From Oegoconia quadripuncta (taxonomy: Eukaryota > Arthropoda > Insecta > Lepidoptera > Autostichidae), in the NCBI GenBank assembly GCA_949316235.1, contig OX438749.1:4544914-4608913 (forward strand): a DNA stretch of 64,000 nt. Direction: 5' to 3'. The stretch's first letter is position 1, and every line of letters starts with the position of its first letter. The notes below the pieces were generated by a model. It saw only the letters and a list, made by a program, of their open reading frames with translations, had not been told where the DNA came from and ran no database searches. Position numbers and translations under genes: made by a program. This document shows, one piece after another, positions 1 to 64,000 of this stretch.

Positions 1-2
1 TC

Positions 3-1730
3 GTAAGTTCAACAGACGACATACAAAGTCCTTTGATAACGACTAAGCAACTCGTTCGTAATAATACTGACGCAGATAATTTATTCATGTCCTGTCCACT
101 AAGGGGAGAAGAAAGTCCTAGGGTTGAACCAGTGTTGGAAGCTGAAAGAAGATATCCTTCCAGAACTAGGTATCCTCCAAACTACTTTTCCTATTTAGTT
201 TCTGAAGAGACGAAAGAACCGAATAGTTATGTTGAGGCTATTAACTCTGACAACGCTGAAGAGTGGCAATTAGCTATGCAGAACGAGTTCGATTCCCTTC
301 AAAAACTTAAAACTTGGGATTTAGTGGACAGACCAAATAAAAAGGTCATTCCATGCAAATGGGTATACAGGATGAAGACCGATGAGCAAGGCAGTGTTGT
401 CAAGTTTAAAGCTAGACTCGTTGTCAAAGGTTTCAATCAAATAGCAGGCGTTGATTACAATGAAACCTTTGCGCCTGTGGTCAGAAATTCATCCTTACGT
501 ACCTTATTTGCTTTAGCGGCAGAGCAAGACCTTAAAATGCGACACTTAGATGTTGACACAGCTTTCTTAAATGGAGACCTTACGGAGGAAGTCTATATGG
601 ACCAGCCTAAGGGGTTTATTGAGGAAGGTCAACAAAACAAAGTGTGTTTGCTACGTAAGTCTTTATATGGACTTAAGCAAGCTCCCAGAGCTTGGTATAC
701 AAAGTTGAATGAAACTTTGTCTAGTATAGGTTTTGTGAGAACTCCATCAGAACCTTGTGTTTATAAAAAAGTTTTTAATACAGAAACAGTCATTCTCTGT
801 GTCTATGTTGATGACATAATAATATTTTTTAAATCTGATAGATCTTTTGACATTGTCAAAAATTCTTTACAAAAATATTTTAGCCTAAAAGACTTAGGAG
901 AACTAAAATATTATCTTGGTTTAAATATCTCGCGTAGTAACAGTGAAATACGTATTAACCAGGTAACTTATATTCACCGCTTACTAAAAATTTTCGATCT
1001 AGAGAATTGTAAAGAATACAATACACCGCTGGCGAATAGTAAGCTGGTTGATGGCGAAGAACGTGGTGAGTATCCGTACCAAAATTTAATTGGTTGTTTA
1101 ATGTTCTTATCAGTAAACACTCGTCCTGATATAGCATTCGCTACCAGTTACTTGAGTCAGTTTAACACCAAGTACGATAGGACTCATTGGATTGCTGCCA
1201 AAAGAGTTCTCCAATATGTAAAGCGTACTATAGATTATTCTCTGGTTTATAGAAAAACTGGGCAACCTCTAGTGGGTTTTGCTGATGCAGACTGGGCGAA
1301 CTGCTGTAAAGACCGTCGGTCTTATACGGGCTACTTTTTCAAGCTGGCTAGCGGTCCTGTTTCCTGGTCTTCCAGAAAGCAACCTACAGTTGCTTTATCT
1401 TCGGCCGAAGCTGAGTATATGGCTTTAACAGATGCTACGAAGGAAGCTGTATATCTTCGACGCTTCATTTGTGAGATTTCCGGTAAGAGTACTGTTTGTA
1501 TTACTATACACAGCGATAGTCAAAGTGCTCAAAGTTTGGCTACGAATCCAGTTTTTCATAATAGAACCAAGCACATAGATACGAAATACCATTTTATTAG
1601 AGAAAAAATATTAGAAAACTTTGTTCAATTGAAGTATATTAATACAAGTGAAATGCCAGCTGACGTTTTAACTAAACCGTTAGGTCGCATTGCTCATGAT
1701 AGGTGTGTTACCGATTTAGGTTTAGTATAG
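3..1730 (+). CDS. Ty1/copia pol C-terminal part (reverse transcriptase and RNase H)
   Basis: The frame is open from the window edge, so the 5' part (gag, protease, integrase) lies outside. It encodes the last part of a copia-type polyprotein that copies element RNA into cDNA in cytoplasmic particles. The reverse transcriptase begins near base 240 with the copia motif KWVYR (about 358) and carries the catalytic YVDD box at about 804. The RNase H domain has the SAEAEYMAL motif (about 1400) and DSQSA (about 1513), and the protein ends with the usual ADVLTKPL signature. No stop or frameshift interrupts the 1.7 kb seen, so the element may be recent. A polypurine tract and candidate LTR follow directly. 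Family assignment is sure; completeness cannot be judged. Confidence 0.93.
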   Translation, partial: VSSTDDIQSPLITTKQLVRNNTDADNLFMSCPLRGEESPRVEPVLEAERRYPSRTRYPPNYFSYLVSEETKEPNSYVEAINSDNAEEWQLAMQNEFDSLQKLKTWDLVDRPNKKVIPCKWVYRMKTDEQGSVVKFKARLVVKGFNQIAGVDYNETFAPVVRNSSLRTLFALAAEQDLKMRHLDVDTAFLNGDLTEEVYMDQPKGFIEEGQQNKVCLLRKSLYGLKQAPRAWYTKLNETLSSIGFVRTPSEPCVYKKVFNTETVILCVYVDDIIIFFKSDRSFDIVKNSLQKYFSLKDLGELKYYLGLNISRSNSEIRINQVTYIHRLLKIFDLENCKEYNTPLANSKLVDGEERGEYPYQNLIGCLMFLSVNTRPDIAFATSYLSQFNTKYDRTHWIAAKRVLQYVKRTIDYSLVYRKTGQPLVGFADADWANCCKDRRSYTGYFFKLASGPVSWSSRKQPTVALSSAEAEYMALTDATKEAVYLRRFICEISGKSTVCITIHSDSQSAQSLATNPVFHNRTKHIDTKYHFIREKILENFVQLKYINTSEMPADVLTKPLGRIAHDRCVTDLGLV

Positions 1731-1838
1731 TTTTTGTGCTGAACTTTTTACTTTTTATTGTTTTTTCTCGCTCTATGTTTCTTATCTTTTGTTTGTTTCT
1801 CAGTATGCTAATTACACGTTTTGTAGATGTTCTTTGAT

Positions 1839-1988
1839 TAAGGGGGCCTGTTGTAATAATGTATTTGGCCACTGCTTTCTGCAGATTATTCCTTTTTAGT
1901 AATCAAAAAGATCTGACGTGTTCTACTTACTTCAAAATAAATGTCTAATGTGAAAACATTTCTATTGCCTATTTTTAATATTCTAACA
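1839..1988 (+). repeat. Candidate polypurine tract and 3' LTR of the copia element
   Basis: About 110 bases after the pol stop codon lies TTAAGGGGGCC (1838-1848), a good polypurine tract, followed at 1849 by TGTTGTAATAATG, a typical copia LTR start. The end is proposed at 1988 (CTAACA) because it gives TG...CA termini and because a distinct fold-back element begins at once. The 5' LTR is outside the window, so the boundary is an inference. Confidence 0.5.
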
Positions 1989-2144
1989 AATATGAACAAC
2001 TTTTACTATGGGATCAACTTCGAATTCGCGAAAAAAAATCTACTGTTCCATAAAAAAAGTTCATACCTACTCGACAAAAATGTATGGAGCAGCTGATTTT
2101 TTTTTCGCGAATTCGATGGTCCCATAGTAAAAGTTGTTCATATT
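1989..2144. mobile_element. Fold-back MITE with about 50-bp inverted arms
   Basis: The left arm starts AATATGAACAACTTTTACTA and the right arm is its reverse complement, ending at 2144. The arms stay nearly identical inward through the CGAATTCGCGAAAAAA block, with a short unrelated centre. No coding potential. It abuts the proposed end of the copia LTR, so it inserted there or belongs to the LTR tail. Confidence 0.7.
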
Positions 2145-2936
2145 GATGGGTAGAATCATCCCCTTTCGGCATTAGGGGATATGAAACAGGCTGTATATGT
2201 ACCTATATACCAAGTTCTAACTCAATCGAATACCAGGAAATGTATCAAATGTAACTTGTATGATTTTATATAACACAGACAGACACCACCGGGATAGGTG
2301 AATGAAACTAAATAAAAGCTTGAAATACTTTCGATCGACCACTTTCATCCTAGCCTTAATTTATTTTACAAGTAGAATATCGATAGCGATCACACCCATC
2401 CGACTTACTACACTAGCGTTACACGCGCTAATGACAAAAAGAGATGAACATAGTAATTATAGTAATGAGAGAAAGGGATCATTCAAGAAAGACATCAACG
2501 CGAGCTAAAATTTTTCATCTGCAACCGTTTTATGTCCATTATAAATCGATCTCCGCGAAATATAAAATAAATAATAATTTTACTTACCGATGGAAAGTAA
2601 TGTTATCCTTCTTGAAGCTGGACGTCCTCGAGTTCTTTCCACACCATTTTATGGCACAGGTTGACATTTTTCAGCAATTCAAAGGTCAAAAAATACGTAA
2701 GAATGTTATTTAAAATTACATGCACACAGATCCAATACTTGGTCGGTACTGAAGTGGCTTAATCAAGTAATTATTTATATCAGTGCAAAATCATAGATGA
2801 GTGGCGCGCGCCGTAGGCCCTGTATGCGGTATCTATTGGGGGTAATCTGTGGCGGGAGCCGATAAAAAAAGTGAACTAAGTACCTTAGCTAGTGAAAACT
2901 TTTTCGAAGCATTTTCCACACGGACGGAACAGAAAT
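2145..2936. other. Unassigned AT-rich spacer
   Basis: No coding or repeat structure recognised apart from a short GC-richer patch at about 2800-2860 just upstream of the Myb/SANT exon. That patch could be the leader of that gene, but nothing proves it. Confidence 0.4.
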
Positions 2937-3326
2937 ATGGAAAATAAAAAAAAGAGACGAGACAATTGGAGTACTGAAGAGAAAGTAAGTTCACAAATTG
3001 CTATGGAATGGAATGTCTATTGTATTATAATATTATAGGAAATGCCTTTCGATACTCAAAAATAACACCGTTGTGAACTTGCAATCAACACTGATAGCGG
3101 AGGAACTTCCTTTTTTAAACTTAGATGACACTCTGAAATACCCATAGATAGGTATAGAAAGTAGTATACCTATAGCTTGTTTTGTTTTTTTTTCGTTACA
3201 GGATATATTACGCACATTGGTATCAGAGTCTGCGGAAATAATTGAAAACAAAGAAAATAAAACTAATATAAACATCCGAAAAGCCCAGGAATGGCAAGAA
3301 ATTGCTAGAAAGTACATACATACAAG
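2937..3326 (+). pseudogene. Myb/SANT-like (zeste-type) DNA-binding domain, first two exons
   Basis: Exon 1 (ATG at 2937 to 2984) encodes a basic start followed by NWSTEEK, the first helix of a Myb/SANT-like domain. A GTAAGT donor follows at 2985, and a pyrimidine-rich tract with CAG ends at 3201. Exon 2 (from 3202) continues with an IIENK...W..IA pattern, the canonical Myb/SANT-DNA-binding_5 helices. The frame is then destroyed by a SINE-like insertion at about 3330. Such proteins are either transposon partner proteins or regulators related to Drosophila zeste. Decayed 3' exons of the same type occur at 35450-36570 but need not belong to this copy. Likely a transposon-derived fragment. Confidence 0.65.
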
Positions 3327-3329
3327 CAC

Positions 3330-3660
3330 TCGTGGCGCAGTTGCATTCGTCATTCGTTTTCGATTGGCGAAATTAAGCAACGTCTGGCCAGGTCAGCCCT
3401 TGGATGGGTGACCACTAGTGGTATTTTCTTACGAGTGCTTCCGTGCGTCGGAGGGCACGTTAAATAGTCGGTCCCGGTTGTTTTCAATTGAAGGCAGTCG
3501 TTAAGCCAAATCGGTGGCCTAGAGAGAGGCGGCTTGAAAACACTTACAGTCAGGTGGCCACTAGTCTGACACCAATCCACCAATCCGCACTGGGCCCGCG
3601 TGGTGGATTATAGCCCATACCCTCTCTTAGTGAGAGGAGGCTGTGCTCCAGTACCCATGA
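3330..3660 (+). mobile_element. 5S rRNA-derived SINE with lepidopteran LINE-like tail
   Basis: The head contains GAAATTAAGCAACGTC followed by GGTCAG and CTTGGATGGGTGACC, the layout of the 5S rRNA internal promoter. A middle part carries a CGGAGGGCACGTTAA motif. The tail, CACTGGGCCCGCGTGGTGGA with CCCTCTC...GAGAGGAGG, is a repeat end I know from many Lepidoptera. This fits a SINE3-type retroposon transcribed by RNA polymerase III. It interrupts the Myb/SANT exon. Target duplications are not clear, so both ends are approximate. Confidence 0.65.
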
Positions 3661-3689
3661 CTTTGTTCCTGAGTTCGACCCGCAAAACT

Positions 3690-3964
3690 CATCCATGTCA
3701 ATGGAACACTGGATTCGAAACTTGGAAAGCATCGCTAGTATGTATGGCTGGGATGAAAGGACAATATGCAATTGTACCTCTAAACTAAGAGGTTATACAA
3801 AGGGGTGGTATGAACGTCAGGTATCATTTGATATATTTTGGGCTGATTGGAAAACTAACTTAATCAAAGCCTTCCCATTCACTCGTAATAAAGTATGTCA
3901 AATTAGAGAACTAGTTAATAGGGTAAAACCACCAAATGAGGACCCTATTAAATTTATTTATTAA
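3690..3964 (+). pseudogene. Ty3-type retrotransposon gag fragment
   Basis: About 90 codons, including YGWDERTIC and a WYERQ...FWADWK pattern with KAFP, match the capsid core of Ty3-type Gag, which builds the RNA-packaging particle. The frame is open for this stretch only. There is no upstream start with LTR and no downstream nucleocapsid, so it is a scrap. Confidence 0.6.
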
Positions 3965-4082
3965 TTACTCTCAAGGCAAATGAATGCGTTGCTCGTGCTG
4001 AGCTGTCGGAACCAAATAGCATTGATCATAGAAGCGATTCAAGGAAAAATGCTGGTTCCCAAAAATTAGAAAATTTGTTGGA

Positions 4083-4190
4083 AAATATGTGGCTAGTTGT
4101 ATTGGATGTCAATTTACCAAAAAGCCAACAGGAAAACAGCTGGATTGCTACATCCGATCCCTAAGTTCCCGTACCCTATCATACACTGCA
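4083..4190 (+). pseudogene. Ty3-type integrase linker fragment
   Basis: A CIGCQFTKKPTGK stretch resembles the end of the zinc-binding HHCC module of Ty3 integrases. In the neighbouring frame a GLLHPIPKFPYP stretch matches the linker before the catalytic core, so a one-base shift separates them. It joins a hAT pseudogene at about 4192. It is probably the same element as the gag fragment upstream with most of pol deleted. Confidence 0.5.
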
Positions 4191-4191
4191 C

Positions 4192-5363
4192 ATGAACGAT
4201 GCTGCGAGACATGTTCGTGAAGTATCGACTTTTTTCGATAATTTAGAAAAAATATATACTTTTTTTGGCAATAGTATAAAACGCTGGGCTATGCTAAGTG
4301 ACGATTCATCTGAAAAATATTTGATTATTACCCTTAAAAAGGTATGTCCTACCAGATGGTCTTCTAGGAACGACGCTTTCTTAGCAGTAAAGAAAATTTT
4401 TTTACTAATCATGAAATCTTTGTACCAACTAAATTTAATTTCAAATAAAAAAAAGAACGTGAAGAATGTAAAAGTATAATTAATATTTTAGAGAGTTTTG
4501 ATTTCTTAGTGCTCGTTACATTTTTTTCTTCACTATTTGAAATTATTAATCCTGTTTCTAAAGCTCTACAGCATGAAAATAATGACTTACAGAAATCTAG
4601 TATTTTATTAAGTAATCTTTTAAATAGACTGTGCCAATTAAGAAATCAGAATTCATTTAATACTTTGCTAAATGAATCCAAAGATTTAGCAAAAGAGTGG
4701 GGGGTAACAACTGTTTTTAAAAACAGTAGGCGAAAGATAACGAAGCGTTTTTTTGATGAGTTATCACAAGATGAGAGAATTTCCGACCCGGAATCCTATT
4801 TCAAAGTCAATGTATACTATTGCTGTTTAGATATATTAATTTCTCAAACTAAAGAAAGATTTCAGAGCCTTTGCAACCTGAGTAGTATATTCGAAATATT
4901 ACAACCGGAGAAACTCCTATCTTCTTCAAGCGAAGAGATATTAAACGCTTCCGGAAAACTGTCTGCTAAATACAGTAAAGACATCTCACTTAATCTTTGT
5001 GACCAATTAAAGGCTCTAAAAACATGCTTAAATTCTGAAATTAAAAAATTTTATTCCATTAAAGAACTCATTGAATTATTGCTAGTAAAATTCAATAGTC
5101 TTGCATCCAGTTTTCCCGAGGTAATCACAGCATGCTTTTTATTCTTGACCCTTCCAGTTACAACCGCAACGGCAGAAAGAAGTTTTTCAAAATTAAAACT
5201 AATAAAAAATTACTTAAGAACTTCGATGGGACAAGAACGGCTGTCAGACATCTCACTATTGTCCATAGAGGCAGAAACTTTAGAAAAACTAAAATCATCA
5301 TCAGCCATAAATGATTTAATAAATCAGTTTGCCGAAAAAAAGGCAAGGAGAGTGAATATTTAA
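4192..5363 (+). pseudogene. hAT-type transposase (ZMYM1/DUF4371 group), C-terminal part
   Basis: The first frame (to about 4479) carries CPTRWSSRNDA, the motif that follows the DUF4371 core. The second (4509-5363) runs to the hAT dimerisation domain with LPVTTATAERSFSKLKLIK. The two are out of register around 4480-4508, so there is a frameshift, and the N-terminal half with its zinc finger is missing. The intact protein would be a nuclear cut-and-paste transposase working as a dimer. The region behind it (to about 5520) has the GGGGCCCCG...GGCACGCTACGCC tail common in this group, which suggests the 3' end is present. Confidence 0.8.
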
Positions 5364-5520
5364 AATTCGATTTTTATTTGTAAAATGGGTAAATTATGTG
5401 ATAAATAAATATTTCTTCTCACAATATTTTTTTTCTTTTGTGAAAAATCTTTACCTCCATATAAGGGCCTCCAAAAAAATTTTTATACGGGGCCCCGACA
5501 AGGCACGCTACGCCTGTGGT

Positions 5521-5639
5521 TGTCAAGTAGATTTGTTTTGTGATAAGGTGTGGAGTAGGGTGTGAGTCATGGTCTACCATATAGTCAATATCGTCGTTGT
5601 TTACTTTGTTTCCTTGAAAATTAATTCTAATTAAATTCT

Positions 5640-5674
<35 letters not shown>

Positions 5675-6459
5675 GGGATATCGATTTAATCGATCGCCGG
5701 AAAACTGAATCCCTGATGTAGCAACACTTTTAATTGATCTTGTGGTGGGAACGGTCGCTAAATGTAGATTAATCTGGTTTAGGGCGCACCTGGCGGTCAC
5801 GCAGATGTGATAATCTTATTATATTAAATATTGGGTAGTTATTATGCCTATGTAATTTACAAAAACGAAGATCCTCTAGACGATAAAAAAGAAGCACTCA
5901 CCAAGAAAGAAGACGACTTCATTTTGTAATACTTACCTTTTCATTACGACGAGAACCCCTAGAAAAAAGAAGATACCTATCAAAAAGAAGACGCATTATC
6001 CACGTTTACAAAAAAGTGAGAAAACGTGTTATCGCCGTTCGCATATCAATTCTATCCAAAATTCCGAATTTCCACGAAGAAAACTCGAGGAAGTCTGAAA
6101 AACATCAAACATTTTGAAGTGCAATATACACTCGATTTATTGATCCACCATATTGATTGACGCCATTGGTCTATCATTCTCAGTAGCTATCGGAAGCAAG
6201 ACTGGACGGAAGCGGATGTACCTACATGACAGTCGGAAGTTGAACGGAAGAGAATGAAGTGATAAGAACAAAGACGCGAATGAACGTCCGGATTGAGGAA
6301 GATCGGAGTGACGGTCGTACGAGCCAACCGTGCATACTTCATATGACTGAAGATCGATTGAACGACCGGATTGAACTTTTGAGTGACGTTTATAGATTGA
6401 CGGATCGATCGATTGAACTTTGTTGTTTGTTTACATTCAGTCAGCCGACACGTGCGTGG
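5521..6459. other. Unassigned spacer with an A28 run
   Basis: A pure run of 28 A lies at 5644-5671 and may mark the tail of an otherwise unrecognised retroposon on the plus strand. Between 6180 and 6420 short words such as CGGA and GATTGAAC recur irregularly. No gene recognised. Confidence 0.4.
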
Positions 6460-6520
6460 TTAACCCGGCGAGCATGAGGCAGGGTATCTCATACCCTGTG
6501 ACTCGTTAAAAGTTGTGTAT
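6460..6520. repeat. Candidate piggyBac-type terminal repeat at a TTAA
   Basis: TTAA at 6460-6463 is followed by CCCGGCGAGCATGAGG and an 8-bp inverted pair (CAGGGTAT ... ATACCCTG). piggyBac elements insert at TTAA and usually begin with CCC, and a piggyBac-type frame starts about 340 bases downstream. No matching right end was found, so this is tentative. Confidence 0.4.
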
Positions 6521-6796
6521 TTTTTTAAACTTCGTCTGGCGATACTAGCGCACTCAGTAGCTGGTGGCAGGGGTGTGCGGGAGGGAAAGGTAAGCGTGAT
6601 CACAGTGTGGTGGGAGAAGCCGTCCGCGATAAACGTGTGTAAACCTGTTTCGGGTATGTTGCCTCATTTCTTAATGTATTTTTTTGTGCAATTATTTTAA
6701 CTGTTTTGTTACTTATTGTTTTTGTTATGTCTTCAACACTATAGGCATATGATTTTTTTACTTGATTTTAAGGTTTTTTTTTAGTGTTTGGTCAAA

Positions 6797-7476
6797 ATGA
6801 ATAGTTCAAGACATGAAGAATGGATTAGTAGCATACTAGAAGAGGAAACAATTGATCCTTTTGATGAATCTTCGTCAGAACAAGAAACTGATCACTGCAG
6901 TGACCACGATCTGGATACTGGCACTGAGCAGGAGGGTGACGATGCTGACAATCCTAGTGATGTTCCATGCGACACCAGGCAGGAAGAAGCTGTAGAAACC
7001 CGATCAGATAGCGATCTTGACGATAATTTATCATTGTCGGTAATTAGACAGAGAGTTCCAGCTTCTCAGCAAGTAGGTGGTTCTTTTTCATCATCATCAT
7101 CTGATTTAAGAGCCATGCTCTTGTCGGTGGAGATTTTTCCATATCTCTCTGCTCTCCGCCTTCCTCTTGACCTCTTGGTTCTTTTTATAAGTCTAAAAAT
7201 TGTCAGCGTCCGAATGTACGACTTCGTTCAGAAAACATCGTTACCGAGCATGCTCAAGTAAAAGATATTGGAAAGGATGCTGCTACAGAGTATGAAATAA
7301 ATTTCTTTACGCGTCAAATACCTACGCGTGAGTCAAAATTTCTTGTAACAAGTCTGAACATGTTACAAGAAATTTTGACTCACACTAATTCGGAAATTCG
7401 CCAAACAAAAAGAAATGCTGTTAATAACGCAAATGCTAATGATTCATATCGATGGCTTAGTTCACAATTGCACTAA
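6797..7476 (+). pseudogene. piggyBac-like transposase, N-terminal remnant with internal deletion
   Basis: The start codon at 6797 opens an acidic stretch (many D and E to about residue 75) typical of piggyBac N-termini. After about 7090 the reading frame slips; a neighbouring frame then gives ENIVTEHAQVKDIGKDA, which matches the conserved start of the piggyBac core (ENIVT...PGVKG). It ends near MLQEILTHTNSEI and a stop at 7476. The catalytic region is absent. A 23-bp inverted micro-duplication (7328-7383) sits inside the remnant. Non-functional. Confidence 0.6.
7328..7383. repeat. Perfect 23-bp inverted repeat inside the piggyBac remnant
   Basis: Bases 7328-7350 (GTGAGTCAAAATTTCTTGTA plus ACA) are the exact reverse complement of 7361-7383, with a 10-base loop. 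The right arm is the original coding sequence (MLQEILTH), so the left arm is an inverted copy, as produced by template switching. Confidence 0.9.
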
Positions 7477-8096
7477 CTACAATTACTTTTTTTTTAATTT
7501 TCACTTCTTAAGTGCCAAATACATTAAATTTCATGCTCTTTCGGTTGCGCGTATTGAAATACTGCTAATCCATCTCTTTCTATGATAAAGATTGTGTCAC
7601 AATTGTAAAAAAAAAAATTATGAATTTCAATAAGTACTAATGATAATAATTTCCGCAAAATTTAGTTATCATACATTATAACTCATTTTAAGGTTACCAA
7701 CTGCAGATAATATTAAAACACAAACGTACTACATGTATTTCAAATAGCTGAGCGTTTTTTTTAGCAGTGCGGTAAAATCGTATTAAGTACAGTTAATACA
7801 AAATAATGTAAAAAGTTTTTCGTACACAAGTGTATTAAGTAGTTTTATTTCAAATGATTTGGCAAATTTCAGAAAGCACAAATACATTAAGTCGCTTTGA
7901 GCTAAATTCCCTGTATTATAGAAAATTACAAATAAACTAAACACATTTAATTCTATTACTTCGTTTGTTCTGTGAAAACGAAGTACACCTTATGCTCTTA
8001 ATACATGTGTTTCAAAAAATCTTTTTGGCGCGCAATTTTTACCGCTCGATTTAAAATTCCAACATGACCTCACTTGAAAGGCGGTCGGTCGGCGAG
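7477..8096. other. Unassigned AT-rich spacer
   Basis: No reading frame or repeat recognised. It could hold the rest of the piggyBac remnant or its untranslated region. Base 8097 starts the target duplication of element A. Confidence 0.4.
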
Positions 8097-8117
8097 TGAG
8101 AGCTAGCGCGCACCGGT

Positions 8118-8310
8118 GACTTTTGTCACCGTGACTGTTTCGTCACTCACATCAAGTCTATGAGTATGTATGGAGGTGCGCGCACGTTACGACGTGACAA
8201 TTGGGTGACATTTTTGTCCGCCGACCAGCGGACAAGCCCGTGACGAAACTGTCACCGCGCCGCTAGGTTTTAATAGCAGCGCGCGCACGGGCAACAAAAT
8301 TGTCACTCAA
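8118..8310. repeat. Subterminal GTGAC/GTCAC motif cluster of element A
   Basis: About nine copies of GTGAC or its complement occur in under 200 bases behind the left TIR. They include a nearly inverted 16-mer pair at 8131-8146 and 8240-8255. More GTGAC/GTCA words lie inside the right TIR (14760-14805). Such clusters often serve as binding sites for the transposase or its partner; no proof here. Confidence 0.6.
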
Positions 8311-8486
8311 CACGTAGTTCTTCCGCCATTTGCATTCGGACCGTCGTCTTTAGCGAACGCAAAATAGCGTCAACGTCTACGCAAAACGTGAAAGTGCATG
8401 AAGAGGATATCGATAATGATTTACTTATTGAAGAAGTTGAAAAAAGAGCAGCAATTTACGATAAAAAGCTGAAAGAGTATTCAGAT

Positions 8487-11400
8487 TCAAAGGACGATGG
8501 GAAGAAATGTCCCCACCATCCAACAGATTTGAAATAAGTGTCATTTGAAGCATCTAGTAGGATAGACATTTTTTTATTATGGCGACGTACTTCAAATACG
8601 TGGGGTTTAGGTTTAATGATACATTGTTGTTTTATATATTTTTTTCCTTTTTAATTAGATTGCGCATAAAATAATTATACCTACGCTAATAGCGTAGGTA
8701 CAGGAAACCGATTTGGGCTTGTCGAGACATGCACAGAGGTCCTGCGTCTCCTACCCCTCCCCTGCCTCCCTCAACCCTCAGGTATCGCCGCACACGCACC
8801 GACCAGCCAGGTAGTCGCAGTCGTCACTCGTTTGTTATTCGCTACGCACGTGGTTATCATTATCGGCTTGTTTACGACGCACAACGACCCTTGCTTGTTT
8901 ACCGGACTGTGAGAATATCTTTGTGATTGACCTTGGCACGTTAAAGGACTTTGATTTTGAGAACATTTTGGCACAATTATGGATACAGGACGCCGATGTG
9001 TTATGTGTCCGCGTTCTGTCCTAAGGCAGAGAAGACACATTTTGGAAGATACTTTGCCACAAAGTTCACCAGCGGTGGCTGACTATATTTATCAAAATGG
9101 ACTAATAGAGGTTAGTAAGTAATGTTATTTTTTTCTTTGTCTAACAGTGCTTACGATGAGTTACAATAATCATTGTAAAAATAATATAACGTAGGGTGTG
9201 CATTATATCATCGTCGTAAGAAAGTAGATATTCTGTGTGCACTGCAACCTAGTCCTACGATATCTTTATTTATTGTGATAGGATATTAAATGTATTTTTT
9301 TTTATTCCAGGTTATTTTCAATAACATCATGGCTGTATGTCACAGATGCTGGCAAAGAGCCAACAATGATGTCAATCGACAAGACCTTCCTGACGAAAAT
9401 GTTGTTGTCGATGTCAACAATCCAGCTGAAGGCGCCCAACCAAATGAAATCTTCGTCCCTGAGTATGTAAGAGCTCCTAATTCTTCGCGAACATGTTTAT
9501 ATAGGCATTGCAGAAATCTGGATCTGAGGCGAATCCCCGCGTCTATAAGACTGTTCGCCATTTGTAACTACAGCTTATATTTTCCACCTAGTACACGACT
9601 GTGTCAAGATCATTTGTCCAATATTATTTGGGACGAATTACTGGATAATGTAAACGTGACGAATTATTTCAACGCTGAGCTTGTTTCGGACATGACAACA
9701 ATGTTAATTCGCGGCATGAATGCTCCTAGATTAAGCTTTGATTCCGTGACTGGATTGGATGCCCATGAGCTTCATTTTTGGACTGGACTAACTATTGAGC
9801 AATTTAATAGTATGCTATTGGAAACACCCAGCTTAGCTGAGAGACACAGACATCCGCGGAGAGTTCTTGGGGCCTATATGACGAAATTAAGGACTGGTGA
9901 AAGCAATGAAAGGTTAGCAACATTGTTTGGGATGTCACGTCGAACATTTGAAGACCATTTAAAAATAGCGAGAGAATGTTTGACACAAGATTTCGTTAAT
10001 AGACATCTTGGTCTAGATCATCTGTCTAGAGAAAATGTTCTAGAAAGAAACTTACTGATTCCTAAAGAGTTTTTTGGTGATGAGCAAAATACTAAAGCTA
10101 TTTTGATATTAGATGGAACGTACATATATATTGAAAAAAGCTCCAATTTTTTATTTCAGCGCCAATCTTACAGCCATCACAAGTTTCGAAATCTTTTAAA
10201 ACCTTTTATAATTGTGAGCAGTGATGGCTACATAATAGACGTACTTGGTCCATTCCGGGCTACAACATCTGATGCTACCATTATGCAGTCAATAATGAAT
10301 GAAGAAAATCCATTGCATTGGTTTTTAAACAGTGGCGATGTTTTTATAGTTGATAGGGGCTTTAGAGACAGCATTGGTGTAATCCAGTCTTGTGGCTATG
10401 AAGTCCACATGCCACCTACAAAAGACCGGACCGCTAGTCAACTGACAACAGAACAGGCAAATAAGTCCCGATTGGTTACGATTTGCAGATGGGTTGTTGA
10501 GGCGGTCAACGGCAAGTTTAAGAATAGGTTCAGGTTGTTGCGTCAAACGTATTTTAATCGTGCATTAAGTCATATGTTCTGTGACTTTAAAATTGCAGCG
10601 GCCATAATAAACGCTTATTATCGAGTCGCTGTTGACAACAGATTCGCCGCCGAGATTGTAAATATAATTCATTCTAGAATGAACATGTCCAATCACTTGC
10701 ATGATTATGTGCATATGAAAAATCTTAACAGACAGAGAGTGCCTTTTGAAGCCATGCAAGCAAATATTCCTAACTTCGAAGACTTCCCACGTTTATCTGA
10801 AGATGAAGTGTTTCTTTTCGCGCTAGGGAGCTATCACATTAAGCTTGCCAAGTCTTACTGCGCCGAGCACCTTCGCGATGGCCTTTATAATATAGAATTA
10901 TACCGTGATAACGAGTTAAACAATTTACCGCGATGCAATATCCTGCTAAATAATGTTTGGCTAGTCAGAGTACGGATTCAGTCGCGCCATGTCCGTTCCC
11001 GTATTTATTATAGTTATATTTTAATAGACCGGGATTTGACTGACAGACATGCTATTGCTCATTGGTACTGCACTTGCCTTACAGGCAATCGCACTGTGGG
11101 AAGTTGTGCGCACATAATATCCATTGTATGGTACATGGGGTTAGGGCGTCATATTGACTTTAATGCACCAGCACAAATGCTTGATAATATTGTAATAGAC
11201 GACTTAATGTAATTATTAGTGCAGTCAAGAGCACATCAAGCTTGACACTTTAGATTTGGCTGTAATAATGAGTTAATAGTTACCTATATTATTTAAGCAT
11301 TATTATTACTACTCAATGATTTTCAGTTTGAGAACCAAGTATTTTTTTTTATTATATAGAATCGTCCTTGTTTATGTGAAATAAGCATATTTGTTTGTGA

Positions 11401-11595
11401 AAAAAATTATTTTGGTTTAAAAATAAATATATTTTTACCGAAAAGTTTTTTTTTATTATAAATAAACCCAATAGTTTTTGCTACTAAAACAGGTACTTTA
11501 TCCTTTTTTGGGTCGCAATGAACAAATTGACACGTGTCCTATGACTGTTGTAGGGTGGGGACGGGGTCCATACAAAATCCCCCATGGTCCTTTGA
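8487..11595 (+). mobile_element. Nested DDE_Tnp_4/SWIM transposon (ISL2EU-like)
   Basis: It sits inside MADF exon 1 of element A. The ends are inverted: TCAAAGGAC(G)ATGGG at 8487-8501 against its complement at 11581-11595. A second inverted block, GTCCCCACC.T.CAACAG, lies just inside each end and is followed by a shared GTGTCA..TTTG. The TIR is thus about 60 bp and imperfect. Host codons resume in register with a MADF domain on both sides, which fixes the insertion to within a few bases. The exact target duplication is unclear because both edges are palindromic. It contains one intact two-exon transposase gene. Confidence 0.78.
8979..11212 (+). CDS. DDE_Tnp_4 transposase with C4 finger and C-terminal SWIM finger
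   Basis: Exon 1 is 8979-9110 (44 codons, donor GTTAGT at 9111) and exon 2 is 9311-11212 (acceptor TTCCAG). The phase-0 join gives 677 aa with no interruption. Exon 1 supplies CVMC and exon 2 CHRC, so a four-cysteine finger spans the intron. A second C-x4-C...C-x2-H cluster follows. The catalytic triad of the DDE_Tnp_4 fold is D (10112, in LDGTYIYI), D (10352, in VDRGFRD) and E (10499, in VVEAVNGKFK), spaced 80 and 49 residues. The C-terminus has C-x-C...C-x-H (11068-11115), a SWIM finger. It should cut and paste its own element in the nucleus. The class resembles ISL2EU/IS4EU within the Harbinger superclade; the exact family is uncertain. Confidence 0.85.
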
Positions 11596-12011
11596 AAATT
11601 AAAGCATGGGATGAAATCAGTCGTATAATATTTTCTACAGTTTGGGGTACGTTGTCGTCACAAGAAAAAACTGAAGCTGGTGAGTATCTTTTTATTTTTA
11701 GTATTTGTAGCTAAAACAACAGTTGTACAAAAAAGTGAAATTCAGATTTTATCATATTGCCATGACACAGCCCCTTGTGGTGAAGTAAAGTAATTCGCAA
11801 AATAATTACGTATATTTGCTGCTGATATGGTTCTGTCTGATGGATTTGTTGCAATACCTTTTAATGGACAATCGTAAACAGTGTCAGTAAATTGAATGCC
11901 ATCTCTGCACCGTACAAAATTATGTAAAATACAACATGTTTTTACTATTATATCAGCAAAATCAAGACTGACGTCAAGGGGCCTGTGCAAAATTCGCCAT
12001 TTGTTACAAAG

Positions 12012-12271
12012 TTTTGTTTTATTTCATTTTGATTATTCTAAAATGGTATGACGTTGACGTAACAATGGTTACATACTTATACTTTCTTAATTAATTTTGA
12101 CATACATATAACAATATGTTTTACTATTGTGTACAGGAATTTGTTTTTTATGTTATTATTTTTTGTTTTATGTTTGACAATCACTTTTATTTTAAATTTC
12201 ATAAATTTACGAAACTGTATGTATGACATGCTATTGTAAAAGTGAACTAAATAAATCTAATCTAATCTAAG
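12012..12271 (+). mobile_element. Truncated LINE tail with (TCTAA)n end
   Basis: The insert interrupts transposase codons that match the family consensus on both sides, so its limits are known within a few bases. It ends in AAATCTAATCTAATCTAA, a short tandem-repeat tail typical of non-LTR elements. The flanks share only AAG, so a clear duplication is missing. No coding sequence. Confidence 0.7.
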
Positions 12272-13542
12272 TATACGAAAAGTGCATTCAACCATGCGTC
12301 GTGCCCTAGTGTGGCGATAGTTGTAAATTTTTTTCACAGTAGACAATGATTTTCTTGCATATGGTCGCAAAATATGCCTCGACAAGCCAAATGCCTCATC
12401 AGCGACCAAACAAAATGGCATTTTTTTTCCATTTTCATCATATGGCAAATTACGATCATCTGGTATGCTCAATTGATTTTGCTGCAATATTTTGCCCATG
12501 CCAGAATTCTGAAATACATTGGAGTCGCTTGCTGCTCCATTAGCACCAACATCTATGTATACAAATTTATAATCTGCATCTACCCATGCTATGAGAACAG
12601 TAGAAAAGTACTTTTTGTAATTGAAACACTGCGAACCGGTGTTTTCCGGCTGAATTATTCTCACATGTTTGCCATCAATTGCGCCAATTATGTTCGGAAA
12701 ATTTGTCCGTTGGTAAAACTGATTTGAAATAGTATACCAATCCTCTTCAGACTTTTCAGGCATGTATAGTGTATGTAAATTCCAGATCGCGGAACATGTA
12801 GATTTTACAATTTCTCGTGCAGTGGTGGCACCTATCAAATATTCAAATGATATGCTGTAAAAACTGTTGCCGGTTGCAAGATATCTGAAACAAAAGAAAA
12901 TTAAATACATAATACAAAATTAAAGTTAAAAATACATAAATTAAATAAATGACTGACTGTTTTATACTAGTTAAATATTTATTTTCAGGTAAACTTGTAC
13001 AAAAACGATGGAAGAATTTAAGGGCTTGTTTTTCACGTGAGCTACGTGAGCAAAAATGTACTAAGTCTGGCCAGGCCGCTACAAAAAGAAGAAAGTACAA
13101 ACATTTTGACCAACTTTTATTTCTTATCCCAAGCATGGATACCCGAGAAACCTCAGGAAATGCTGATTCTGTAGAGGAAATTGCTTGCGAAGAAGATAGT
13201 CAGGATGCCAGTGTGGAAGTACTACAGCGAGAAGAATATTCCCGAAAGAAAAATAAGAATAAAATATGTTACGAAGAAAGGCTTCTAGAGATTTTAAACA
13301 ACAAAAGAGTTGATGATAACAGGTTTATCGAGGCTATGAAAAATAACAAAAGTGACTGTAATGACGATGACAAGGAAAAGCATTTTGCGCTGTCTTTGGT
13401 GCCGTTGTTAAAAGCAGTCCCGGAGGAGAATAAACTAGACTTACAGATCAAAATTTTACAAATTTTCCAGGAAGTTCAGAAACAAAACACTCAGCGCAAT
13501 AATTATTCTCCTATGAATAGCCCATCCACAATTTATAGAGGT

Positions 13543-14070
13543 AGTCCTCAAAATTTCCAAATCAAGCCCAAATATTCTGTCTCTCTACCATCGCAAAGTC
13601 CCCAAGGCCCACTACACTTAGCAAGAAACACTCCACTGATTATATCTCCTTCTCCTACATATATTCCATCTACAAGCCCTCAAAATATGCAAATCAAACC
13701 CAAATATTCTGTCTCTCTACCATCGCAAAGTCCCCAAGGCCCACTACACTTAGCAAGAAACACTCCACTGATTTTATCTCCTTCTCCTACATATATTCCA
13801 TCTACAAGCCCTCAAAATATGCAAATCAAACCCAAATATCCTGTCTCTCTACCATCGCAAAGTCCCCAAGGCCCACTACACTTAGCAAGAAACACTCCAC
13901 TGATTTTATCTCCTTCTCCTACATATATTCCATCTACAAGCCCTCAAAATATACAAATCAAACCCAAATATTCTGTCTCTCTTCCATCGCACATTCCTCA
14001 AAATCCGCTCCACTTAGCAAGAAACACTCAACTTGTTTTATCTCCTTCTCCTACTCATACATCTACAAGT
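13543..14070 (+). repeat. Coding minisatellite, four 132-bp units
   Basis: Units start at 13543, 13675, 13807 and 13939, each 44 codons and each beginning SPQN with QIKPKYSVSLP and PLHLARNT inside. Units 2 and 3 are nearly identical; unit 4 is the most diverged. The period is a multiple of three, so the MADF frame is kept. Confidence 0.95.
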
Positions 14071-15032
14071 TCCCAAAATTTGCTACCCTCTGCACACACT
14101 CAACCGAATTCATCTTCACAATCATCGCCTCCTAAGCAAGACCCGAAAAACTCCTCAGCCGCCTCATCGTCATCAATTCAAACCTATATTACAGAGTTTA
14201 CAGAAGATTCCGAATTGTATGACATCTGCCAGGAGTACAATATCAACCAACATGAAGAATAATTAAAGAATATTACATTTCAATTACTTTTTTGATTTTT
14301 GATTATAGTTAAAAACTACTTACTTTAATTTGTATAACATTTTTGTATTTTCATTAAAATAAACAATTTAAAATTACATAATATTCTAATTACTTATATT
14401 TACCTCAAAGTAACAGCGAGTCTTTCTTCAGCCGGAACAAACAATCTCATGTTTGTATTTTCGTATGTCAACGCAGGCCCTAAATTGCGAAGTAATTCAT
14501 CAAAACTTCTAACAATCATTCGAAAATACCCAAAAAATTTCTTTGGATGTTCCCGAAGTTTATGAAACATGGTGTAGAACTTTCCATTTATTAACCTGTC
14601 ACTCCAAAGGGGGTGTACCCAGTATTCTTTTCGCTTTTTTTCTCTTTTGAGTTTCCTTATAAGCTCACAGATGACGACCGTCTCTTCGAAATCCATTTCG
14701 ACAAATGAAGCTTTAAAAAAAAAATTGTTTTCGTGAGCGCACCTCGCTTTGGAGGCGTGACGTGACAGCGACAAAAACTTTTTGTCATGCTGACAAAAGT
14801 CACCGGTGCGCGCTAGCTCTGACCGTTTCGACCGCTCGCTCGTTACGTGCCATAGGTACGTGGAGTGAGGGGAGTAGGGCATCCTTTCCCGCCCCGCGGT
14901 CCCCGTGGCGTGTGCGTGCGAACTTCATACCGGTCGGCATTCGGCAGCGAAAACAGGTTTATGCGTGCATCTTTTCACCGCGTAAAGTGTAATAGTTCCG
15001 ATTTTCTTTTAACAAAAGAGAAGTATTTGTTT

Positions 15033-15171
15033 ATGTTCGATGCAGCCATGTACAGTAAAGGACGCAGATTAGTCGAGTTAGTGAATCGAAATGACAGAAA
15101 CAAGAAGGTGTCGCAAGATTTGCCAACAACTGTGTTCTGTCGAAAAGCAGAGTCACATAAAACAGTAAAAG
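15033..15171 (+). CDS. Orphan first-exon candidate
   Basis: A basic 46-codon stretch starting MFDAAMYSKGRRLVELV ends at a strong donor (GTAAGT at 15172). It follows a GC-richer leader just outside the right end of element A. I do not recognise the product, and no matching acceptor exon is visible before the LTR at 15260. It could be the first exon of a host gene cut off by insertions, or of another transposon. Low certainty. Confidence 0.35.
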
Positions 15172-15259
15172 GTAAGTAAAGGAAGTGTTTTATCTGTTTA
15201 ATAATTAAATAGTCATTACCTACTTTATACTTCACGTAGGTTTTAGTTAAATCAATAGG

Positions 15260-15470
15260 TGTCGGCGCCTACGGCTCGCGACCGGTTCAGAGGGGACGCG
15301 AGGCGCGGACCCCACTCGCACAGCGATCGTCGCCGATCCTTTTAGCTTCAGACACCACGGCGCGCGTACGCATCCACTATCGTGCAATTTCTATGTACTT
15401 ACCTATTTGAACAATATAATCTCTAAATTCATTAATGTCTATTTTTAATTATTTAATGTCCTCGTAGACA
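15260..15470 (+). repeat. Candidate 5' LTR of a Ty3-type element
   Basis: Begins TGTCGGCGCC and ends GTAGACA, 211 bp, followed two bases later by a primer-binding site. Only this LTR and a leader to about 15958 are visible; the hAT element at 15967 interrupts and no gag follows on the other side. Confidence 0.55.
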
Positions 15471-15472
15471 TT

Positions 15473-15490
15473 TGGCGACCGTGACAGGAC
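15473..15490 (+). promoter_or_regulatory. Retrotransposon primer-binding site
   Basis: TGGCGACCGTGACAGGAC starts with TGG, the complement of tRNA CCA ends, and resembles the arginine-tRNA-type sites of insect LTR elements. Its position two bases after a CA terminus supports the LTR call. The leader behind it (15491-15958) has no reading frame that I recognise. Confidence 0.55.
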
Positions 15491-15966
15491 ACGAATCCGC
15501 TCACCTCACAGTTCGTCTCAATAAAGTAAATCGCGTCGCGTTTTTGTAACTTCGCAAGTCCGCCATTAAAGACGACCGTACTAAGTCCACGCGTACCTAC
15601 GTATTTACTGAAGATCTCCGGGAAACAGCCTCTCAGCACGCACCGCGATTGATCTACGGTCTAAGTATCTACCACGACGACGGTTATCTACAATTCATCT
15701 ACTTCGGGTTCGACCAGTCATTGCCGAGCCACGTGGCGAAGTGACTAACATCGGACTGAAGACTCAACTTTACTTCACCAGGCGTCGCGATTCATCCTGC
15801 CATAAGGAACGTGCCGTGAGCCCAAATCCATTATTTTCCTATTACTCCGATTTTCCCCTCAATTTGGACATACGATTAGGTTAGCTCCTCAAGCACGTGT
15901 TAACCTAAGCTATTTTCAATATATTCTGTGTATAAGCTATACAGTTAATTTATTCTGCTTCTTACC

Positions 15967-18690
15967 CAGTGTTGCCAACTATACGGATTTCTCCGTATTT
16001 ATACGGATTTCGAACTTCGCATACGGATGACATTCATATACAGATTTTTATACGGATTTCTATGTTCAGAAACAAAATAGTAGTAATGACATTTTTTTAA
16101 TTAACAATAGGTACTTAAGGTAATAATACATTTCATGTTGGAAATTTAGTATTCTATTTTAGGGAATTTCAGTCGTTAATATGGCAACATTGATTAATAG
16201 TGAACGGGGAATTCCCGAATAATCTTTGTTCTGGTACAGTATAGGGGGAAATTACCTATTTGAACGAAGGCTATAGAAGAGCTTTGCTTTGTTTCATTCA
16301 TTTCAATTAATTAGTTCCTTTTGGCGAGACGTCTTTTCACGCTTTCATCCTCTTTATAATCAAGTGTTAAATATAGTGAACGGTGTGCATTATGTCGAAC
16401 AAAAGACAACGTATCCTACAATATTTCAATGTTGATTGGTTAGAAGAAGCTGGATTTAAGATTTGGCTGGCACGCAGTACTAAAGGTGACAACTTTGCTT
16501 ATTGCAAACTATGTTCGACCGATCTTTCGATTGCTACAGGAGGTAAAAACGATATTTACAAACATAGTTAAACGGCAAAACATCAGAATGCCACTCCTAG
16601 TACCTCACAACAATCTATGTCTTCTTTTGTGTATAAAAAAGAAGACATGGACCGTGTGAAAGAAGGCGAAATACTGTTATCAACTTTTGTGGCCGAGCAT
16701 AACATATCTATGAACGTTATGGAACACCTTCCGAAATTAATTAAAAGAATATGCTCTGATTCGGAGATTGCAAAAAAAATTACAAGTGGAAGAACTAAAA
16801 CTACTGCGATAATTAAATCAGTCACAGGCGCATACGCTAAAGACCAAATTATACAACATTTAAGATTAAATACATTTTCTCTGCTATTGGACGAAAGTAC
16901 AGATAGGGGCTGTATAAAACATCTTTGCATGATAGCGAGATTTTTTAAGGACGGTAAAGTTATTGATGCCTTCTTAGGCTTAATCCCTCTCCACGATGCC
17001 ACTGCCCAAAAGCTCTACGAGCATATAATAACTTTTTTTAATGACAATGCAATTCCGTATAAGGACAACATGATAGGATATGCTGCCGATGGCGCTGACA
17101 CAATGATGGGCAGTGTAAATTCTCTCCTCACTAGATTTAAATCGGATTTACCACACTTATATGTTGTTAAATGTATTTGTCATTCCTTTCACCTGTGTGC
17201 GTCATACGCCTGCCTAAAACTGCCCAGGGAACCGGAAGATTTAATGAGAGACATTTACAACTATATTAGTAACAGTCCTAAAAGAATAGTAACTTTAAAA
17301 GAATTTCAAGAATATGTTGATTTAAAGCCCCATAAGCTATTACATCAAAGCCAAACTAGGTGGCTCTCACTTCGTGCAGCTGTTTCACGTATTTTGGAAC
17401 AATATGAAGCCCTCATATTATTCTTTACAGAAGCAGCCTTTTCTGATAGACTGAAATCAGCAGAAATAATTTTGCATATGTTGAAAAACCCCTACAATAA
17501 ATTGTATTTAGAATTTTTAGAGTTCTCTCCGGAAATATTTACCAATATTAATAAAACTATGCAGTCCGAACACCCACAAATACACAAGTTACACGAGACC
17601 ATATGCAGAACATACCGTAACCTATTAGATTGTTATATGAATGATTCGTATTTATCAAGAACTGAATTTAAAAATGTTAACAACGAAAACCCCCGAAATT
17701 TTAAATCGATCGAAAATATTTATTTGGGAACTAAAGTAGCTATTCATTTATCAGATTCGAATCTTACTGTCGACAACGTTAAAACGTTTAAACTGAAATG
17801 TCTTGATTTTTATATCGAAGCTGCAAGACAAATGAAAATGCGCTATGATTTTGGGAACGAGGTAGTTAAAGTCCTGGAATTTTTAAGCCCCGAAGTAGTG
17901 GCATCACGCAGAATAGAGTCAATAGTACAGATGGCGCTTCACTTTCCAAATTTAGTAGAACAAGAAAATTTGCAAGCGCTAGATACAGAATGGAGAGATT
18001 TAAGAAATGATTCCATGATAAAAGCAGCTACAAACGAAGATATGGAAAAGTATTGGCAGAGAATTATCACGACCGTGAATCCTGCTGATGGAAATTTGCT
18101 GTATCCACAACTATCAAAATTTATTACGTCGTTGCTAAGTTTGCCACATTCCAGTGCAGCTGTGGAAAGAATTTTCTCAGCTATCAATATTATAAAAACG
18201 AAACAACGAAACCAGTTATCTACTGAAACAATAGAGGGTCTGCTATATACTAAACAATTGTTAGGCAGCACAGACTGTTTTGATTTCGAAGTAAATTCAT
18301 CAATTATAAAAAAAATGAACACGAAAGCAATGTATGATTTTAAATAGGTCAAGTCATTCTTTCAATATCTTTTAATTTTGGCAAAAAATAACTTTAGACA
18401 TCTCTTTTTTATGTAAACTAAAACGTACTTAAATAACATTTATAACATCTTGTGTTTTTTGTTTTGCAACTGCTATTTTTGTATTAAAATTTATTTATAA
18501 TATGTATAGATTATACTAAGTTAATAATCTTTTTAGATTAAGGTTTTTCTATAAATTGTCTATATTAGTATTAGTTTTTAGTATCTTGTTTGTTTTTCCT
18601 CTTTATATTAAATATTATAGACATACGGAATTTATACGGATTTTTATTGACCTAGTACAGATTTTACTTCATAAAAGGTTGGCAACACTG
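15967..18690 (+). mobile_element. hAT element with exact TIRs and 8-bp target duplication
   Basis: The 13-bp terminal repeat CAGTGTTGCCAAC starts at 15967 and its complement ends at 18690. TTCTTACC flanks it on both sides (15959-15966 and 18691-18698), the 8-bp duplication typical of hAT. The repeated ATACGGATTT words near both ends are probably subterminal sites. It carries one transposase gene spoiled by a single stop. The intact duplications point to a fairly recent insertion, into the LTR leader beside element B. Confidence 0.95.
16392..18347 (+). pseudogene. hAT transposase with BED-type finger, one nonsense codon
   Basis: The ATG at 16392 (in TTATGTCG) opens a frame that is uninterrupted except for TAA at 16569-16571. 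The stop falls inside the zinc-finger histidine pair. The finger has CKLC (about residue 38) and H...H about 20 residues on, as in BED/hAT N-termini. The middle is rich in hAT core features (LLDESTDRG, QTRWLSL). The C-terminus has the dimerisation motif SSAAVERIFSAINIIKT. Translation from the next ATG (16617) would give a 576-aa protein without the finger, lacking DNA binding but keeping the catalytic and dimer parts. Confidence 0.88.
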
Positions 18691-19354
18691 TTCTTACCAT
18701 CGTCGACCTACTCGTAGGCTGGTTTTACAGTGACGCTTTCGCCAGCGCGGTTGGTAAGCGTTGCGGGCCACGAGCTTTGCGTCTCTTGGATCGTTACATA
18801 GTTTAACCAACACGCGCGGTTGGCCTGCGCTGACGGCAATTCGGCCGCGCTTTTCAACCGCGCGCGGGTGAGGAGTCATTTGTGCTCAGTGTGCGTTGCA
18901 CAGTCTCGCCGGTTGGATGCGCGCATGCGTACTGTTGTCGCCAAAATGAATGCGAATTACATCGATACTGGTCGATTGATAGAAGAAGTTCGCTGTCGAC
19001 CATTGTTATGGGATGCATCGGACGAATTATACAAAAACAAAGACGCAAAAAATAAAGCTTGGGAAGAAGTTGGAGAAGCAATCTTTGGAGAAAATTACAT
19101 AAAGAAAGACAAAGGTATGGTATGCTATAATTTTTATTTTTGTTAATTACATTTATATTATGTTGCTATAAAGTCGTCGTTAAACGTGTAGGTATAGGGT
19201 AAGATTGAACTCATTGGTATTAATTTAACTTGTTGGAGCACGCATTTTTCATGCAGTCCGTTAATAAAACTGCAATAGAAGGCAACTTGGTAACAAAATT
19301 AACAATTAAACATCAAACAACATCAGTATTTTGGTGTACAAAGTGGTGTAGAGG

Positions 19355-19870
19355 TAGGGTTGCCATTTGTCCGGCTTTAGCCGGACATGTTTGGCTTTTT
19401 GTAATCATGTCCGGCTAAATATTTATATGTCCGGCCTGTGCGGCTTTTTTTAGGCTTTTTGTTAGTATAATGCGATCCACAAAATGGTTAATTTTATGTA
19501 AGTTTTTATATAAATAGGGTTATGTTTTGTTTTGAATTCCAATTGTATTATGTTTGATTGTAATATTACAAACAGAAAACTCAAAAATTTTAATCTGTTT
19601 TTGTTATAGTATACCTACATGCCAAATAGTGAAAAAATAAGACTTATTACTGGAATTGTATATATTGAATATTTCTGTTATTTAACATGTAGAAAACTTT
19701 TTATTATCATAAAAATTATGACCAAAATTAAAATCATAGGTACGTCCCATATGGCTTTATAAAAATTATGTTTGGCTATTAAAGAAGGTAATGTCCCGCT
19801 GTTAGGGTAAAATGTCCGGACTTTTATAGCACAGAGTCCGGCTTTTTTATTTTAGCAGATGGCAACCCTA
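19355..19870. mobile_element. Non-autonomous hAT-like element
   Basis: TIRs TAGGGTTGCCAT (19355) and the complement ending at 19870. Flanks TGTAGAGG (19347-19354) and TGTACAGG (19871-19878) form an 8-bp duplication with one mismatch. Several CCGGCT/AGCCGG words sit near both ends. No coding capacity. It lies in the MADF intron of element B. Confidence 0.85.
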
Positions 19871-19879
19871 TGTACAGGG

Positions 19880-20130
19880 GAAGGTAGGACTCAAAGTACA
19901 TATTGTGTTAGTCACAAGTAGCTGCTTGCGGATTAGTCATAGAAACGAGCAGGCGGGTCACCTGATGGTAAGTGATCACCGCCGCCCATGAACACCCACA
20001 ACACCAAGGGTTTCGCAGGTGCGTTGCCGGCCTTTTAAGAAAGAGTACACTCTTTTCTTGAAGATATAGTCTATACTTAAAAGGACGCCAATGAATTCAA
20101 TTCCACCCCATGGATTCAAATAGGTACTAG
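19880..20130. repeat. Lepidopteran interspersed repeat
   Basis: CAGGCGGGTCACCTGATGGT, with GTGATCACCGCCGCCCATGA and GGTGCGTTGCCGGCC soon after, form a block I recognise from many lepidopteran genomes. It is usually scattered as a short retroposon or LINE end. Limits are approximate. Confidence 0.65.
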
Positions 20131-20429
20131 GTACCTCTAGAATATATGTCTGTCTTGCCACGAAACGCTGCCAGCAGGCGATATAAAGTAATCGGCAAAC
20201 ACTTCCCGTAGTGTATTTCCTGTTCTAGAAAATGGCTGAAGATTCATGTTAGTCAAACCACTAATGCTTAATAAGTCATTTTCATTGTAGCCGTCTCGCA
20301 CTCTGATGAAATTGTGTAATACACAACAAGCTTTAACTATAGTTTTTGCGTTTGGGAAGCTAGCGTTCATTGGAGTGTGAAACACTCTAAATTTGTTTGA
20401 TAATATTCCAAATGTACATTCTATGTACC

Positions 20430-22370
20430 AAAATGAAAATGAAAAAATGAAAATGAAAATGAAAAAATGTTTATTTTCGTAGGATACAATTGATCACTTG
20501 AAAACGTTAATATATCATTTTAAATTTACCGCTCATTCGTAATGCTGTAATCCCCAGAGAAGAACGAGCAAGAAACTCAAGGGGTTGCTCTTTTCTGCGA
20601 GTCAAGATATTATTTAATAACAGTAAATTGCTTTATACTTTTTTTGGTATAGAGTCAAACATATTTATTAACAATAAATTACTAACTTTAATTTGGTTTA
20701 TAGTTATACATACTATACGTCGCCAAATAAGTTTTAAGTCCAAGGATTACTGTCATTTAAATAATCACAAATTTTATAGTAACCTTTTGCACTGAGCTTC
20801 TGCTTCACGATACCTTTGAACTTATCTAAAGGCAAATTCTGCATATCTTCGGGAATCTTATTGAACAAACGTATACATTGCCCCTTAAATGAATTACTAA
20901 CTTTATGGAGTCTAGTTGAATGCAGAGCAAGTTTATTTTTATTTCTAGTATTTATGTCATGTTTATCGCTATTTTTCTCAAATGAAGATATATTTTTCTT
21001 TACATAAATGACATTTTCATATATGTATTGGGATGCTAATGTCAAAATATTTACTTCTTTAAACAGTTCCCTCAAAGAATCCCTCGATTTTAACTTATAT
21101 ATTGCTCGAATGGCTCGTTTCTGTAGTATGAATATTTTACTAATGTCAGCTGCATTTCCCCACAGTAAAATTCCATAAGTCATTAAACTGTGGAAATAAC
21201 TAAAGTAGACTAACCTAGCTGTATCAACATCTGTAACTTGTCGAATTTTCCATATTGCATATGCTGCCGAGCTGAGCCTTTTAGACAATTTTAAGATATG
21301 TGGTCCCCATTGTAGCTTAGCATCTAGAGTAATACCTAAAAACACAACTGTATCTACAGGGTCCAGCAATTCTTTTTTAATAACAACACTAGTGGCGACC
21401 TGTCTGACGTTTGGTAGAACAAACTTGATGCATTTAGTTTTCTTTTCATTCAAAAGCAAATTATTAGCCGTGAACCAATCTACCATTTTTGTTATACAAT
21501 CATTAACAATACTGTAATCTTGTTCATTTCGTCTAAGTTTGAACACAAATGATGTGTCATCTGCAAACAGTACAATTTCATGTCTGTCTTTTACAAAGAA
21601 AGGTAAGTCATTTATGTAGACTAGAAACAGGAATGGACCCAATATGGATCCCTGGGGAACTCCCATGCTAACCGCAGAACCTGATGATCTCATTCCATTG
21701 ACATCCACCACTTGGATCCTATTACTAAGGTAAGATTCCATAAGTAGGAGTGCTTGACCTTGCAATCCATAGTGACGTAGTTTTTTTACCAAAATGTCAT
21801 GCCGAACGCAATCAAACGCCTTGGAAAGATCACAGAACACACCTACTGCATCCTGCGACTTCTCCCAGGCATCAAGTATGTGTCCTATTAGCTCAACACC
21901 TGCATCGGTTGTTGAGCGACCCCGGGTAAAACCAAATTGTTTAGTGTGCAATAATTTATTTGTATTAAAATGTGTTAATAATTGTTCAAGGATAATTTTT
22001 TCAAATATTTTACTAAGAGTTGGTAGTACTGATATAGGTCTGAAATTTGTGGGGTCCGATGTACTACCTGATTTAAACAAAGGAATTATCTTGCTGTATT
22101 TCATTAAGTCAGGAAAGACCCCCTGACCAATGCACATGTTAAAAACATCAGCTAGGTAAGGAGCCATGCAATCAATTACAGATCCAATAATTTTTACAGA
22201 GAGACCATCGAGATCTGCGGTATTACTCATTCTAATACGATTAAATGACTTTAATATATCGGAGGACACTATAGGCCTGAAATCAAATGCAACGTTACAT
22301 GGACTAACACTTGACTTTAGCAGAGATTCAGCTAGGGTGGGAGATGAGTTTAGGGTTTTGGTAGCCTTAG
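20430..22370 (-). mobile_element. 5'-truncated non-LTR retrotransposon (CR1/Jockey group)
   Basis: Inserted in the transposase of element B with target duplication GTACC (20425-20429 and 22371-22375). On the minus strand it ends in a (CATTTT)n tail, like the TTTTCATTTCA tail of a related fragment at about 35350. Only the reverse transcriptase end of ORF2 is present, as usual for 5'-truncated copies. Confidence 0.9.
20734..22370 (-). CDS. Non-LTR reverse transcriptase, 5'-truncated
   Basis: The frame is open from the insertion junction to the stop at 20734 (about 545 codons). It contains the reverse transcriptase blocks in order: FRPISVLPTLSKIFEK, FGFTRGRSTTDA, SKAFDCV, MGVPQGSILGPFLFLVYIND and the catalytic FADDTS box, then FLGITLDAKLQWGPH and HSLMTYGILLWGNA. 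The endonuclease domain and start codon are missing, so it could not move by itself. It is the best preserved of three related copies in the window (others at 30567-31325 and 34724-35369). Confidence 0.92.
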
Positions 22371-24399
22371 GTACCTTCTTGCACGACTTAGACGGTAGTT
22401 GAATATCTTCTGTTTGTGGTTCATATCATTTCGAAGATAAGGTTTCATCACATAGTTCGATATACCAAATGCGCCATCACCAAGTATTATATGAGGTGCC
22501 ACAATAGTAGATCCTGGTAAGTACTTTGGAGCCGGTAATCCTAAATTATTTCTTTCTAACTGTTGAAATAGTACACTGTTTTGGAATATAGTAGAATCTG
22601 AGTTTTTACCGCAAGAACCAATGTTGACATAAGTAAAGCAATAGTTGGCATCACACATTGCCAGAAGGACAATAGAATAAAAATGTTTATAATTGTAAAA
22701 CATTGATCCTCCGCCTGCGGGATTAACTATGCGTACATGTTTACCGTCTATTGCCCCACAACAGTTAGGAAAGTTTGCATACATCTCAAACTCTGCACTA
22801 ATACGTTGCCAAATTTGTGTTGTCGGTTGAGGAATGCATTCTTCACGTAGTTTTTCCCATATCTCACAGCAAACTTCCTTGACGATTTTGCTGATAGTAG
22901 TAACTCCCATTCTGTATGTGACTTGTAGATCAAAGTAAGTGTTCCCAGTTACTAAGAACCTGAAAAAATATATAATTATTAGAACTGGAAAAAAGTAGGA
23001 CAGGAATAATAAAAAGTGCAGGTTGGAAGGTATGTCACACAAAATAGTATTATTGCCAATTGATAATTCACTTCTTTTTGTTTCAGATAAGCTTTTACGT
23101 CAAAGGTGGAAATCTGCAAGAGACGGGTATTTCAAAACCAAAGCTAATATGAAAAAAACACCATCCGGTAGTGGGACTAAAACCGTTACAAAATACATTT
23201 TTTTTCAAAGAATTAAACTTCCTTGATCGTACTACTGAAAACGAAATTTCAGAATCTATGGTCGACATTAATGAGCAATCAAGTTCATCTGAAACACTAG
23301 CTCACGTAGCGATTAGTGGCGACATTTCTGGTTCTTCTCAAAACTCTACTCTGTTGGCTGACCAACATAAACCAACATGGGCTCGGAAGAGGAAGAATGA
23401 ACGGGTACAAGAGAGCTCCGCGTTTGAGAAAAAGTTGGTTGATTTGTTGGACAAGAATATGCCGGACATAAGCCCTGACGATTTGTCATTTTTTAATTCT
23501 CTAGGTCCAATACTAAAATCTTTCAACAGTTATCAAAAACTATTATTTCGTTCTAAAGTATTGCAAATTGCCATGGATCTCTCCGCGCCAACTTCAACAG
23601 GCACAACGTCGACATCAAACTTTTTAACAACAGCCAACGAATACTCCAACAGTTTGTCACCAGATAATAACTCAAATTCTACTACAACATCAGCAATCAA
23701 TTATTCCAATGATACTATGACGCAACGAGGTTATCAATCAGCAAGTCCATATTACGTCATGCCACCAGAAAATGATTCTAATTCTTCTATAGTGCATGCA
23801 ACCAATTCATCATTTCTTTCAAACTTAACGTTACCAACCGACGAATCAGTATCTAGAAGGACCACGCACCAAGGCCATCAAACAGTAAATCAATATGATC
23901 CTTATTCAACAGTCAATAATATTGCATCAGAAAACGACAATTTCTGTTAATTACATTTCCACGAGTTATGTTTTTTTTTAATTGTTTAAATTTTCTTATT
24001 AAAGTAATTACTAAAAATTGAATAGTATTTTTCATGCCACTTACCTTAAGGTAATCGCCAACTTTTCAACTGGTTCTATAGGTGCGCGACGTAAACTTGA
24101 TCGTTTTAAATGATATTCTATCTTACAGAGTAATTCATCGAATGTTGTTATAGACAGACGAAAATGTTTAAAGAACTTGTCACTATGTTCTCTTAAATCC
24201 GAAAACGATGTAGAGAAGGCGCCTCTCAGCAACCTAGTGGCATTGTAAGGATGTACTTGTATACGTCGTCGTCGTTGCCTTTTTTCCATATGTAATATAT
24301 TATAATAATTACGAGAAGTTTCATCACGACTGTACGGGTCGGCAAACCGCGCGACTCTAAACTCGTTTTATAGTTTCGAGCGGGTCATCCGCGCGCTTA

Positions 24400-24457
24400 G
24401 GGCGCTTTTAGTGTCACGCGGATTTGCTCACGCACGCGGGATTGGCCCGCATGCGTA
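24400..24457 (+). repeat. Left TIR of element C
   Basis: 58 bases identical to the complement of 29124-29181. It is GC-rich, with the words GCACGCGGG and CCCGCATGCG, in contrast to the AT-rich interior. Followed by a GC-rich leader (to 24640) that probably holds the MADF promoter. Confidence 0.95.
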
Positions 24458-24640
24458 GCATCCGCAAAGAACAATTTCATATAGGTATCTATTGTAAAGC
24501 GTGATAAACGCACGCGGGACGCGGGGCGCTGTGCGGGGCGTCACCCCGGTGCGGGGTATCCGCATGCGTAAGCGCTGCCTACAACTTCAGTGCCCATTTT
24601 AGAGTCGAGCGGGGCGCACGCGCCGTATTGTACTACCGAA

Positions 24641-27600
24641 ATGAAAATCGATACAGAACGAGTAATCATTGAAGTTCATCTGCGGCCCGTTTTGTGGGAT
24701 AAACGCAATGAATTATACAAAAACAGGGACGCGAGGGAGGCTGCATGGAGAGATATTTTGAAGGAATTGGCACCTAACTACGAAAATTTGAGCGAAGAGG
24801 AAAGAAAAGTGGCGGGTATGTGTTTGGTTCATTATTTTATTTATACAACCATCATTACTTTATTAATATAAGCATAATTATTTAATTCACAAATAACATC
24901 AAAAACCTTCTAAAACCTTTTGAGTTTAGTTAATTAATTATATATCGGTGTTGCCAGGAGACTTTTCCTTCATTGATAAAGTAATCTGCAAATATATCTC
25001 TGATATTACTTGCCGACGTATTACTACTTTCAGTCTGCTGCCTGGGTAGTGGTCCCGTAAAACCATTTGTGACAAATGTATGGCTGACCATGTAGCCATC
25101 CCGTTTCCTTATGAAATTGTGAAGTACACATGCCGTCTTGACTATTAATTGTGCTAGATCTAACTTGACAGTCATGGATCTGTGAAATATTCTAAATTTA
25201 TTTGACATAATTCCAAAAGTGCATTCTATGTACCTTCTAGCTCTGGACAGACGGTAATTAAATATTTTCTTTTTGTAAGGTAAATTATCACGAGCATAAG
25301 GCCGCATCACATGTGATGATAAACCAAATGCCTCATCTCCCACTATCACGAACGGCAACTTTGCTCTTACACTAGATGGATAAGCTACTTCGGGGCAAAT
25401 AATAGGCAACTCTTGCGGGTCAGGGATACCCAACGTGTTACTTTCCAGTTTCGTATACAATTGACTCCTTCTAAAGATGGTTGAATCGGCGTTGCTTCCA
25501 CTGGTACCGACATTAATATATGTAAAATTATAATCAGCATCACACATTGCGAGGAGCACTACAGAATAATATTTCTTATAATTAAAATATAGTGATCCAC
25601 TGTGCGGCGGCCGAATCACTCTTATATGTTTTCCATCAATAGCACCCAAGCAATTAGGAAAATTTGTATATGTGAGAAATCCCTCTGCGATTTCTTTCCA
25701 TTTGATCCCATTAAGCTGTGGAATACATTCAGACTTTAGTTCAATCCATATTATGTAACAAACTTGTCTTACTATTTCGCTAATTGTTGCAATTCCAATC
25801 AGATAGGAATAGTGTAGATCAGTGAATGTATTACCAGTTGCCAAATATCTGAAAACAAAAACAATATATTAATAATATGATAACATAATATATTAATAAT
25901 GCTGACATCAGACATAAGACAGCATGCACCGCTCGAATTTTACTTCAGAAGAAAAATAAATACCCTTAAGGTGAAAGGGCACGGAAGTAGCTAGCGCTAG
26001 AAGTTTTTAATTCGTTTTAACTACAGTACTATAGCTACGTTAGATTTCTATGATTTGCCGAAAATGTTATCATAGGGGGGTATTTATGCAGTTATGATTT
26101 CATATGAAAAGTTCGAAGTATAGTTATGTATCTCATATCTGCTAAAAGTGGCCACTTTTAGCAGATTTGAGACACATAACTATGCTGTAAATATTTTATA
26201 AGAAATCTTCTTTGTATAAATTAACCCCTATGGTAAAATTTACGGCAAATGAAAGGAATCTAATAAATATATATAATATAATATAATAAAATATCGTTTA
26301 TTTCAGGCAATATTTACATTACAAGATGGTAATGTAAACAGAGGCCCATAGATATATACCTTACAGACTAACATACATATTATTTTATATACAAAAACTA
26401 TTTTAATTATTTCACACGTAATGTCGCCGACGTGTGCATGGTGTCAGCGGGCAGCCGCCCTCGGAACTTCCGAAACACGACACCCTGCGGCCAGAAGTCC
26501 TCCTTCATGAAGGTTGACAGATGCAAATAAAGAAAATTTTTGTTAAAACAATTAAAAACTTACAGCGCTAGTGACTTCCGGAAGTTTTCACCTTAATTTT
26601 GATGATGGCAAATTTTACTGTAACAAATAAACAAATTTCCCGATTCAATCCGGTGTTTTTCCAAAAATCCTTAAATGAAATTCTAATTATTTTTGTAAAA
26701 AATGAATTATTTCCATTCAGTAAAATTTGCCATCATCAATATTATGGGTACTTTTCCTTCAACTGCGGCCTTATTTTTCCACTCTGTATAGGTATATATA
26801 TATTGCTTGATTTATCTAATGCTTCATGAGACAGTGTAAAGTTGACAACATGTGTGAATTAAGGAGGGCCTTTAATCGAATGCAGTTAAATTTCCAACTA
26901 ATATCAGATTTGTACACACGGCCACAGATCAAGCTTCCCAAAACCAGTATAAACAGGACTCATGCGTTGTTTATTATCGTAGACGACTCGCCGCCCGGCG
27001 AGGCCCGAGCAAGTTCCGTTTATTGGTACTGGTTTTGGGTAACTTGATCTGAAACTGTGTGTACTTTTGCCACTTACTTATTATATTTTGTCATTTCAGA
27101 CAAGAAAATACAACAACGCTGGCGAACAGCAAGGGACACTTACCAGAAAGACAAGATATCTGAAAAAAATCAGCCATCCGGCTCTGGGAGTAAGAAGAAG
27201 AAGAAATATTCTTACTATGACATTTTGACTTTCTTAGACAGTACAACGGAAACTGTTGGAGAAGAGTCACTCTGTGAAGAAATGTCTGAACAAAGTAATT
27301 TAGAAACACCTAATGAGTCCACGCAACCAGGTACTTCACGTCAAGAAAGTTCTCAACTAACATCACAACGTAATTTAGAAACACGTAATGAGTCCACGCA
27401 ACCAGATACTTCACGTCAAGAAAGTTCTCACCCAACATCAAAACAAAAACAAGTAAAATCTAAAAAGCAAGCACCATCTGAATTTGAGGCACAGTTATTA
27501 GAATGCTTAAAGTCTAATCAACTGGAGCTAGAAAGTGAGGATTTGGCTTTCTTTCAGTCTCTGCAGCCTTCATTAAAAAGATTCACTAGATATCAAAAAC

Positions 27601-27950
27601 TAATGTTCAGAACAAAAGTGTTAAATATAGTTATGGAAATGGAAAGTCAAACACAACCTGCATACTACAGTCCCATACCTACAACAAGTTCTAGTGCTTT
27701 TACTGAGCTTGACAGTTTGTCACCGATAAATCAAGATTACCAAACCAATAGTATAATCCAGGATACTTCGAGTCTTAACGACAATGCTATTAGTTCTGCT
27801 GCAGTGAATGACAATGAAACTCTTATTTCGACTGAAAGCGGCTTGTTTAATATCACATCTTATGACGTAATTTATACCCCAGCAACAACATCATCTACAG
27901 GCGAAAGAAATGTCAACGCTCAGGATACAAATTTACAAAGAAATGAATGA
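24641..27950 (+). CDS. MADF/BESS-type partner protein of element C
   Basis: Exon 1 is 24641-24815 (58 codons plus one base, donor GTATGT) and exon 2 is 27100-27950 (acceptor CATTTCAG). The phase-1 join gives 341 aa without interruption. MADF domain, residues about 7-105: VIIEVHLRPVLWDKRNELYK, AWRDIL, then QQRWRTARDTYQ. The linker is rich in S, T and Q and holds a 75-bp duplication. A BESS-like domain lies near residues 205-235 (LAFFQSLQPSLKRF). MADF binds DNA and BESS mediates protein contacts; the likely job is helping the transposase reach the ends, by analogy with Harbinger Myb-like partners. The start was chosen as the first ATG before the MADF domain. The intron holds the transposase exon 2. 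Confidence 0.9.
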
Positions 27951-29045
27951 TGTAAAATTTGATTTTTTAATTTATGAATAAAACTCTTTTTATTAAAATG
28001 AGTACGATTAACTTTTTTTCTCCAGTTTCTCTCTAATTGTTTGTTTAGTCATATGAGTGCGGTTGTACACACGGCACAGATCAAGTTACTCAAATCCAGT
28101 ATAAGCGGGACTCCGACGGGTTACCTAAGTATGATAATACGCAAGGCGCGAGTTCCATTTATGCTGGTTTTGGGTAACTTGATCTGTGGCCATGTGTACT
28201 TTATCAGATAAAAAAAAGGATTGTGTATGTAGGTTGAACGTACCAATCCCAAACCAATTAAGGACTTTTTTTGACTTTAAATTACTGTCATGTGCAAACC
28301 TATAACTTTTATCTATATTATAATAAGTAGCGTGTGATGAAAGGTAGGAATGATTCCACTTTAATGGTGACATTTTATGAGTGAAATAATCTTATTTTAT
28401 GAAATTTCAACAATTAATAACCAATGACGCGTTACTTTACGATATTTCAAACAAAAAATCATTATTATACCGTTTATTTAGACTGGATAATTACTAGAAC
28501 ATGTGTTGTATGATGTCTCAATAGTTGACCACGATGGTCAACTACCGAAAAAATCATTGATTTGATTTTTGTTTAACATTTTTGCAGTTGACCAGAGTAC
28601 ATGACAAATTTTTTTTTTGCACATGTAAATTTACACATGACAGTAATTTGAAGTCAAAAAAGTCCTTTACTGGTTTGGGATTGGTACGTTTATCCTACTT
28701 GTTCAAATCCCTTTCCACTAAATCATAGCAGGAAATTAAATATTTAAAATTTTAAACTTACCTTAATGTAATAGCGAGCCTCTCAATCGGTTGTATTGTA
28801 ATCCTTCGTAAACTGCTTTTTTGTAGCTTATTCTCAATTTTACACAACAGTTCATCAAAAGAACGAATGGACATTCGAAAGTAATTTTTAAATTTACGTT
28901 CATTATTTTGTAGTTTTCCAAAGTGTGTAACAAACGCCCCAGCAAGAAGCCTATTTTCAAGAAAGGGATCAACATGTACTCTTGTCTTCTTGTTTCGTCG
29001 TTTGTAAAGTATGTAAGCGACAGATATTCTTCTGACATTGATCAT
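24930..29045 (-). CDS. PIF/Harbinger transposase of element C, intact
   Basis: Exon 1 is 29045-28762 (donor GTAAGT) and exon 2 is 25848-24930 (acceptor TTTTCAG). The phase-2 join yields 400 aa with no stop. The N-terminus (RVHVDPFLENR...FKNYFRMSIRSFDELLCKI) matches other copies. Catalytic residues of the DDE_Tnp_4 domain: D166 in GAIDGKHIRV, D266 in VGDEAFGLS, E303 in RRYIECTFGIMSNK. VLHNFIRKRDGY follows near the end as usual. It cuts and pastes the element in the nucleus, choosing TTA-like targets. The intron encloses MADF exon 2 of the opposite strand, so the two primary transcripts are complementary over about 3 kb. Confidence 0.93.
26041..26262. mobile_element. Palindromic MITE in the introns of element C
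   Basis: The two halves are imperfect inverted copies from TAGATT(T)CTATGATTTGCCG at 26041 to the complement at 26262. The centre is a perfect 28-bp palindrome (26138-26165, TCTGCTAAAAGTGG and its complement). No coding sequence. Confidence 0.8.
26263..26567. other. Intronic segment with an unassigned insert
   Basis: The GC-richer part at 26400-26510 (CGCCGACGTGTGCATGGTGT and following) stands out from its AT-rich surroundings and may be the end of an unrecognised retroposon. No reading frame supported. Confidence 0.35.
26568..26772. mobile_element. MITE with GATGATGGCAAATTTTACTG arms
   Basis: The arm at 26599-26618 has an exact complement at about 26719-26738, and weaker similarity extends to 26568 and 26772. 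It lies in the MADF intron of element C. Confidence 0.6.
26912..27064. mobile_element. GTACACAC MITE, copy 1
   Basis: Ends GTACACACGGCCACAGATCA (26912) and its complement near 27064, with a shared CCCAAAACCAGTA just inside each end. It stops 35 bases before the MADF exon 2 of element C and may influence that acceptor. A second copy lies at 28065-28199. Confidence 0.85.
27295..27444 (+). repeat. 75-bp tandem duplication in the MADF linker
   Basis: 27295-27369 and 27370-27444 are nearly identical, each coding NLET.NESTQP.TSRQESS. In frame, so it only lengthens the linker. Confidence 0.92.
28065..28199. mobile_element. GTACACAC MITE, copy 2
   Basis: Same ends as copy 1 (GTACACACGG.CACAGATCAA; complement ending at 28199) and a similar centre. 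It lies between the MADF stop and the transposase donor of element C, thus inside the transposase intron. Confidence 0.85.
28229..28702. mobile_element. Fold-back element with about 72-bp arms
   Basis: The left arm (GTACCAATCCCAAACC... at 28240) and right arm (complement at about 28632-28702) share GGACTTTTTTGACTT and ATTACTGTCATGTG. The centre (28301-28631) is unrelated AT-rich DNA. It lies in the transposase intron of element C. Confidence 0.8.
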
Positions 29046-29123
29046 TTTTGAACACGTCTATACCGTTACGCAGCCCGTAGAAAACTGAAATTCATGCTGC
29101 GTATGATCCGCAGCGTGAAATTT

Positions 29124-29181
29124 TACGCATGCGGGCCAATCCCGCGTGCGTGAGCAAATCCGCGTGACACTAAAAGCGCCC
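29124..29181 (-). repeat. Right TIR of element C
   Basis: 58 bases, exact inverted copy of the left TIR, starting 79 bases beyond the transposase start codon (29045). The short space implies that the transposase promoter overlaps the TIR. Confidence 0.95.
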
Positions 29182-29233
29182 TTACGGGCCGCGCTTACCA
29201 CCCGCGCGGACGGTATGCGTCACTGTAAAACCA

Positions 29234-30054
29234 CACGTAATAAAACGGAAACCGGCACATTTATATGTTGCGCTTCAATTATTTTTCCTAAGACGAGTAG
29301 GTGCCTATTTATCCAGTAGCAGTACAATCATCGTCCAATCAAAATTATAATTTGGCATTTTTAATCATCGTCAGCCTAAGCCTAAGATAACCTATTTTAT
29401 GATTTTCAGCAGCCTATAAATAGCCACACCTATTGCACTCAATAATATTTCATGTTCTGCACTTATATATCCGCTTAATCAGCGAGTACCTACACGTATT
29501 GTAGGGAGGACGTACACACGCACCTACTTACTTATTGTGCAATAGGGTCTCCACAACCGCCGCAGGGAAGGCAGGCCTATATGCCTAAGTCCATTGTTCG
29601 CCAAAGCTATCCATCTGCCTGCACTTGCCTGTCTATTATCTGCCTGCCTGTATTAAACCAGCTGTTTGCTACAGGTTCTTCTTCTGTCTATGCCTATACC
29701 GCACCCATCTATCACACTATAAGCAAGCACGCATTTGTTCCCTATTTCCGCCTTTAGCAAAACGATCAAAATCTTTATAATAATAATAAAGGAAATATAA
29801 AGGATAATTTGGCTTATGTCATATTGCTATCTAAGACCCAGATGGAGCTGTAAGTAATTAGGTATTTGAATACTTTTTCGAAGTAATATTTCTTGTCCCT
29901 AGGTAGGTACCTTTCTAATTAATGGTTTATATGGGTCCCTGTGTGTGTTTTATCGGCTGTACAAGGGGGGGTGTTCTGAGGAACGTTTCGATCTGGTGCC
30001 CGCCTGCCTGTTTGACTGCCGTCTAATATAAAAAAAATCTCTTCAAAATAATAT
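29234..30054. other. Unassigned spacer
   Basis: No gene recognised. A stretch at 29570-29650 repeats CTGCCTGC-like words. It separates element B from a piggyBac fragment. Confidence 0.4.
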
Positions 30055-30566
30055 ACGTTTCGATGACAAATCTTCAAGGTAAGAGCGTAAACAAATTAAT
30101 AATATATCAGCTTTCAGGAGCATTTTTGATCAATTTGTTCAATACTGTAAAAATTCGTACTCTCCAAGTGAATTCCTAGCAATTGACGAGATGGTACTGT
30201 CATTCAGGGGTCGATGCCTGTTCCGCGTCTATATGCCCAACAAACCAGCTAAGTATGGCTTAAAAATTTTCGCTTTAGTCGATGAAAAAAGCTTTTATAT
30301 TTTGAATCTGGAAGTATATGCAGACAAACAGCCACAGGGACCATATGCAGTCAGTAATAAACCCTTGAGAGAGACTTGTTCAACCAGTTTCACGATCGCA
30401 TCACAATGTTACATTTGACAAATGGTTCGCTGGATATGAGCCAATGATGCATCTACTAAAGGAACATCGCCTTACATCAGTTGGAACTGTACGAAAGAAC
30501 AAGAGACAGATTCCGCGATCTTTTGTGACAACTAGAAGACAACCTAATAGTTCACTCTTTGGGTTT
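30055..30566 (+). pseudogene. piggyBac-like transposase, core fragment
   Basis: Frames change several times, but conserved blocks follow in order. FLAIDEMVLSFRGRCLF (about 30170-30225) holds the first catalytic D. It is followed by PNKPAKYGLKIFALVD, EVYADKQPQGPY, then FDKWFAGYEP (second D) and VGTVRKNKRQIP at about 30480. It is cut at about 30567 by a LINE fragment. Only part of the core is present and it is shifted in frame, so it is dead. Confidence 0.85.
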
Positions 30567-31325
30567 CACTATACCGATACATGGGTCAGCCTATTACAAA
30601 TATGTGTATGCCTGGTGCAAGCTTCTCTAATATATTGGAGAAGATTGTATCAACTGAAATCCGCCCTGATACAATATTTTTGTTTCTTGTGTACATTAAT
30701 GACTTGCCTCATCTTGCCCGGAATAGATGTATTGTTTGCAGATGACACCTCTGTGGTATTTAAAGTTAAGACATATCAATCATCTTGTAACGATGTAAAC
30801 ACTGGTATTTTTGAACTTGTTACCTGGTTTACAGTAAATAATATTTTTTGAATGAAAGAAAAAACTAAATGCATAAAATTTACTTTACCAAATGTTAAAC
30901 AACTGCCTACTGACATATTTGTACGAGGTGACAAATTGGACCTTGTAGACACTACTGTCTTTTTAGGACTGACATTGGATGCTAAGCTTCAGTGGGGGCC
31001 TCATATTGAGAAACTAGCGAAAAAGCTTGCTTCTGCAGCGTATGCAGTCAAAAAAATCAGAAATTTAACAGACGTTCATACCGCAAGATTGGTTTACTTT
31101 AGCAATTTCCACAGCTTGATGTCATATGGCATATTGTTGTGGGGAAACGCTGCTGACATACATATCATTTTTGTTCTGCAGAAGCGTGCTATTCGTGCCA
31201 TTTATAAATTAGGACCTAGAGTGTCTCTTAGAGATAAGTTTAAGGAAATTAATATCTTAACAATGACTTCTCAATACATTATGAGAATTTGTTATATGCA
31301 AAAAAAAATAACCTTATTTGAACAG
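30567..31325 (+). pseudogene. Non-LTR reverse transcriptase fragment (same LINE family as 20430)
   Basis: After a frameshifted start, FADDTSVVFKV (about 30735) carries the catalytic aspartates. The next frame (30852-31325) continues with KTKCIKFTLPN, FLGLTLDAKLQWGPH and MSYGILLWGNAADI. A TGA at 30851 and earlier shifts break it. No tail is present; it joins DUF7869-like sequence at about 31326. Confidence 0.88.
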
Positions 31326-32613
31326 CAGCATTTGATCGAAATTTACTGACAGAACACGTAGAATCTTTCCATCCTACAGAACCTCATTATAGGCGCGAGC
31401 ATGCTCCATTACGTAGATATATACCTAGCGATATCACCATGACATTCATGCATGATGATTTTTGTAAAAAAAATCCTGACAAAACAGTTTCCTACGAGCT
31501 ATACCGAAAACACGTAAAGAAAATGAATATATCTTTCACAAGGCTTGGTCACGAAGAATGTGAATTATGTGAAGCATATGCTTTGCATGAAAAGCAAACC
31601 TTACACGACGCACTTAAAAATTTGGTTCTAGATTGTGAAATTTGTGTTAACTGGTCAAAGCACCATGAAAAGTATACCAAAGCTAGAGATTTGTACAACT
31701 CACATAAGAAACAGAAACAAAGTTCATCTGAGATATTCTATAGCGCCGATTTAGAAAAAGTAATTATGTTACCGAGACTATATTAATGTATCTAACATTT
31801 AAAGCAGTTATTTTTTGTAACAGACTAACAGCATATAACCAAACTTTTGCGCCTCTGGGTAAAATCACTCTAGCAACTAAACCACTTACTGTACTTTGGC
31901 ATGACGGTATAGCTGGTCGGAAATAGGAGGATATAATGAGCGCATTTTATTCTTTCTTAGTACGTCACCGAGATATACTGACGATTAATATTTGGTTAGA
32001 TAACTGCAGTGCGCAGAATAAGAATTGGTTGCTTTTTTCATTACTGATTCACATTGTTAACAGCAATTTGATCGCTGCGGAGAATATTATTTTATACTAC
32101 TTTGAGCCTGGTCACACATTTATGAGCTGTGATCAGGTTCATCATCAAGTAGAGCTAGCGATGAAAAAAAAATCTAAACTGTATGATTTCGCAGATTTTG
32201 AGGAAACTGTTGGTACAATAAATAATGGAAAGGTTAATATACAGTCAATGGCCCCACAACACTTTTTGAATTTAAAAAATCATGTATCCGAGAGACGCAT
32301 TAACAATTCGAAACCCAGAGCATATCTGAAGAATATGTCACAAGTGTGTTTCCGACGTAAAATGTATGATCTTCTGTACAAAAATAATTTTAACGATGAA
32401 TATGTCGTTTTAAGATTCATGAATGATAAATACCTAAGAAACCCAAGTATTATGACCATTTCTTTCCGCACAGAACCAAAGGGTGTAGAACCAGATAGAA
32501 AAATGGGAATTATTAATAAATTATCATCAATAATGCCTGCGCATAAAATGATTTTCTGGAGAAATCTACCAACAGTCAATGAATATAATGACCAATCATT
32601 TAATTATAATTAA
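31326..32613 (+). pseudogene. DUF7869-like RNase H-fold protein, decayed
   Basis: I recognise a family scattered in insect genomes by HVESFHPTEPHYRREHAPLR (31358 on), NISFTRLGHEECELCEAY (about 31530), then LWHDGIAGR, WLDNCSAQNKNWLLF (about 31990) and FEPGHTFMSCDQVHH (about 32100). The D in WLDN probably belongs to an RNase H-like catalytic core, so it is likely a transposase, but its function has not been shown to my knowledge. Two breaks are seen: a shift near 31783 and a TAG at 31924 just before the 31936 ATG. The stop at 32613 is in the normal place. Confidence 0.6.
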
Positions 32614-32774
32614 GACTGATTTATAGTAATGATACAATGTTAACTAACTAAAAGACTGATTGCTTTTAGATTGTAATTGATGTTGGTAACAAAATCAAGT
32701 CCATAATTATATTTTCAGGATTTTGTTGAGTACTTGCCACATGCTAAGGTGGCCGTTTTGACGTTTTGATCACG

Positions 32775-32904
32775 CATGAAGTTTCATAAAAATTAACGAC
32801 TATGTTTGAAGGAACAAAATACTGTCCTTTATGAAATGTGCTATTCATAAAGAACAAGACTGTTGTTCCTTCAAACTTAGTTTAATTTTTTATGAAAATT
32901 CATG
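32775..32904. mobile_element. Fold-back element, 130 bp
   Basis: The left arm CATGAAGTTTCATAAAAATT, reaching to GTTTGAAGGAAC, is complemented by the right arm ending CATG at 32904, with a few mismatches. The short centre (about 50 bp) is itself partly self-complementary. Confidence 0.75.
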
Positions 32905-33469
32905 GGCGGACTAAACACAACTAACCACCACCTTCGCGTGCCGATACTTAATGACCATGGATAGATTGATAGATATTCTTAATAACACACAGAACAGTTT
33001 AACATGGACAATTTCATACATTATTATATAAAACTATCACAAGATTAACTTACTATACTACTATAAATGAAGTAAATAAACATACTAATAAAATACTTCA
33101 AGGAATTGAAATAAATAAACATGACTGCATAATTTTGTTAAATGTTACTTGATTTTGTTACATCGAGTATTAGTACCTACAGAAATACTAGATAGTTTAA
33201 TTAAAATTAAACTATGTTTCATAAAAGACTTATTCTAATAAATTTTAAAGCGAACACGAAGTGTTCATTTTGTTACTAGAAACATTAATTAATTATGCAT
33301 GGTTAGTTTTAAGTGAAACTATTTGTTTAATTTCCATTGGAAAAGAGTGCTAGTTTTTGTTACCTCTTAGTGAGATTTTTGTTGTTTATTCTCAAAGAAT
33401 AAAGAACTTTTCTTTTTATAAGCTTTGTTTGATTTTTTGTAGGATTTCTAAAAATCTTTTGGGGATAAA
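32905..33469. other. AT-rich spacer
   Basis: No gene or repeat recognised. Confidence 0.4.
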
Positions 33470-33474
33470 CTAAT

Positions 33475-34058
33475 CTAAAAAGCAGTTATAAAAAAAGGTT
33501 TGTAAGTTAACCGCTTTTAAGACATGCATTGTAACATTAAAAAGTGGTCTAGAAACAAGGGAAGGGAAGTTAAGCAACACCTACTTGTCTAAAAGGCGGC
33601 TATATGCCGTTAGCCGCTTTATTGTCATGGAAAGGACCAATAAAAGAGCATTTAGTGCTAGCTTTTAAGGGACGCTAAAAATATAACTGCTTTATAGGTA
33701 TGTAAATGTTGTTAACTTGGTGTATCGAAAAATATTGGAGCAGTTTATGAAAAATAGATAACTAAAAGACAGTTATGAGCCTATAACCGCCATTTAGAAA
33801 TGCACTCCTGAGACGATCGTAAAAATTTTACTAGATTAAAAAGGAAAATAAGGAATTTAGTTATACAATTACTAATATTTAACAATGTAATCTTATTTCA
33901 TGTAAAAGCTGAAAAAAATATCTATCTTTTGATATTGACAATTCAACTAAATTATTTATAGAAAATGAATAGCATCGGTTTTAAAAAATCCCGCGTTTTT
34001 TCGGCAATATCTCAAAACTTGTTTTTGTCATTTAGCCGCCTTTTAGCTAAAGGACGGC
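33475..34058. repeat. Scattered CTAAAAGGCGGCTAT-like motifs in both orientations
   Basis: Variants occur at 33475-33490, 33502-33521 (complement), 33589-33622 (an inverted pair), about 33681-33695 (complement), about 33762-33797 (inverted pair) and about 34030-34058 (inverted pair). The spacing and mixed orientation resemble subterminal binding-site arrays of DNA transposons. They may belong to the DUF7869-like element ending at 32613; this is an inference. Confidence 0.5.
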
Positions 34059-34084
34059 AGCATAGCTTTCTTCTTATTCATATA

Positions 34085-34266
34085 ATTATCAAATCACAAG
34101 TTGTAACCCATAATCTGTTTACAAAAGCAACCCTGGAGTTTCTTGCTCGTTCTGGGGAGTCAGCTTTGTACCTAAATGAGCCGTAAATTTAAATGTAATA
34201 TTAATAGTGACGTTTTCAAGTGATAATTTTATCCTATGGAATAAAATATTTTGATTTGATTTGATA
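34085..34266 (+). mobile_element. LINE 3' end with (TTTGA)n tail
   Basis: Codes the end of an ORF (LEFLARSGESALYLNEP, stop at 34184) followed by an untranslated region with AATAAAATATTTTGATTTGA and a TTTGA-repeat tail. Similar wording occurs in the 3' region at about 35240 (GAGTTTCTCGCTAGCTCTTC). Confidence 0.65.
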
Positions 34267-34394
34267 TGCTACAGAATCATAAACTATAGAAATATGAAAC
34301 ATAAAATGTACTTACCGCGGAGTTCCGCTGGATAGAGGTCGTCTGTAAAGAGAATATATCGGACGTACTCACCAAACACCAGTGTGAACCAACA

Positions 34395-34670
34395 TCTGCG
34401 CACTTTGAGGTCTTCGAGACTTACAAGCGCATATCGCCTATTTACTTTTGGCCCAAAATGTATATGGACGTTTTCGAATACGTGGCCAAGTGTGAGACAT
34501 GTTTGGCTTATAATACACGGAACTCTCGACAAAATGGAAAGACCCAGGACTGCATTATGGCCTTCCAAATCTTGTCCATTGATATAGTGGGTCCCTTAAG
34601 TAAACAGTGTTAAGGAAAAAAATGTCTCGTAATTGCTACACGTGGCTTTGTCGTACAACAAATACAAACT
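34395..34670 (+). pseudogene. Ty3-type integrase fragment (zinc module to core start)
   Basis: HFEVFETYKRISPIYFWPKM, then YVAKCETCLAYNTR (the CC of the HHCC zinc module) and FQILSIDIVGPLSK, where D is the first catalytic residue of the integrase core. A TAA after about 34610 breaks it. No other part of this element is adjacent. Confidence 0.75.
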
Positions 34671-34723
34671 AAAATATGCAGACACATTTATGTGTAAAGC
34701 ATCCCTCAGTCGTGTTGTATCTT

Positions 34724-35369
34724 GCTGTGGGGAAACGCTGCTGATACAGATAGCATATTTGTCTTGCAGAAACGAGCTATTCGTGAAATTTATAAATTAA
34801 GGTCAAGAGATACATTAAGACAAATATTTAAAGAAATTAATATTTTAACATTTTCGTCACAATATATACCTATATGAAAATCTTGTATATGTTAAGAGAA
34901 ATATATATTCATTCGAGAAACATTGTGACCGACATAATGTCAATATAAGGAGCAAACATCAATTAGCTGTACCTTTTAGTACACTTAGTAAAGTTAGTAA
35001 GTCATTCAGAGGTCAATGTGTGCGCTTCTACAACAAGGTTCCCATGGATATACGGAATCTTCCGCTTAATAAATTTAAACTTATTGTAAAACAAAAATTA
35101 TGTAAAAAGGGATATTACAAAATTTCAGACTACATAAATGAAAGTAATCCATGGGATTAAACGGCTCCTCTACACAATATATAAAAATTGTTGTAACCTT
35201 TCTTGATTGTAAATGATTGATTGAAAAGAGACAAACCCTCCGAGTTTCTCGCTAGCTCTTCTCAGTAGTGGTCGCGTTCCGAGCTAGTGGTAGTTTAAAA
35301 AACAAATGACGTTCATAAGTGCATATTGTATTGCCTACATGAATAAATGATTTTCATTTCAGTTCATTT
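34724..35369 (+). pseudogene. LINE fragment, C-terminal ORF2 and 3' tail
   Basis: Starts LLWGNAADTDSIFVLQKRAI and continues to NLPLNKFKLIVKQKL and NESNPWD with the stop at 35158-35160, colinear with the end of the LINE at 20734. A frameshift occurs near 34870. The 3' end is GAATAAATGATTTTCATTTC plus repeats, showing what a complete tail of this family looks like. Confidence 0.88.
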
Positions 35370-35449
35370 CAGATTTTCCTTTTAGGAAGCTTTTTATGTT
35401 GAATATAGAAATGTTACAAATCTGTGTTAATTTTATTATGCTTTATTTC

Positions 35450-36570
35450 CAGTTTCAACAGTATGTGCAAAGGTGGCACGCGCTCTCCCTTTCACAATTA
35501 AAATGTCAATGGAGCATAAATAAAATGACAAAAAAAAGTTCAATCTGATGAAAGGAATAAACTTCTCCAGACTGGTGGCGGTCCACCCCCACCAACAAAC
35601 CCCGAAAACGCAGATGATATATGCTCAATAATGCTCATGGCTCCCTAACGAATTTGTCATTGACAAAAATGATTTTCATTCTGATAGTATAAACCAGGTA
35701 CCTACAAGTACACTTCACTTTTATATACTTGTCATTGATGTACCAATACATTACATTTTGCAAACCTATATATGTAGACCTTGTTTACTTGCAGATCAAA
35801 GTTGGAAAGCCGTTGGAAAAAAATACATTAATAAGGATGAGATAAATAAAAAGGCTCACCATGTAGTCAAGTTTCAATAAATTATTAATCATATTAATTT
35901 ATAATATTGTCTTCAATGTTTTAAATCAGTGGTTAAATACCAGTGTTTATAATTTTTCAGGACATAATTGGGTTACATGACATAATACTCAACATACCAG
36001 ATGAAACTCCAGAATGCAATGCAAATGCAAGCATTTAGTATTAGATGGCACTCTGTGTACAATGTCTAAGAATACCATTTATTTATCTTTTTCATAATTG
36101 TTTAATCTTTGTAGAGCACAACGAGTCATGTGATCGCCAAGAACCACTTCAGGAGATCCAAAATACACAAAAGGTAAAAAACAGGTAGTATTGGATGAAA
36201 ATTAGTGAAATGACACAGTCAATTTAAATTTGTTTGTTTATTATATTATAGATATAAAACATAATTATAACAGGCCTCATTTTTTAGGTTGTATCCACTG
36301 GTTCACCACTCGTTAAAAAACCATCACCCTTGAAGAGACCTAAAAAAATGGAAGGAAATGTGTTTGTATGTGAAATTGTGTTTTTATAATATATTAAAAT
36401 TAATTACGGAAAACTAAATTCATGACTATTTTATTTCAAGTGTTAGCAGTAGAAAGTATAGCGAATGTGGAAACTGAATGCAGGAAACAACTTCATGAAG
36501 TCCAAATGGCAAATGAAGAGAGGAAAGCCCGAAACTTGGACTTAACACGTTCACGGACAGACCTGCAATA
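35450..36570 (+). pseudogene. Myb/SANT-like (zeste-type) protein, decayed 3' exons
   Basis: LLQTGGGPPPPTNPENADDI (about 35570) is the hallmark segment behind Myb/SANT-like domains. It is followed after a TAA (35645) by NEFVIDKNDFHSDS. Further exon-like pieces with AG/GT borders occur at about 36112-36171, 36289-36362 and 36436-36571; the last encodes a charged helix (VETECRKQLHEVQMANEERK) typical of the C-terminal coiled coil. Stops and lost borders make it non-functional. It could be a transposon partner gene or a retained host paralogue. Confidence 0.5.
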
Positions 36571-36571
36571 G

Positions 36572-38362
36572 ATAGCGATTTTTCCAAATTAATTGTGTCA
36601 CCCCTGCAACCCCTGACTTTGCTTTTTACGTAGCAAACCTGCTTACGCATTCGTCTCGCTATACTAATTTTAAGAGAGCGTGCTTTACCGTCACATTCTA
36701 TTGAATCAGGAGGCTCTAACTGTCCAATAAGACGATTATTGCACACTTTCAAAGTTTGATGTCCCCCCGACCCCTGTACCCCTCTCACACGCACACATCT
36801 GCTATAGCGCTCGTGTGTCTATACAAATTTGTTCAGTCACTCGGCGAGTGCGCCGGAGAGCGGATACGTGCAAGTTGAGTGATTTTCGCGCGCAGACGCC
36901 ATTTTGGATCATATTTACGGTAATCGTAAGTAATGTTTTCTGTTATTTGCAGTTGTATTTTATGGTTTTATATCAAAAGTAAACAACTATTACTTGCTTA
37001 GTTCTACTGAAATGTTGTATGCTAACCTATAAACACGTAAATTGAGCAAGTGAGCAATATACGAAAAGTAACCAATTTTTTTAATCAAATACTTGTAAAC
37101 ATACATTCTAAACAAATTTTATAAAGATAAAAGCCAATTCATGCATTATATCTTTCCTAATATAGGTTCCTTACTTGTGTAGAGTTGCATTTTGGTTAGT
37201 TATTGGGCAGTAATCTTATAAACACTACGTAAAAAGTGGCTAGTGATTTCATACCTATCACCGCCTTTATTTAGTGAGTTTTGTTCCAGATGCCTCCAAA
37301 AAAAAACGCCCCAAGCTCGCTGTATTTTGTAAGCACCTTTGAGCAGACGCTTAATGCGATCGTCATTACCAATCGAATCTCCTAGAAAGAGTATTCCATG
37401 AATATTACAGAAGGCTCTGGTAGGCTGGGCAAAAGCACGTTCTGGAACCACTCACTAATAATAATGATGAGAGGAGTATTTTTTCTACACTGCTGCGATG
37501 TATGGTCTCATATATCATTACCATTAATTATTAATAACATTAAGTTTAAAATTCGTTTCTCATATCAGCTTGTTGCAGTCCACTGCTGGACGTAGGTTTT
37601 GCCACAAAATTCGTTAATAAACGTAATTAATAAATAAATTGTAGTTTTCTTGAATTGTCACCTTACGGGCCAGGGTAAAGATATTTTCTCCTTCATTGAG
37701 AACGAGACCTAACTGTTCAGTTGTGTGACTGTCCCTAAGAAAATAATAAGGAAAAAATTTATGGAATTATTGATAACGAATAAGAAATAATTAAATATTG
37801 AAAATCTATTCTATGTCAACAATAATTTAAGAGAGATTCACATAACACCGGGTCTTTGGTCGGTTGGAAAAGGAAATTAGAAAATTTCCTATAATTACTA
37901 CAATAAAGGAATATCTTCACATTTTTAAAATCATGGCAATGTTCTTGGCTTAAATAAACACTGGTTTTATATGACATTAAATCGTTAGAAGGCCATTACA
38001 AAAACATAACAGGCATTCAAAAATTGAAACGTATCTTTCTAAAAACAATTTAAACCAAAAGGAGAAAATGTGGCAGACTGCAAGATAAAATTCACAGAAT
38101 ACTATAGATTTCAGAGTGAAGCTGAATCATATGAGTCTGTTCTGAAGAAAGGAAAGAGACATGCACTGAATCTGGAAAACCTGGGTCAAGTTCAGAATGT
38201 GTTAAATGGTAAAGTCGTCCTCCTGAAAAGTCGATCGATGGCACGCGATATCTTCACCATTGGGGACCGATTTCATTGATATTTTTTTATTAAAAGAAAT
38301 ACAGTAATACCAATATTTTTAACGTATTTAGCATTGTTTTAGTTTTTGATCCATGTAAAAGG
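36572..38362. other. Unassigned region with a faint recombinase-like trace
   Basis: On the minus strand 37200-37451 reads through IGNDDRIKRLLKGAYK, which faintly recalls tyrosine recombinases of DIRS or Crypton elements. The similarity ends after about 30 residues. A short frame at 38070-38279 is not recognised. The rest is AT-rich. Confidence 0.3.
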
Positions 38363-39360
38363 AGTCATACAGAAGCGCTAATTGTCGCTTTCTTGAAACA
38401 TTTTCATAACCACGTGAAATCAACTAAGGAAAAACCATGTCTCTTGCTGCTTGACAACCACAGCTAGCACCTAACAATTGAAGGATTAAACTTTGCGAAA
38501 GAAAATGGCATAGTAATGCTATCTTTTCCACCTCATTGTACTCACCGCCTGCAACCCCTGGACAGGTCGGTTTATGGACCTTTAAGGAGATATGTTAACA
38601 ACGTAATGGATCAATGGCTGCTAAAGCATCCAGAACAACAAATGGCGATATTCGAAATACCAGGAATGATTGCACAGGCTTTTCCATTGGCGGCAACTCC
38701 TATGACTATATATAATACTATATAATACTATGACAGGGTATAAAAACTGCGGGATTTGTCCATTTAATAGGGACATATTTCAATAACATGCCGTCGTCTG
38801 TCACAGATAAACCATTAATTACGGTTCGTGATGATGAACTTGTACTCAACAACGCAGATAATCAAAACGATAACTCTGACCTTAATCGTCCTGCAATGGC
38901 TGAAGATCATAACACTGGCCCTATAGAACCTACTATAATTCCATCTGTCCTAGATGTCCCCACATTGACTCAAAGTAATAACCACGGCCTTTGTGTTCGT
39001 GCAAGAACACCACTAGATTTAACAGTTTGCCCAATGCCAGAGCTATCAGTACAGAGTCAAGCTCCAAATGAACTTATGGCGATCACTAGCCCTGGTCCAA
39101 GTGGTGCAAGAACTTCTCTAATTGTATCACCGCAAATTTTGAAACCTCTGCCAAAAGCTCCTTCACTACTTACTTCACGTTCGATATTTGTTTTGTTGGT
39201 TTTGATGAGTCGTCAATTTTGGGACGATGGTGCTGACCACTATTGTATCAGTAGGGTAAGGGCGGGTGTAGCCGGTCAGGACATAAGTCCAGTCACTTTA
39301 CTATTACATACAAAACAACGCGCTAGATGCACGCACACATGCAAAAATGGCGTGGCGTGA
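38363..39360 (+). pseudogene. pogo-type (DDE_1) transposase, C-terminal fragment 1
   Basis: SHTEALIVAFLKHF leads to LLLLDNHS (second catalytic D), then FPPHCTHRLQPLDRSVYGPL, the diagnostic pogo block. An in-frame TAG follows the DNHS. A tandem duplication of about 10 bases near 38710-38735 (ATAATACTAT twice) shifts the frame before YKNCGICPFNRDIF. A low-complexity tail in a new frame runs 38788-39360. N-terminal HTH and first D are missing. No PHD finger was seen here, unlike the two copies that follow. Confidence 0.85.
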
Positions 39361-39764
39361 TCGTTCCCAACGTCGTCACTGCGCCAACTCCCGCTCAGTT
39401 CTGATGACACACCGGGACAGAGTCCACGTCGTTCTTTATCGCGCCAACTTTTTAATCTATCACATTAAGCCAATACTTAATTGATTTCCAGGGTGCCAAC
39501 TGATCTTTCTTTAAATACTTATTCCCATTTCTCGTCATTGTTTGTTTATTTTGTAAATTATTTAAGTTTATACGAATACTCTCGGTCGTCTAATTCCGGT
39601 CATGCTGACCGGAGTTGCCCGCTATAGTTTTCTATAACACCTTTCGTCGGGTAATACCGGTCAACGTGACTCGGGGTTGTTTACTAAAGTATCTTCGGCC
39701 CTAGGTGGTAAAAGCCCCGCTCACCTCGATAATTATTGTTTATTGTAGATATTATTGGTTCCAG

Positions 39765-41756
39765 ATGTCAGAAAAACGCGGTAAGATAAAATGGGATAAA
39801 AATACCCTAGCATTTCGGATGGTTGACAGGGGAAAATCTATTAGACAAGCCGCAAAACCATTTTTAACATTGCAAGAAAGGCATAAAACGAACAACACAG
39901 AGATCACAAAATACGGTAGACATGTGTTCTCTAATACCGAAGAAGATGACATGGCTTCTCAAAAAAAAAATGGCATACGCATACGCAGAAAAAAACAATA
40001 TTAAGCACAAATTTAATAAAACTACTCAAATGGCCAGCAAGGCAAAGGATTTATGTGTCGAAATAACTTGTCTGTCCGCAAAGCTGAGGGTACGAGTTTG
40101 AACAGGGCGATTGCATTTAATAAAAATGAAGTGGACATATTTTTTAACCTCTTGGGGGACTTGATGGAAAAATACAAATTTCCACCTGGAAATATATACA
40201 ATGTCGATAAAACTGGTATAAGGTCGGTGCAAAATCCGGGCAAAATTGTAGCCGAGAAAGGCCAGAAGCGGGTTGGATCGATAACCAGTGGTGAAAGAGG
40301 GCAAACAGTGACAGCCGTATGTGCAATGAGTGCAACGGGAATATTTGCTCCAGCAATGCTCATTTATCCTCGCCAGAGACATTCTGTTGCACTTGAAGCA
40401 GATGGGCCAAGAGGTTCACTTTACCGCTGTTCTAAAAATGGGTGGATAATGAAGATTTGTTTGTTGATTGGTTGAAACACTTCGCGAATCATGCAAAACA
40501 TTCAGAAAATGATCTTCTTATCTTATTTTCTTCTTCTGTTTTAGATAACCATTCAATCCACATTTCTCTAAATGCGTACGAGTTCTCCAAATCAAATAAT
40601 ATTATAATGCTTTCTCTCCCGCTACATGGATCACATAGAATCCAACCGATGGATGTATCAATTTATGGTTCCTTAAAACTGCCTATAAGTAATTTTATGA
40701 CATCAAACTTAGGGCGCAAAATCACTCCAAAAGATATCGCTTCGTTGTTCAGAAATACTTTCCAAAAGGTTGCAACAATTCCTAAAGCAGAAGCAGGGTT
40801 TAACGCATCGGGATTATATCTCTTTGATCCTCAAGTATTTACCGAAGAAGATTTTATAGCTGCTGAGGTTCTTAACAGCGACGACTTGATTCTACATGCT
40901 ACAGAACAGCGTGAACGAGACAACAAAACTCCTGAGTTTCAACTAACGATCAAAATCAAACCTCATCCAATACTGAAGCTGTTGCTGGCAGTCCTTCTAT
41001 ACTAGATGAGACCAAACTCTCTCTCGACTCGTTTTCAACTGTCAAAAGTCTCTCCAATGTGGCAATGGAAGAAATAAATAATCCGACTTTATCATCAGTA
41101 ACCTTTACTTCAGTATCTACTTCTGTAGTAGAGATAATAACCCAGACGGTTAGCTCAATCACCGCAGGGGACCCATCAAATCGTACATTAAACTCCGCCA
41201 TCACTGGCCCATCTACTTCAGTATCCGCTTTGACAACTGTTAAGGATCTTCTGCCAGTACCAAACAAAAGCTTGAAGAAGAGAGAGAGTAACAGGAAACA
41301 ACATGCTACCATCATAACCGCTACCCCACTGAAAGCAATTTTAATTATAAAAGAAGAAAGATGAAACGAAATGAAGCGAAAAAGAGACGTGAAACAAAAA
41401 GCAATTTGAAAAGTAATATTATTAAAGACGCGAAACAAGGATAAAAGGCAAGGTAAAGTGAATTTAAAAGAAAAGGAAAATACAGTGCGAACCTTTAAAA
41501 AAAAGAAACCTTCAGGAGAAGAATAACACTAAGTTCAGAGTCTGATATAGAGATGACAGATCTGCGTAAAGATGATGACACAGACATAGACGAACTTAAT
41601 GATTTACATAATAAATGTGTTATTTGTGATGATTACGGGATACATAATGAGTTATGGTACAGATGTATTATGTGTGGTTTATGGGCACATGCTGAATGTT
41701 CGGGGAGTGACACAGCTGAAAATTACATTTGCGATTTATGCATCAACCTCGCTTGA
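39765..41756 (+). pseudogene. pogo-type transposase 2 with C-terminal PHD-like finger
   Basis: The N-terminus (ATG at 39765) is a psq-type HTH: WDKNTLAFRMVDRGKSIRQA. An internal deletion near 40000 removes the second HTH part. The DDE domain follows: YNVDKTGIRSVQNP (first D, about 40201), GQTVTAVCAMSATG, then after a shift near 40440 DNHSIHISLNAYEF (second D) and LPLHGSHRIQPMDVSIYG. After a basic, lysine-rich stretch a separate frame (41553-41756) codes CVICDDYG...RCIMCGLWAHAECSG...YICDLC, a PHD-like C4HC3 finger. Several shifts make it dead. The finger suggests chromatin-guided targeting; that is an inference. Confidence 0.82.
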
Positions 41757-42382
41757 CCGGCATTACACTACGCTGACCGGTATTAGAACCGTGCTGACCG
41801 GAGTTTCCCTCCATGATGTCTAAAGCCGGTCAAAGACACTTTTTCTCTTAGATTATGTAGATGGTGGTGATGGATGGTAGATGAATCATTAATCAAAAGA
41901 ATTTGTGTAATGACAGAGAAGTGATAGCTTCCAAGGGGAAGTCATCAAAAATTCTCCATTCGCAAGCTAGAGCTAATGAAGAGGAAACAAAAGAAAGTTC
42001 AAGGGCATTCTGTTTCCAGATATTAGAACCAGTGGTAGTAGTAGGATTACCATTGTTAAGGTAGACGTGTGCGCTGCGCCGGCCCGCCGCAGACAGTTTT
42101 CTCACGCCGCCGCCGCCGACCAGACGACCGGCGTGAAATCGGCGCAAGTTCTAAACGTTTTAGCACTTTGATCTAGTGGTCTACAGCATTAAGTAGGACC
42201 GGTCAAACGAGTCTAAATTTAGTAGGTTTTAAAAGCAAACCAAATGAGCCCAAAATCGCGTGGCTTACTAGTCAGCCATTGAACAGTTCCCCTTTTCAAT
42301 TTTAAAAACTCGAGGCTTTTACTTGTCATAGAAGATTTTAATGTATGTTTGTATGCATCATGTTCGTATTTTTTTACAGATC
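41757..42382. other. Spacer between two pogo copies with GACCGG words and a GC-rich block
   Basis: CTGACCGG/CCGGTCA words recur at 41757-41832 and also upstream of the previous copy (about 39597-39667), so they are probably subterminal repeats of that element. A GC-rich block at 42068-42135 codes nothing recognised. A similar ACCGGTCA word at 42199 may mark the next element. Confidence 0.5.
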
Positions 42383-44591
42383 ATGCCACGTACATATAGC
42401 AGAAAAACTACTTGACAAAATTGGAGCCAGGATGCAATGTTTAAGGCACTGGATGCAGTAAAGAACGGAATGCCATATAAATCAGCCAGTAGACAGTTTT
42501 CCGTACCTGTTATGACATTGAAAAGAAGAGCTAAAGGTAAAAACAAAAACGCTGTTGGTATAATTAAGACCCTGGCAGTAAAAAAACAGTATTTACAAAT
42601 GAACAGGAACAGGAATTGGTTGACCATATTAAAGATATGGAATCCAGAATGTATGGACTAACAAAGCAGGACATCCTTTCTCTGGCCTATCAGTTGGCTG
42701 AAAAAAACCAAATTAAACATCCATTTTCTGTTGAGAGAAAAAAAAGCTGGTGTTGATTGGCTGAAAGGATTTCGGAAGCGGCATTCCGATATAACTCTAC
42801 GTAGTCCGGAATAAACATCAGCAGCTCAAGCAAGAGCTTTCAATAAACCGGTCGTTGACAAATTCTTTTCTGTTTTAAAAGACGTGCAGGAGAAACAGTA
42901 TATCCCACCGCAATATTTAATGTTGACGAGACTAGCTTATGTACAGTCCCAACTAAAAATACAAAAGTTTTCGCTCAAGCTGGTCGAAAGCAGGTGGCCA
43001 GAGTGACTTCGGCCGAAAGAGGTGACACAACCGCAGCAGTTATTTTTGTTCCGCTGCTGGAAGTTTTTTACCACCGATGTTTATATTTCGCAGACTGCGG
43101 ATGAAGATCGAATTGATGGATGGTGCACCTCCAGGGTCTGTTTATGCATGCAATTCAAGTGGTTGGATGAGACTGGAAGTTTTTGATCAATGGTTTTTCA
43201 GTTCACGTGAAACCATCAGCTGACGATCCAGCTATGTTGATATTGGATGGACACCTCCACACACAAAAAATTTGAGTGTGGTGTTAAAAGCAAGAATCAA
43301 TCATGTCGTAATTATATGCTTGCCACCTCACTGCACACACAAGCTCCAGCCGCTGGATGTTGGAGTCATGTATCCTCTCAGTATCTATCACAACCAAGCA
43401 TTAGAAAAGTGGATGAACAATAATCCAGGAAGAGTAGTATCGGTCTTTCAAATAGCAAAAATTTTTGCTGAGGCTTATCTTAAGCCAGCGGTGCCATTGA
43501 ATGCCATTAACGGATTTTTAAAATGTGGGATTTATCCTTTAAATCAAAATGTTTTCACCGATGTGGACTATGTGGCTGCTGAAACAACTGAAATGGACCT
43601 TGAAGCCGAAAACTCCTCCGATTCACTATCGGTTTTAGAAAATACACCATCACGGCTTGTTGAAGTAAGTGCTGCTGCCACTGTACAAGATTCTATGGAT
43701 TTAAATACAGGGATTTCTGCACAAGTGATTGTTCACATCGATACAGCTAAGACCTACATTACCTTTCAATGGCCAAGAGACACCTTCCCCTAAAAACATA
43801 AATTCGAATACGACATTTGCACCATCCGCAAGCGAATCAATTCATAGTAATGACGAATGCCAACCGCCCGCTATGCCGTCCACAGAAAATATAAACACAC
43901 CTATTGATACCCCGTTAGCTCTATCGTGTGAATCTCTTCAAAACCAAGCTCATAATTTGCTGTCAAACCAGATTACGCCGACAAAAACTATGCAACCCCG
44001 AGAGAGTGACCCTGTTACAACCTCTATTTTAGTTACTTCTATTGATTTACCTTCCACATCATTTGGTGTTTTTGCACCTCGGAACATTCGACATGTCAAA
44101 GATAGAAGGAAAAAGAAATAATAATATAAAGAAACGAAAAATAGGCACATCAATATTAACTAGTACACCCTATAAAAACTATTTAGAAGAGGAAATGCAG
44201 AAACAAACCTGCGAAACCGATCCCTAAAAAGAAAAGTAAAGGAAAAGGAGTCGGGAAAGGAAAAAAACCAAAAGAAGAGAAAGGGAAAAATAAAAAACAA
44301 GAAGATAGAAAGAGAAATAATAAAAAAGAAGGAATTGGAAAAGGAAAAAAGAGAGCAAGGAACAGTGACGAGTCCGAATCCTCCATAGATGAAGAAGATG
44401 TAGATTGCATGATCTGTACAGAACCATATTCGAGAGACAACATGGGAGAAAGTTGGGTCCGATGCGTGAAGTGTTTTAAATGGGGACACGAAGCATGCGC
44501 AGGGCTCGATAGTGATGACTGTGAAGATTTTACATGTGACTTCTGCACAGAAGATCGTTTCGGACGTACAAAGAAACAATTAGATTTTTGA
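42383..44591 (+). pseudogene. pogo-type transposase 3 with C-terminal PHD-like finger
   Basis: Starts MPRTYSRKTT, then a TGA (42413), then a psq HTH (MFKALDAVKNGMPYKSASRQ). Further blocks are VDWLKGFRKRHSDITLR (about 42750), MLTRLAYV at about 42920 in a shifted frame, AGRKQVARVTSAERGDTT (about 42985) and LPPHCTHKLQPLDVGVMYPL (about 43320). A serine/threonine-rich tail leads to a lysine-rich linker and a finger (44409-44591): CMICTEPYS...RCVKCFKWGHEACAG...TCDFC. At least four disruptions. Same architecture as copy 2 but diverged, so the PHD fusion is a family trait and not a chance joining. Confidence 0.82.
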
Positions 44592-44595
44592 TACT

Positions 44596-45205
44596 TAGGC
44601 ATGGAAAAGTACAAAAACATTGTTTTTATTAATATTTTGCGAGACTGTTGATTATAATAAGAATCCTCTTTTCGTTGTTGATTTTTTTAAGAATAAGGCT
44701 ATTTCGGAAGACTGTTTTTAAAGATAGTTTTAATAGACACTGTTTATCACAGACTATTTCAGGTTGCTGATCTCAGTCAGACTGATTTAGAGTATAATTA
44801 TTATATTGTTTTTTTTTTTTTTTTTTTTTTTATGATTGACTGGATTCGCGTTTGACCACAATCTCACCTGATGGAAAGTGACGATGTAGTCGGAGATGAA
44901 GCACGCGATCTCAGTAAATGCCTATTCACTCTGCTCTTGAAGATCCCAAGGTTGTAGGATTCAGGAAAAACTGACGCCGGAAGGGAGTTCCATGCCTTGG
45001 CTGTTCGGATGATGAATGAAGAATCGAACTTCTTATATATTGTACTTATATTGTACTATTCTTATATTGTACTTAAGCATGGAAAAGTAAGACTTAATTA
45101 TAATAAGAAACTACTTTATAAGACTGATTTAAAGATAGACACTGTTGATCTCAGATTATTTCAGATTGTCGATCTCAGTCAGACTGATTTACAGTATAAA
45201 CAGGT
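44596..45205. repeat. Duplicated segment flanking a LINE tail
   Basis: Text from TTAGGCATGGAAAAGTA (44596) to CAGTCAGACTGATTTA (about 44793) returns in altered form from TTAAGCATGGAAAAGTAAGA (45073) to about 45200. Both copies end CTCAGTCAGACTGATTTA.AG. Too long for a target duplication; it is probably a tandem duplication of the pogo 3' region. Confidence 0.65.
44809..45040 (-). mobile_element. Truncated LINE 3' end with poly-A tail
   Basis: A T23 run (44809-44831) is the poly-A tail of a minus-strand insert. The strand codes TAKAWNSLPASVFPESYNLG and FKSRVNRHLL, the usual C-terminus of a lepidopteran non-LTR reverse transcriptase, with a stop shortly before the tail. Only about 70 codons remain. 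Confidence 0.8.
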
Positions 45206-45391
45206 TCCATGTCCCCATACTATGGGATACTTTCATGCAGTAATGTCCAAAGCTTTTTCAATTGATACGGCTTCTATATGTTATCCGTGGGGAAGATATA
45301 TATTTTTAGAAGCACATAGATGAATTTTCGACGGAATAAAAAAAAAACATGTCGCATTTTGTAAAACACATTCAGCTCGGAGATTTTGAAA

Positions 45392-46560
45392 ATGAGTTCT
45401 AACAGAAAGTATACAGATGAGGAGATACAACGAGTTTTAGAAAGTTCTGATCAAGATGAAGATTTTAGTGACGGAAGTAGTGATTTATATCGACCAGGTG
45501 ATGAGGAAGAGGATAACGAGTCGAAAATGAAGATGAAGGCTGTGGTGAAACTCTTAGTGACATTGAAACGGAGGTATCAAGATCACTGCTAGAAGATGCG
45601 CAGCAGTTTACGGTGTACGCACTCGTAAATGAACCTGCAATAGAGAATTATCTTGGAGAGCAGTCTCAGTCTGGTCACGATCCACTCGGTGAAGAAAATG
45701 TATGGCTAGAAGATATTTTACCAATTGGAAGAGAACCGTTTACAGGTGCATCTGGCTTGCAAAAAATTGAGGCTGTTTCCAATGAACAAGGATGACTTGA
45801 TTGAGTATATGGTAGAAAAGACCAACGCATATGCTGCACTTTTGAAACAGGTACGCTTGAAGCAGTTTTCTATAATTACACGGTGGGTTGACGTTGATCA
45901 GGTAGTCATGAAGAAGTTGTTTGCCATAATTATGTACATGGGAGTTGATAAAAAAACCATCTATTGAACACTACTGAAAAATGGATCCTATTTATTTTAC
46001 GCCCTTTATTCACCAAATAAATATGTCTTACAATCGATTTACAAATATTTTGCGTTGCTGGCATTTTGAAGACGTGCAGCCTGATAATGACGATGTTTTG
46101 TATCGCATTCAACCTCTGGTGGATAAAGTAGTTACAAAGTTTCGTGAATTATACGTACCCTCTGATACTATCGTTGTTGAGGAATCACAAATAAAGCATC
46201 AAGGAAGACTAAAAATAAAAGTTTACAATCCAGCTAAAACCCACAAATATGGTATAAAAATTTATAAAATGTGTTCAGTCAGCAGTTACACATGGTCGTA
46301 CGCAATACATGCTGGATCTGGAACCGCTATTGAAGGTCTCGATAAGCCAGGAACAATTGTAGTGAAACTGTGTCTGCCACTGCTAAACGAAGGTAGGATG
46401 ATTGTGGCTGACAATTACTATACTGGATTAGCTTTGGCGAAATACCTAAAGGAGAAAAATACCGATTTATGCGGAACGTTACGGAAAAATAAAAAGAATC
46501 TTCCCAAAAAGGTAATCACGGAAAAATTTAAACGCGGCGAAGTCATTGCACTCCTGTTTT
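45392..46560 (+). pseudogene. piggyBac-like transposase, decayed
   Basis: Acidic N-terminus (SSDQDEDFSDGSSDLYRPGD), then frames 45613-45795, 45725-45967 and 45981-46562 in turn, so at least three shifts. Core blocks: YNRFTNILRCWHFED, then VVEESQIKHQGRL where the family has IDE (the first catalytic D reads E), KTHKYGIKIYKMC, and VADNYYTGLALAKYL (second D kept), LCGTLRKNKKNLP. It is cut off at about 46560 before the third D and the C-terminal cysteine-rich finger. Dead. Confidence 0.88.
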
Positions 46561-47339
46561 AATACCCCCTGTTATTCAACAGTTTCATAAACTACTACTA
46601 TAGTACAATAAAGCGTTTACATATCTACTAACTATTTCAAAGTGATTGATAAATGTTAACTAACATATCAACTCTATAATCTTTAGTGGAATTAATTTGG
46701 TAATGTGTTGCAGATTTTGATGAAATTATTAAAAGAAGACCTAGAGGGTGCTAGTCTGCTTGGTTATGTTGGTGAGAGTTTGTCAGGGGATTCTGCACGC
46801 AACCTCTTGGCATCGATAATAGCAAAAGAAATTTTAAAAACTCATAGGGATGGTCCCATAATAAATGCGATATATAATAAATGGCGCTCTGATATAAAAA
46901 GAACTTATCCCAAAGAGAGGACTACTACATATTATTTACCACCGTGTATCACTGCAAATGGGATCACCCATCAAGCTAGAGGGAAATTAATCAGCCAAGT
47001 ACGTAAATTCCAAAAATTAGGTGTACTGACCACTAAACCCAAAAGATCGAGGGAAGATAGTCCAGCGTCGTCTTCATCATCGTCATCAACGAGGCGAGAT
47101 ATATTAAACCAAAATGCAATGCCCGATTTTACTCATAATGTTGAAGAAGAGATGCAATGGCTAAAAAATAGCTCAAATCCCTGGAATATCGTTGAAAATA
47201 AGTGGGAAATCACCAGGGCACAACGTTTACAAGGCTTAAAATCGAAGACTGTGGAAGAATATTTATCAGTTTTCTGCCTTAAAGAAGCCCCATGGGTTGG
47301 TGTTGGTGAGTAATTAAAATTAAATATTACTATAGTATT

Positions 47340-47577
<238 letters not shown>

Positions 47578-47659
47578 GGGTGTATAAAAAAGTACTGACA
47601 TTTTAAAAATAATTGAATAGGTACTTATTATTATTAATGGTTTTGGATTATGTGTACTT

Positions 47660-48440
47660 TTGAACAAAATACATCAGTTGAAAAATAAAGAATCATTGGG
47701 AACATATACATTAGACAATGATCTTGAATACATGGATACTGGAATTTATCCTGTGTGCTTGAATAGAGAATATGAAATCAATGTTTCAGGTAGAAATCAA
47801 GTATTGAAGCTGAATGTTAGGGAAAAAGATTTGATCCCTTTTACTGAAAATGTTGATTGCAAACATCACCTCATGATAAATCACTACAGTCTCATAGACA
47901 CTATCAAAGAATTACATAAATTTTATCTGAGCAGACATGTTGAATTGAGGAATGAGATTGTAAGAGGAAATTTTAAGTGGAAGAATGACAAAATAAACAA
48001 GTTTGGTGGATCCAATCAAAGATCAGTGTCTCAAATTGCAAGATACTTATGTTCAAAACTGCTATTAGACGAATACTGGAATGCACCAGTTGCTTGTTTT
48101 TTCTATATATGGTGCAATAGAGACCCTATGGGAGCAAGTTTTGCCTCATTAAAAAATTATCTTGTTGGTGGGTTGTGTATTGATTTTTCTTGTGATGAAA
48201 GGAATGTTCACCCACATGGCCACAATGTTGCTAAATGTCCGAGCAAACTTTACGTTAATGCAAACATTCAGAGAAGTTTTCTCATCCATTGCAGGATACA
48301 TCATGTGGGGATTTGAAGAAACTAAAGGTGATGATATCAAGACAGTAAATAATACCATAAAAACACAGGTTTCATATAACCCTGCAAGGATTGTGGGGGT
48401 TAAATCCAAAGACATGTTTCCCATTTGAATGCCGTATAAT
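47660..48440 (+). CDS. Unrecognised reading frame inside the ORF1 intron
   Basis: About 218 codons (47660-48316), then a shifted frame continues to about 48440. Contains KHHLMINHYSLIDTIKELHK and SQIARYLCSKLLLDEYWN, with scattered cysteines and histidines (HPHGHNVAKC). Codon use looks like coding sequence, but I cannot name the family. It could be a separate nested element or another exon of ORF1. Confidence 0.35.
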
Positions 48441-49068
48441 CAGTGACAATTATATTAATACAAGGAATGCGGTTGCGCTTTGGTCAGCGTAAAGCTTCCG
48501 ACATTACATATGTGACCGTGGGAATGCCTATATTGCAGTTTAAAGTAACGTTTTCTTTGCAGCCCCAAACGAGGAGGATGTTGTTGAGAATGTTAGTAAC
48601 ATTGCAGCTTTTATTGCGTCGAATGTGATTAATGTCTCAACTTCAGCGAAAAAAAAAAGACAGGAACTGGAAAGAAATGGAAACCTACAAAGGTGGAATC
48701 ACGAGAATGTTTTATTTCCCACATCAGAGACGACAGCTACTTGAGATTGACCATCGACAAAAGACACTCCCGATATGCGGAGATAGGTTTGACGCTTCAG
48801 CCGTATATTGTAATTGTCGGGCCCACATTGTCAGATATAAAATCATATTTTGTGGTAATAACCACGGAAGTTTTTTACAGTAAAAAAAATATTCTGTCGG
48901 CAATAGATTCGTGCTTTAAAGCCACTTGGGCTTTAAATTTACAATATTCGGCTGATTGTTATGGCGTATGGTATTTCATTCAAAAGGGATTTTATAAAAT
49001 TACCAGCCCCTATGACAAGGGCTCAACATCGGCGGAATCTCTATTGACAGACTGCATGTAATTTAAAT

Positions 49069-51540
49069 ATGGTTGTCTGTTTCTTATGTCAATCAGTACT
49101 AAGTAATTTCACTGCATTTAAAGGGCATCTAAGCTTATATCATAATAAAGTTGAATACAATGTTCTCGTCTGTGCCGAAGGGGATTTTGGCAGACGATTT
49201 AATTTGTTTAATTATTTTAAGAGGCATATACTTACTCAGCACCGAGGTAGCGGTTCTGAAGAAAATTTTCCCAATGTCTCCAGTCATGTCGAGGAAATAT
49301 CAACTGAATGTAATGTAGATTTAAATGTGGAGCCTTGGTCTGAGGTTCTTGATCATAATGTTAAATCTCATCAAACAGTTACGCCGCAGGTAATCGTTGA
49401 TGAAGCGTTGTCTTTATTTATAGCAGGTTTATATGCGAATGATTTTTTGCCGAGAAAAGTCGTTCAGACAATTATTGATGGGATTAAACATTGTGTATCA
49501 AATGCCTTAGTTGCTGCAATAAAAAATGTACTAGAAAATCTTTCGGCGAATGAAACTATACCTGGCTCTTTAGTACAAATTGTTATAGATAGTATTACAC
49601 CTTTGATGACTCGTACATGGGAAAAATTTAGCACAGAATATAAACGGTTACAATACTTTGAAACTCAACATTTTTATATTAAGCCTCAATCCATAATCAT
49701 AGGTCAAAGACTAGAAACTGTTATAGAACATGGTGTACGTAAATTAAAACCTGTAACATGTGAGCAAGCCTTTATTAGTCTCAGATCGGTTTTAACACGT
49801 TTCTTTTCACTAAAAAATATTTTGTCAGACACTTTAAAATACATAGAATCCCTGAATGAAAATGCGTTAATACATAATTCTGCCATAGAAAATTACATAC
49901 AAGGATCTTATTGGAAAAAAGTTCAAAAACGTTATGGTAATAAATTGGTCATGCCGTTATTTATGTTCTTTGACGATTATGAGTCAGGAAATGTTTTAGG
50001 AAGTCGATCAGGTCAACATAAAGTAGGAGCTGTTTATGTATCGATTCCATGTTTACCTCCCTGTCGATCTTCAGTGCTAACAAATATATTTCTTGTGCTC
50101 CTTTTCCATTCATCAGATAGAGTGCAATTTGGTAACAACATAATTTTTCAATGTGTCATTGATGAGTTTAACTATCTGAGCGAGCATGGCATTAATATTG
50201 AAATTCCCGAGTTTAAAGGAAAGATATATTTTGAATTAGGGTTGATACTTGGAAACAATTTGGGTATCCATTCGATTACAGGATTTCTTGAAGGATTTAC
50301 AGCAAACTATCCCTGTCGTGTGTGCAAAGTTAGAAAAGAAATTATGAAACTTCAGGTCGAGGAAGACATCTCATTATTGCGTAACACTGAGAACTACGAT
50401 TCAGATGTTTTGAAACTCCAGCCATCGGATACCGGTATTAAAGAGAAATGTGTTTGGCTTGATGTAAAAAACTTCAATTTGTTTGATCAAGTCGGGGTTG
50501 ATATTATGCACGATATCTTAGAAGGCGTGGCTAAATATATAATGAGTTTCTTATTACTTCATTTCGTGAGGTCATCCAATTTTTTCTCATTGGAACACCT
50601 TAATTACAAGCTACAAGGATTTTCTTATGGACCAGATGAAAGGAACCGTCCTTGCTCTTTGTCACTCGAACATTTAACTCAGGGAAATGTTCGTTTATCA
50701 GCATCTGAAATGTTGGTATTTCTTCGTTACTTTGGTTTACTTGTAGGTGAATATATTCCAACGGGCAATGAATATTGGAATTTATATTTGAAACTTCGGA
50801 TAGTTCTAGAGTTATTGTCATTAACTGCCTTTGGTGCAGGCACTGAAGAATTGTTACAAACCAATATATCAGATCTAAATTCTATGTATATTTCTTTAAG
50901 TAATGACACATTGAAGCCAAAATTTCATAACCTATTGCATTATCATACTGCCTTAACCAAATTTGGTCCCATAGTTTCCCTATCGTCAATGCGTTTTGAA
51001 GCAAAACATAGAATATCCAAAATTGCAGCAAGAGCATCGTGTAACAGAAAGAATCTTTCCTGGACATTAGCCATTAAACACCAATTAAAGCTTAATGAAA
51101 TGTTTTTAAAAGGAGAGTTAGATCCAATAATTAGAGCAGGGCCTGAAATGACAATTAATTCTATAGAAGAAAACAATTTAACTGATTATTTAGAAACTTT
51201 TAAAGGAAACCAACTTGAACTTGTAAAAGTGACATGGATTACAGTATCATCCACTAAGTACACACGAGATTCAGTTCTAGTATATGCGTTCGATTCTGAT
51301 AATGGGTTGCTGATATTTTTCAGAATTACTGAAATTTACGTTCATGAATGTGACGTATTCTTTAAAGGAAATTTGATGAATACTGTGAACTTCAATGAGC
51401 ATTTCTATGCATACGAGATCAATGAATATGACATTACAAAAACTGTAATCAAACTTCACAAGGATTTAATATCACCGATTCCATGTACTTTGAATGTCAC
51501 GTCTAATAAAGTTTTTGTTACATTGCGTAGCCCTGTTTAG
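49069..51540 (+). CDS. CACTA-like transposase with N-terminal C2H2 fingers
   Basis: 823 aa without interruption. Two C2H2 fingers open the protein (CFLCQ...HLSLYH from residue 4, and a second ending HILTQH near residue 57). The core has FELGLILGNNLGIHSITGF, CRVC (about residue 416), VDIMHDILEGVAKYIMSF (D478), KFHNLLHY and SSMRFEAKHR (E644), the order seen in EnSpm/CACTA-type and related transposases. It should act on its own element in the nucleus. It starts 7 bases after the accessory gene, so it may be expressed by an unseen splice or by reinitiation. Terminal CACTA repeats were not found, so the superfamily is likely but not proven. Confidence 0.65.
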   Translation: MVVCFLCQSVLSNFTAFKGHLSLYHNKVEYNVLVCAEGDFGRRFNLFNYFKRHILTQHRGSGSEENFPNVSSHVEEISTECNVDLNVEPWSEVLDHNVKSHQTVTPQVIVDEALSLFIAGLYANDFLPRKVVQTIIDGIKHCVSNALVAAIKNVLENLSANETIPGSLVQIVIDSITPLMTRTWEKFSTEYKRLQYFETQHFYIKPQSIIIGQRLETVIEHGVRKLKPVTCEQAFISLRSVLTRFFSLKNILSDTLKYIESLNENALIHNSAIENYIQGSYWKKVQKRYGNKLVMPLFMFFDDYESGNVLGSRSGQHKVGAVYVSIPCLPPCRSSVLTNIFLVLLFHSSDRVQFGNNIIFQCVIDEFNYLSEHGINIEIPEFKGKIYFELGLILGNNLGIHSITGFLEGFTANYPCRVCKVRKEIMKLQVEEDISLLRNTENYDSDVLKLQPSDTGIKEKCVWLDVKNFNLFDQVGVDIMHDILEGVAKYIMSFLLLHFVRSSNFFSLEHLNYKLQGFSYGPDERNRPCSLSLEHLTQGNVRLSASEMLVFLRYFGLLVGEYIPTGNEYWNLYLKLRIVLELLSLTAFGAGTEELLQTNISDLNSMYISLSNDTLKPKFHNLLHYHTALTKFGPIVSLSSMRFEAKHRISKIAARASCNRKNLSWTLAIKHQLKLNEMFLKGELDPIIRAGPEMTINSIEENNLTDYLETFKGNQLELVKVTWITVSSTKYTRDSVLVYAFDSDNGLLIFFRITEIYVHECDVFFKGNLMNTVNFNEHFYAYEINEYDITKTVIKLHKDLISPIPCTLNVTSNKVFVTLRSPV

Positions 51541-52026
51541 GTCATGTTTGTACTTGGACTTTAATATCAGGCTACGATATTTTCAAATATCAAAATCACA
51601 TTATGAGGACAGCAGTGGATGTGGTAATACCTAGTTGTATTGTTATGTGTTAAATATATAATTACTTTTATTTACACCCATACCGTAAATCCTCTACGAA
51701 TTTGAATTCATTAATTCAAAAATAGTAGCTTATATAGGATTAATGTTATGGGTGCAGATAAAGTTGTGTATGCAACTGCACATAATATATTAAAATACGA
51801 TTGTGATATTATAAATAAACTCCTCGTATTTTAATACTTCCCATTATGTAATAGTTGTATAAATTACTTTTATTAAATTGACTGAATGACTAGTCAATTT
51901 CTCTAGTTATGAACATAAATTAATTGGAATTTATCTCCTTAAAAAGGAGACTAAAGTTAAAATATTAGCCCATTCTTCCGATCGCAAGGAAAATTGTATC
52001 ATACTCTAAATTTGTAATTGGTTTAA
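51541..52026. other. AT-rich spacer behind the CACTA-like gene
   Basis: Probably the untranslated end of the element. TAGTCAATTT at 51891-51900 follows an ACTAGTC word. No clear terminal repeat. Confidence 0.4.
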
Positions 52027-52665
52027 TGTCCGTATGGATTGCGGAGCCACCCCAGACTTTAAAGGGCAACTTACACTCTTATTTAGCAGCAAAGTAGCGA
52101 TCTTGCAGCACAAATTCTGGATTTAGCAGCAAAATATATCACAAGTTATATCAATGTAAAAGTGGCTCCTCAATCTAAACTTCTGAATTGAAGAGCCACC
52201 TGGAACTCGTTAAGTAATAGATGAATATTTTTGAAAATCGTGTATCATTTAGCAGCAATTGTGTATAGTACCTACAAAACTACTTTTAATTTATTCCTAT
52301 ACTGCAAAATCAAACACTCCACATGCTAAGTGATCACTATGTCAAATATATTAATTGACCGATCACATTCATGGAAATTCACCCTCTTATATTGCTTGAG
52401 GAGCCATACTAAAAGTATTATATTTACTTTGTTGCTGCTAAATTATATACAATTTTCAAAAATATTCATCTATTACAACGAGTTCCAGGTGACTCCTCTA
52501 TTCAGATGTATCGATTGAGGGGCCACTTTTGCATTGATATAACTTGTGATATATTTTGCTGCTAAATCCATAACTTGTGCTGCAGAATCAGCTACTTCGC
52601 TGCTAAACAAGGATATGGGCTGCCCTTTGAAATCTGGAGTGGCTCCTCGATCCATACGGACAGGA
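52027..52665. repeat. Large inverted repeat, about 235-bp arms derived from a coding segment
   Basis: The left arm (TGTCCGTATGGAT..., 52027-52262) and right arm (52426-52665) are imperfect inverted copies. The right arm is open on the minus strand for 60 codons (GATPDFKGQPISLFSSEVAD ... TWNSL). The left arm codes the same peptide on the plus strand until a one-base deletion near 52099. The centre (52263-52425) is unrelated. Its transcript would fold into a long hairpin. Confidence 0.85.
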
Positions 52666-54302
52666 CATATGGGTTTTGTACAAAACCGGAAAACGGGCTA
52701 TAATAATTCATTGATTTAATTAGTATGACAATAATGACGATTAAGATTTTTGATTATGCTATAAGTTAGTTGATTTATTACACAAAATGTAACGCAAAAG
52801 TACGGTCATATTTTACAGGGTTCAACTCATAAAGGTCTAGTTATTTTTTGTTTTTTTTTTTGTAAGGCCTGTTCATATTGATTGATATAGCTTCATCCCT
52901 TAAAATATGACTTCACCTTTGTGTTACACATTATATAAGGTATGTAAACGATCAATTGAGCCACAGACCCGTGTAGTTTGAGGGTGGATTGATAATTTGC
53001 CTTGAGCTCAACACTGCTTTGCATTACTAATGTTACGAAATTTAGTTTAGCAAATTAAACTATAACATACCTATTTTCAGAGCTATGTGAAGTTACATCA
53101 TTATAGTATACTTAATGCATAAGTATGCGATAAAGCTAAAATGCTATCATTTACTTACGACTGTATATTGTAGTGGTGAGGAATTTGTCAATGATTGTTT
53201 GTTTACCTAGAATTAACCTTAAAAATTGTAACACTTCTGTACTATAGGTCTACCCTACCATACGTTTATGATACATGCTTGTGGCTATCGTAAATTACGT
53301 CTGAGTGTGTATAGTTAATCACCTTTTCTCAAAATGTCCCTCCTTTTCTTAAAAGTTCTTTATAAATAAAAAATACATTTTTGAGTAGCTAAATATATTA
53401 ATGATTTTGATTTATTTTGTCTCTTGCTTGATTGAAAAATAAAACTTGGGAACGGGAACTCGATGCATGATATCCTTTTTTGTTTGTTTCCGAAGGTCTC
53501 CGAGTAATTGAGCGATTTGAATTATATTAAGTATATTGTACTATAAAAATCATTACAAGAAAAGGACATTTTGAGAAAAGTCCATTTTGAGAAAGGATGT
53601 TTGGAGGATAGAACATTATTTCTTCTTTAAGTATTTCCTTGAGTAGGGGCACGCTGTAAGGAATTTCATACAAATAATGTTCTTACCTCAAAACATCCTT
53701 TTCTCAAAATTTACACACCTAAATGGTAATAATACATTATTACCATTTAGGTGTGTAAACTCGTGGTAGGCCAGTAGAAAGTACCTACTGTCGATTTTAC
53801 TTAGCGATCGAAATAGCCGTTTTAAAATATATATAGCCAACACAAATAATAATCAGTTTCCGAGCTTTGCAAGTTAAAAATCTCTCCAGCTAAGTAATGT
53901 ACCAAAATATATGAAAATATGAGGCATAAAATGTTGTAAGTTATTTGCTAGTCTCGTTGAGGGGCTTCTCTGTTATTTTTACCTATAGATATTATACGAA
54001 ATAATTACGAAAAATAAAGCATTATACTGAGTAACTAAATTTTTCTTTGGTATATTTAAGTTGTTAAAACCGAGTTCCCATGAAATCCATCCGTTTTTGA
54101 TAACCATATCACTAGGCTTTCAACAATATACAAAAAAATAATTCCTTGGAGAACAGAATGAATTTCATAAGGTTTCATAGTTAACGACTTAATATTATCC
54201 CTAATAATTAATTAAAGTTATGTTATGTCCAGTTAATGTATTTTTATAAGCCATGTAATAAACAGTTTTAATTTAGGGTGGATCCCAAATTTTGAAGTCT
54301 TC
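52666..54302. other. AT-rich spacer with inverted GGACATTTTGAGAAAA words
   Basis: TTTTCTCAAAATGTCC (about 53323) has complements near 53565 and TTTTCTCAAAATTT at 53700, so small inverted elements are nested here. A 50-bp palindrome lies at 53710-53759. No gene recognised. Confidence 0.45.
53710..53759. repeat. 50-bp near-perfect palindrome
   Basis: 24-bp arms (TTTACACACCTAAATGGTAA plus TAAT, and exact complement) with a 2-base centre. It would extrude as a cruciform or mark a very short fold-back element. Confidence 0.95.
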
Positions 54303-54465
54303 AGTAGGGGTGTATGCAGGCGGTTTGTAACTGGACTGCAAAATTGCTGTTTACGGGCAATTACAGTTATCAGTTTTGTTTATGGACAACTGATACCCAA
54401 TTGCAAGCAAACCGCAATCTTTCAGTTCACGTGCTGCCCGTCTGCATACGTCCCTAATGAAACAT
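54303..54465. mobile_element. Small MITE
   Basis: GTAGGGGTGTATGCAGGCGG (about 54305) and the imperfect complement of ATGAA-side sequence TCTGCATACGTCCCTAAT (about 54440) form TIRs of about 30 bp. GC-richer than its surroundings. No coding sequence. Confidence 0.6.
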
Positions 54466-55001
54466 CCTATGTTTAATTAATAAAGTAAATTGATAGAAAC
54501 GCACATGTATCATACTTGGACTTAACAAATACTTAATAAATCCCAAAAAGTAACCTATATCAAACCAAGCAAGACATAATTATACTAGTCAATGAGACTA
54601 ATAGAAACAAACATGGAGTATGTTACGACTAATAACCAAACATGGTACACTTTAACATCAGCTTTATCTCTGCTATACACTTAGGATGCTTAATCCAATA
54701 AGGTTCTTCGTAGAATACTTCACTAAACTTAATGAAATTGAATAAGCGGCATTGATTAATTTCATAAAAAACTTGTTGAAAATAAACAATTGATATAGTA
54801 TAATAGATCACTGTGCTTGTTTTTCAATAACAAGGGCATAATAAGATGAAATAAAAACAACGTTTAAGTTTAACAATTTCTTTGATTAACGGAAACAGGA
54901 ATTTGGTGTATAGTATACACTTACTTTGTTAAAAAAGTAATCAAGTTGACTTTATTGCTAGCAATCAAGTAACTTTATGTTCCCCTATATAAACATTTTA
55001 C
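54466..55001. other. AT-rich spacer
   Basis: No gene or repeat recognised. Confidence 0.4.
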
Positions 55002-55224
55002 TTGATGGAGTTTAACAAAATTTTGATAGTATCGAACATTTTTTTTTTTAGTGTAGTGATTCGGTGGCCCAAATATTTTATTTCTTCCAGCCCGAACTTA
55101 CATTTATTCTTATTAAGTTTTAAATTTATTTTTCTACATCTTTCTAGAACCTTTCTTAATCTTTCATCATGTTGTTGTTTCGTGGCCCCGTAAATCAGTA
55201 AATCGTCGATATACATTCAGTGTA

Positions 55225-56521
55225 CTAAGTATCGGGAATTTGTCAATAAAACAAAAAATACAAATTATTCATCTAAATTTATTTTATCGCCTTCAAAGTA
55301 GGCCCCATCGCTTGCAATACAACATCTCCACCGCTTCACCCAGTCTTCCATACATTTTTCATAGGCTATTTGCGGTATGGCCTTTAGCTCATTCAGCGAA
55401 TTTTCTTTTATGGCTTCTATCGACTCAAAACGTTTTCCTCGAAGTGGTAATTTTAACTTGGGAAATAAAAAAAAGTCAGACGGAGCCATATCAGGTGAAT
55501 ACGGTGCTTGGTCGAGAACTTTTGTTGAATTTTTCGCTAAAAACTCTTTCACTATAATGGCTGTGTGTGATGGTGCATTATCATGGTGCAGCATCCATGA
55601 GTTGTGTTGCCACAAATCTGGACGTTTTCGGCGGATACTCTCACGCAAACGCTTCATGACGCCTAAATAATATTCTTTATTCACTGTTTCTCCCTCTGGA
55701 AGGAATTCGGAGTGAACCACACCACGGTAGTCAAAAAAAACTGTCAGCATCACCTTGATTTTGGAGCGACTTTGCCGCGGTTTTTTGGGTTTCGGCTCGT
55801 TTTCGAGACGCCATTCTGAAGACTGTTGGCTTGTTTGCATGTCGTACTCATAAACCCATGTCTCGTCGCCAGTTATTATACGTTTCATAAAGGTCGGATC
55901 CGTAGAAGCTCGGGAAACCATGTCTTCAGCGACATGCTTTCGCTGCGTTTTTTGAACAAAATTGAGCTCTTTTGGAACTAGTCGAGCGGCGACGCGTTTC
56001 ATGCCTAAAATGTCAATGAGAATGTTGTGGACGGACTTAAAAGATATGTTCACCTCACTAGCCAACTCTCTCAGACTCATACGTCGATTTTCGAGCACTA
56101 GCTTCTTGATTCTGTCGATGTTTTCTTTGGTCGTAGCGGTTGAAGGTCTACCAGAACGAGGCAAGTCTACTACTACTTCTCGGCCTTCTTTAAAAGCCTT
56201 ATACCATTCATAAGCCCTTGTTTTCGATATACACGATTCGCCGTAGGTATTTCGCAACATTTTTAGTGATCCACCACATGAAATATCATTTGAAACACAA
56301 AATTTAAGGCACACTCTTTGTTCAACAATATTTTCCATTGTAAAAATCGCCGAGGACTCAAAACTATGACCAACAAAAAGTGTAGTTTAAAACAAATTAA
56401 ATGACAGATCCCGCTCAAATTTTGCGCGCTAAATCAGTACAGTGCTACCAACATGCAGTAAAAAAATTAGAACGACCTCTTTTACGCGGGTCTTTTTATT
56501 GACATATTCCCGATACTTTTT
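55225..56521 (-). mobile_element. mariner element
   Basis: TA flanks both ends (55223-55224 and 56522-56523). TIRs share AAGTATCGGGAAT.TGTCAATAAA. 1297 bp, the usual size, with one intact transposase gene. It is the youngest layer in the Mag-type element. Confidence 0.93.
55265..56338 (-). CDS. mariner transposase (DD34D), intact
   Basis: 357 aa, close to the usual 345-355. The N-terminal half has two helix-turn-helix regions (SCGGSLKMLRNTYGESCISK and SLRELASEVNISFKSVHNIL) for binding the TIRs. WVPHEL is replaced by LVPKEL. The catalytic aspartates are in TGDETWVYEYD, HHDNAPSH and YSPDMAPSDFFLFP. It cuts at TA targets as a dimer in the nucleus. The start at 56338 (ATGGAAAATATTG) is the first ATG. 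No stop or shift was found, so it may be active or recently arrived. Confidence 0.95.
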   Translation of the reverse strand: MENIVEQRVCLKFCVSNDISCGGSLKMLRNTYGESCISKTRAYEWYKAFKEGREVVVDLPRSGRPSTATTKENIDRIKKLVLENRRMSLRELASEVNISFKSVHNILIDILGMKRVAARLVPKELNFVQKTQRKHVAEDMVSRASTDPTFMKRIITGDETWVYEYDMQTSQQSSEWRLENEPKPKKPRQSRSKIKVMLTVFFDYRGVVHSEFLPEGETVNKEYYLGVMKRLRESIRRKRPDLWQHNSWMLHHDNAPSHTAIIVKEFLAKNSTKVLDQAPYSPDMAPSDFFLFPKLKLPLRGKRFESIEAIKENSLNELKAIPQIAYEKCMEDWVKRWRCCIASDGAYFEGDKINLDE

Positions 56522-57312
56522 ACACAGAGTAGTACATACATACACCCTCTATATCATCAAAATTCTCAAACATCATTTTGTGAAACACTTCTGAAGCTGA
56601 ACAAATACCGTAGGGCATTCTTAGGAATTTAAACCTTCCAAAGGGAGTATTAAATGTACAATACGAATTGCTATCATCCAAAAGTACATTCCAAAATCCT
56701 GAAGAAGCGTCTAACGTGCTGAAATATTTAGCACCCGAAAGCTTGGATAAGATTTCATCAAGCGTGGGAAGCCTGAAATGTTCTCTTTTAATTGCATCAT
56801 TTAATTCCTTTGGGTCCAAGCAAATACGCAGATCTCCATTTGGCTTTTTCACGACGGTCATACTATTAACCCAGTCCGATGGACCCTCAACCTTGGCAAT
56901 TATCTGCTGTTCCTCCATTTCCTTCAACTTTTTCCTTACGTCATATCTAATAGCAAATGGTAATTTGCGCGGAGCATGAATTACTGGGACAGCGCCCTCC
57001 TTAAGTTGGATTTTGTATCGACCTGGCAAACACCCTATTCCTCTGAACACATCATCAAACGTATGAATGAGAGATGGAATTTCGTTTGAATTTTGAACGG
57101 ACATCACACGCCTCACTACATCCATTTCCGTACAAGCAACGCGACCTAATATCGGCACCGACTGTACATCGGCAATTTTAAACTCCAATAAAAATAAATT
57201 ATTTTTATAATTTACTCTCCAATTAATTTTACCTACAACTTGTATAGGGGCCCCAGAGTAACCATTTAGCTTTGTGTTTGTTTTTAATAAGTCATTTTTT
57301 GATATACCTATT

Positions 57313-58350
57313 TTAGGCAAGTAACTCAAAGGCAAAACGTTGACGTCGGCTCCAGTTATCTATCTTAAAACATACTACATGATCATTGATGATTAAATCT
57401 ACGTTCCATTCACTATTGCAATTCACAGAATTTATTATCTGTTCCTCCGACTCCTCCATGTAGTATATGCCACAAACTCGAGCAAAATGATTCATTTTTA
57501 AACAACGCGCACACTTTTTTCCATATGCTGGACACTCATACTTTCTATGAACACTTCCACAATGACCGCACTGCTTAACACTAGGAGATGGCGCGGTACG
57601 CTCGCTACTCGCGTGCGCCGGGGCCGCGGCGGCGCGGGCGGCGCCGGCGGGCCGCGAGCTGTGCCAGCTGCCGGGTGCGGCGCCTCCGCGACCTCCCGAC
57701 GAACTCGAACCGTGCTGTATCACCCACACGTCGCTATCACGCTCACGGAGACCGTCTTTGGAAATTTCGTGTATTATTTCGTTTTGACGTTTTATGTTTT
57801 CAGAATACACCCTTGACACGACTGCCGCACGGCATATTGCCAATGCTTTTTTTAAGGTTAAATCCTCCTCGCGTAGTAATCTTTCCCGAATCCCTGCACT
57901 TGAGACGCCGCACACTAATCTATCTTTTATTAGTTCTTCGTTTAACGCTTTGAAGTCACACGACTGAGATAACCGCCGTAATTCAAATACATACTGATCA
58001 ATAGTCTCGTTACTCCTTTGTTCTCTAGTGAAAAATTTATGTCGCTCCACAGTTATATTTTTCTTTGTTTGAAAGTGTTCGTCTAATTTTTGTAGTACAC
58101 CCTCCGCCGAAGAACATTTATCTGCCGCTTGGTTTAATATTTCTCTGCATTGCTCACCAATCACGTGTAGTAAAATGTTTAGTTGAATGTCGACCGATTT
58201 TTTATTTATTTCACATGCTTTTGTATATATCTCATAACTATTCTTCCATTTGATCCAACTTTCACTTAAGCTACCCGAGGCCAAGTCTAATGAATTTCCG
58301 TCAAAGCGAAACGGCGCCGGCGGCGATAAAACACTTTCCATCTTTTTCAC
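57313..58350 (-). pseudogene. Gag and protease start of the Mag-type element
   Basis: Start at 58350 or the second ATG at 58341. The capsid region (WIKWKNSYEIYTKACEINKK) is followed by a G/A/S-rich stretch from unusually GC-rich DNA (57590-57720). Two zinc knuckles follow: CGHCGSVHRKYEC (CX2CX3HX4C) and CARCLKMNHFARVC (CX2CX4HX4C), which bind element RNA. The frame leaves the protease exactly at its active-site triplet (about 57360), where one extra base shifts it; the protease continues in the neighbouring frame. Gag builds the particle. Confidence 0.85.
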
Positions 58351-58402
58351 AGTTCACTATTTCTAAAAGTACACTATTTTTCTTTATTTTAACTATAATT
58401 TT

Positions 58403-58414
58403 CCGACTGCGCCA
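58403..58414 (-). promoter_or_regulatory. Primer-binding site of the Mag-type element
   Basis: TGGCGCAGTCGG on the minus strand directly after the LTR; this is the serine-tRNA type start seen in several insect Ty3 elements. Confidence 0.75.
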
Positions 58415-58566
58415 TGTGTGTGTGTGTGTGTGTATGGAGCTTCAATCAAACACGAATCACAAGCAATGAATGACTTTATTCTGCATGTAGGTAATCCTAA
58501 CAAAACAGGTTCACAAACACCCTCATATCACACCGAACACACAATTTAGAATTTGGATAAAAGACA
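58415..58566 (-). repeat. 5' LTR of the Mag-type element
   Basis: Minus strand TGTCTTTTATCC ... CACACA, 152 bp, with an AATAAA signal in the middle and an AC-repeat at the 3' edge. It abuts the primer-binding site. The outer end is inferred from the TG dinucleotide. Confidence 0.6.
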
Positions 58567-58795
58567 CTTGTAATGGTGTGCGTTAGTGGACTAATAGGCC
58601 CTTCTCTCACGAAGCGACTCTCAAACGATTTGTGTTTCGTACGCGTATCCTACGCGTCGCTTGTGAGTAGCCGCCATACATATTCACCTAGTTTCGCACA
58701 CGACGAGACGCTTCGACGACCCGTTTGATATCAGTCGCACGCTACCGTCTTGCTGGTCGCACGCTACCCGAGTCGTATACGCGTTGCATTACAAA

Positions 58796-60640
58796 ATGGC
58801 GGCGGAACAAACTTTTAATATTAATTTTGTCCAGGAGGTGGAAAATTATCCATGTCTGTATAATTATAAGCTGCCAGAGTACGTAAGAAAAGATGTTACA
58901 GAAAAGGCGTGGATTGAGATTGGAAAAAAATTCAATTTGACAGGTCAGTAATAATATTTTTTTATTTATATAAATTAAATTTATACACAATAATTAGATT
59001 GCCAAGGAAGCGAAGCATGTGGGGTTATTAGATAATTGGCAAGATAATTTCTCAGATTTTGTGGTGATGAAAGCGGGGAAATCTGAAGATGCTCAGGTAT
59101 TAAAATGTAACAACAGCCTTAACAATGTTGGCTACTTTATCTACTGATCTACATCGTATTGCATTGCTCAAGACAGGAAATTTTTCTGTCATCATCCCAA
59201 ACGCACATTCAATTGTTTTCCTAGCTCTGCTGAGTCGGTAGTTATAAACTCTTCTTACGTTATTTAGTGTTCTTTGTGGATATGGTCGCATCAAATACCG
59301 CATTAGCTTCATCTCCAACGAAAAAGTACGGGAAGAGGTTTTCATTTACATCATTTGGTAAAACAGAAGGTGGCGGTGTGTTCAGACTGGACTGCTCCAT
59401 CCAGTATTTAATGGCTGATGCTTTAAATATACCCCCATCACTGTTTCTTCCCGCATAACCTGTTTCAATAAATGTGAAAAGACCATCTGCATCACTGCAT
59501 GCCATTAACACAATGGAGTGATAAGACTTATAATTGAAATTGCTTGAACCAGTGTTAGGTAACTTTTCTATTCTTATATGCTTGCCATCCAAAGAACCTA
59601 AACAATTAGGTAAATTCCATAGCAGATAGAAACGTTCGGAAATTTTCTTCCAATCAGCCATGTTTGGGATTGGCATGTAAGTTTGACTTAGTTTATCCCA
59701 AATAATAATTACAGTTTCTGCAATAATTGTAGATATTGTATTGTCTCCTCTTGCGAAATATGATGCCAAGCTTGTAAATGTACATCCTTCACCTAAATAC
59801 CTGAAACAAAAACCATAATTAACACTTTAATTACAGGTGCCGAGTGTAAAGCAAAATGGCGAAATATTCGTAACGTATTTGTTCGGAATATGAAACCCGG
59901 TAAAAGTGGAGCTGGAGCAAAAAAAAAGAAACCATATTACCTAAATGAGGTGATGCAATTCACGTTACCATTTATTAAATTTTCAACAGTGTCTGTTTCT
60001 GGGAACTTAGAAAAGCCACCAATCGACGAAATTAATCAACCTGACATCGATGAGTTATCCGATGAAGAAGATGAATCCCAATCAGTACTGAACAATTTTT
60101 TTAATAATACTCATACGTTAAATACTCAGATAAGTACAGAACATAGACCAATATCAACGCCATCACCACAGTCACCATATTCAATGCCGACGCCAACTCC
60201 ACAATCTCGACTATTACCAACGCCATTGCCGCATTCGTCTTCAGTATCAATGCCAACGCTATCTCCACAGTCTCGACCATTACCAACGGCATCACCGACA
60301 TCAAATCTTTCAACGATGAAAAAAATCCGCAAAACAAAAAACTCCATGGATGAAAGCATCCTTAATTATTTCAAGGCTAAACAAGCTAGGGCAGAAACAA
60401 ATGAACATCATGTACAAAATCCAAAAAGAATGTTTCTGTTGAGCTTATTGCCCGATCTAGAACCTATGTCCGACGGACAAATGAGGAAAAACGACGGAGA
60501 AATTTAAACGAGGCGTTATGCAGTTAATAGATAATATTTTGGAAGATACCCCTACTACATCATCGTCAATAGACAATTCGCAGATTACATTGTATTATGA
60601 AACAGTAGGAGAAGATTTAACCACACCGCTTAATGAAAAT
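58796..60640 (+). pseudogene. MADF/BESS-type partner protein of element D
   Basis: Exon 1 is 58796-58943 (donor GTCAGT) and exon 2 starts at 59837 (acceptor ATTACAG), phase 1. The MADF domain reads FVQEVENYPCLYNYKLPEYV, AWIEIG, then CKAKWRNIRNVFVRNM. A proline/serine-rich linker follows (60140-60300). The BESS motif starts FLLSLLPDLEPMSDGQMRK at 60432 and breaks near 60490, where a frame change is needed before KRGVMQLIDNIL. The frame as it stands stops at 60507. Only 36 bases separate its acceptor from that of the antisense transposase. Confidence 0.8.
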
Positions 60641-61017
60641 ACTTAATAAATATTTTGATTACTTTGTTTAAATAAATAAGTATTTTGATAGCTTTACCTG
60701 AGTGTTATTAAAATCCTTTCCTCAGCTGTCACGCATTCTCTCATTACTGTACTTTTCTTATGAATATTCGGAGTTAACGACTGCATCAAATAATAATATG
60801 ATTCTTTTGACATTCCATAAAAATGACGAAATTTCTCGTCATCATTCTCATGCAGTTCTCTAGCAGCGACGAATGCTCTACAATTGATATTGTTTTCGAT
60901 GTACGGATGCACCCAGAATCTTCTTTTACATTTTCGTTTAGGCTGCCTACGCACTGGCGACCATGGTCGCCGCGACCTGGCCGCGGCGGCCAGTGAATTC
61001 TGGACTTTATATGGCAA
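59101..61017 (-). pseudogene. PIF/Harbinger transposase of element D
   Basis: Exon 1 is about 61017-60698 (donor GTAAAG) and exon 2 starts at 59800 (acceptor TTTCAG), phase 2, joining ILITLR to YLGEGC. Motifs: LGSLDGKHIRI (first D), FVGDEA (second D), and in a second frame RKTIECAFGMMTEKF (E). The frame shift lies just behind GDEA (about 59300). The C-terminus is cut after VKA (59101). The start codon is uncertain because the N-terminal part runs into GC-rich terminal sequence. Confidence 0.8.
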
Positions 61018-61205
61018 TCGCTATAGCCCCTACGCACTTAGCGGCCAGCGACCAGCGGCCACCGTTGGCCGCGGCGTCCAATTTGATGCCACGCGACCAG
61101 CGACCAATCGTGGCCGTCGAGAACATCACTTCTGTATTAAAATTCATCAGTGCTACCGCATCGGCCGCGGCGACCAGACGTGTAGCTAGCTACAGAGTGA
61201 TTATT
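60941..61205. other. GC-rich junction between elements D and E
   Basis: Rich in GGCCAGCGACC, GGCCGCGG and CTACGCAC words in direct and inverted order (60955-61005; 61031-61080; 61160-61185). It must contain the right end of D and left end of E. TTA followed by GGCTGCCTACGCACTGG at 60942 is one possible element border. Not resolved by eye. Confidence 0.45.
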
Positions 61206-61210
61206 TTACA

Positions 61211-63411
61211 ATGGCCAATTTCGACACGGAAAGGTTCATAATTGAAGTTGAAAATAGAAGAGGCTTATGGGATTTAGCATCAAATGATTACTCCAATAAA
61301 GATGTTAAGCGGCAGTTGTGGCTTGAAGTGGTCGATATATTTGGCGGTGAATCGATGGAAGATAAAGAAAAGGCAGAACTTGGTTAGTATTTTATTTTAT
61401 TATGCCTAAGTAAGTAATAATGCGATGAACTACAATAAACGCAGCAGGTGCTGTAGTAGCATTCGACACGTATATGTGACATGAGTGATTTTTTTTTAAA
61501 GTTGTTCCGTTCATTCAAAATCTAAGAAATTTTAGCAAATAGGTAATTGTCAAAAGTATAACTATTTTATTTCTACTATTTTTCGCTTTGCACATGAGTT
61601 TTGACAATTATTTGCTAAAATTTCCCAGGTTTTCGTAATGATTGGAATAACTTTTTAAAAAGATTACTCATACCGCATGTGCGTTCGACGCCATTTTGTT
61701 TACGGCGCGCAATGGCGGCTCGCGGCGAGCAAGTGCCTCAACGCACAAACTGAGCAGCCGTCGTAGGTACGCACCCATATATTTACAAATTGTGCCAGGG
61801 CAAGCGACCATCGGTACTGAAGTAGTTTGCGAATATATCTCGATATTCGGTTGATGTTCTATTTGCTCTATTAGGTAAAGATGCAGGTATTTCTAATAAA
61901 GCCTCTGGTACAGTTAACGTGTCCTTGAAATCATATCCGTCTCTTTCTCGCACAAAATTATGAAGCACACATAGAGCTTTTATAATCACAACTGCAAATT
62001 CTTTCTTGACGTTTAGGGGTCGGTGAAGAATCTACCATTTATTGGCTAATATTCCAAATGTACATTCAATATAGCGGCGGGCACGGGATAGTCGATAATT
62101 AAAATTAGTCTTTACATTATTCAAGTTTCTCCCAGCATACGGTCGCATCATATGTTCCGATAGTGAAAACGCCTCATCACCCACTAAAACGAACGGCATT
62201 GATTGGCCATTTTCTTTGATGGGGTTATTGCTCGGAATATCGAGATCATTATTTAAAAGCCTATGATAAAATACAGAGTCTTTGTAAATTGACGAATCAC
62301 TGCATTTGCCGTATGCTCCAATATCTACGTAAAGAAATTTATAATTTACATCACATATTGCAAGTAACACGATTGAAAAATAATTCTTGTAATTGTAATA
62401 AAGAGATCCCGAATGTTGTGGTTTGATAACTCTAATGTGCTTGCCGTCGATGGCTCCGATGCAATTAGGAAATTGGGCGTATTTTTGAAAACCTTCAGCC
62501 GTTTGAATCCACTTATCTCTGGTCAATTGTGGAATCACAATTGGTTTTAATATCTCCCATATTGCTTCACAAACATCAAATACTATTTCCGATACTGTAG
62601 GAAGCCCTATACGGTATTCATGACTTATATGAGATAAAGAACACCCAGTAGCCAAATACCTGAAAATAAAATTCACATTAATAAACATAATATTAGTTTT
62701 GTAATATGTACCACATTTATTTATTGATTTACAGGCATTACTCTCCAAAAAAGATGGAAAAACCTTAGAGACTGTTTCACAAGAGAGCTGCGCCGTCTTA
62801 AAGATGTCAAAAGTGGTTCTGCTGCAAAACGTAAATCACAATACACCTATTTCAACCAATTACTGTTTTTGAAATCAGTGCTGGACACAAACGCAACAGA
62901 AAATAGTCTCGAAGAGGCAAGTCAAGAAAATGAAAGTGCAAGATCAGAAGATCTTGAGACTCAACAGTCTGCATCAAAGTCGCTTAGAACAAAAAGGAAG
63001 AAAAAAATACCAAACGAAGAATCCGATACAGACCCTCTAATTTCAGTTCTGCATAAGACCATAGCGACTACACAGAATGATTCAAATTGTGACAGACTGT
63101 TTCTTTTATCCCTCCTCGAAAGATTTCAAACAATCCCTGCTGCAATGAAGACCAAAGCGAAAATGGAAATCATGGAAATTATAGAAAAATACCAACCGAA
63201 CTGTACACCTACAACAGCGCGCATAAACTATTCAAGTAATTTCAATACTCTTAACGACCAAGAATATGACCCGCATCGACCGAGTTATTCAGGTTATTCT
63301 ACTACCAACAGGATATCAGATGATTCAAATTACAGCGATACTCATACTCATTATTCTGATATTTCTCAAAATTCAGAAATGATAGACCTATTTCCCAATT
63401 TGAATGATTAA
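61211..63411 (+). CDS. MADF/BESS-type partner protein of element E
   Basis: Exon 1 is 61211-61382 (57 codons plus one base, donor GTTAGT) and exon 2 is 62735-63411 (acceptor TTTACAG). The phase-1 join gives 282 aa with no break. The MADF domain (FIIEVENRRGLWDLASNDYS, LWLEVVDIFG, then LQKRWKNLRDCFTRELRRLK) is complete. FLLSLLERFQTIPAAMKTKA at about 63100 is the BESS-like part. The intron holds transposase exon 2 and a MITE. It resembles the protein of element A (both have QKRWKNLR with CF.RELR), so A and E are the closer pair. Probably a DNA-binding partner of the transposase. Confidence 0.87.
61460..61690. mobile_element. Palindromic MITE in the MADF intron of element E
   Basis: The arm at about 61481-61556 (GAGTGATT ... 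ATTTTAGCAAATAGGTAATT) is complemented by 61598-61672. The adjacent 61683-61762 (GCGCGCAATGGCGGCTCGCG ... GAGCAGCC) looks like the terminal part of a different PIF/Harbinger element, including an AAAATGGCG word on the minus strand. Confidence 0.65.
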
Positions 63412-64000
63412 TTGTTCACAATTGCAATTTTTTAAGTTATGAAAATACAAATAATTTGATTATCTACTTCAGTTTTTTAATATTTAAAAACATGTTATAA
63501 GCAAGCCCTTTTCCTCTCCTTTTCAAAGTCGTAAAGTAGAATACTACTGAACAATAGTTCATAAATTTTTTAAAGTGGCAAAACCTTGGTCAATGAATTA
63601 TACAGGTTGTTGTGAAAAACACAACAGTGGTGGTTTAGGGTGATTCAGAATCGAGTCTTGTATAATTCAAATTTACAAAAAAATCCATTTAGCAGTTTAA
63701 GTAAAAAAAAGGCCCTATCACATTATTTTTATTTTTCCTGTACACAATACTCCATTCCGAAACACCCTTTAAAATATATCACGTATTTTTTAAACATTCT
63801 GTATTTAAAAAAGAAAAAGCTTACCTTATTGTTATTACTAATTTTTCTTCTGCTGGAATGCATTTCCGATAGTTGTTACCAGTTCCAGTAATTTTTGGTT
63901 TTATTGTATCCAGTAACAGGTTAAAAGTATTCGTTGACATTCTCATGTAATTAAAGAATCTCTTCTCATACATTTTTAAATCCAAAAAATAAGTATAATA
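61783..64000 (-). pseudogene. PIF/Harbinger transposase of element E, one nonsense codon, 5' end outside
   Basis: Exon 1 (beyond 64000 to 63825, donor GTAAGC) shows FFNYMRMSTNTFNLLLDTIK and CIPAEEKLVITI. Exon 2 starts at 62659 (phase 2, R-YLATGCS) and ends at 61783. Motifs: IGAIDGKHIRV (first D), LVGDEAFSLS (second D), RRYIECTFGILANKW (E). A TAG follows directly at 62032-62034; the same frame then runs on through ILHRPLNV and VLHNFVRERDGY to the normal stop. The catalytic triad lies before the stop. Confidence 0.88.
63412..63824. other. Transposase intron segment of element E
   Basis: Between the MADF stop and the transposase donor; about 410 bases against 142 in element A, so it may contain a small insert (TGTTGTGAAAAACACAACAG at 63610 is a short inverted repeat). 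No gene. Confidence 0.4.

Follow-up and report, generated by a model that had tools for sequence, protein, structure and literature searches.

Element C, at positions 24400 to 29181 of the window (the whole stretch of 64,000 nucleotides of Oegoconia quadripuncta DNA analysed here), is, as judged from its sequence, a complete PIF/Harbinger DNA transposon that was mobile in the recent past, and its transposase gene and its MADF gene lie on opposite strands with their exons interleaved. With a probability of roughly 0.85, we read C as a convergent two-gene Harbinger in which each gene would splice out the exon of its partner, so that the pair would be locked by its own layout. The features of C were as follows:

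24400 to 29181, both strands coding: element C as a whole, PIF/Harbinger, with exact borders
24400 to 24457, + strand: left terminal inverted repeat, 58 bp, with target site duplication TTA at 24397-24399
24641 to 24815, + strand: MADF gene exon 1, first half of the MADF domain, donor GTATGT at 24816
24881 to 24886, - strand: candidate transposase poly(A) signal ATTAAA within the MADF intron, motif only
24930 to 25848, - strand: transposase exon 2 (DDE_Tnp_4) within the MADF intron, acceptor CAG directly above 25848
27100 to 27950, + strand: MADF gene exon 2 (second MADF half, repeats, BESS motif) within the transposase intron
27977 to 27982, + strand: candidate MADF poly(A) signal AATAAA within the transposase intron, motif only
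28762 to 29045, - strand: transposase exon 1, donor GTAAGT
29124 to 29181, - strand: right terminal inverted repeat, 58 bp, with target site duplication TTA at 29182-29184

The inverted arms of C measured 59 nt and were 100% complementary, comprising 58 bp of the element and one base common to the flanking TTA; two marks of PIF/Harbinger elements, terminal inverted repeats and a 3-bp TWA target site duplication, are thereby present. C alone was intact among the five elements of the window (A to E). The three further copies of C compared, all on other contigs, were identical to it (100% over 4406, 4211 and 4432 bp aligned). With regard to target site duplications, TTA was found on both sides of the window copy and TAA on both sides of copy C1, while copy C20 carried an imperfect pair (TGA/TAA) and copy C11 none; for copy C4, no match to the terminal inverted repeat was found in the two flank stretches inspected.

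Exon 2 of the C transposase matched DDE_Tnp_4 (PF13359, E 4.7e-32), and the spliced MADF protein, in which the two joined halves make up a full MADF domain, matched MADF (PF10545, E 3.1e-16) and BESS (PF02944, E 1.7e-08). Together with the inverted repeats and the TTA duplication, these domains uphold the two-gene PIF/Harbinger identity that had been assigned to these elements in the original prediction. The spliced transposase (400 aa) was 99% identical over 100% of its length to the 400-aa Leptidea sinapis protein LOC126965301, and the spliced MADF protein (341 aa) was 97% identical over 100% to a 341-aa protein of the same species, both of which matches may be computed models. Furthermore, the C MADF protein differed from a Bicyclus anynana protein, which is longer by 50 residues, at only two of 341 aligned residues.

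The order MADF exon 1 (+), transposase exon 2 (-), MADF exon 2 (+), transposase exon 1 (-) had been proposed for all five elements of the window, and the tblastn exons and the splice sites agreed with it. All four exons were recovered by tblastn in B, C, D and E, and three of the four in A, where MADF exon 1 is a short remnant at about 11595-11679; this exon was kept in L043 and L061, two relatives of A. Elements A, B, D and E are damaged, with the following parts:

11595 to 11679, + strand: A, MADF exon 1 remnant, donor GTGAGT
11754 to 12884, - strand: A, transposase exon 2 in two pieces, with about 258 bp of additional sequence between them
12989 to 14262, + strand: A, MADF exon 2, carrying three tandem copies of a 132-bp repeat
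14404 to 14696, - strand: A, transposase exon 1
18946 to 19114, + strand: B, MADF exon 1
20143 to 22959, - strand: B, transposase exon 2, broken at 20737-22425 by a reverse-transcriptase ORF (RVT_1)
23087 to 23950, + strand: B, MADF exon 2, frameshifted
24045 to 24286, - strand: B, transposase exon 1
58796 to 58943, + strand: D, MADF exon 1
59118 to 59800, - strand: D, transposase exon 2, frameshifted once near 59305, 3' end not delimited
59837 to 60507, + strand: D, MADF exon 2, starting 36 bp from the opposite-strand start of transposase exon 2
60698 to 60951, - strand: D, transposase exon 1, 5' end not delimited
61214 to 61382, + strand: E, MADF exon 1, 5' end not delimited
61789 to 62659, - strand: E, transposase exon 2, with a single in-frame stop
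62735 to 63411, + strand: E, MADF exon 2
63825 to 64000, - strand: E, transposase exon 1, cut by the window edge, with the open frame continuing at L035:738-1142

Both introns of C were of the GT-AG type. In all five elements, the transposase intron lay in phase 2 at LR/YLATG, with donor AG/GTAA and acceptor CAG/, and the MADF intron had a phase-1 donor G/GT and an acceptor CAG/ (the slash marks the junction). Exon positions, splice sites and phases thus match the predicted reciprocal nesting, in which the intron of each gene holds an opposite-strand exon of the partner. Identity to C in transposase exon 2 was only 44-57% among the window families. Given the domain scores and the many other families of this genome that share the order, chance is a poor explanation of the layout of C.

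In this one genome, 66 loci of 150 scored transposase hits, drawn from 552 candidates, were surveyed. Among 29 families with a MADF-type transposase, 24 were complete in the interleaved order (related families, so that 24 is not a number of independent origins), four were partial but consistent, one was without MADF and none had another order; 19 of the 24 complete families lay outside the five of the window. This bears out the earlier claim that the order does not stem from local rearrangement, and indicates that the layout is an inherited body plan of the lineage and not a local accident. In family L060, the transposase intron was present and no MADF part was found inside it. Two classes were distinguished. 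Of the 18 class I loci compared in a table, all 17 that have exon 1 showed a GT donor at one shared transposase codon; the acceptor was of the CAG type, again at a shared codon, in 17 of the 18. The class II families, which were not part of the original prediction, had an identical exon order with both introns at other positions. The L017-L022 family had a unit of about 2.77 kb and terminal inverted repeats of about 30 bp; L018 and L019 carried TTA on both sides, L017 differed on the right, and the duplications of L020-L022 were not resolved. Many of these elements were also placed in polarised arrays, an observation absent from the original prediction.

Outside the genome itself, viral contigs gave 145 pattern matches with the class I alignment and 57 with the class II alignment, with no confirmed relatives in either case. 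In two short contigs from bacterial bins, probably contamination, the transposase was uninterrupted and the sequenced side held no MADF, so that they are uninformative on gene order.

With respect to selection, dN/dS was 0.08-0.49 wherever synonymous sites were unsaturated (six family pairs), and the sequence comparisons indicate that the exons of both genes, transposase exon 1 included, are under purifying selection. All five groups of the transposase tree that were tested reappeared in the MADF tree, three with starred support, an agreement that is expected if both genes travel as one unit. It also fits the congruence of transposase and partner trees in fish Harbingers, as reported in the available part of PMC9179366. 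Beetle, aphid, crustacean and frog relatives were placed inside the class I transposase clade.

In the proposed mechanism, the two genes would start from opposite element ends, each from its own promoter, probably near its terminal repeat, and would run toward and past one another, with the single coding intron of each predicted to enclose the 3' exon of the partner on the opposite strand. The partner's exon would be removed by splicing from each transcript, which would terminate within the partner's intron at a poly(A) signal; the poly(A) hexamers near the partner splice donors are suggestive motif matches in AT-rich DNA, in which chance matches are likely. A deletion or recombination separating the genes would break at least one of them, and the genes would therefore stay matched. 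In known Harbingers, the Myb-like partner binds the element ends and carries the transposase into the nucleus, and by analogy the MADF protein and the transposase may act jointly. If each gene is transcribed to its own poly(A) signal, C would have roughly 3.1 kb of pre-mRNA overlap, and D 1.7 kb. It had been claimed that the primary transcripts must be complementary and the mature mRNAs non-overlapping: the predicted kilobase-scale overlap and the disjoint coding mRNAs agree with this, but the 'must' applies only to cells in which both genes are expressed. Coupled splicing of the two genes, which the original prediction drew from this overlap, may be a further consequence.

As to how the layout arose, the back-to-back position of the 3' splice sites of the two genes, absent from the original prediction, is an observation in its own right. 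One tentative explanation, to which we give somewhat less than even odds, is a tandem duplication of the middle of two tail-to-tail convergent genes, which would have created both introns at once, with subsequent loss of the near copies; the layout would then persist without a function of its own, and each of the two classes would go back to a separate event of this kind. It predicts that the two 3' exons lie back to back at their 5' ends, as observed: the first recognised codons of the 3' exons were 10-178 bp apart in 13 of the 18 class I loci, and the exon starts were about 40 bp apart in the class II locus L035. The joint shift of the intron positions of both genes between classes, and the existence of transposases with neither intron (L051, L052), also favour it. 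However, the gaps reached 306-1240 bp in the remaining five class I loci, a profile search recognised no remnant of the lost near copies in the gaps (matches of 8-11 bits were left out), and, with regard to a proto-splice version, AG/GT was absent at the class I position in all 13 uninterrupted loci. Moreover, the tree was compatible with one as well as two origins (AU test, class II as one clade, p 0.131; class II with L051 and L052, p 0.188). L028 and L032, considered as the ancestral convergent, non-interleaved layout, were rejected: they carry two opposite-strand ORFs after the transposase, with no Pfam match.

Rather more doubtful is the proposal that Harbingers acquired reciprocal antisense nesting on two or more occasions, with different introns each time, because the layout was favoured for locking the proteins together and setting their balance via convergent transcription. 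It is unlikely, in turn, that the layout is a control device, the functional reading of the original prediction, in which convergent transcription would lead to dsRNA or colliding polymerases and hence to low transposase or small-RNA silencing. The predicted pre-mRNA overlaps in C and D, the retention of the order in window families with only 44-57% transposase exon 2 identity to C and in two intron classes, and the polarised arrays would suit such a device, but shared ancestry also predicts persistence, since the layout is hard to undo.

That the gene models are wrong, with transposase exon 2 being the gene alone or with other borders that remove the interleaving, appears very improbable. Transposase exon 2 does hold the DDE domain by itself, and many database proteins of about 300 aa span the exon 2 part only; against this, transposase exon 1 is also under purifying selection, insect, crustacean and frog proteins of about 385-400 aa covered 93-100% of the spliced transposase query, the joined MADF halves form the full domain, and the splice sites are conserved. 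A local rearrangement or assembly artefact limited to the window, a dense nest of elements, is refuted within this assembly and has next to no probability, given the identical units on several contigs and the complete families outside it.

The original prediction knew of no earlier description of reciprocal nesting, and none was found in literature searches; by its sequence, C would be a PIF/Harbinger with a new gene arrangement. As far as the available descriptions go, animal two-gene PIF/Harbinger elements such as Harbinger3_DR share with C a DDE_Tnp_4 transposase, a Myb/SANT-type partner (MADF-BESS in C), inverted repeats and a 3-bp TTA/TAA duplication, whereas in C the genes lie on opposite strands with interleaved exons. 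The part of PMC2836001 that was available describes the two Harbinger genes as apparently independent, unlike the interleaved genes of C, a trait of layout and not a superfamily-defining mark, and reports that both proteins are required for transposition of the rice and zebrafish elements. Two genes or ORFs, with no description of interleaving in the available portions, are also given in PMC9710019, PMC4482050 and PMC9179366. According to excerpts of PMC2213677, Medicago MtPH, a plant PIF/Harbinger, resembles C in its two genes, DDE transposase and TAA/TTA duplications, but has its genes in simple succession, TPase before orf1 or the reverse, with introns in TPase. The insect co-domesticated PIF transposase/MADF pairs LPLG2/LPM2 and APLG/APM are of the same protein-pair kind, from one insertion and neighbours in host genomes; in the sections of PMC9710019 at hand, they differ from C in being adjacent genes, separated by 97 and 179 bp in Anopheles gambiae and lying next to each other in most Lepidoptera, with no interleaving, TIR or TSD. 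Among host genes, 2mit lies in the opposite direction within a timeless2 intron (PMC3786989, in part), but that nesting is one-way, whereas in C it is mutual and the pair mobile. ISL2EU combines a YqaJ partner with a THAP transposase, in contrast to the MADF-BESS partner of C, whose proteins had neither YqaJ nor THAP among their Pfam matches, and Spy has a single ORF where C has two genes.

The need to splice out the partner's exon on each strand would make mobility of the element splicing-dependent, and would bind the two proteins together so that no internal deletion could part them cleanly. These families would offer a natural many-copy system for the effects of convergent interleaved transcription on splicing and small-RNA silencing, and Harbinger gene prediction that expects two separate ORFs could place exon borders wrongly and misread whether a copy is intact. 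Should the beetle, aphid, crustacean and frog class I relatives share the layout, it would be an old, widespread and unnoticed transposon body plan.

The window was placed at positions 4544914-4608913 of contig C8 (C8, C1, C4, C11, C17 and C20 denote contigs of this genome of 622.6 Mb and 45 contigs, as distinct from element C), and was crowded with nested transposon-like ORFs. One complete element, C, occupied 24400-29181, with perfect inverted repeats of 58 bp and TTA flanking at both ends, and its membership of PIF/Harbinger is clear. It carries two genes:

24641-24815 and 27100-27950, plus strand: MADF gene, two exons
29045-28762 and 25848-24930, minus strand: DDE transposase gene, two exons

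Along the DNA, the exons followed the order MADF exon 1, transposase exon 2, MADF exon 2 and transposase exon 1. Searches against Pfam assigned the spliced MADF protein to PF10545 (E 3.1e-16) and BESS (E 1.7e-08), and transposase exon 2 to PF13359 (E 4.7e-32). The gene models gain independent support because both spliced proteins matched database proteins over their full length, namely a 400-aa Leptidea sinapis protein for the transposase (400 aa, 99%) and a 341-aa protein of the same species for MADF (341 aa, 97%). Upon realignment over 341 residues, the C MADF protein had 10 differences to the Leptidea protein and 2 to one of Bicyclus anynana, being therefore nearer to the latter, which has 50 additional residues in a repeat; both matches are database entries and may be computed models. 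The MADF protein of C contains a repeat as well, with a copy number that differed between database proteins, and the small numbers of MADF differences (2/341 and 10/341) hint at a recent horizontal spread among butterflies.

The original prediction held that, in elements A to E, each gene has one coding intron which contains an exon of its partner on the opposite strand. With tblastn of exon peptides, the exon order of C was found again in B, D and E, all four exons being present; the MADF exon 1 of B lay beyond the distance limit of our automatic table and was present in the profile search. For element A the order stood for the three exons recovered by tblastn, its MADF exon 1 being a remnant that kept the donor site; L043 and L061, two loci related to A, carry this exon. 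A, B, D and E all carried damage: exons were split or frameshifted, B was interrupted by a reverse-transcriptase ORF and E had one stop. C is therefore the sole intact element of the five. Transposases of these four elements were 44-57% identical to that of C (aligned exon 2 parts), so A to E represent different families and not recent mutual copies. Separately, the MADF exon 2 of A (13543-14059) contained three 132-bp tandem repeats, in frame.

The single intron per gene, with the partner's coding exon inside, was borne out by conserved GT-AG-type sites in all five window elements, where the transposase intron was in phase 2, within an arginine codon at LR/YLATG, and the MADF intron in phase 1, inside the MADF domain. 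We extended the comparison to 18 loci (14 families) of class I, i.e., with introns positioned as in the window. The transposase donor GT was found at the LR/YLATG codon in 17 of the 17 loci having exon 1, and the acceptor CAG or ACAG at the same codon in 17 of 18, the remaining one (L040) being decayed there. The two 3' exons lay back to back: their first recognised codons were 10-178 bp apart in 13 of the 18 loci and 306-1240 bp apart in five, including C. In D, 36 bp separated the starts of these exons on opposite strands.

With regard to mobility, seven places were alike by score, and the window copy was compared with three of the other six, on C1, C20 and C11, which aligned over 4406, 4211 and 4432 bp with zero differences. 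Target site duplications were TAA/TAA on C1 and TGA/TAA on C20, with none on C11; no TIR match was detected in two flank stretches of the C4 copy. A second family (L017-L022) formed a unit of approximately 2.77 kb with inverted repeats of around 30 bp and both genes interleaved, at 99.9-100% in five pairwise comparisons; among the flanks resolved (L017-L019), TTA was present on both sides in L018 and L019, and L017 differed on the right. As read from these sequences, the interleaved pair moves as one unit. The introns of C also held inverted repeats resembling small insertions (26040-26263; 26912-26981 with 28130-28199; 28249-28298 with 28630-28679); the first two travel with the element, since the alignments of C with its three identical copies include them, and the third was cut in L049. 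L005, one member of the L002 family, had an additional match to MADF exon 1 (2846-3052), from tandem duplication of the element end.

In the genome survey, DDE_Tnp_4 candidates amounted to 552 places, 150 of them scored; the loci examined covered 66 of these 150 (84 lay outside the survey) plus element D, from outside the 150. They comprised the 30 best matches, followed for the most part by a single place from each score group, and also three C copies and the window's neighbour. We searched with four profiles, built on peptides of the window and the genome, and a threshold of 80% DNA identity in transposase exon 2 then gave 36 families, the tallies being our own reading of profile matches and family tables. 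Class I accounted for 17 families, 16 of them with four parts in the correct order and strands; in the other, L038, the stretch had no transposase exon 1. Another 12 were assigned to class II, with the same order and both introns elsewhere: eight were complete (L014, L031, L024, L035, L046, L064, L065, L072), three were incomplete yet agreed with this order (L010, L015 and, with its MADF-gene exon 2 judged by eye, L062), and in L060 the four-profile search of the stretch found no MADF part. Some parts rested on weak scores (for example BESS, 15-19 bits in L064 and L065; MADF exon 1, 21 bits in L040). That search found no MADF part in the remaining seven families, of which six low-scoring ones (the L028 and L023 groups, L016, L025, L059 and L073) we take to be HARBI1-like; in the seventh, L001, the neighbouring ORF encoded a THAP domain. 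The two genes were in another order in none of the families examined. Within this genome, the layout is hence not the product of a local rearrangement, with 16 class I and eight class II families complete. L033 also contained the beginning of another class II element, which the stretch cut off and the count leaves out. The locus L035 (C8:4608000-4614000), immediately to the right of the window, held a class II interleaved element that adjoined E and was oriented as A to E.

The class II transposase intron lay about 44 residues further on than that of class I. Six loci were read for its acceptor (L035, L031, L034, L046, L024, L010), which preceded a V/I/L/A-P pair in each; a CAG codon preceded the donor in L031 and L046, the two with a clear donor reading, and the intron is thus in phase 0. 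The whole MADF domain was ahead of the transposase exon, leaving only a BESS-like tail in the last exon. The four-part order was identical in both classes, and wherever a family had all parts its two introns were of one class. The transposase tree united all 15 class I rows with ten proteins from insects, crustaceans and frogs in a single clade (96/93 support), with B and C grouping with two beetle proteins. Class II as one clade was neither resolved nor rejected (AU p 0.131), and L051 and L052, both uninterrupted, had no firm place, so that one or two origins are both compatible with the tree. All five groups of the transposase tree that were tested reappeared in the MADF tree of the 15 class I rows (L036+L039, L017+L044, these four together, L002+L037 and B+C), with starred support for three and no star for two, and no starred conflict appeared among these groups, A's place being outside the comparison. 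dN/dS was 0.08-0.49 in every exon part with unsaturated synonymous sites (six pairs of related families, up to five parts each), and pN/pS was 0.26-0.46 in the saturated parts; all four exons are therefore kept as protein.

As to origin, we can offer a model only, in which the middle of two tail-to-tail genes was tandemly duplicated and the near copies were then lost. This would give both genes an intron at once and bring their 3' exons into the back-to-back position observed; however, no remnants of the lost copies were recognised in a profile search of the loci, and all 13 uninterrupted loci lacked the AG|GT that one version predicts at the class I position (L026 and L031 being one place). 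Transposases with neither intron were found in L051 and L052, two contigs from bacterial genome bins; these are eukaryote-type Harbinger transposases and probably contamination. Our literature search found no description of interleaved Harbinger genes, although the original papers (Kapitonov and Jurka 2004, Sinzelle 2008, Smith 2012, Casola 2007) and Repbase may hold one; as far as searched, the layout is new among PIF/Harbinger elements.

Transposase matches were clustered at C8 4.338-4.612 Mb (including the window), at C1 5.09-5.97 Mb and in several stretches of C17, tending to the plus strand at the left and the minus strand at the right. On three contigs (10 clusters, 99 matches), a single +|- switch per cluster fitted 90 matches and the reverse -|+ fitted 66. 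In the window's cluster, all 15 matches fitted (shuffle p 0.0003); none of the remaining nine clusters was significant on its own (p 0.06-1.0), and all runs combined gave p 5e-05. Outward transcription from a cluster centre would be antisense to transposase, much like a piRNA-type trap.

Concerning how the pair may work, each gene would start near its own element end and be transcribed inward, the transposase pre-mRNA including the antisense of MADF exon 2 in its intron and the MADF pre-mRNA that of transposase exon 2. By motif match, candidate poly(A) signals placed the end of each gene within the intron of its partner; one candidate in L036 and one in E fell outside this frame, and in L038 and L040 the motif search did not find one of the signals. 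From these candidates, the predicted pre-mRNA overlap in C is around 3.1 kb (24881-27977), which splicing would take out of the coding mRNAs. According to passages of two papers (PMC2836001, PMC9710019), a Myb-like partner binds the element ends and brings the transposase to the nucleus, both proteins being required. Control by double-stranded RNA is a putative and lesser effect of the layout. Its lasting effect is most likely the lock of the two genes, in that almost every deletion inside the element, and almost every single crossover, would harm at least one of them.
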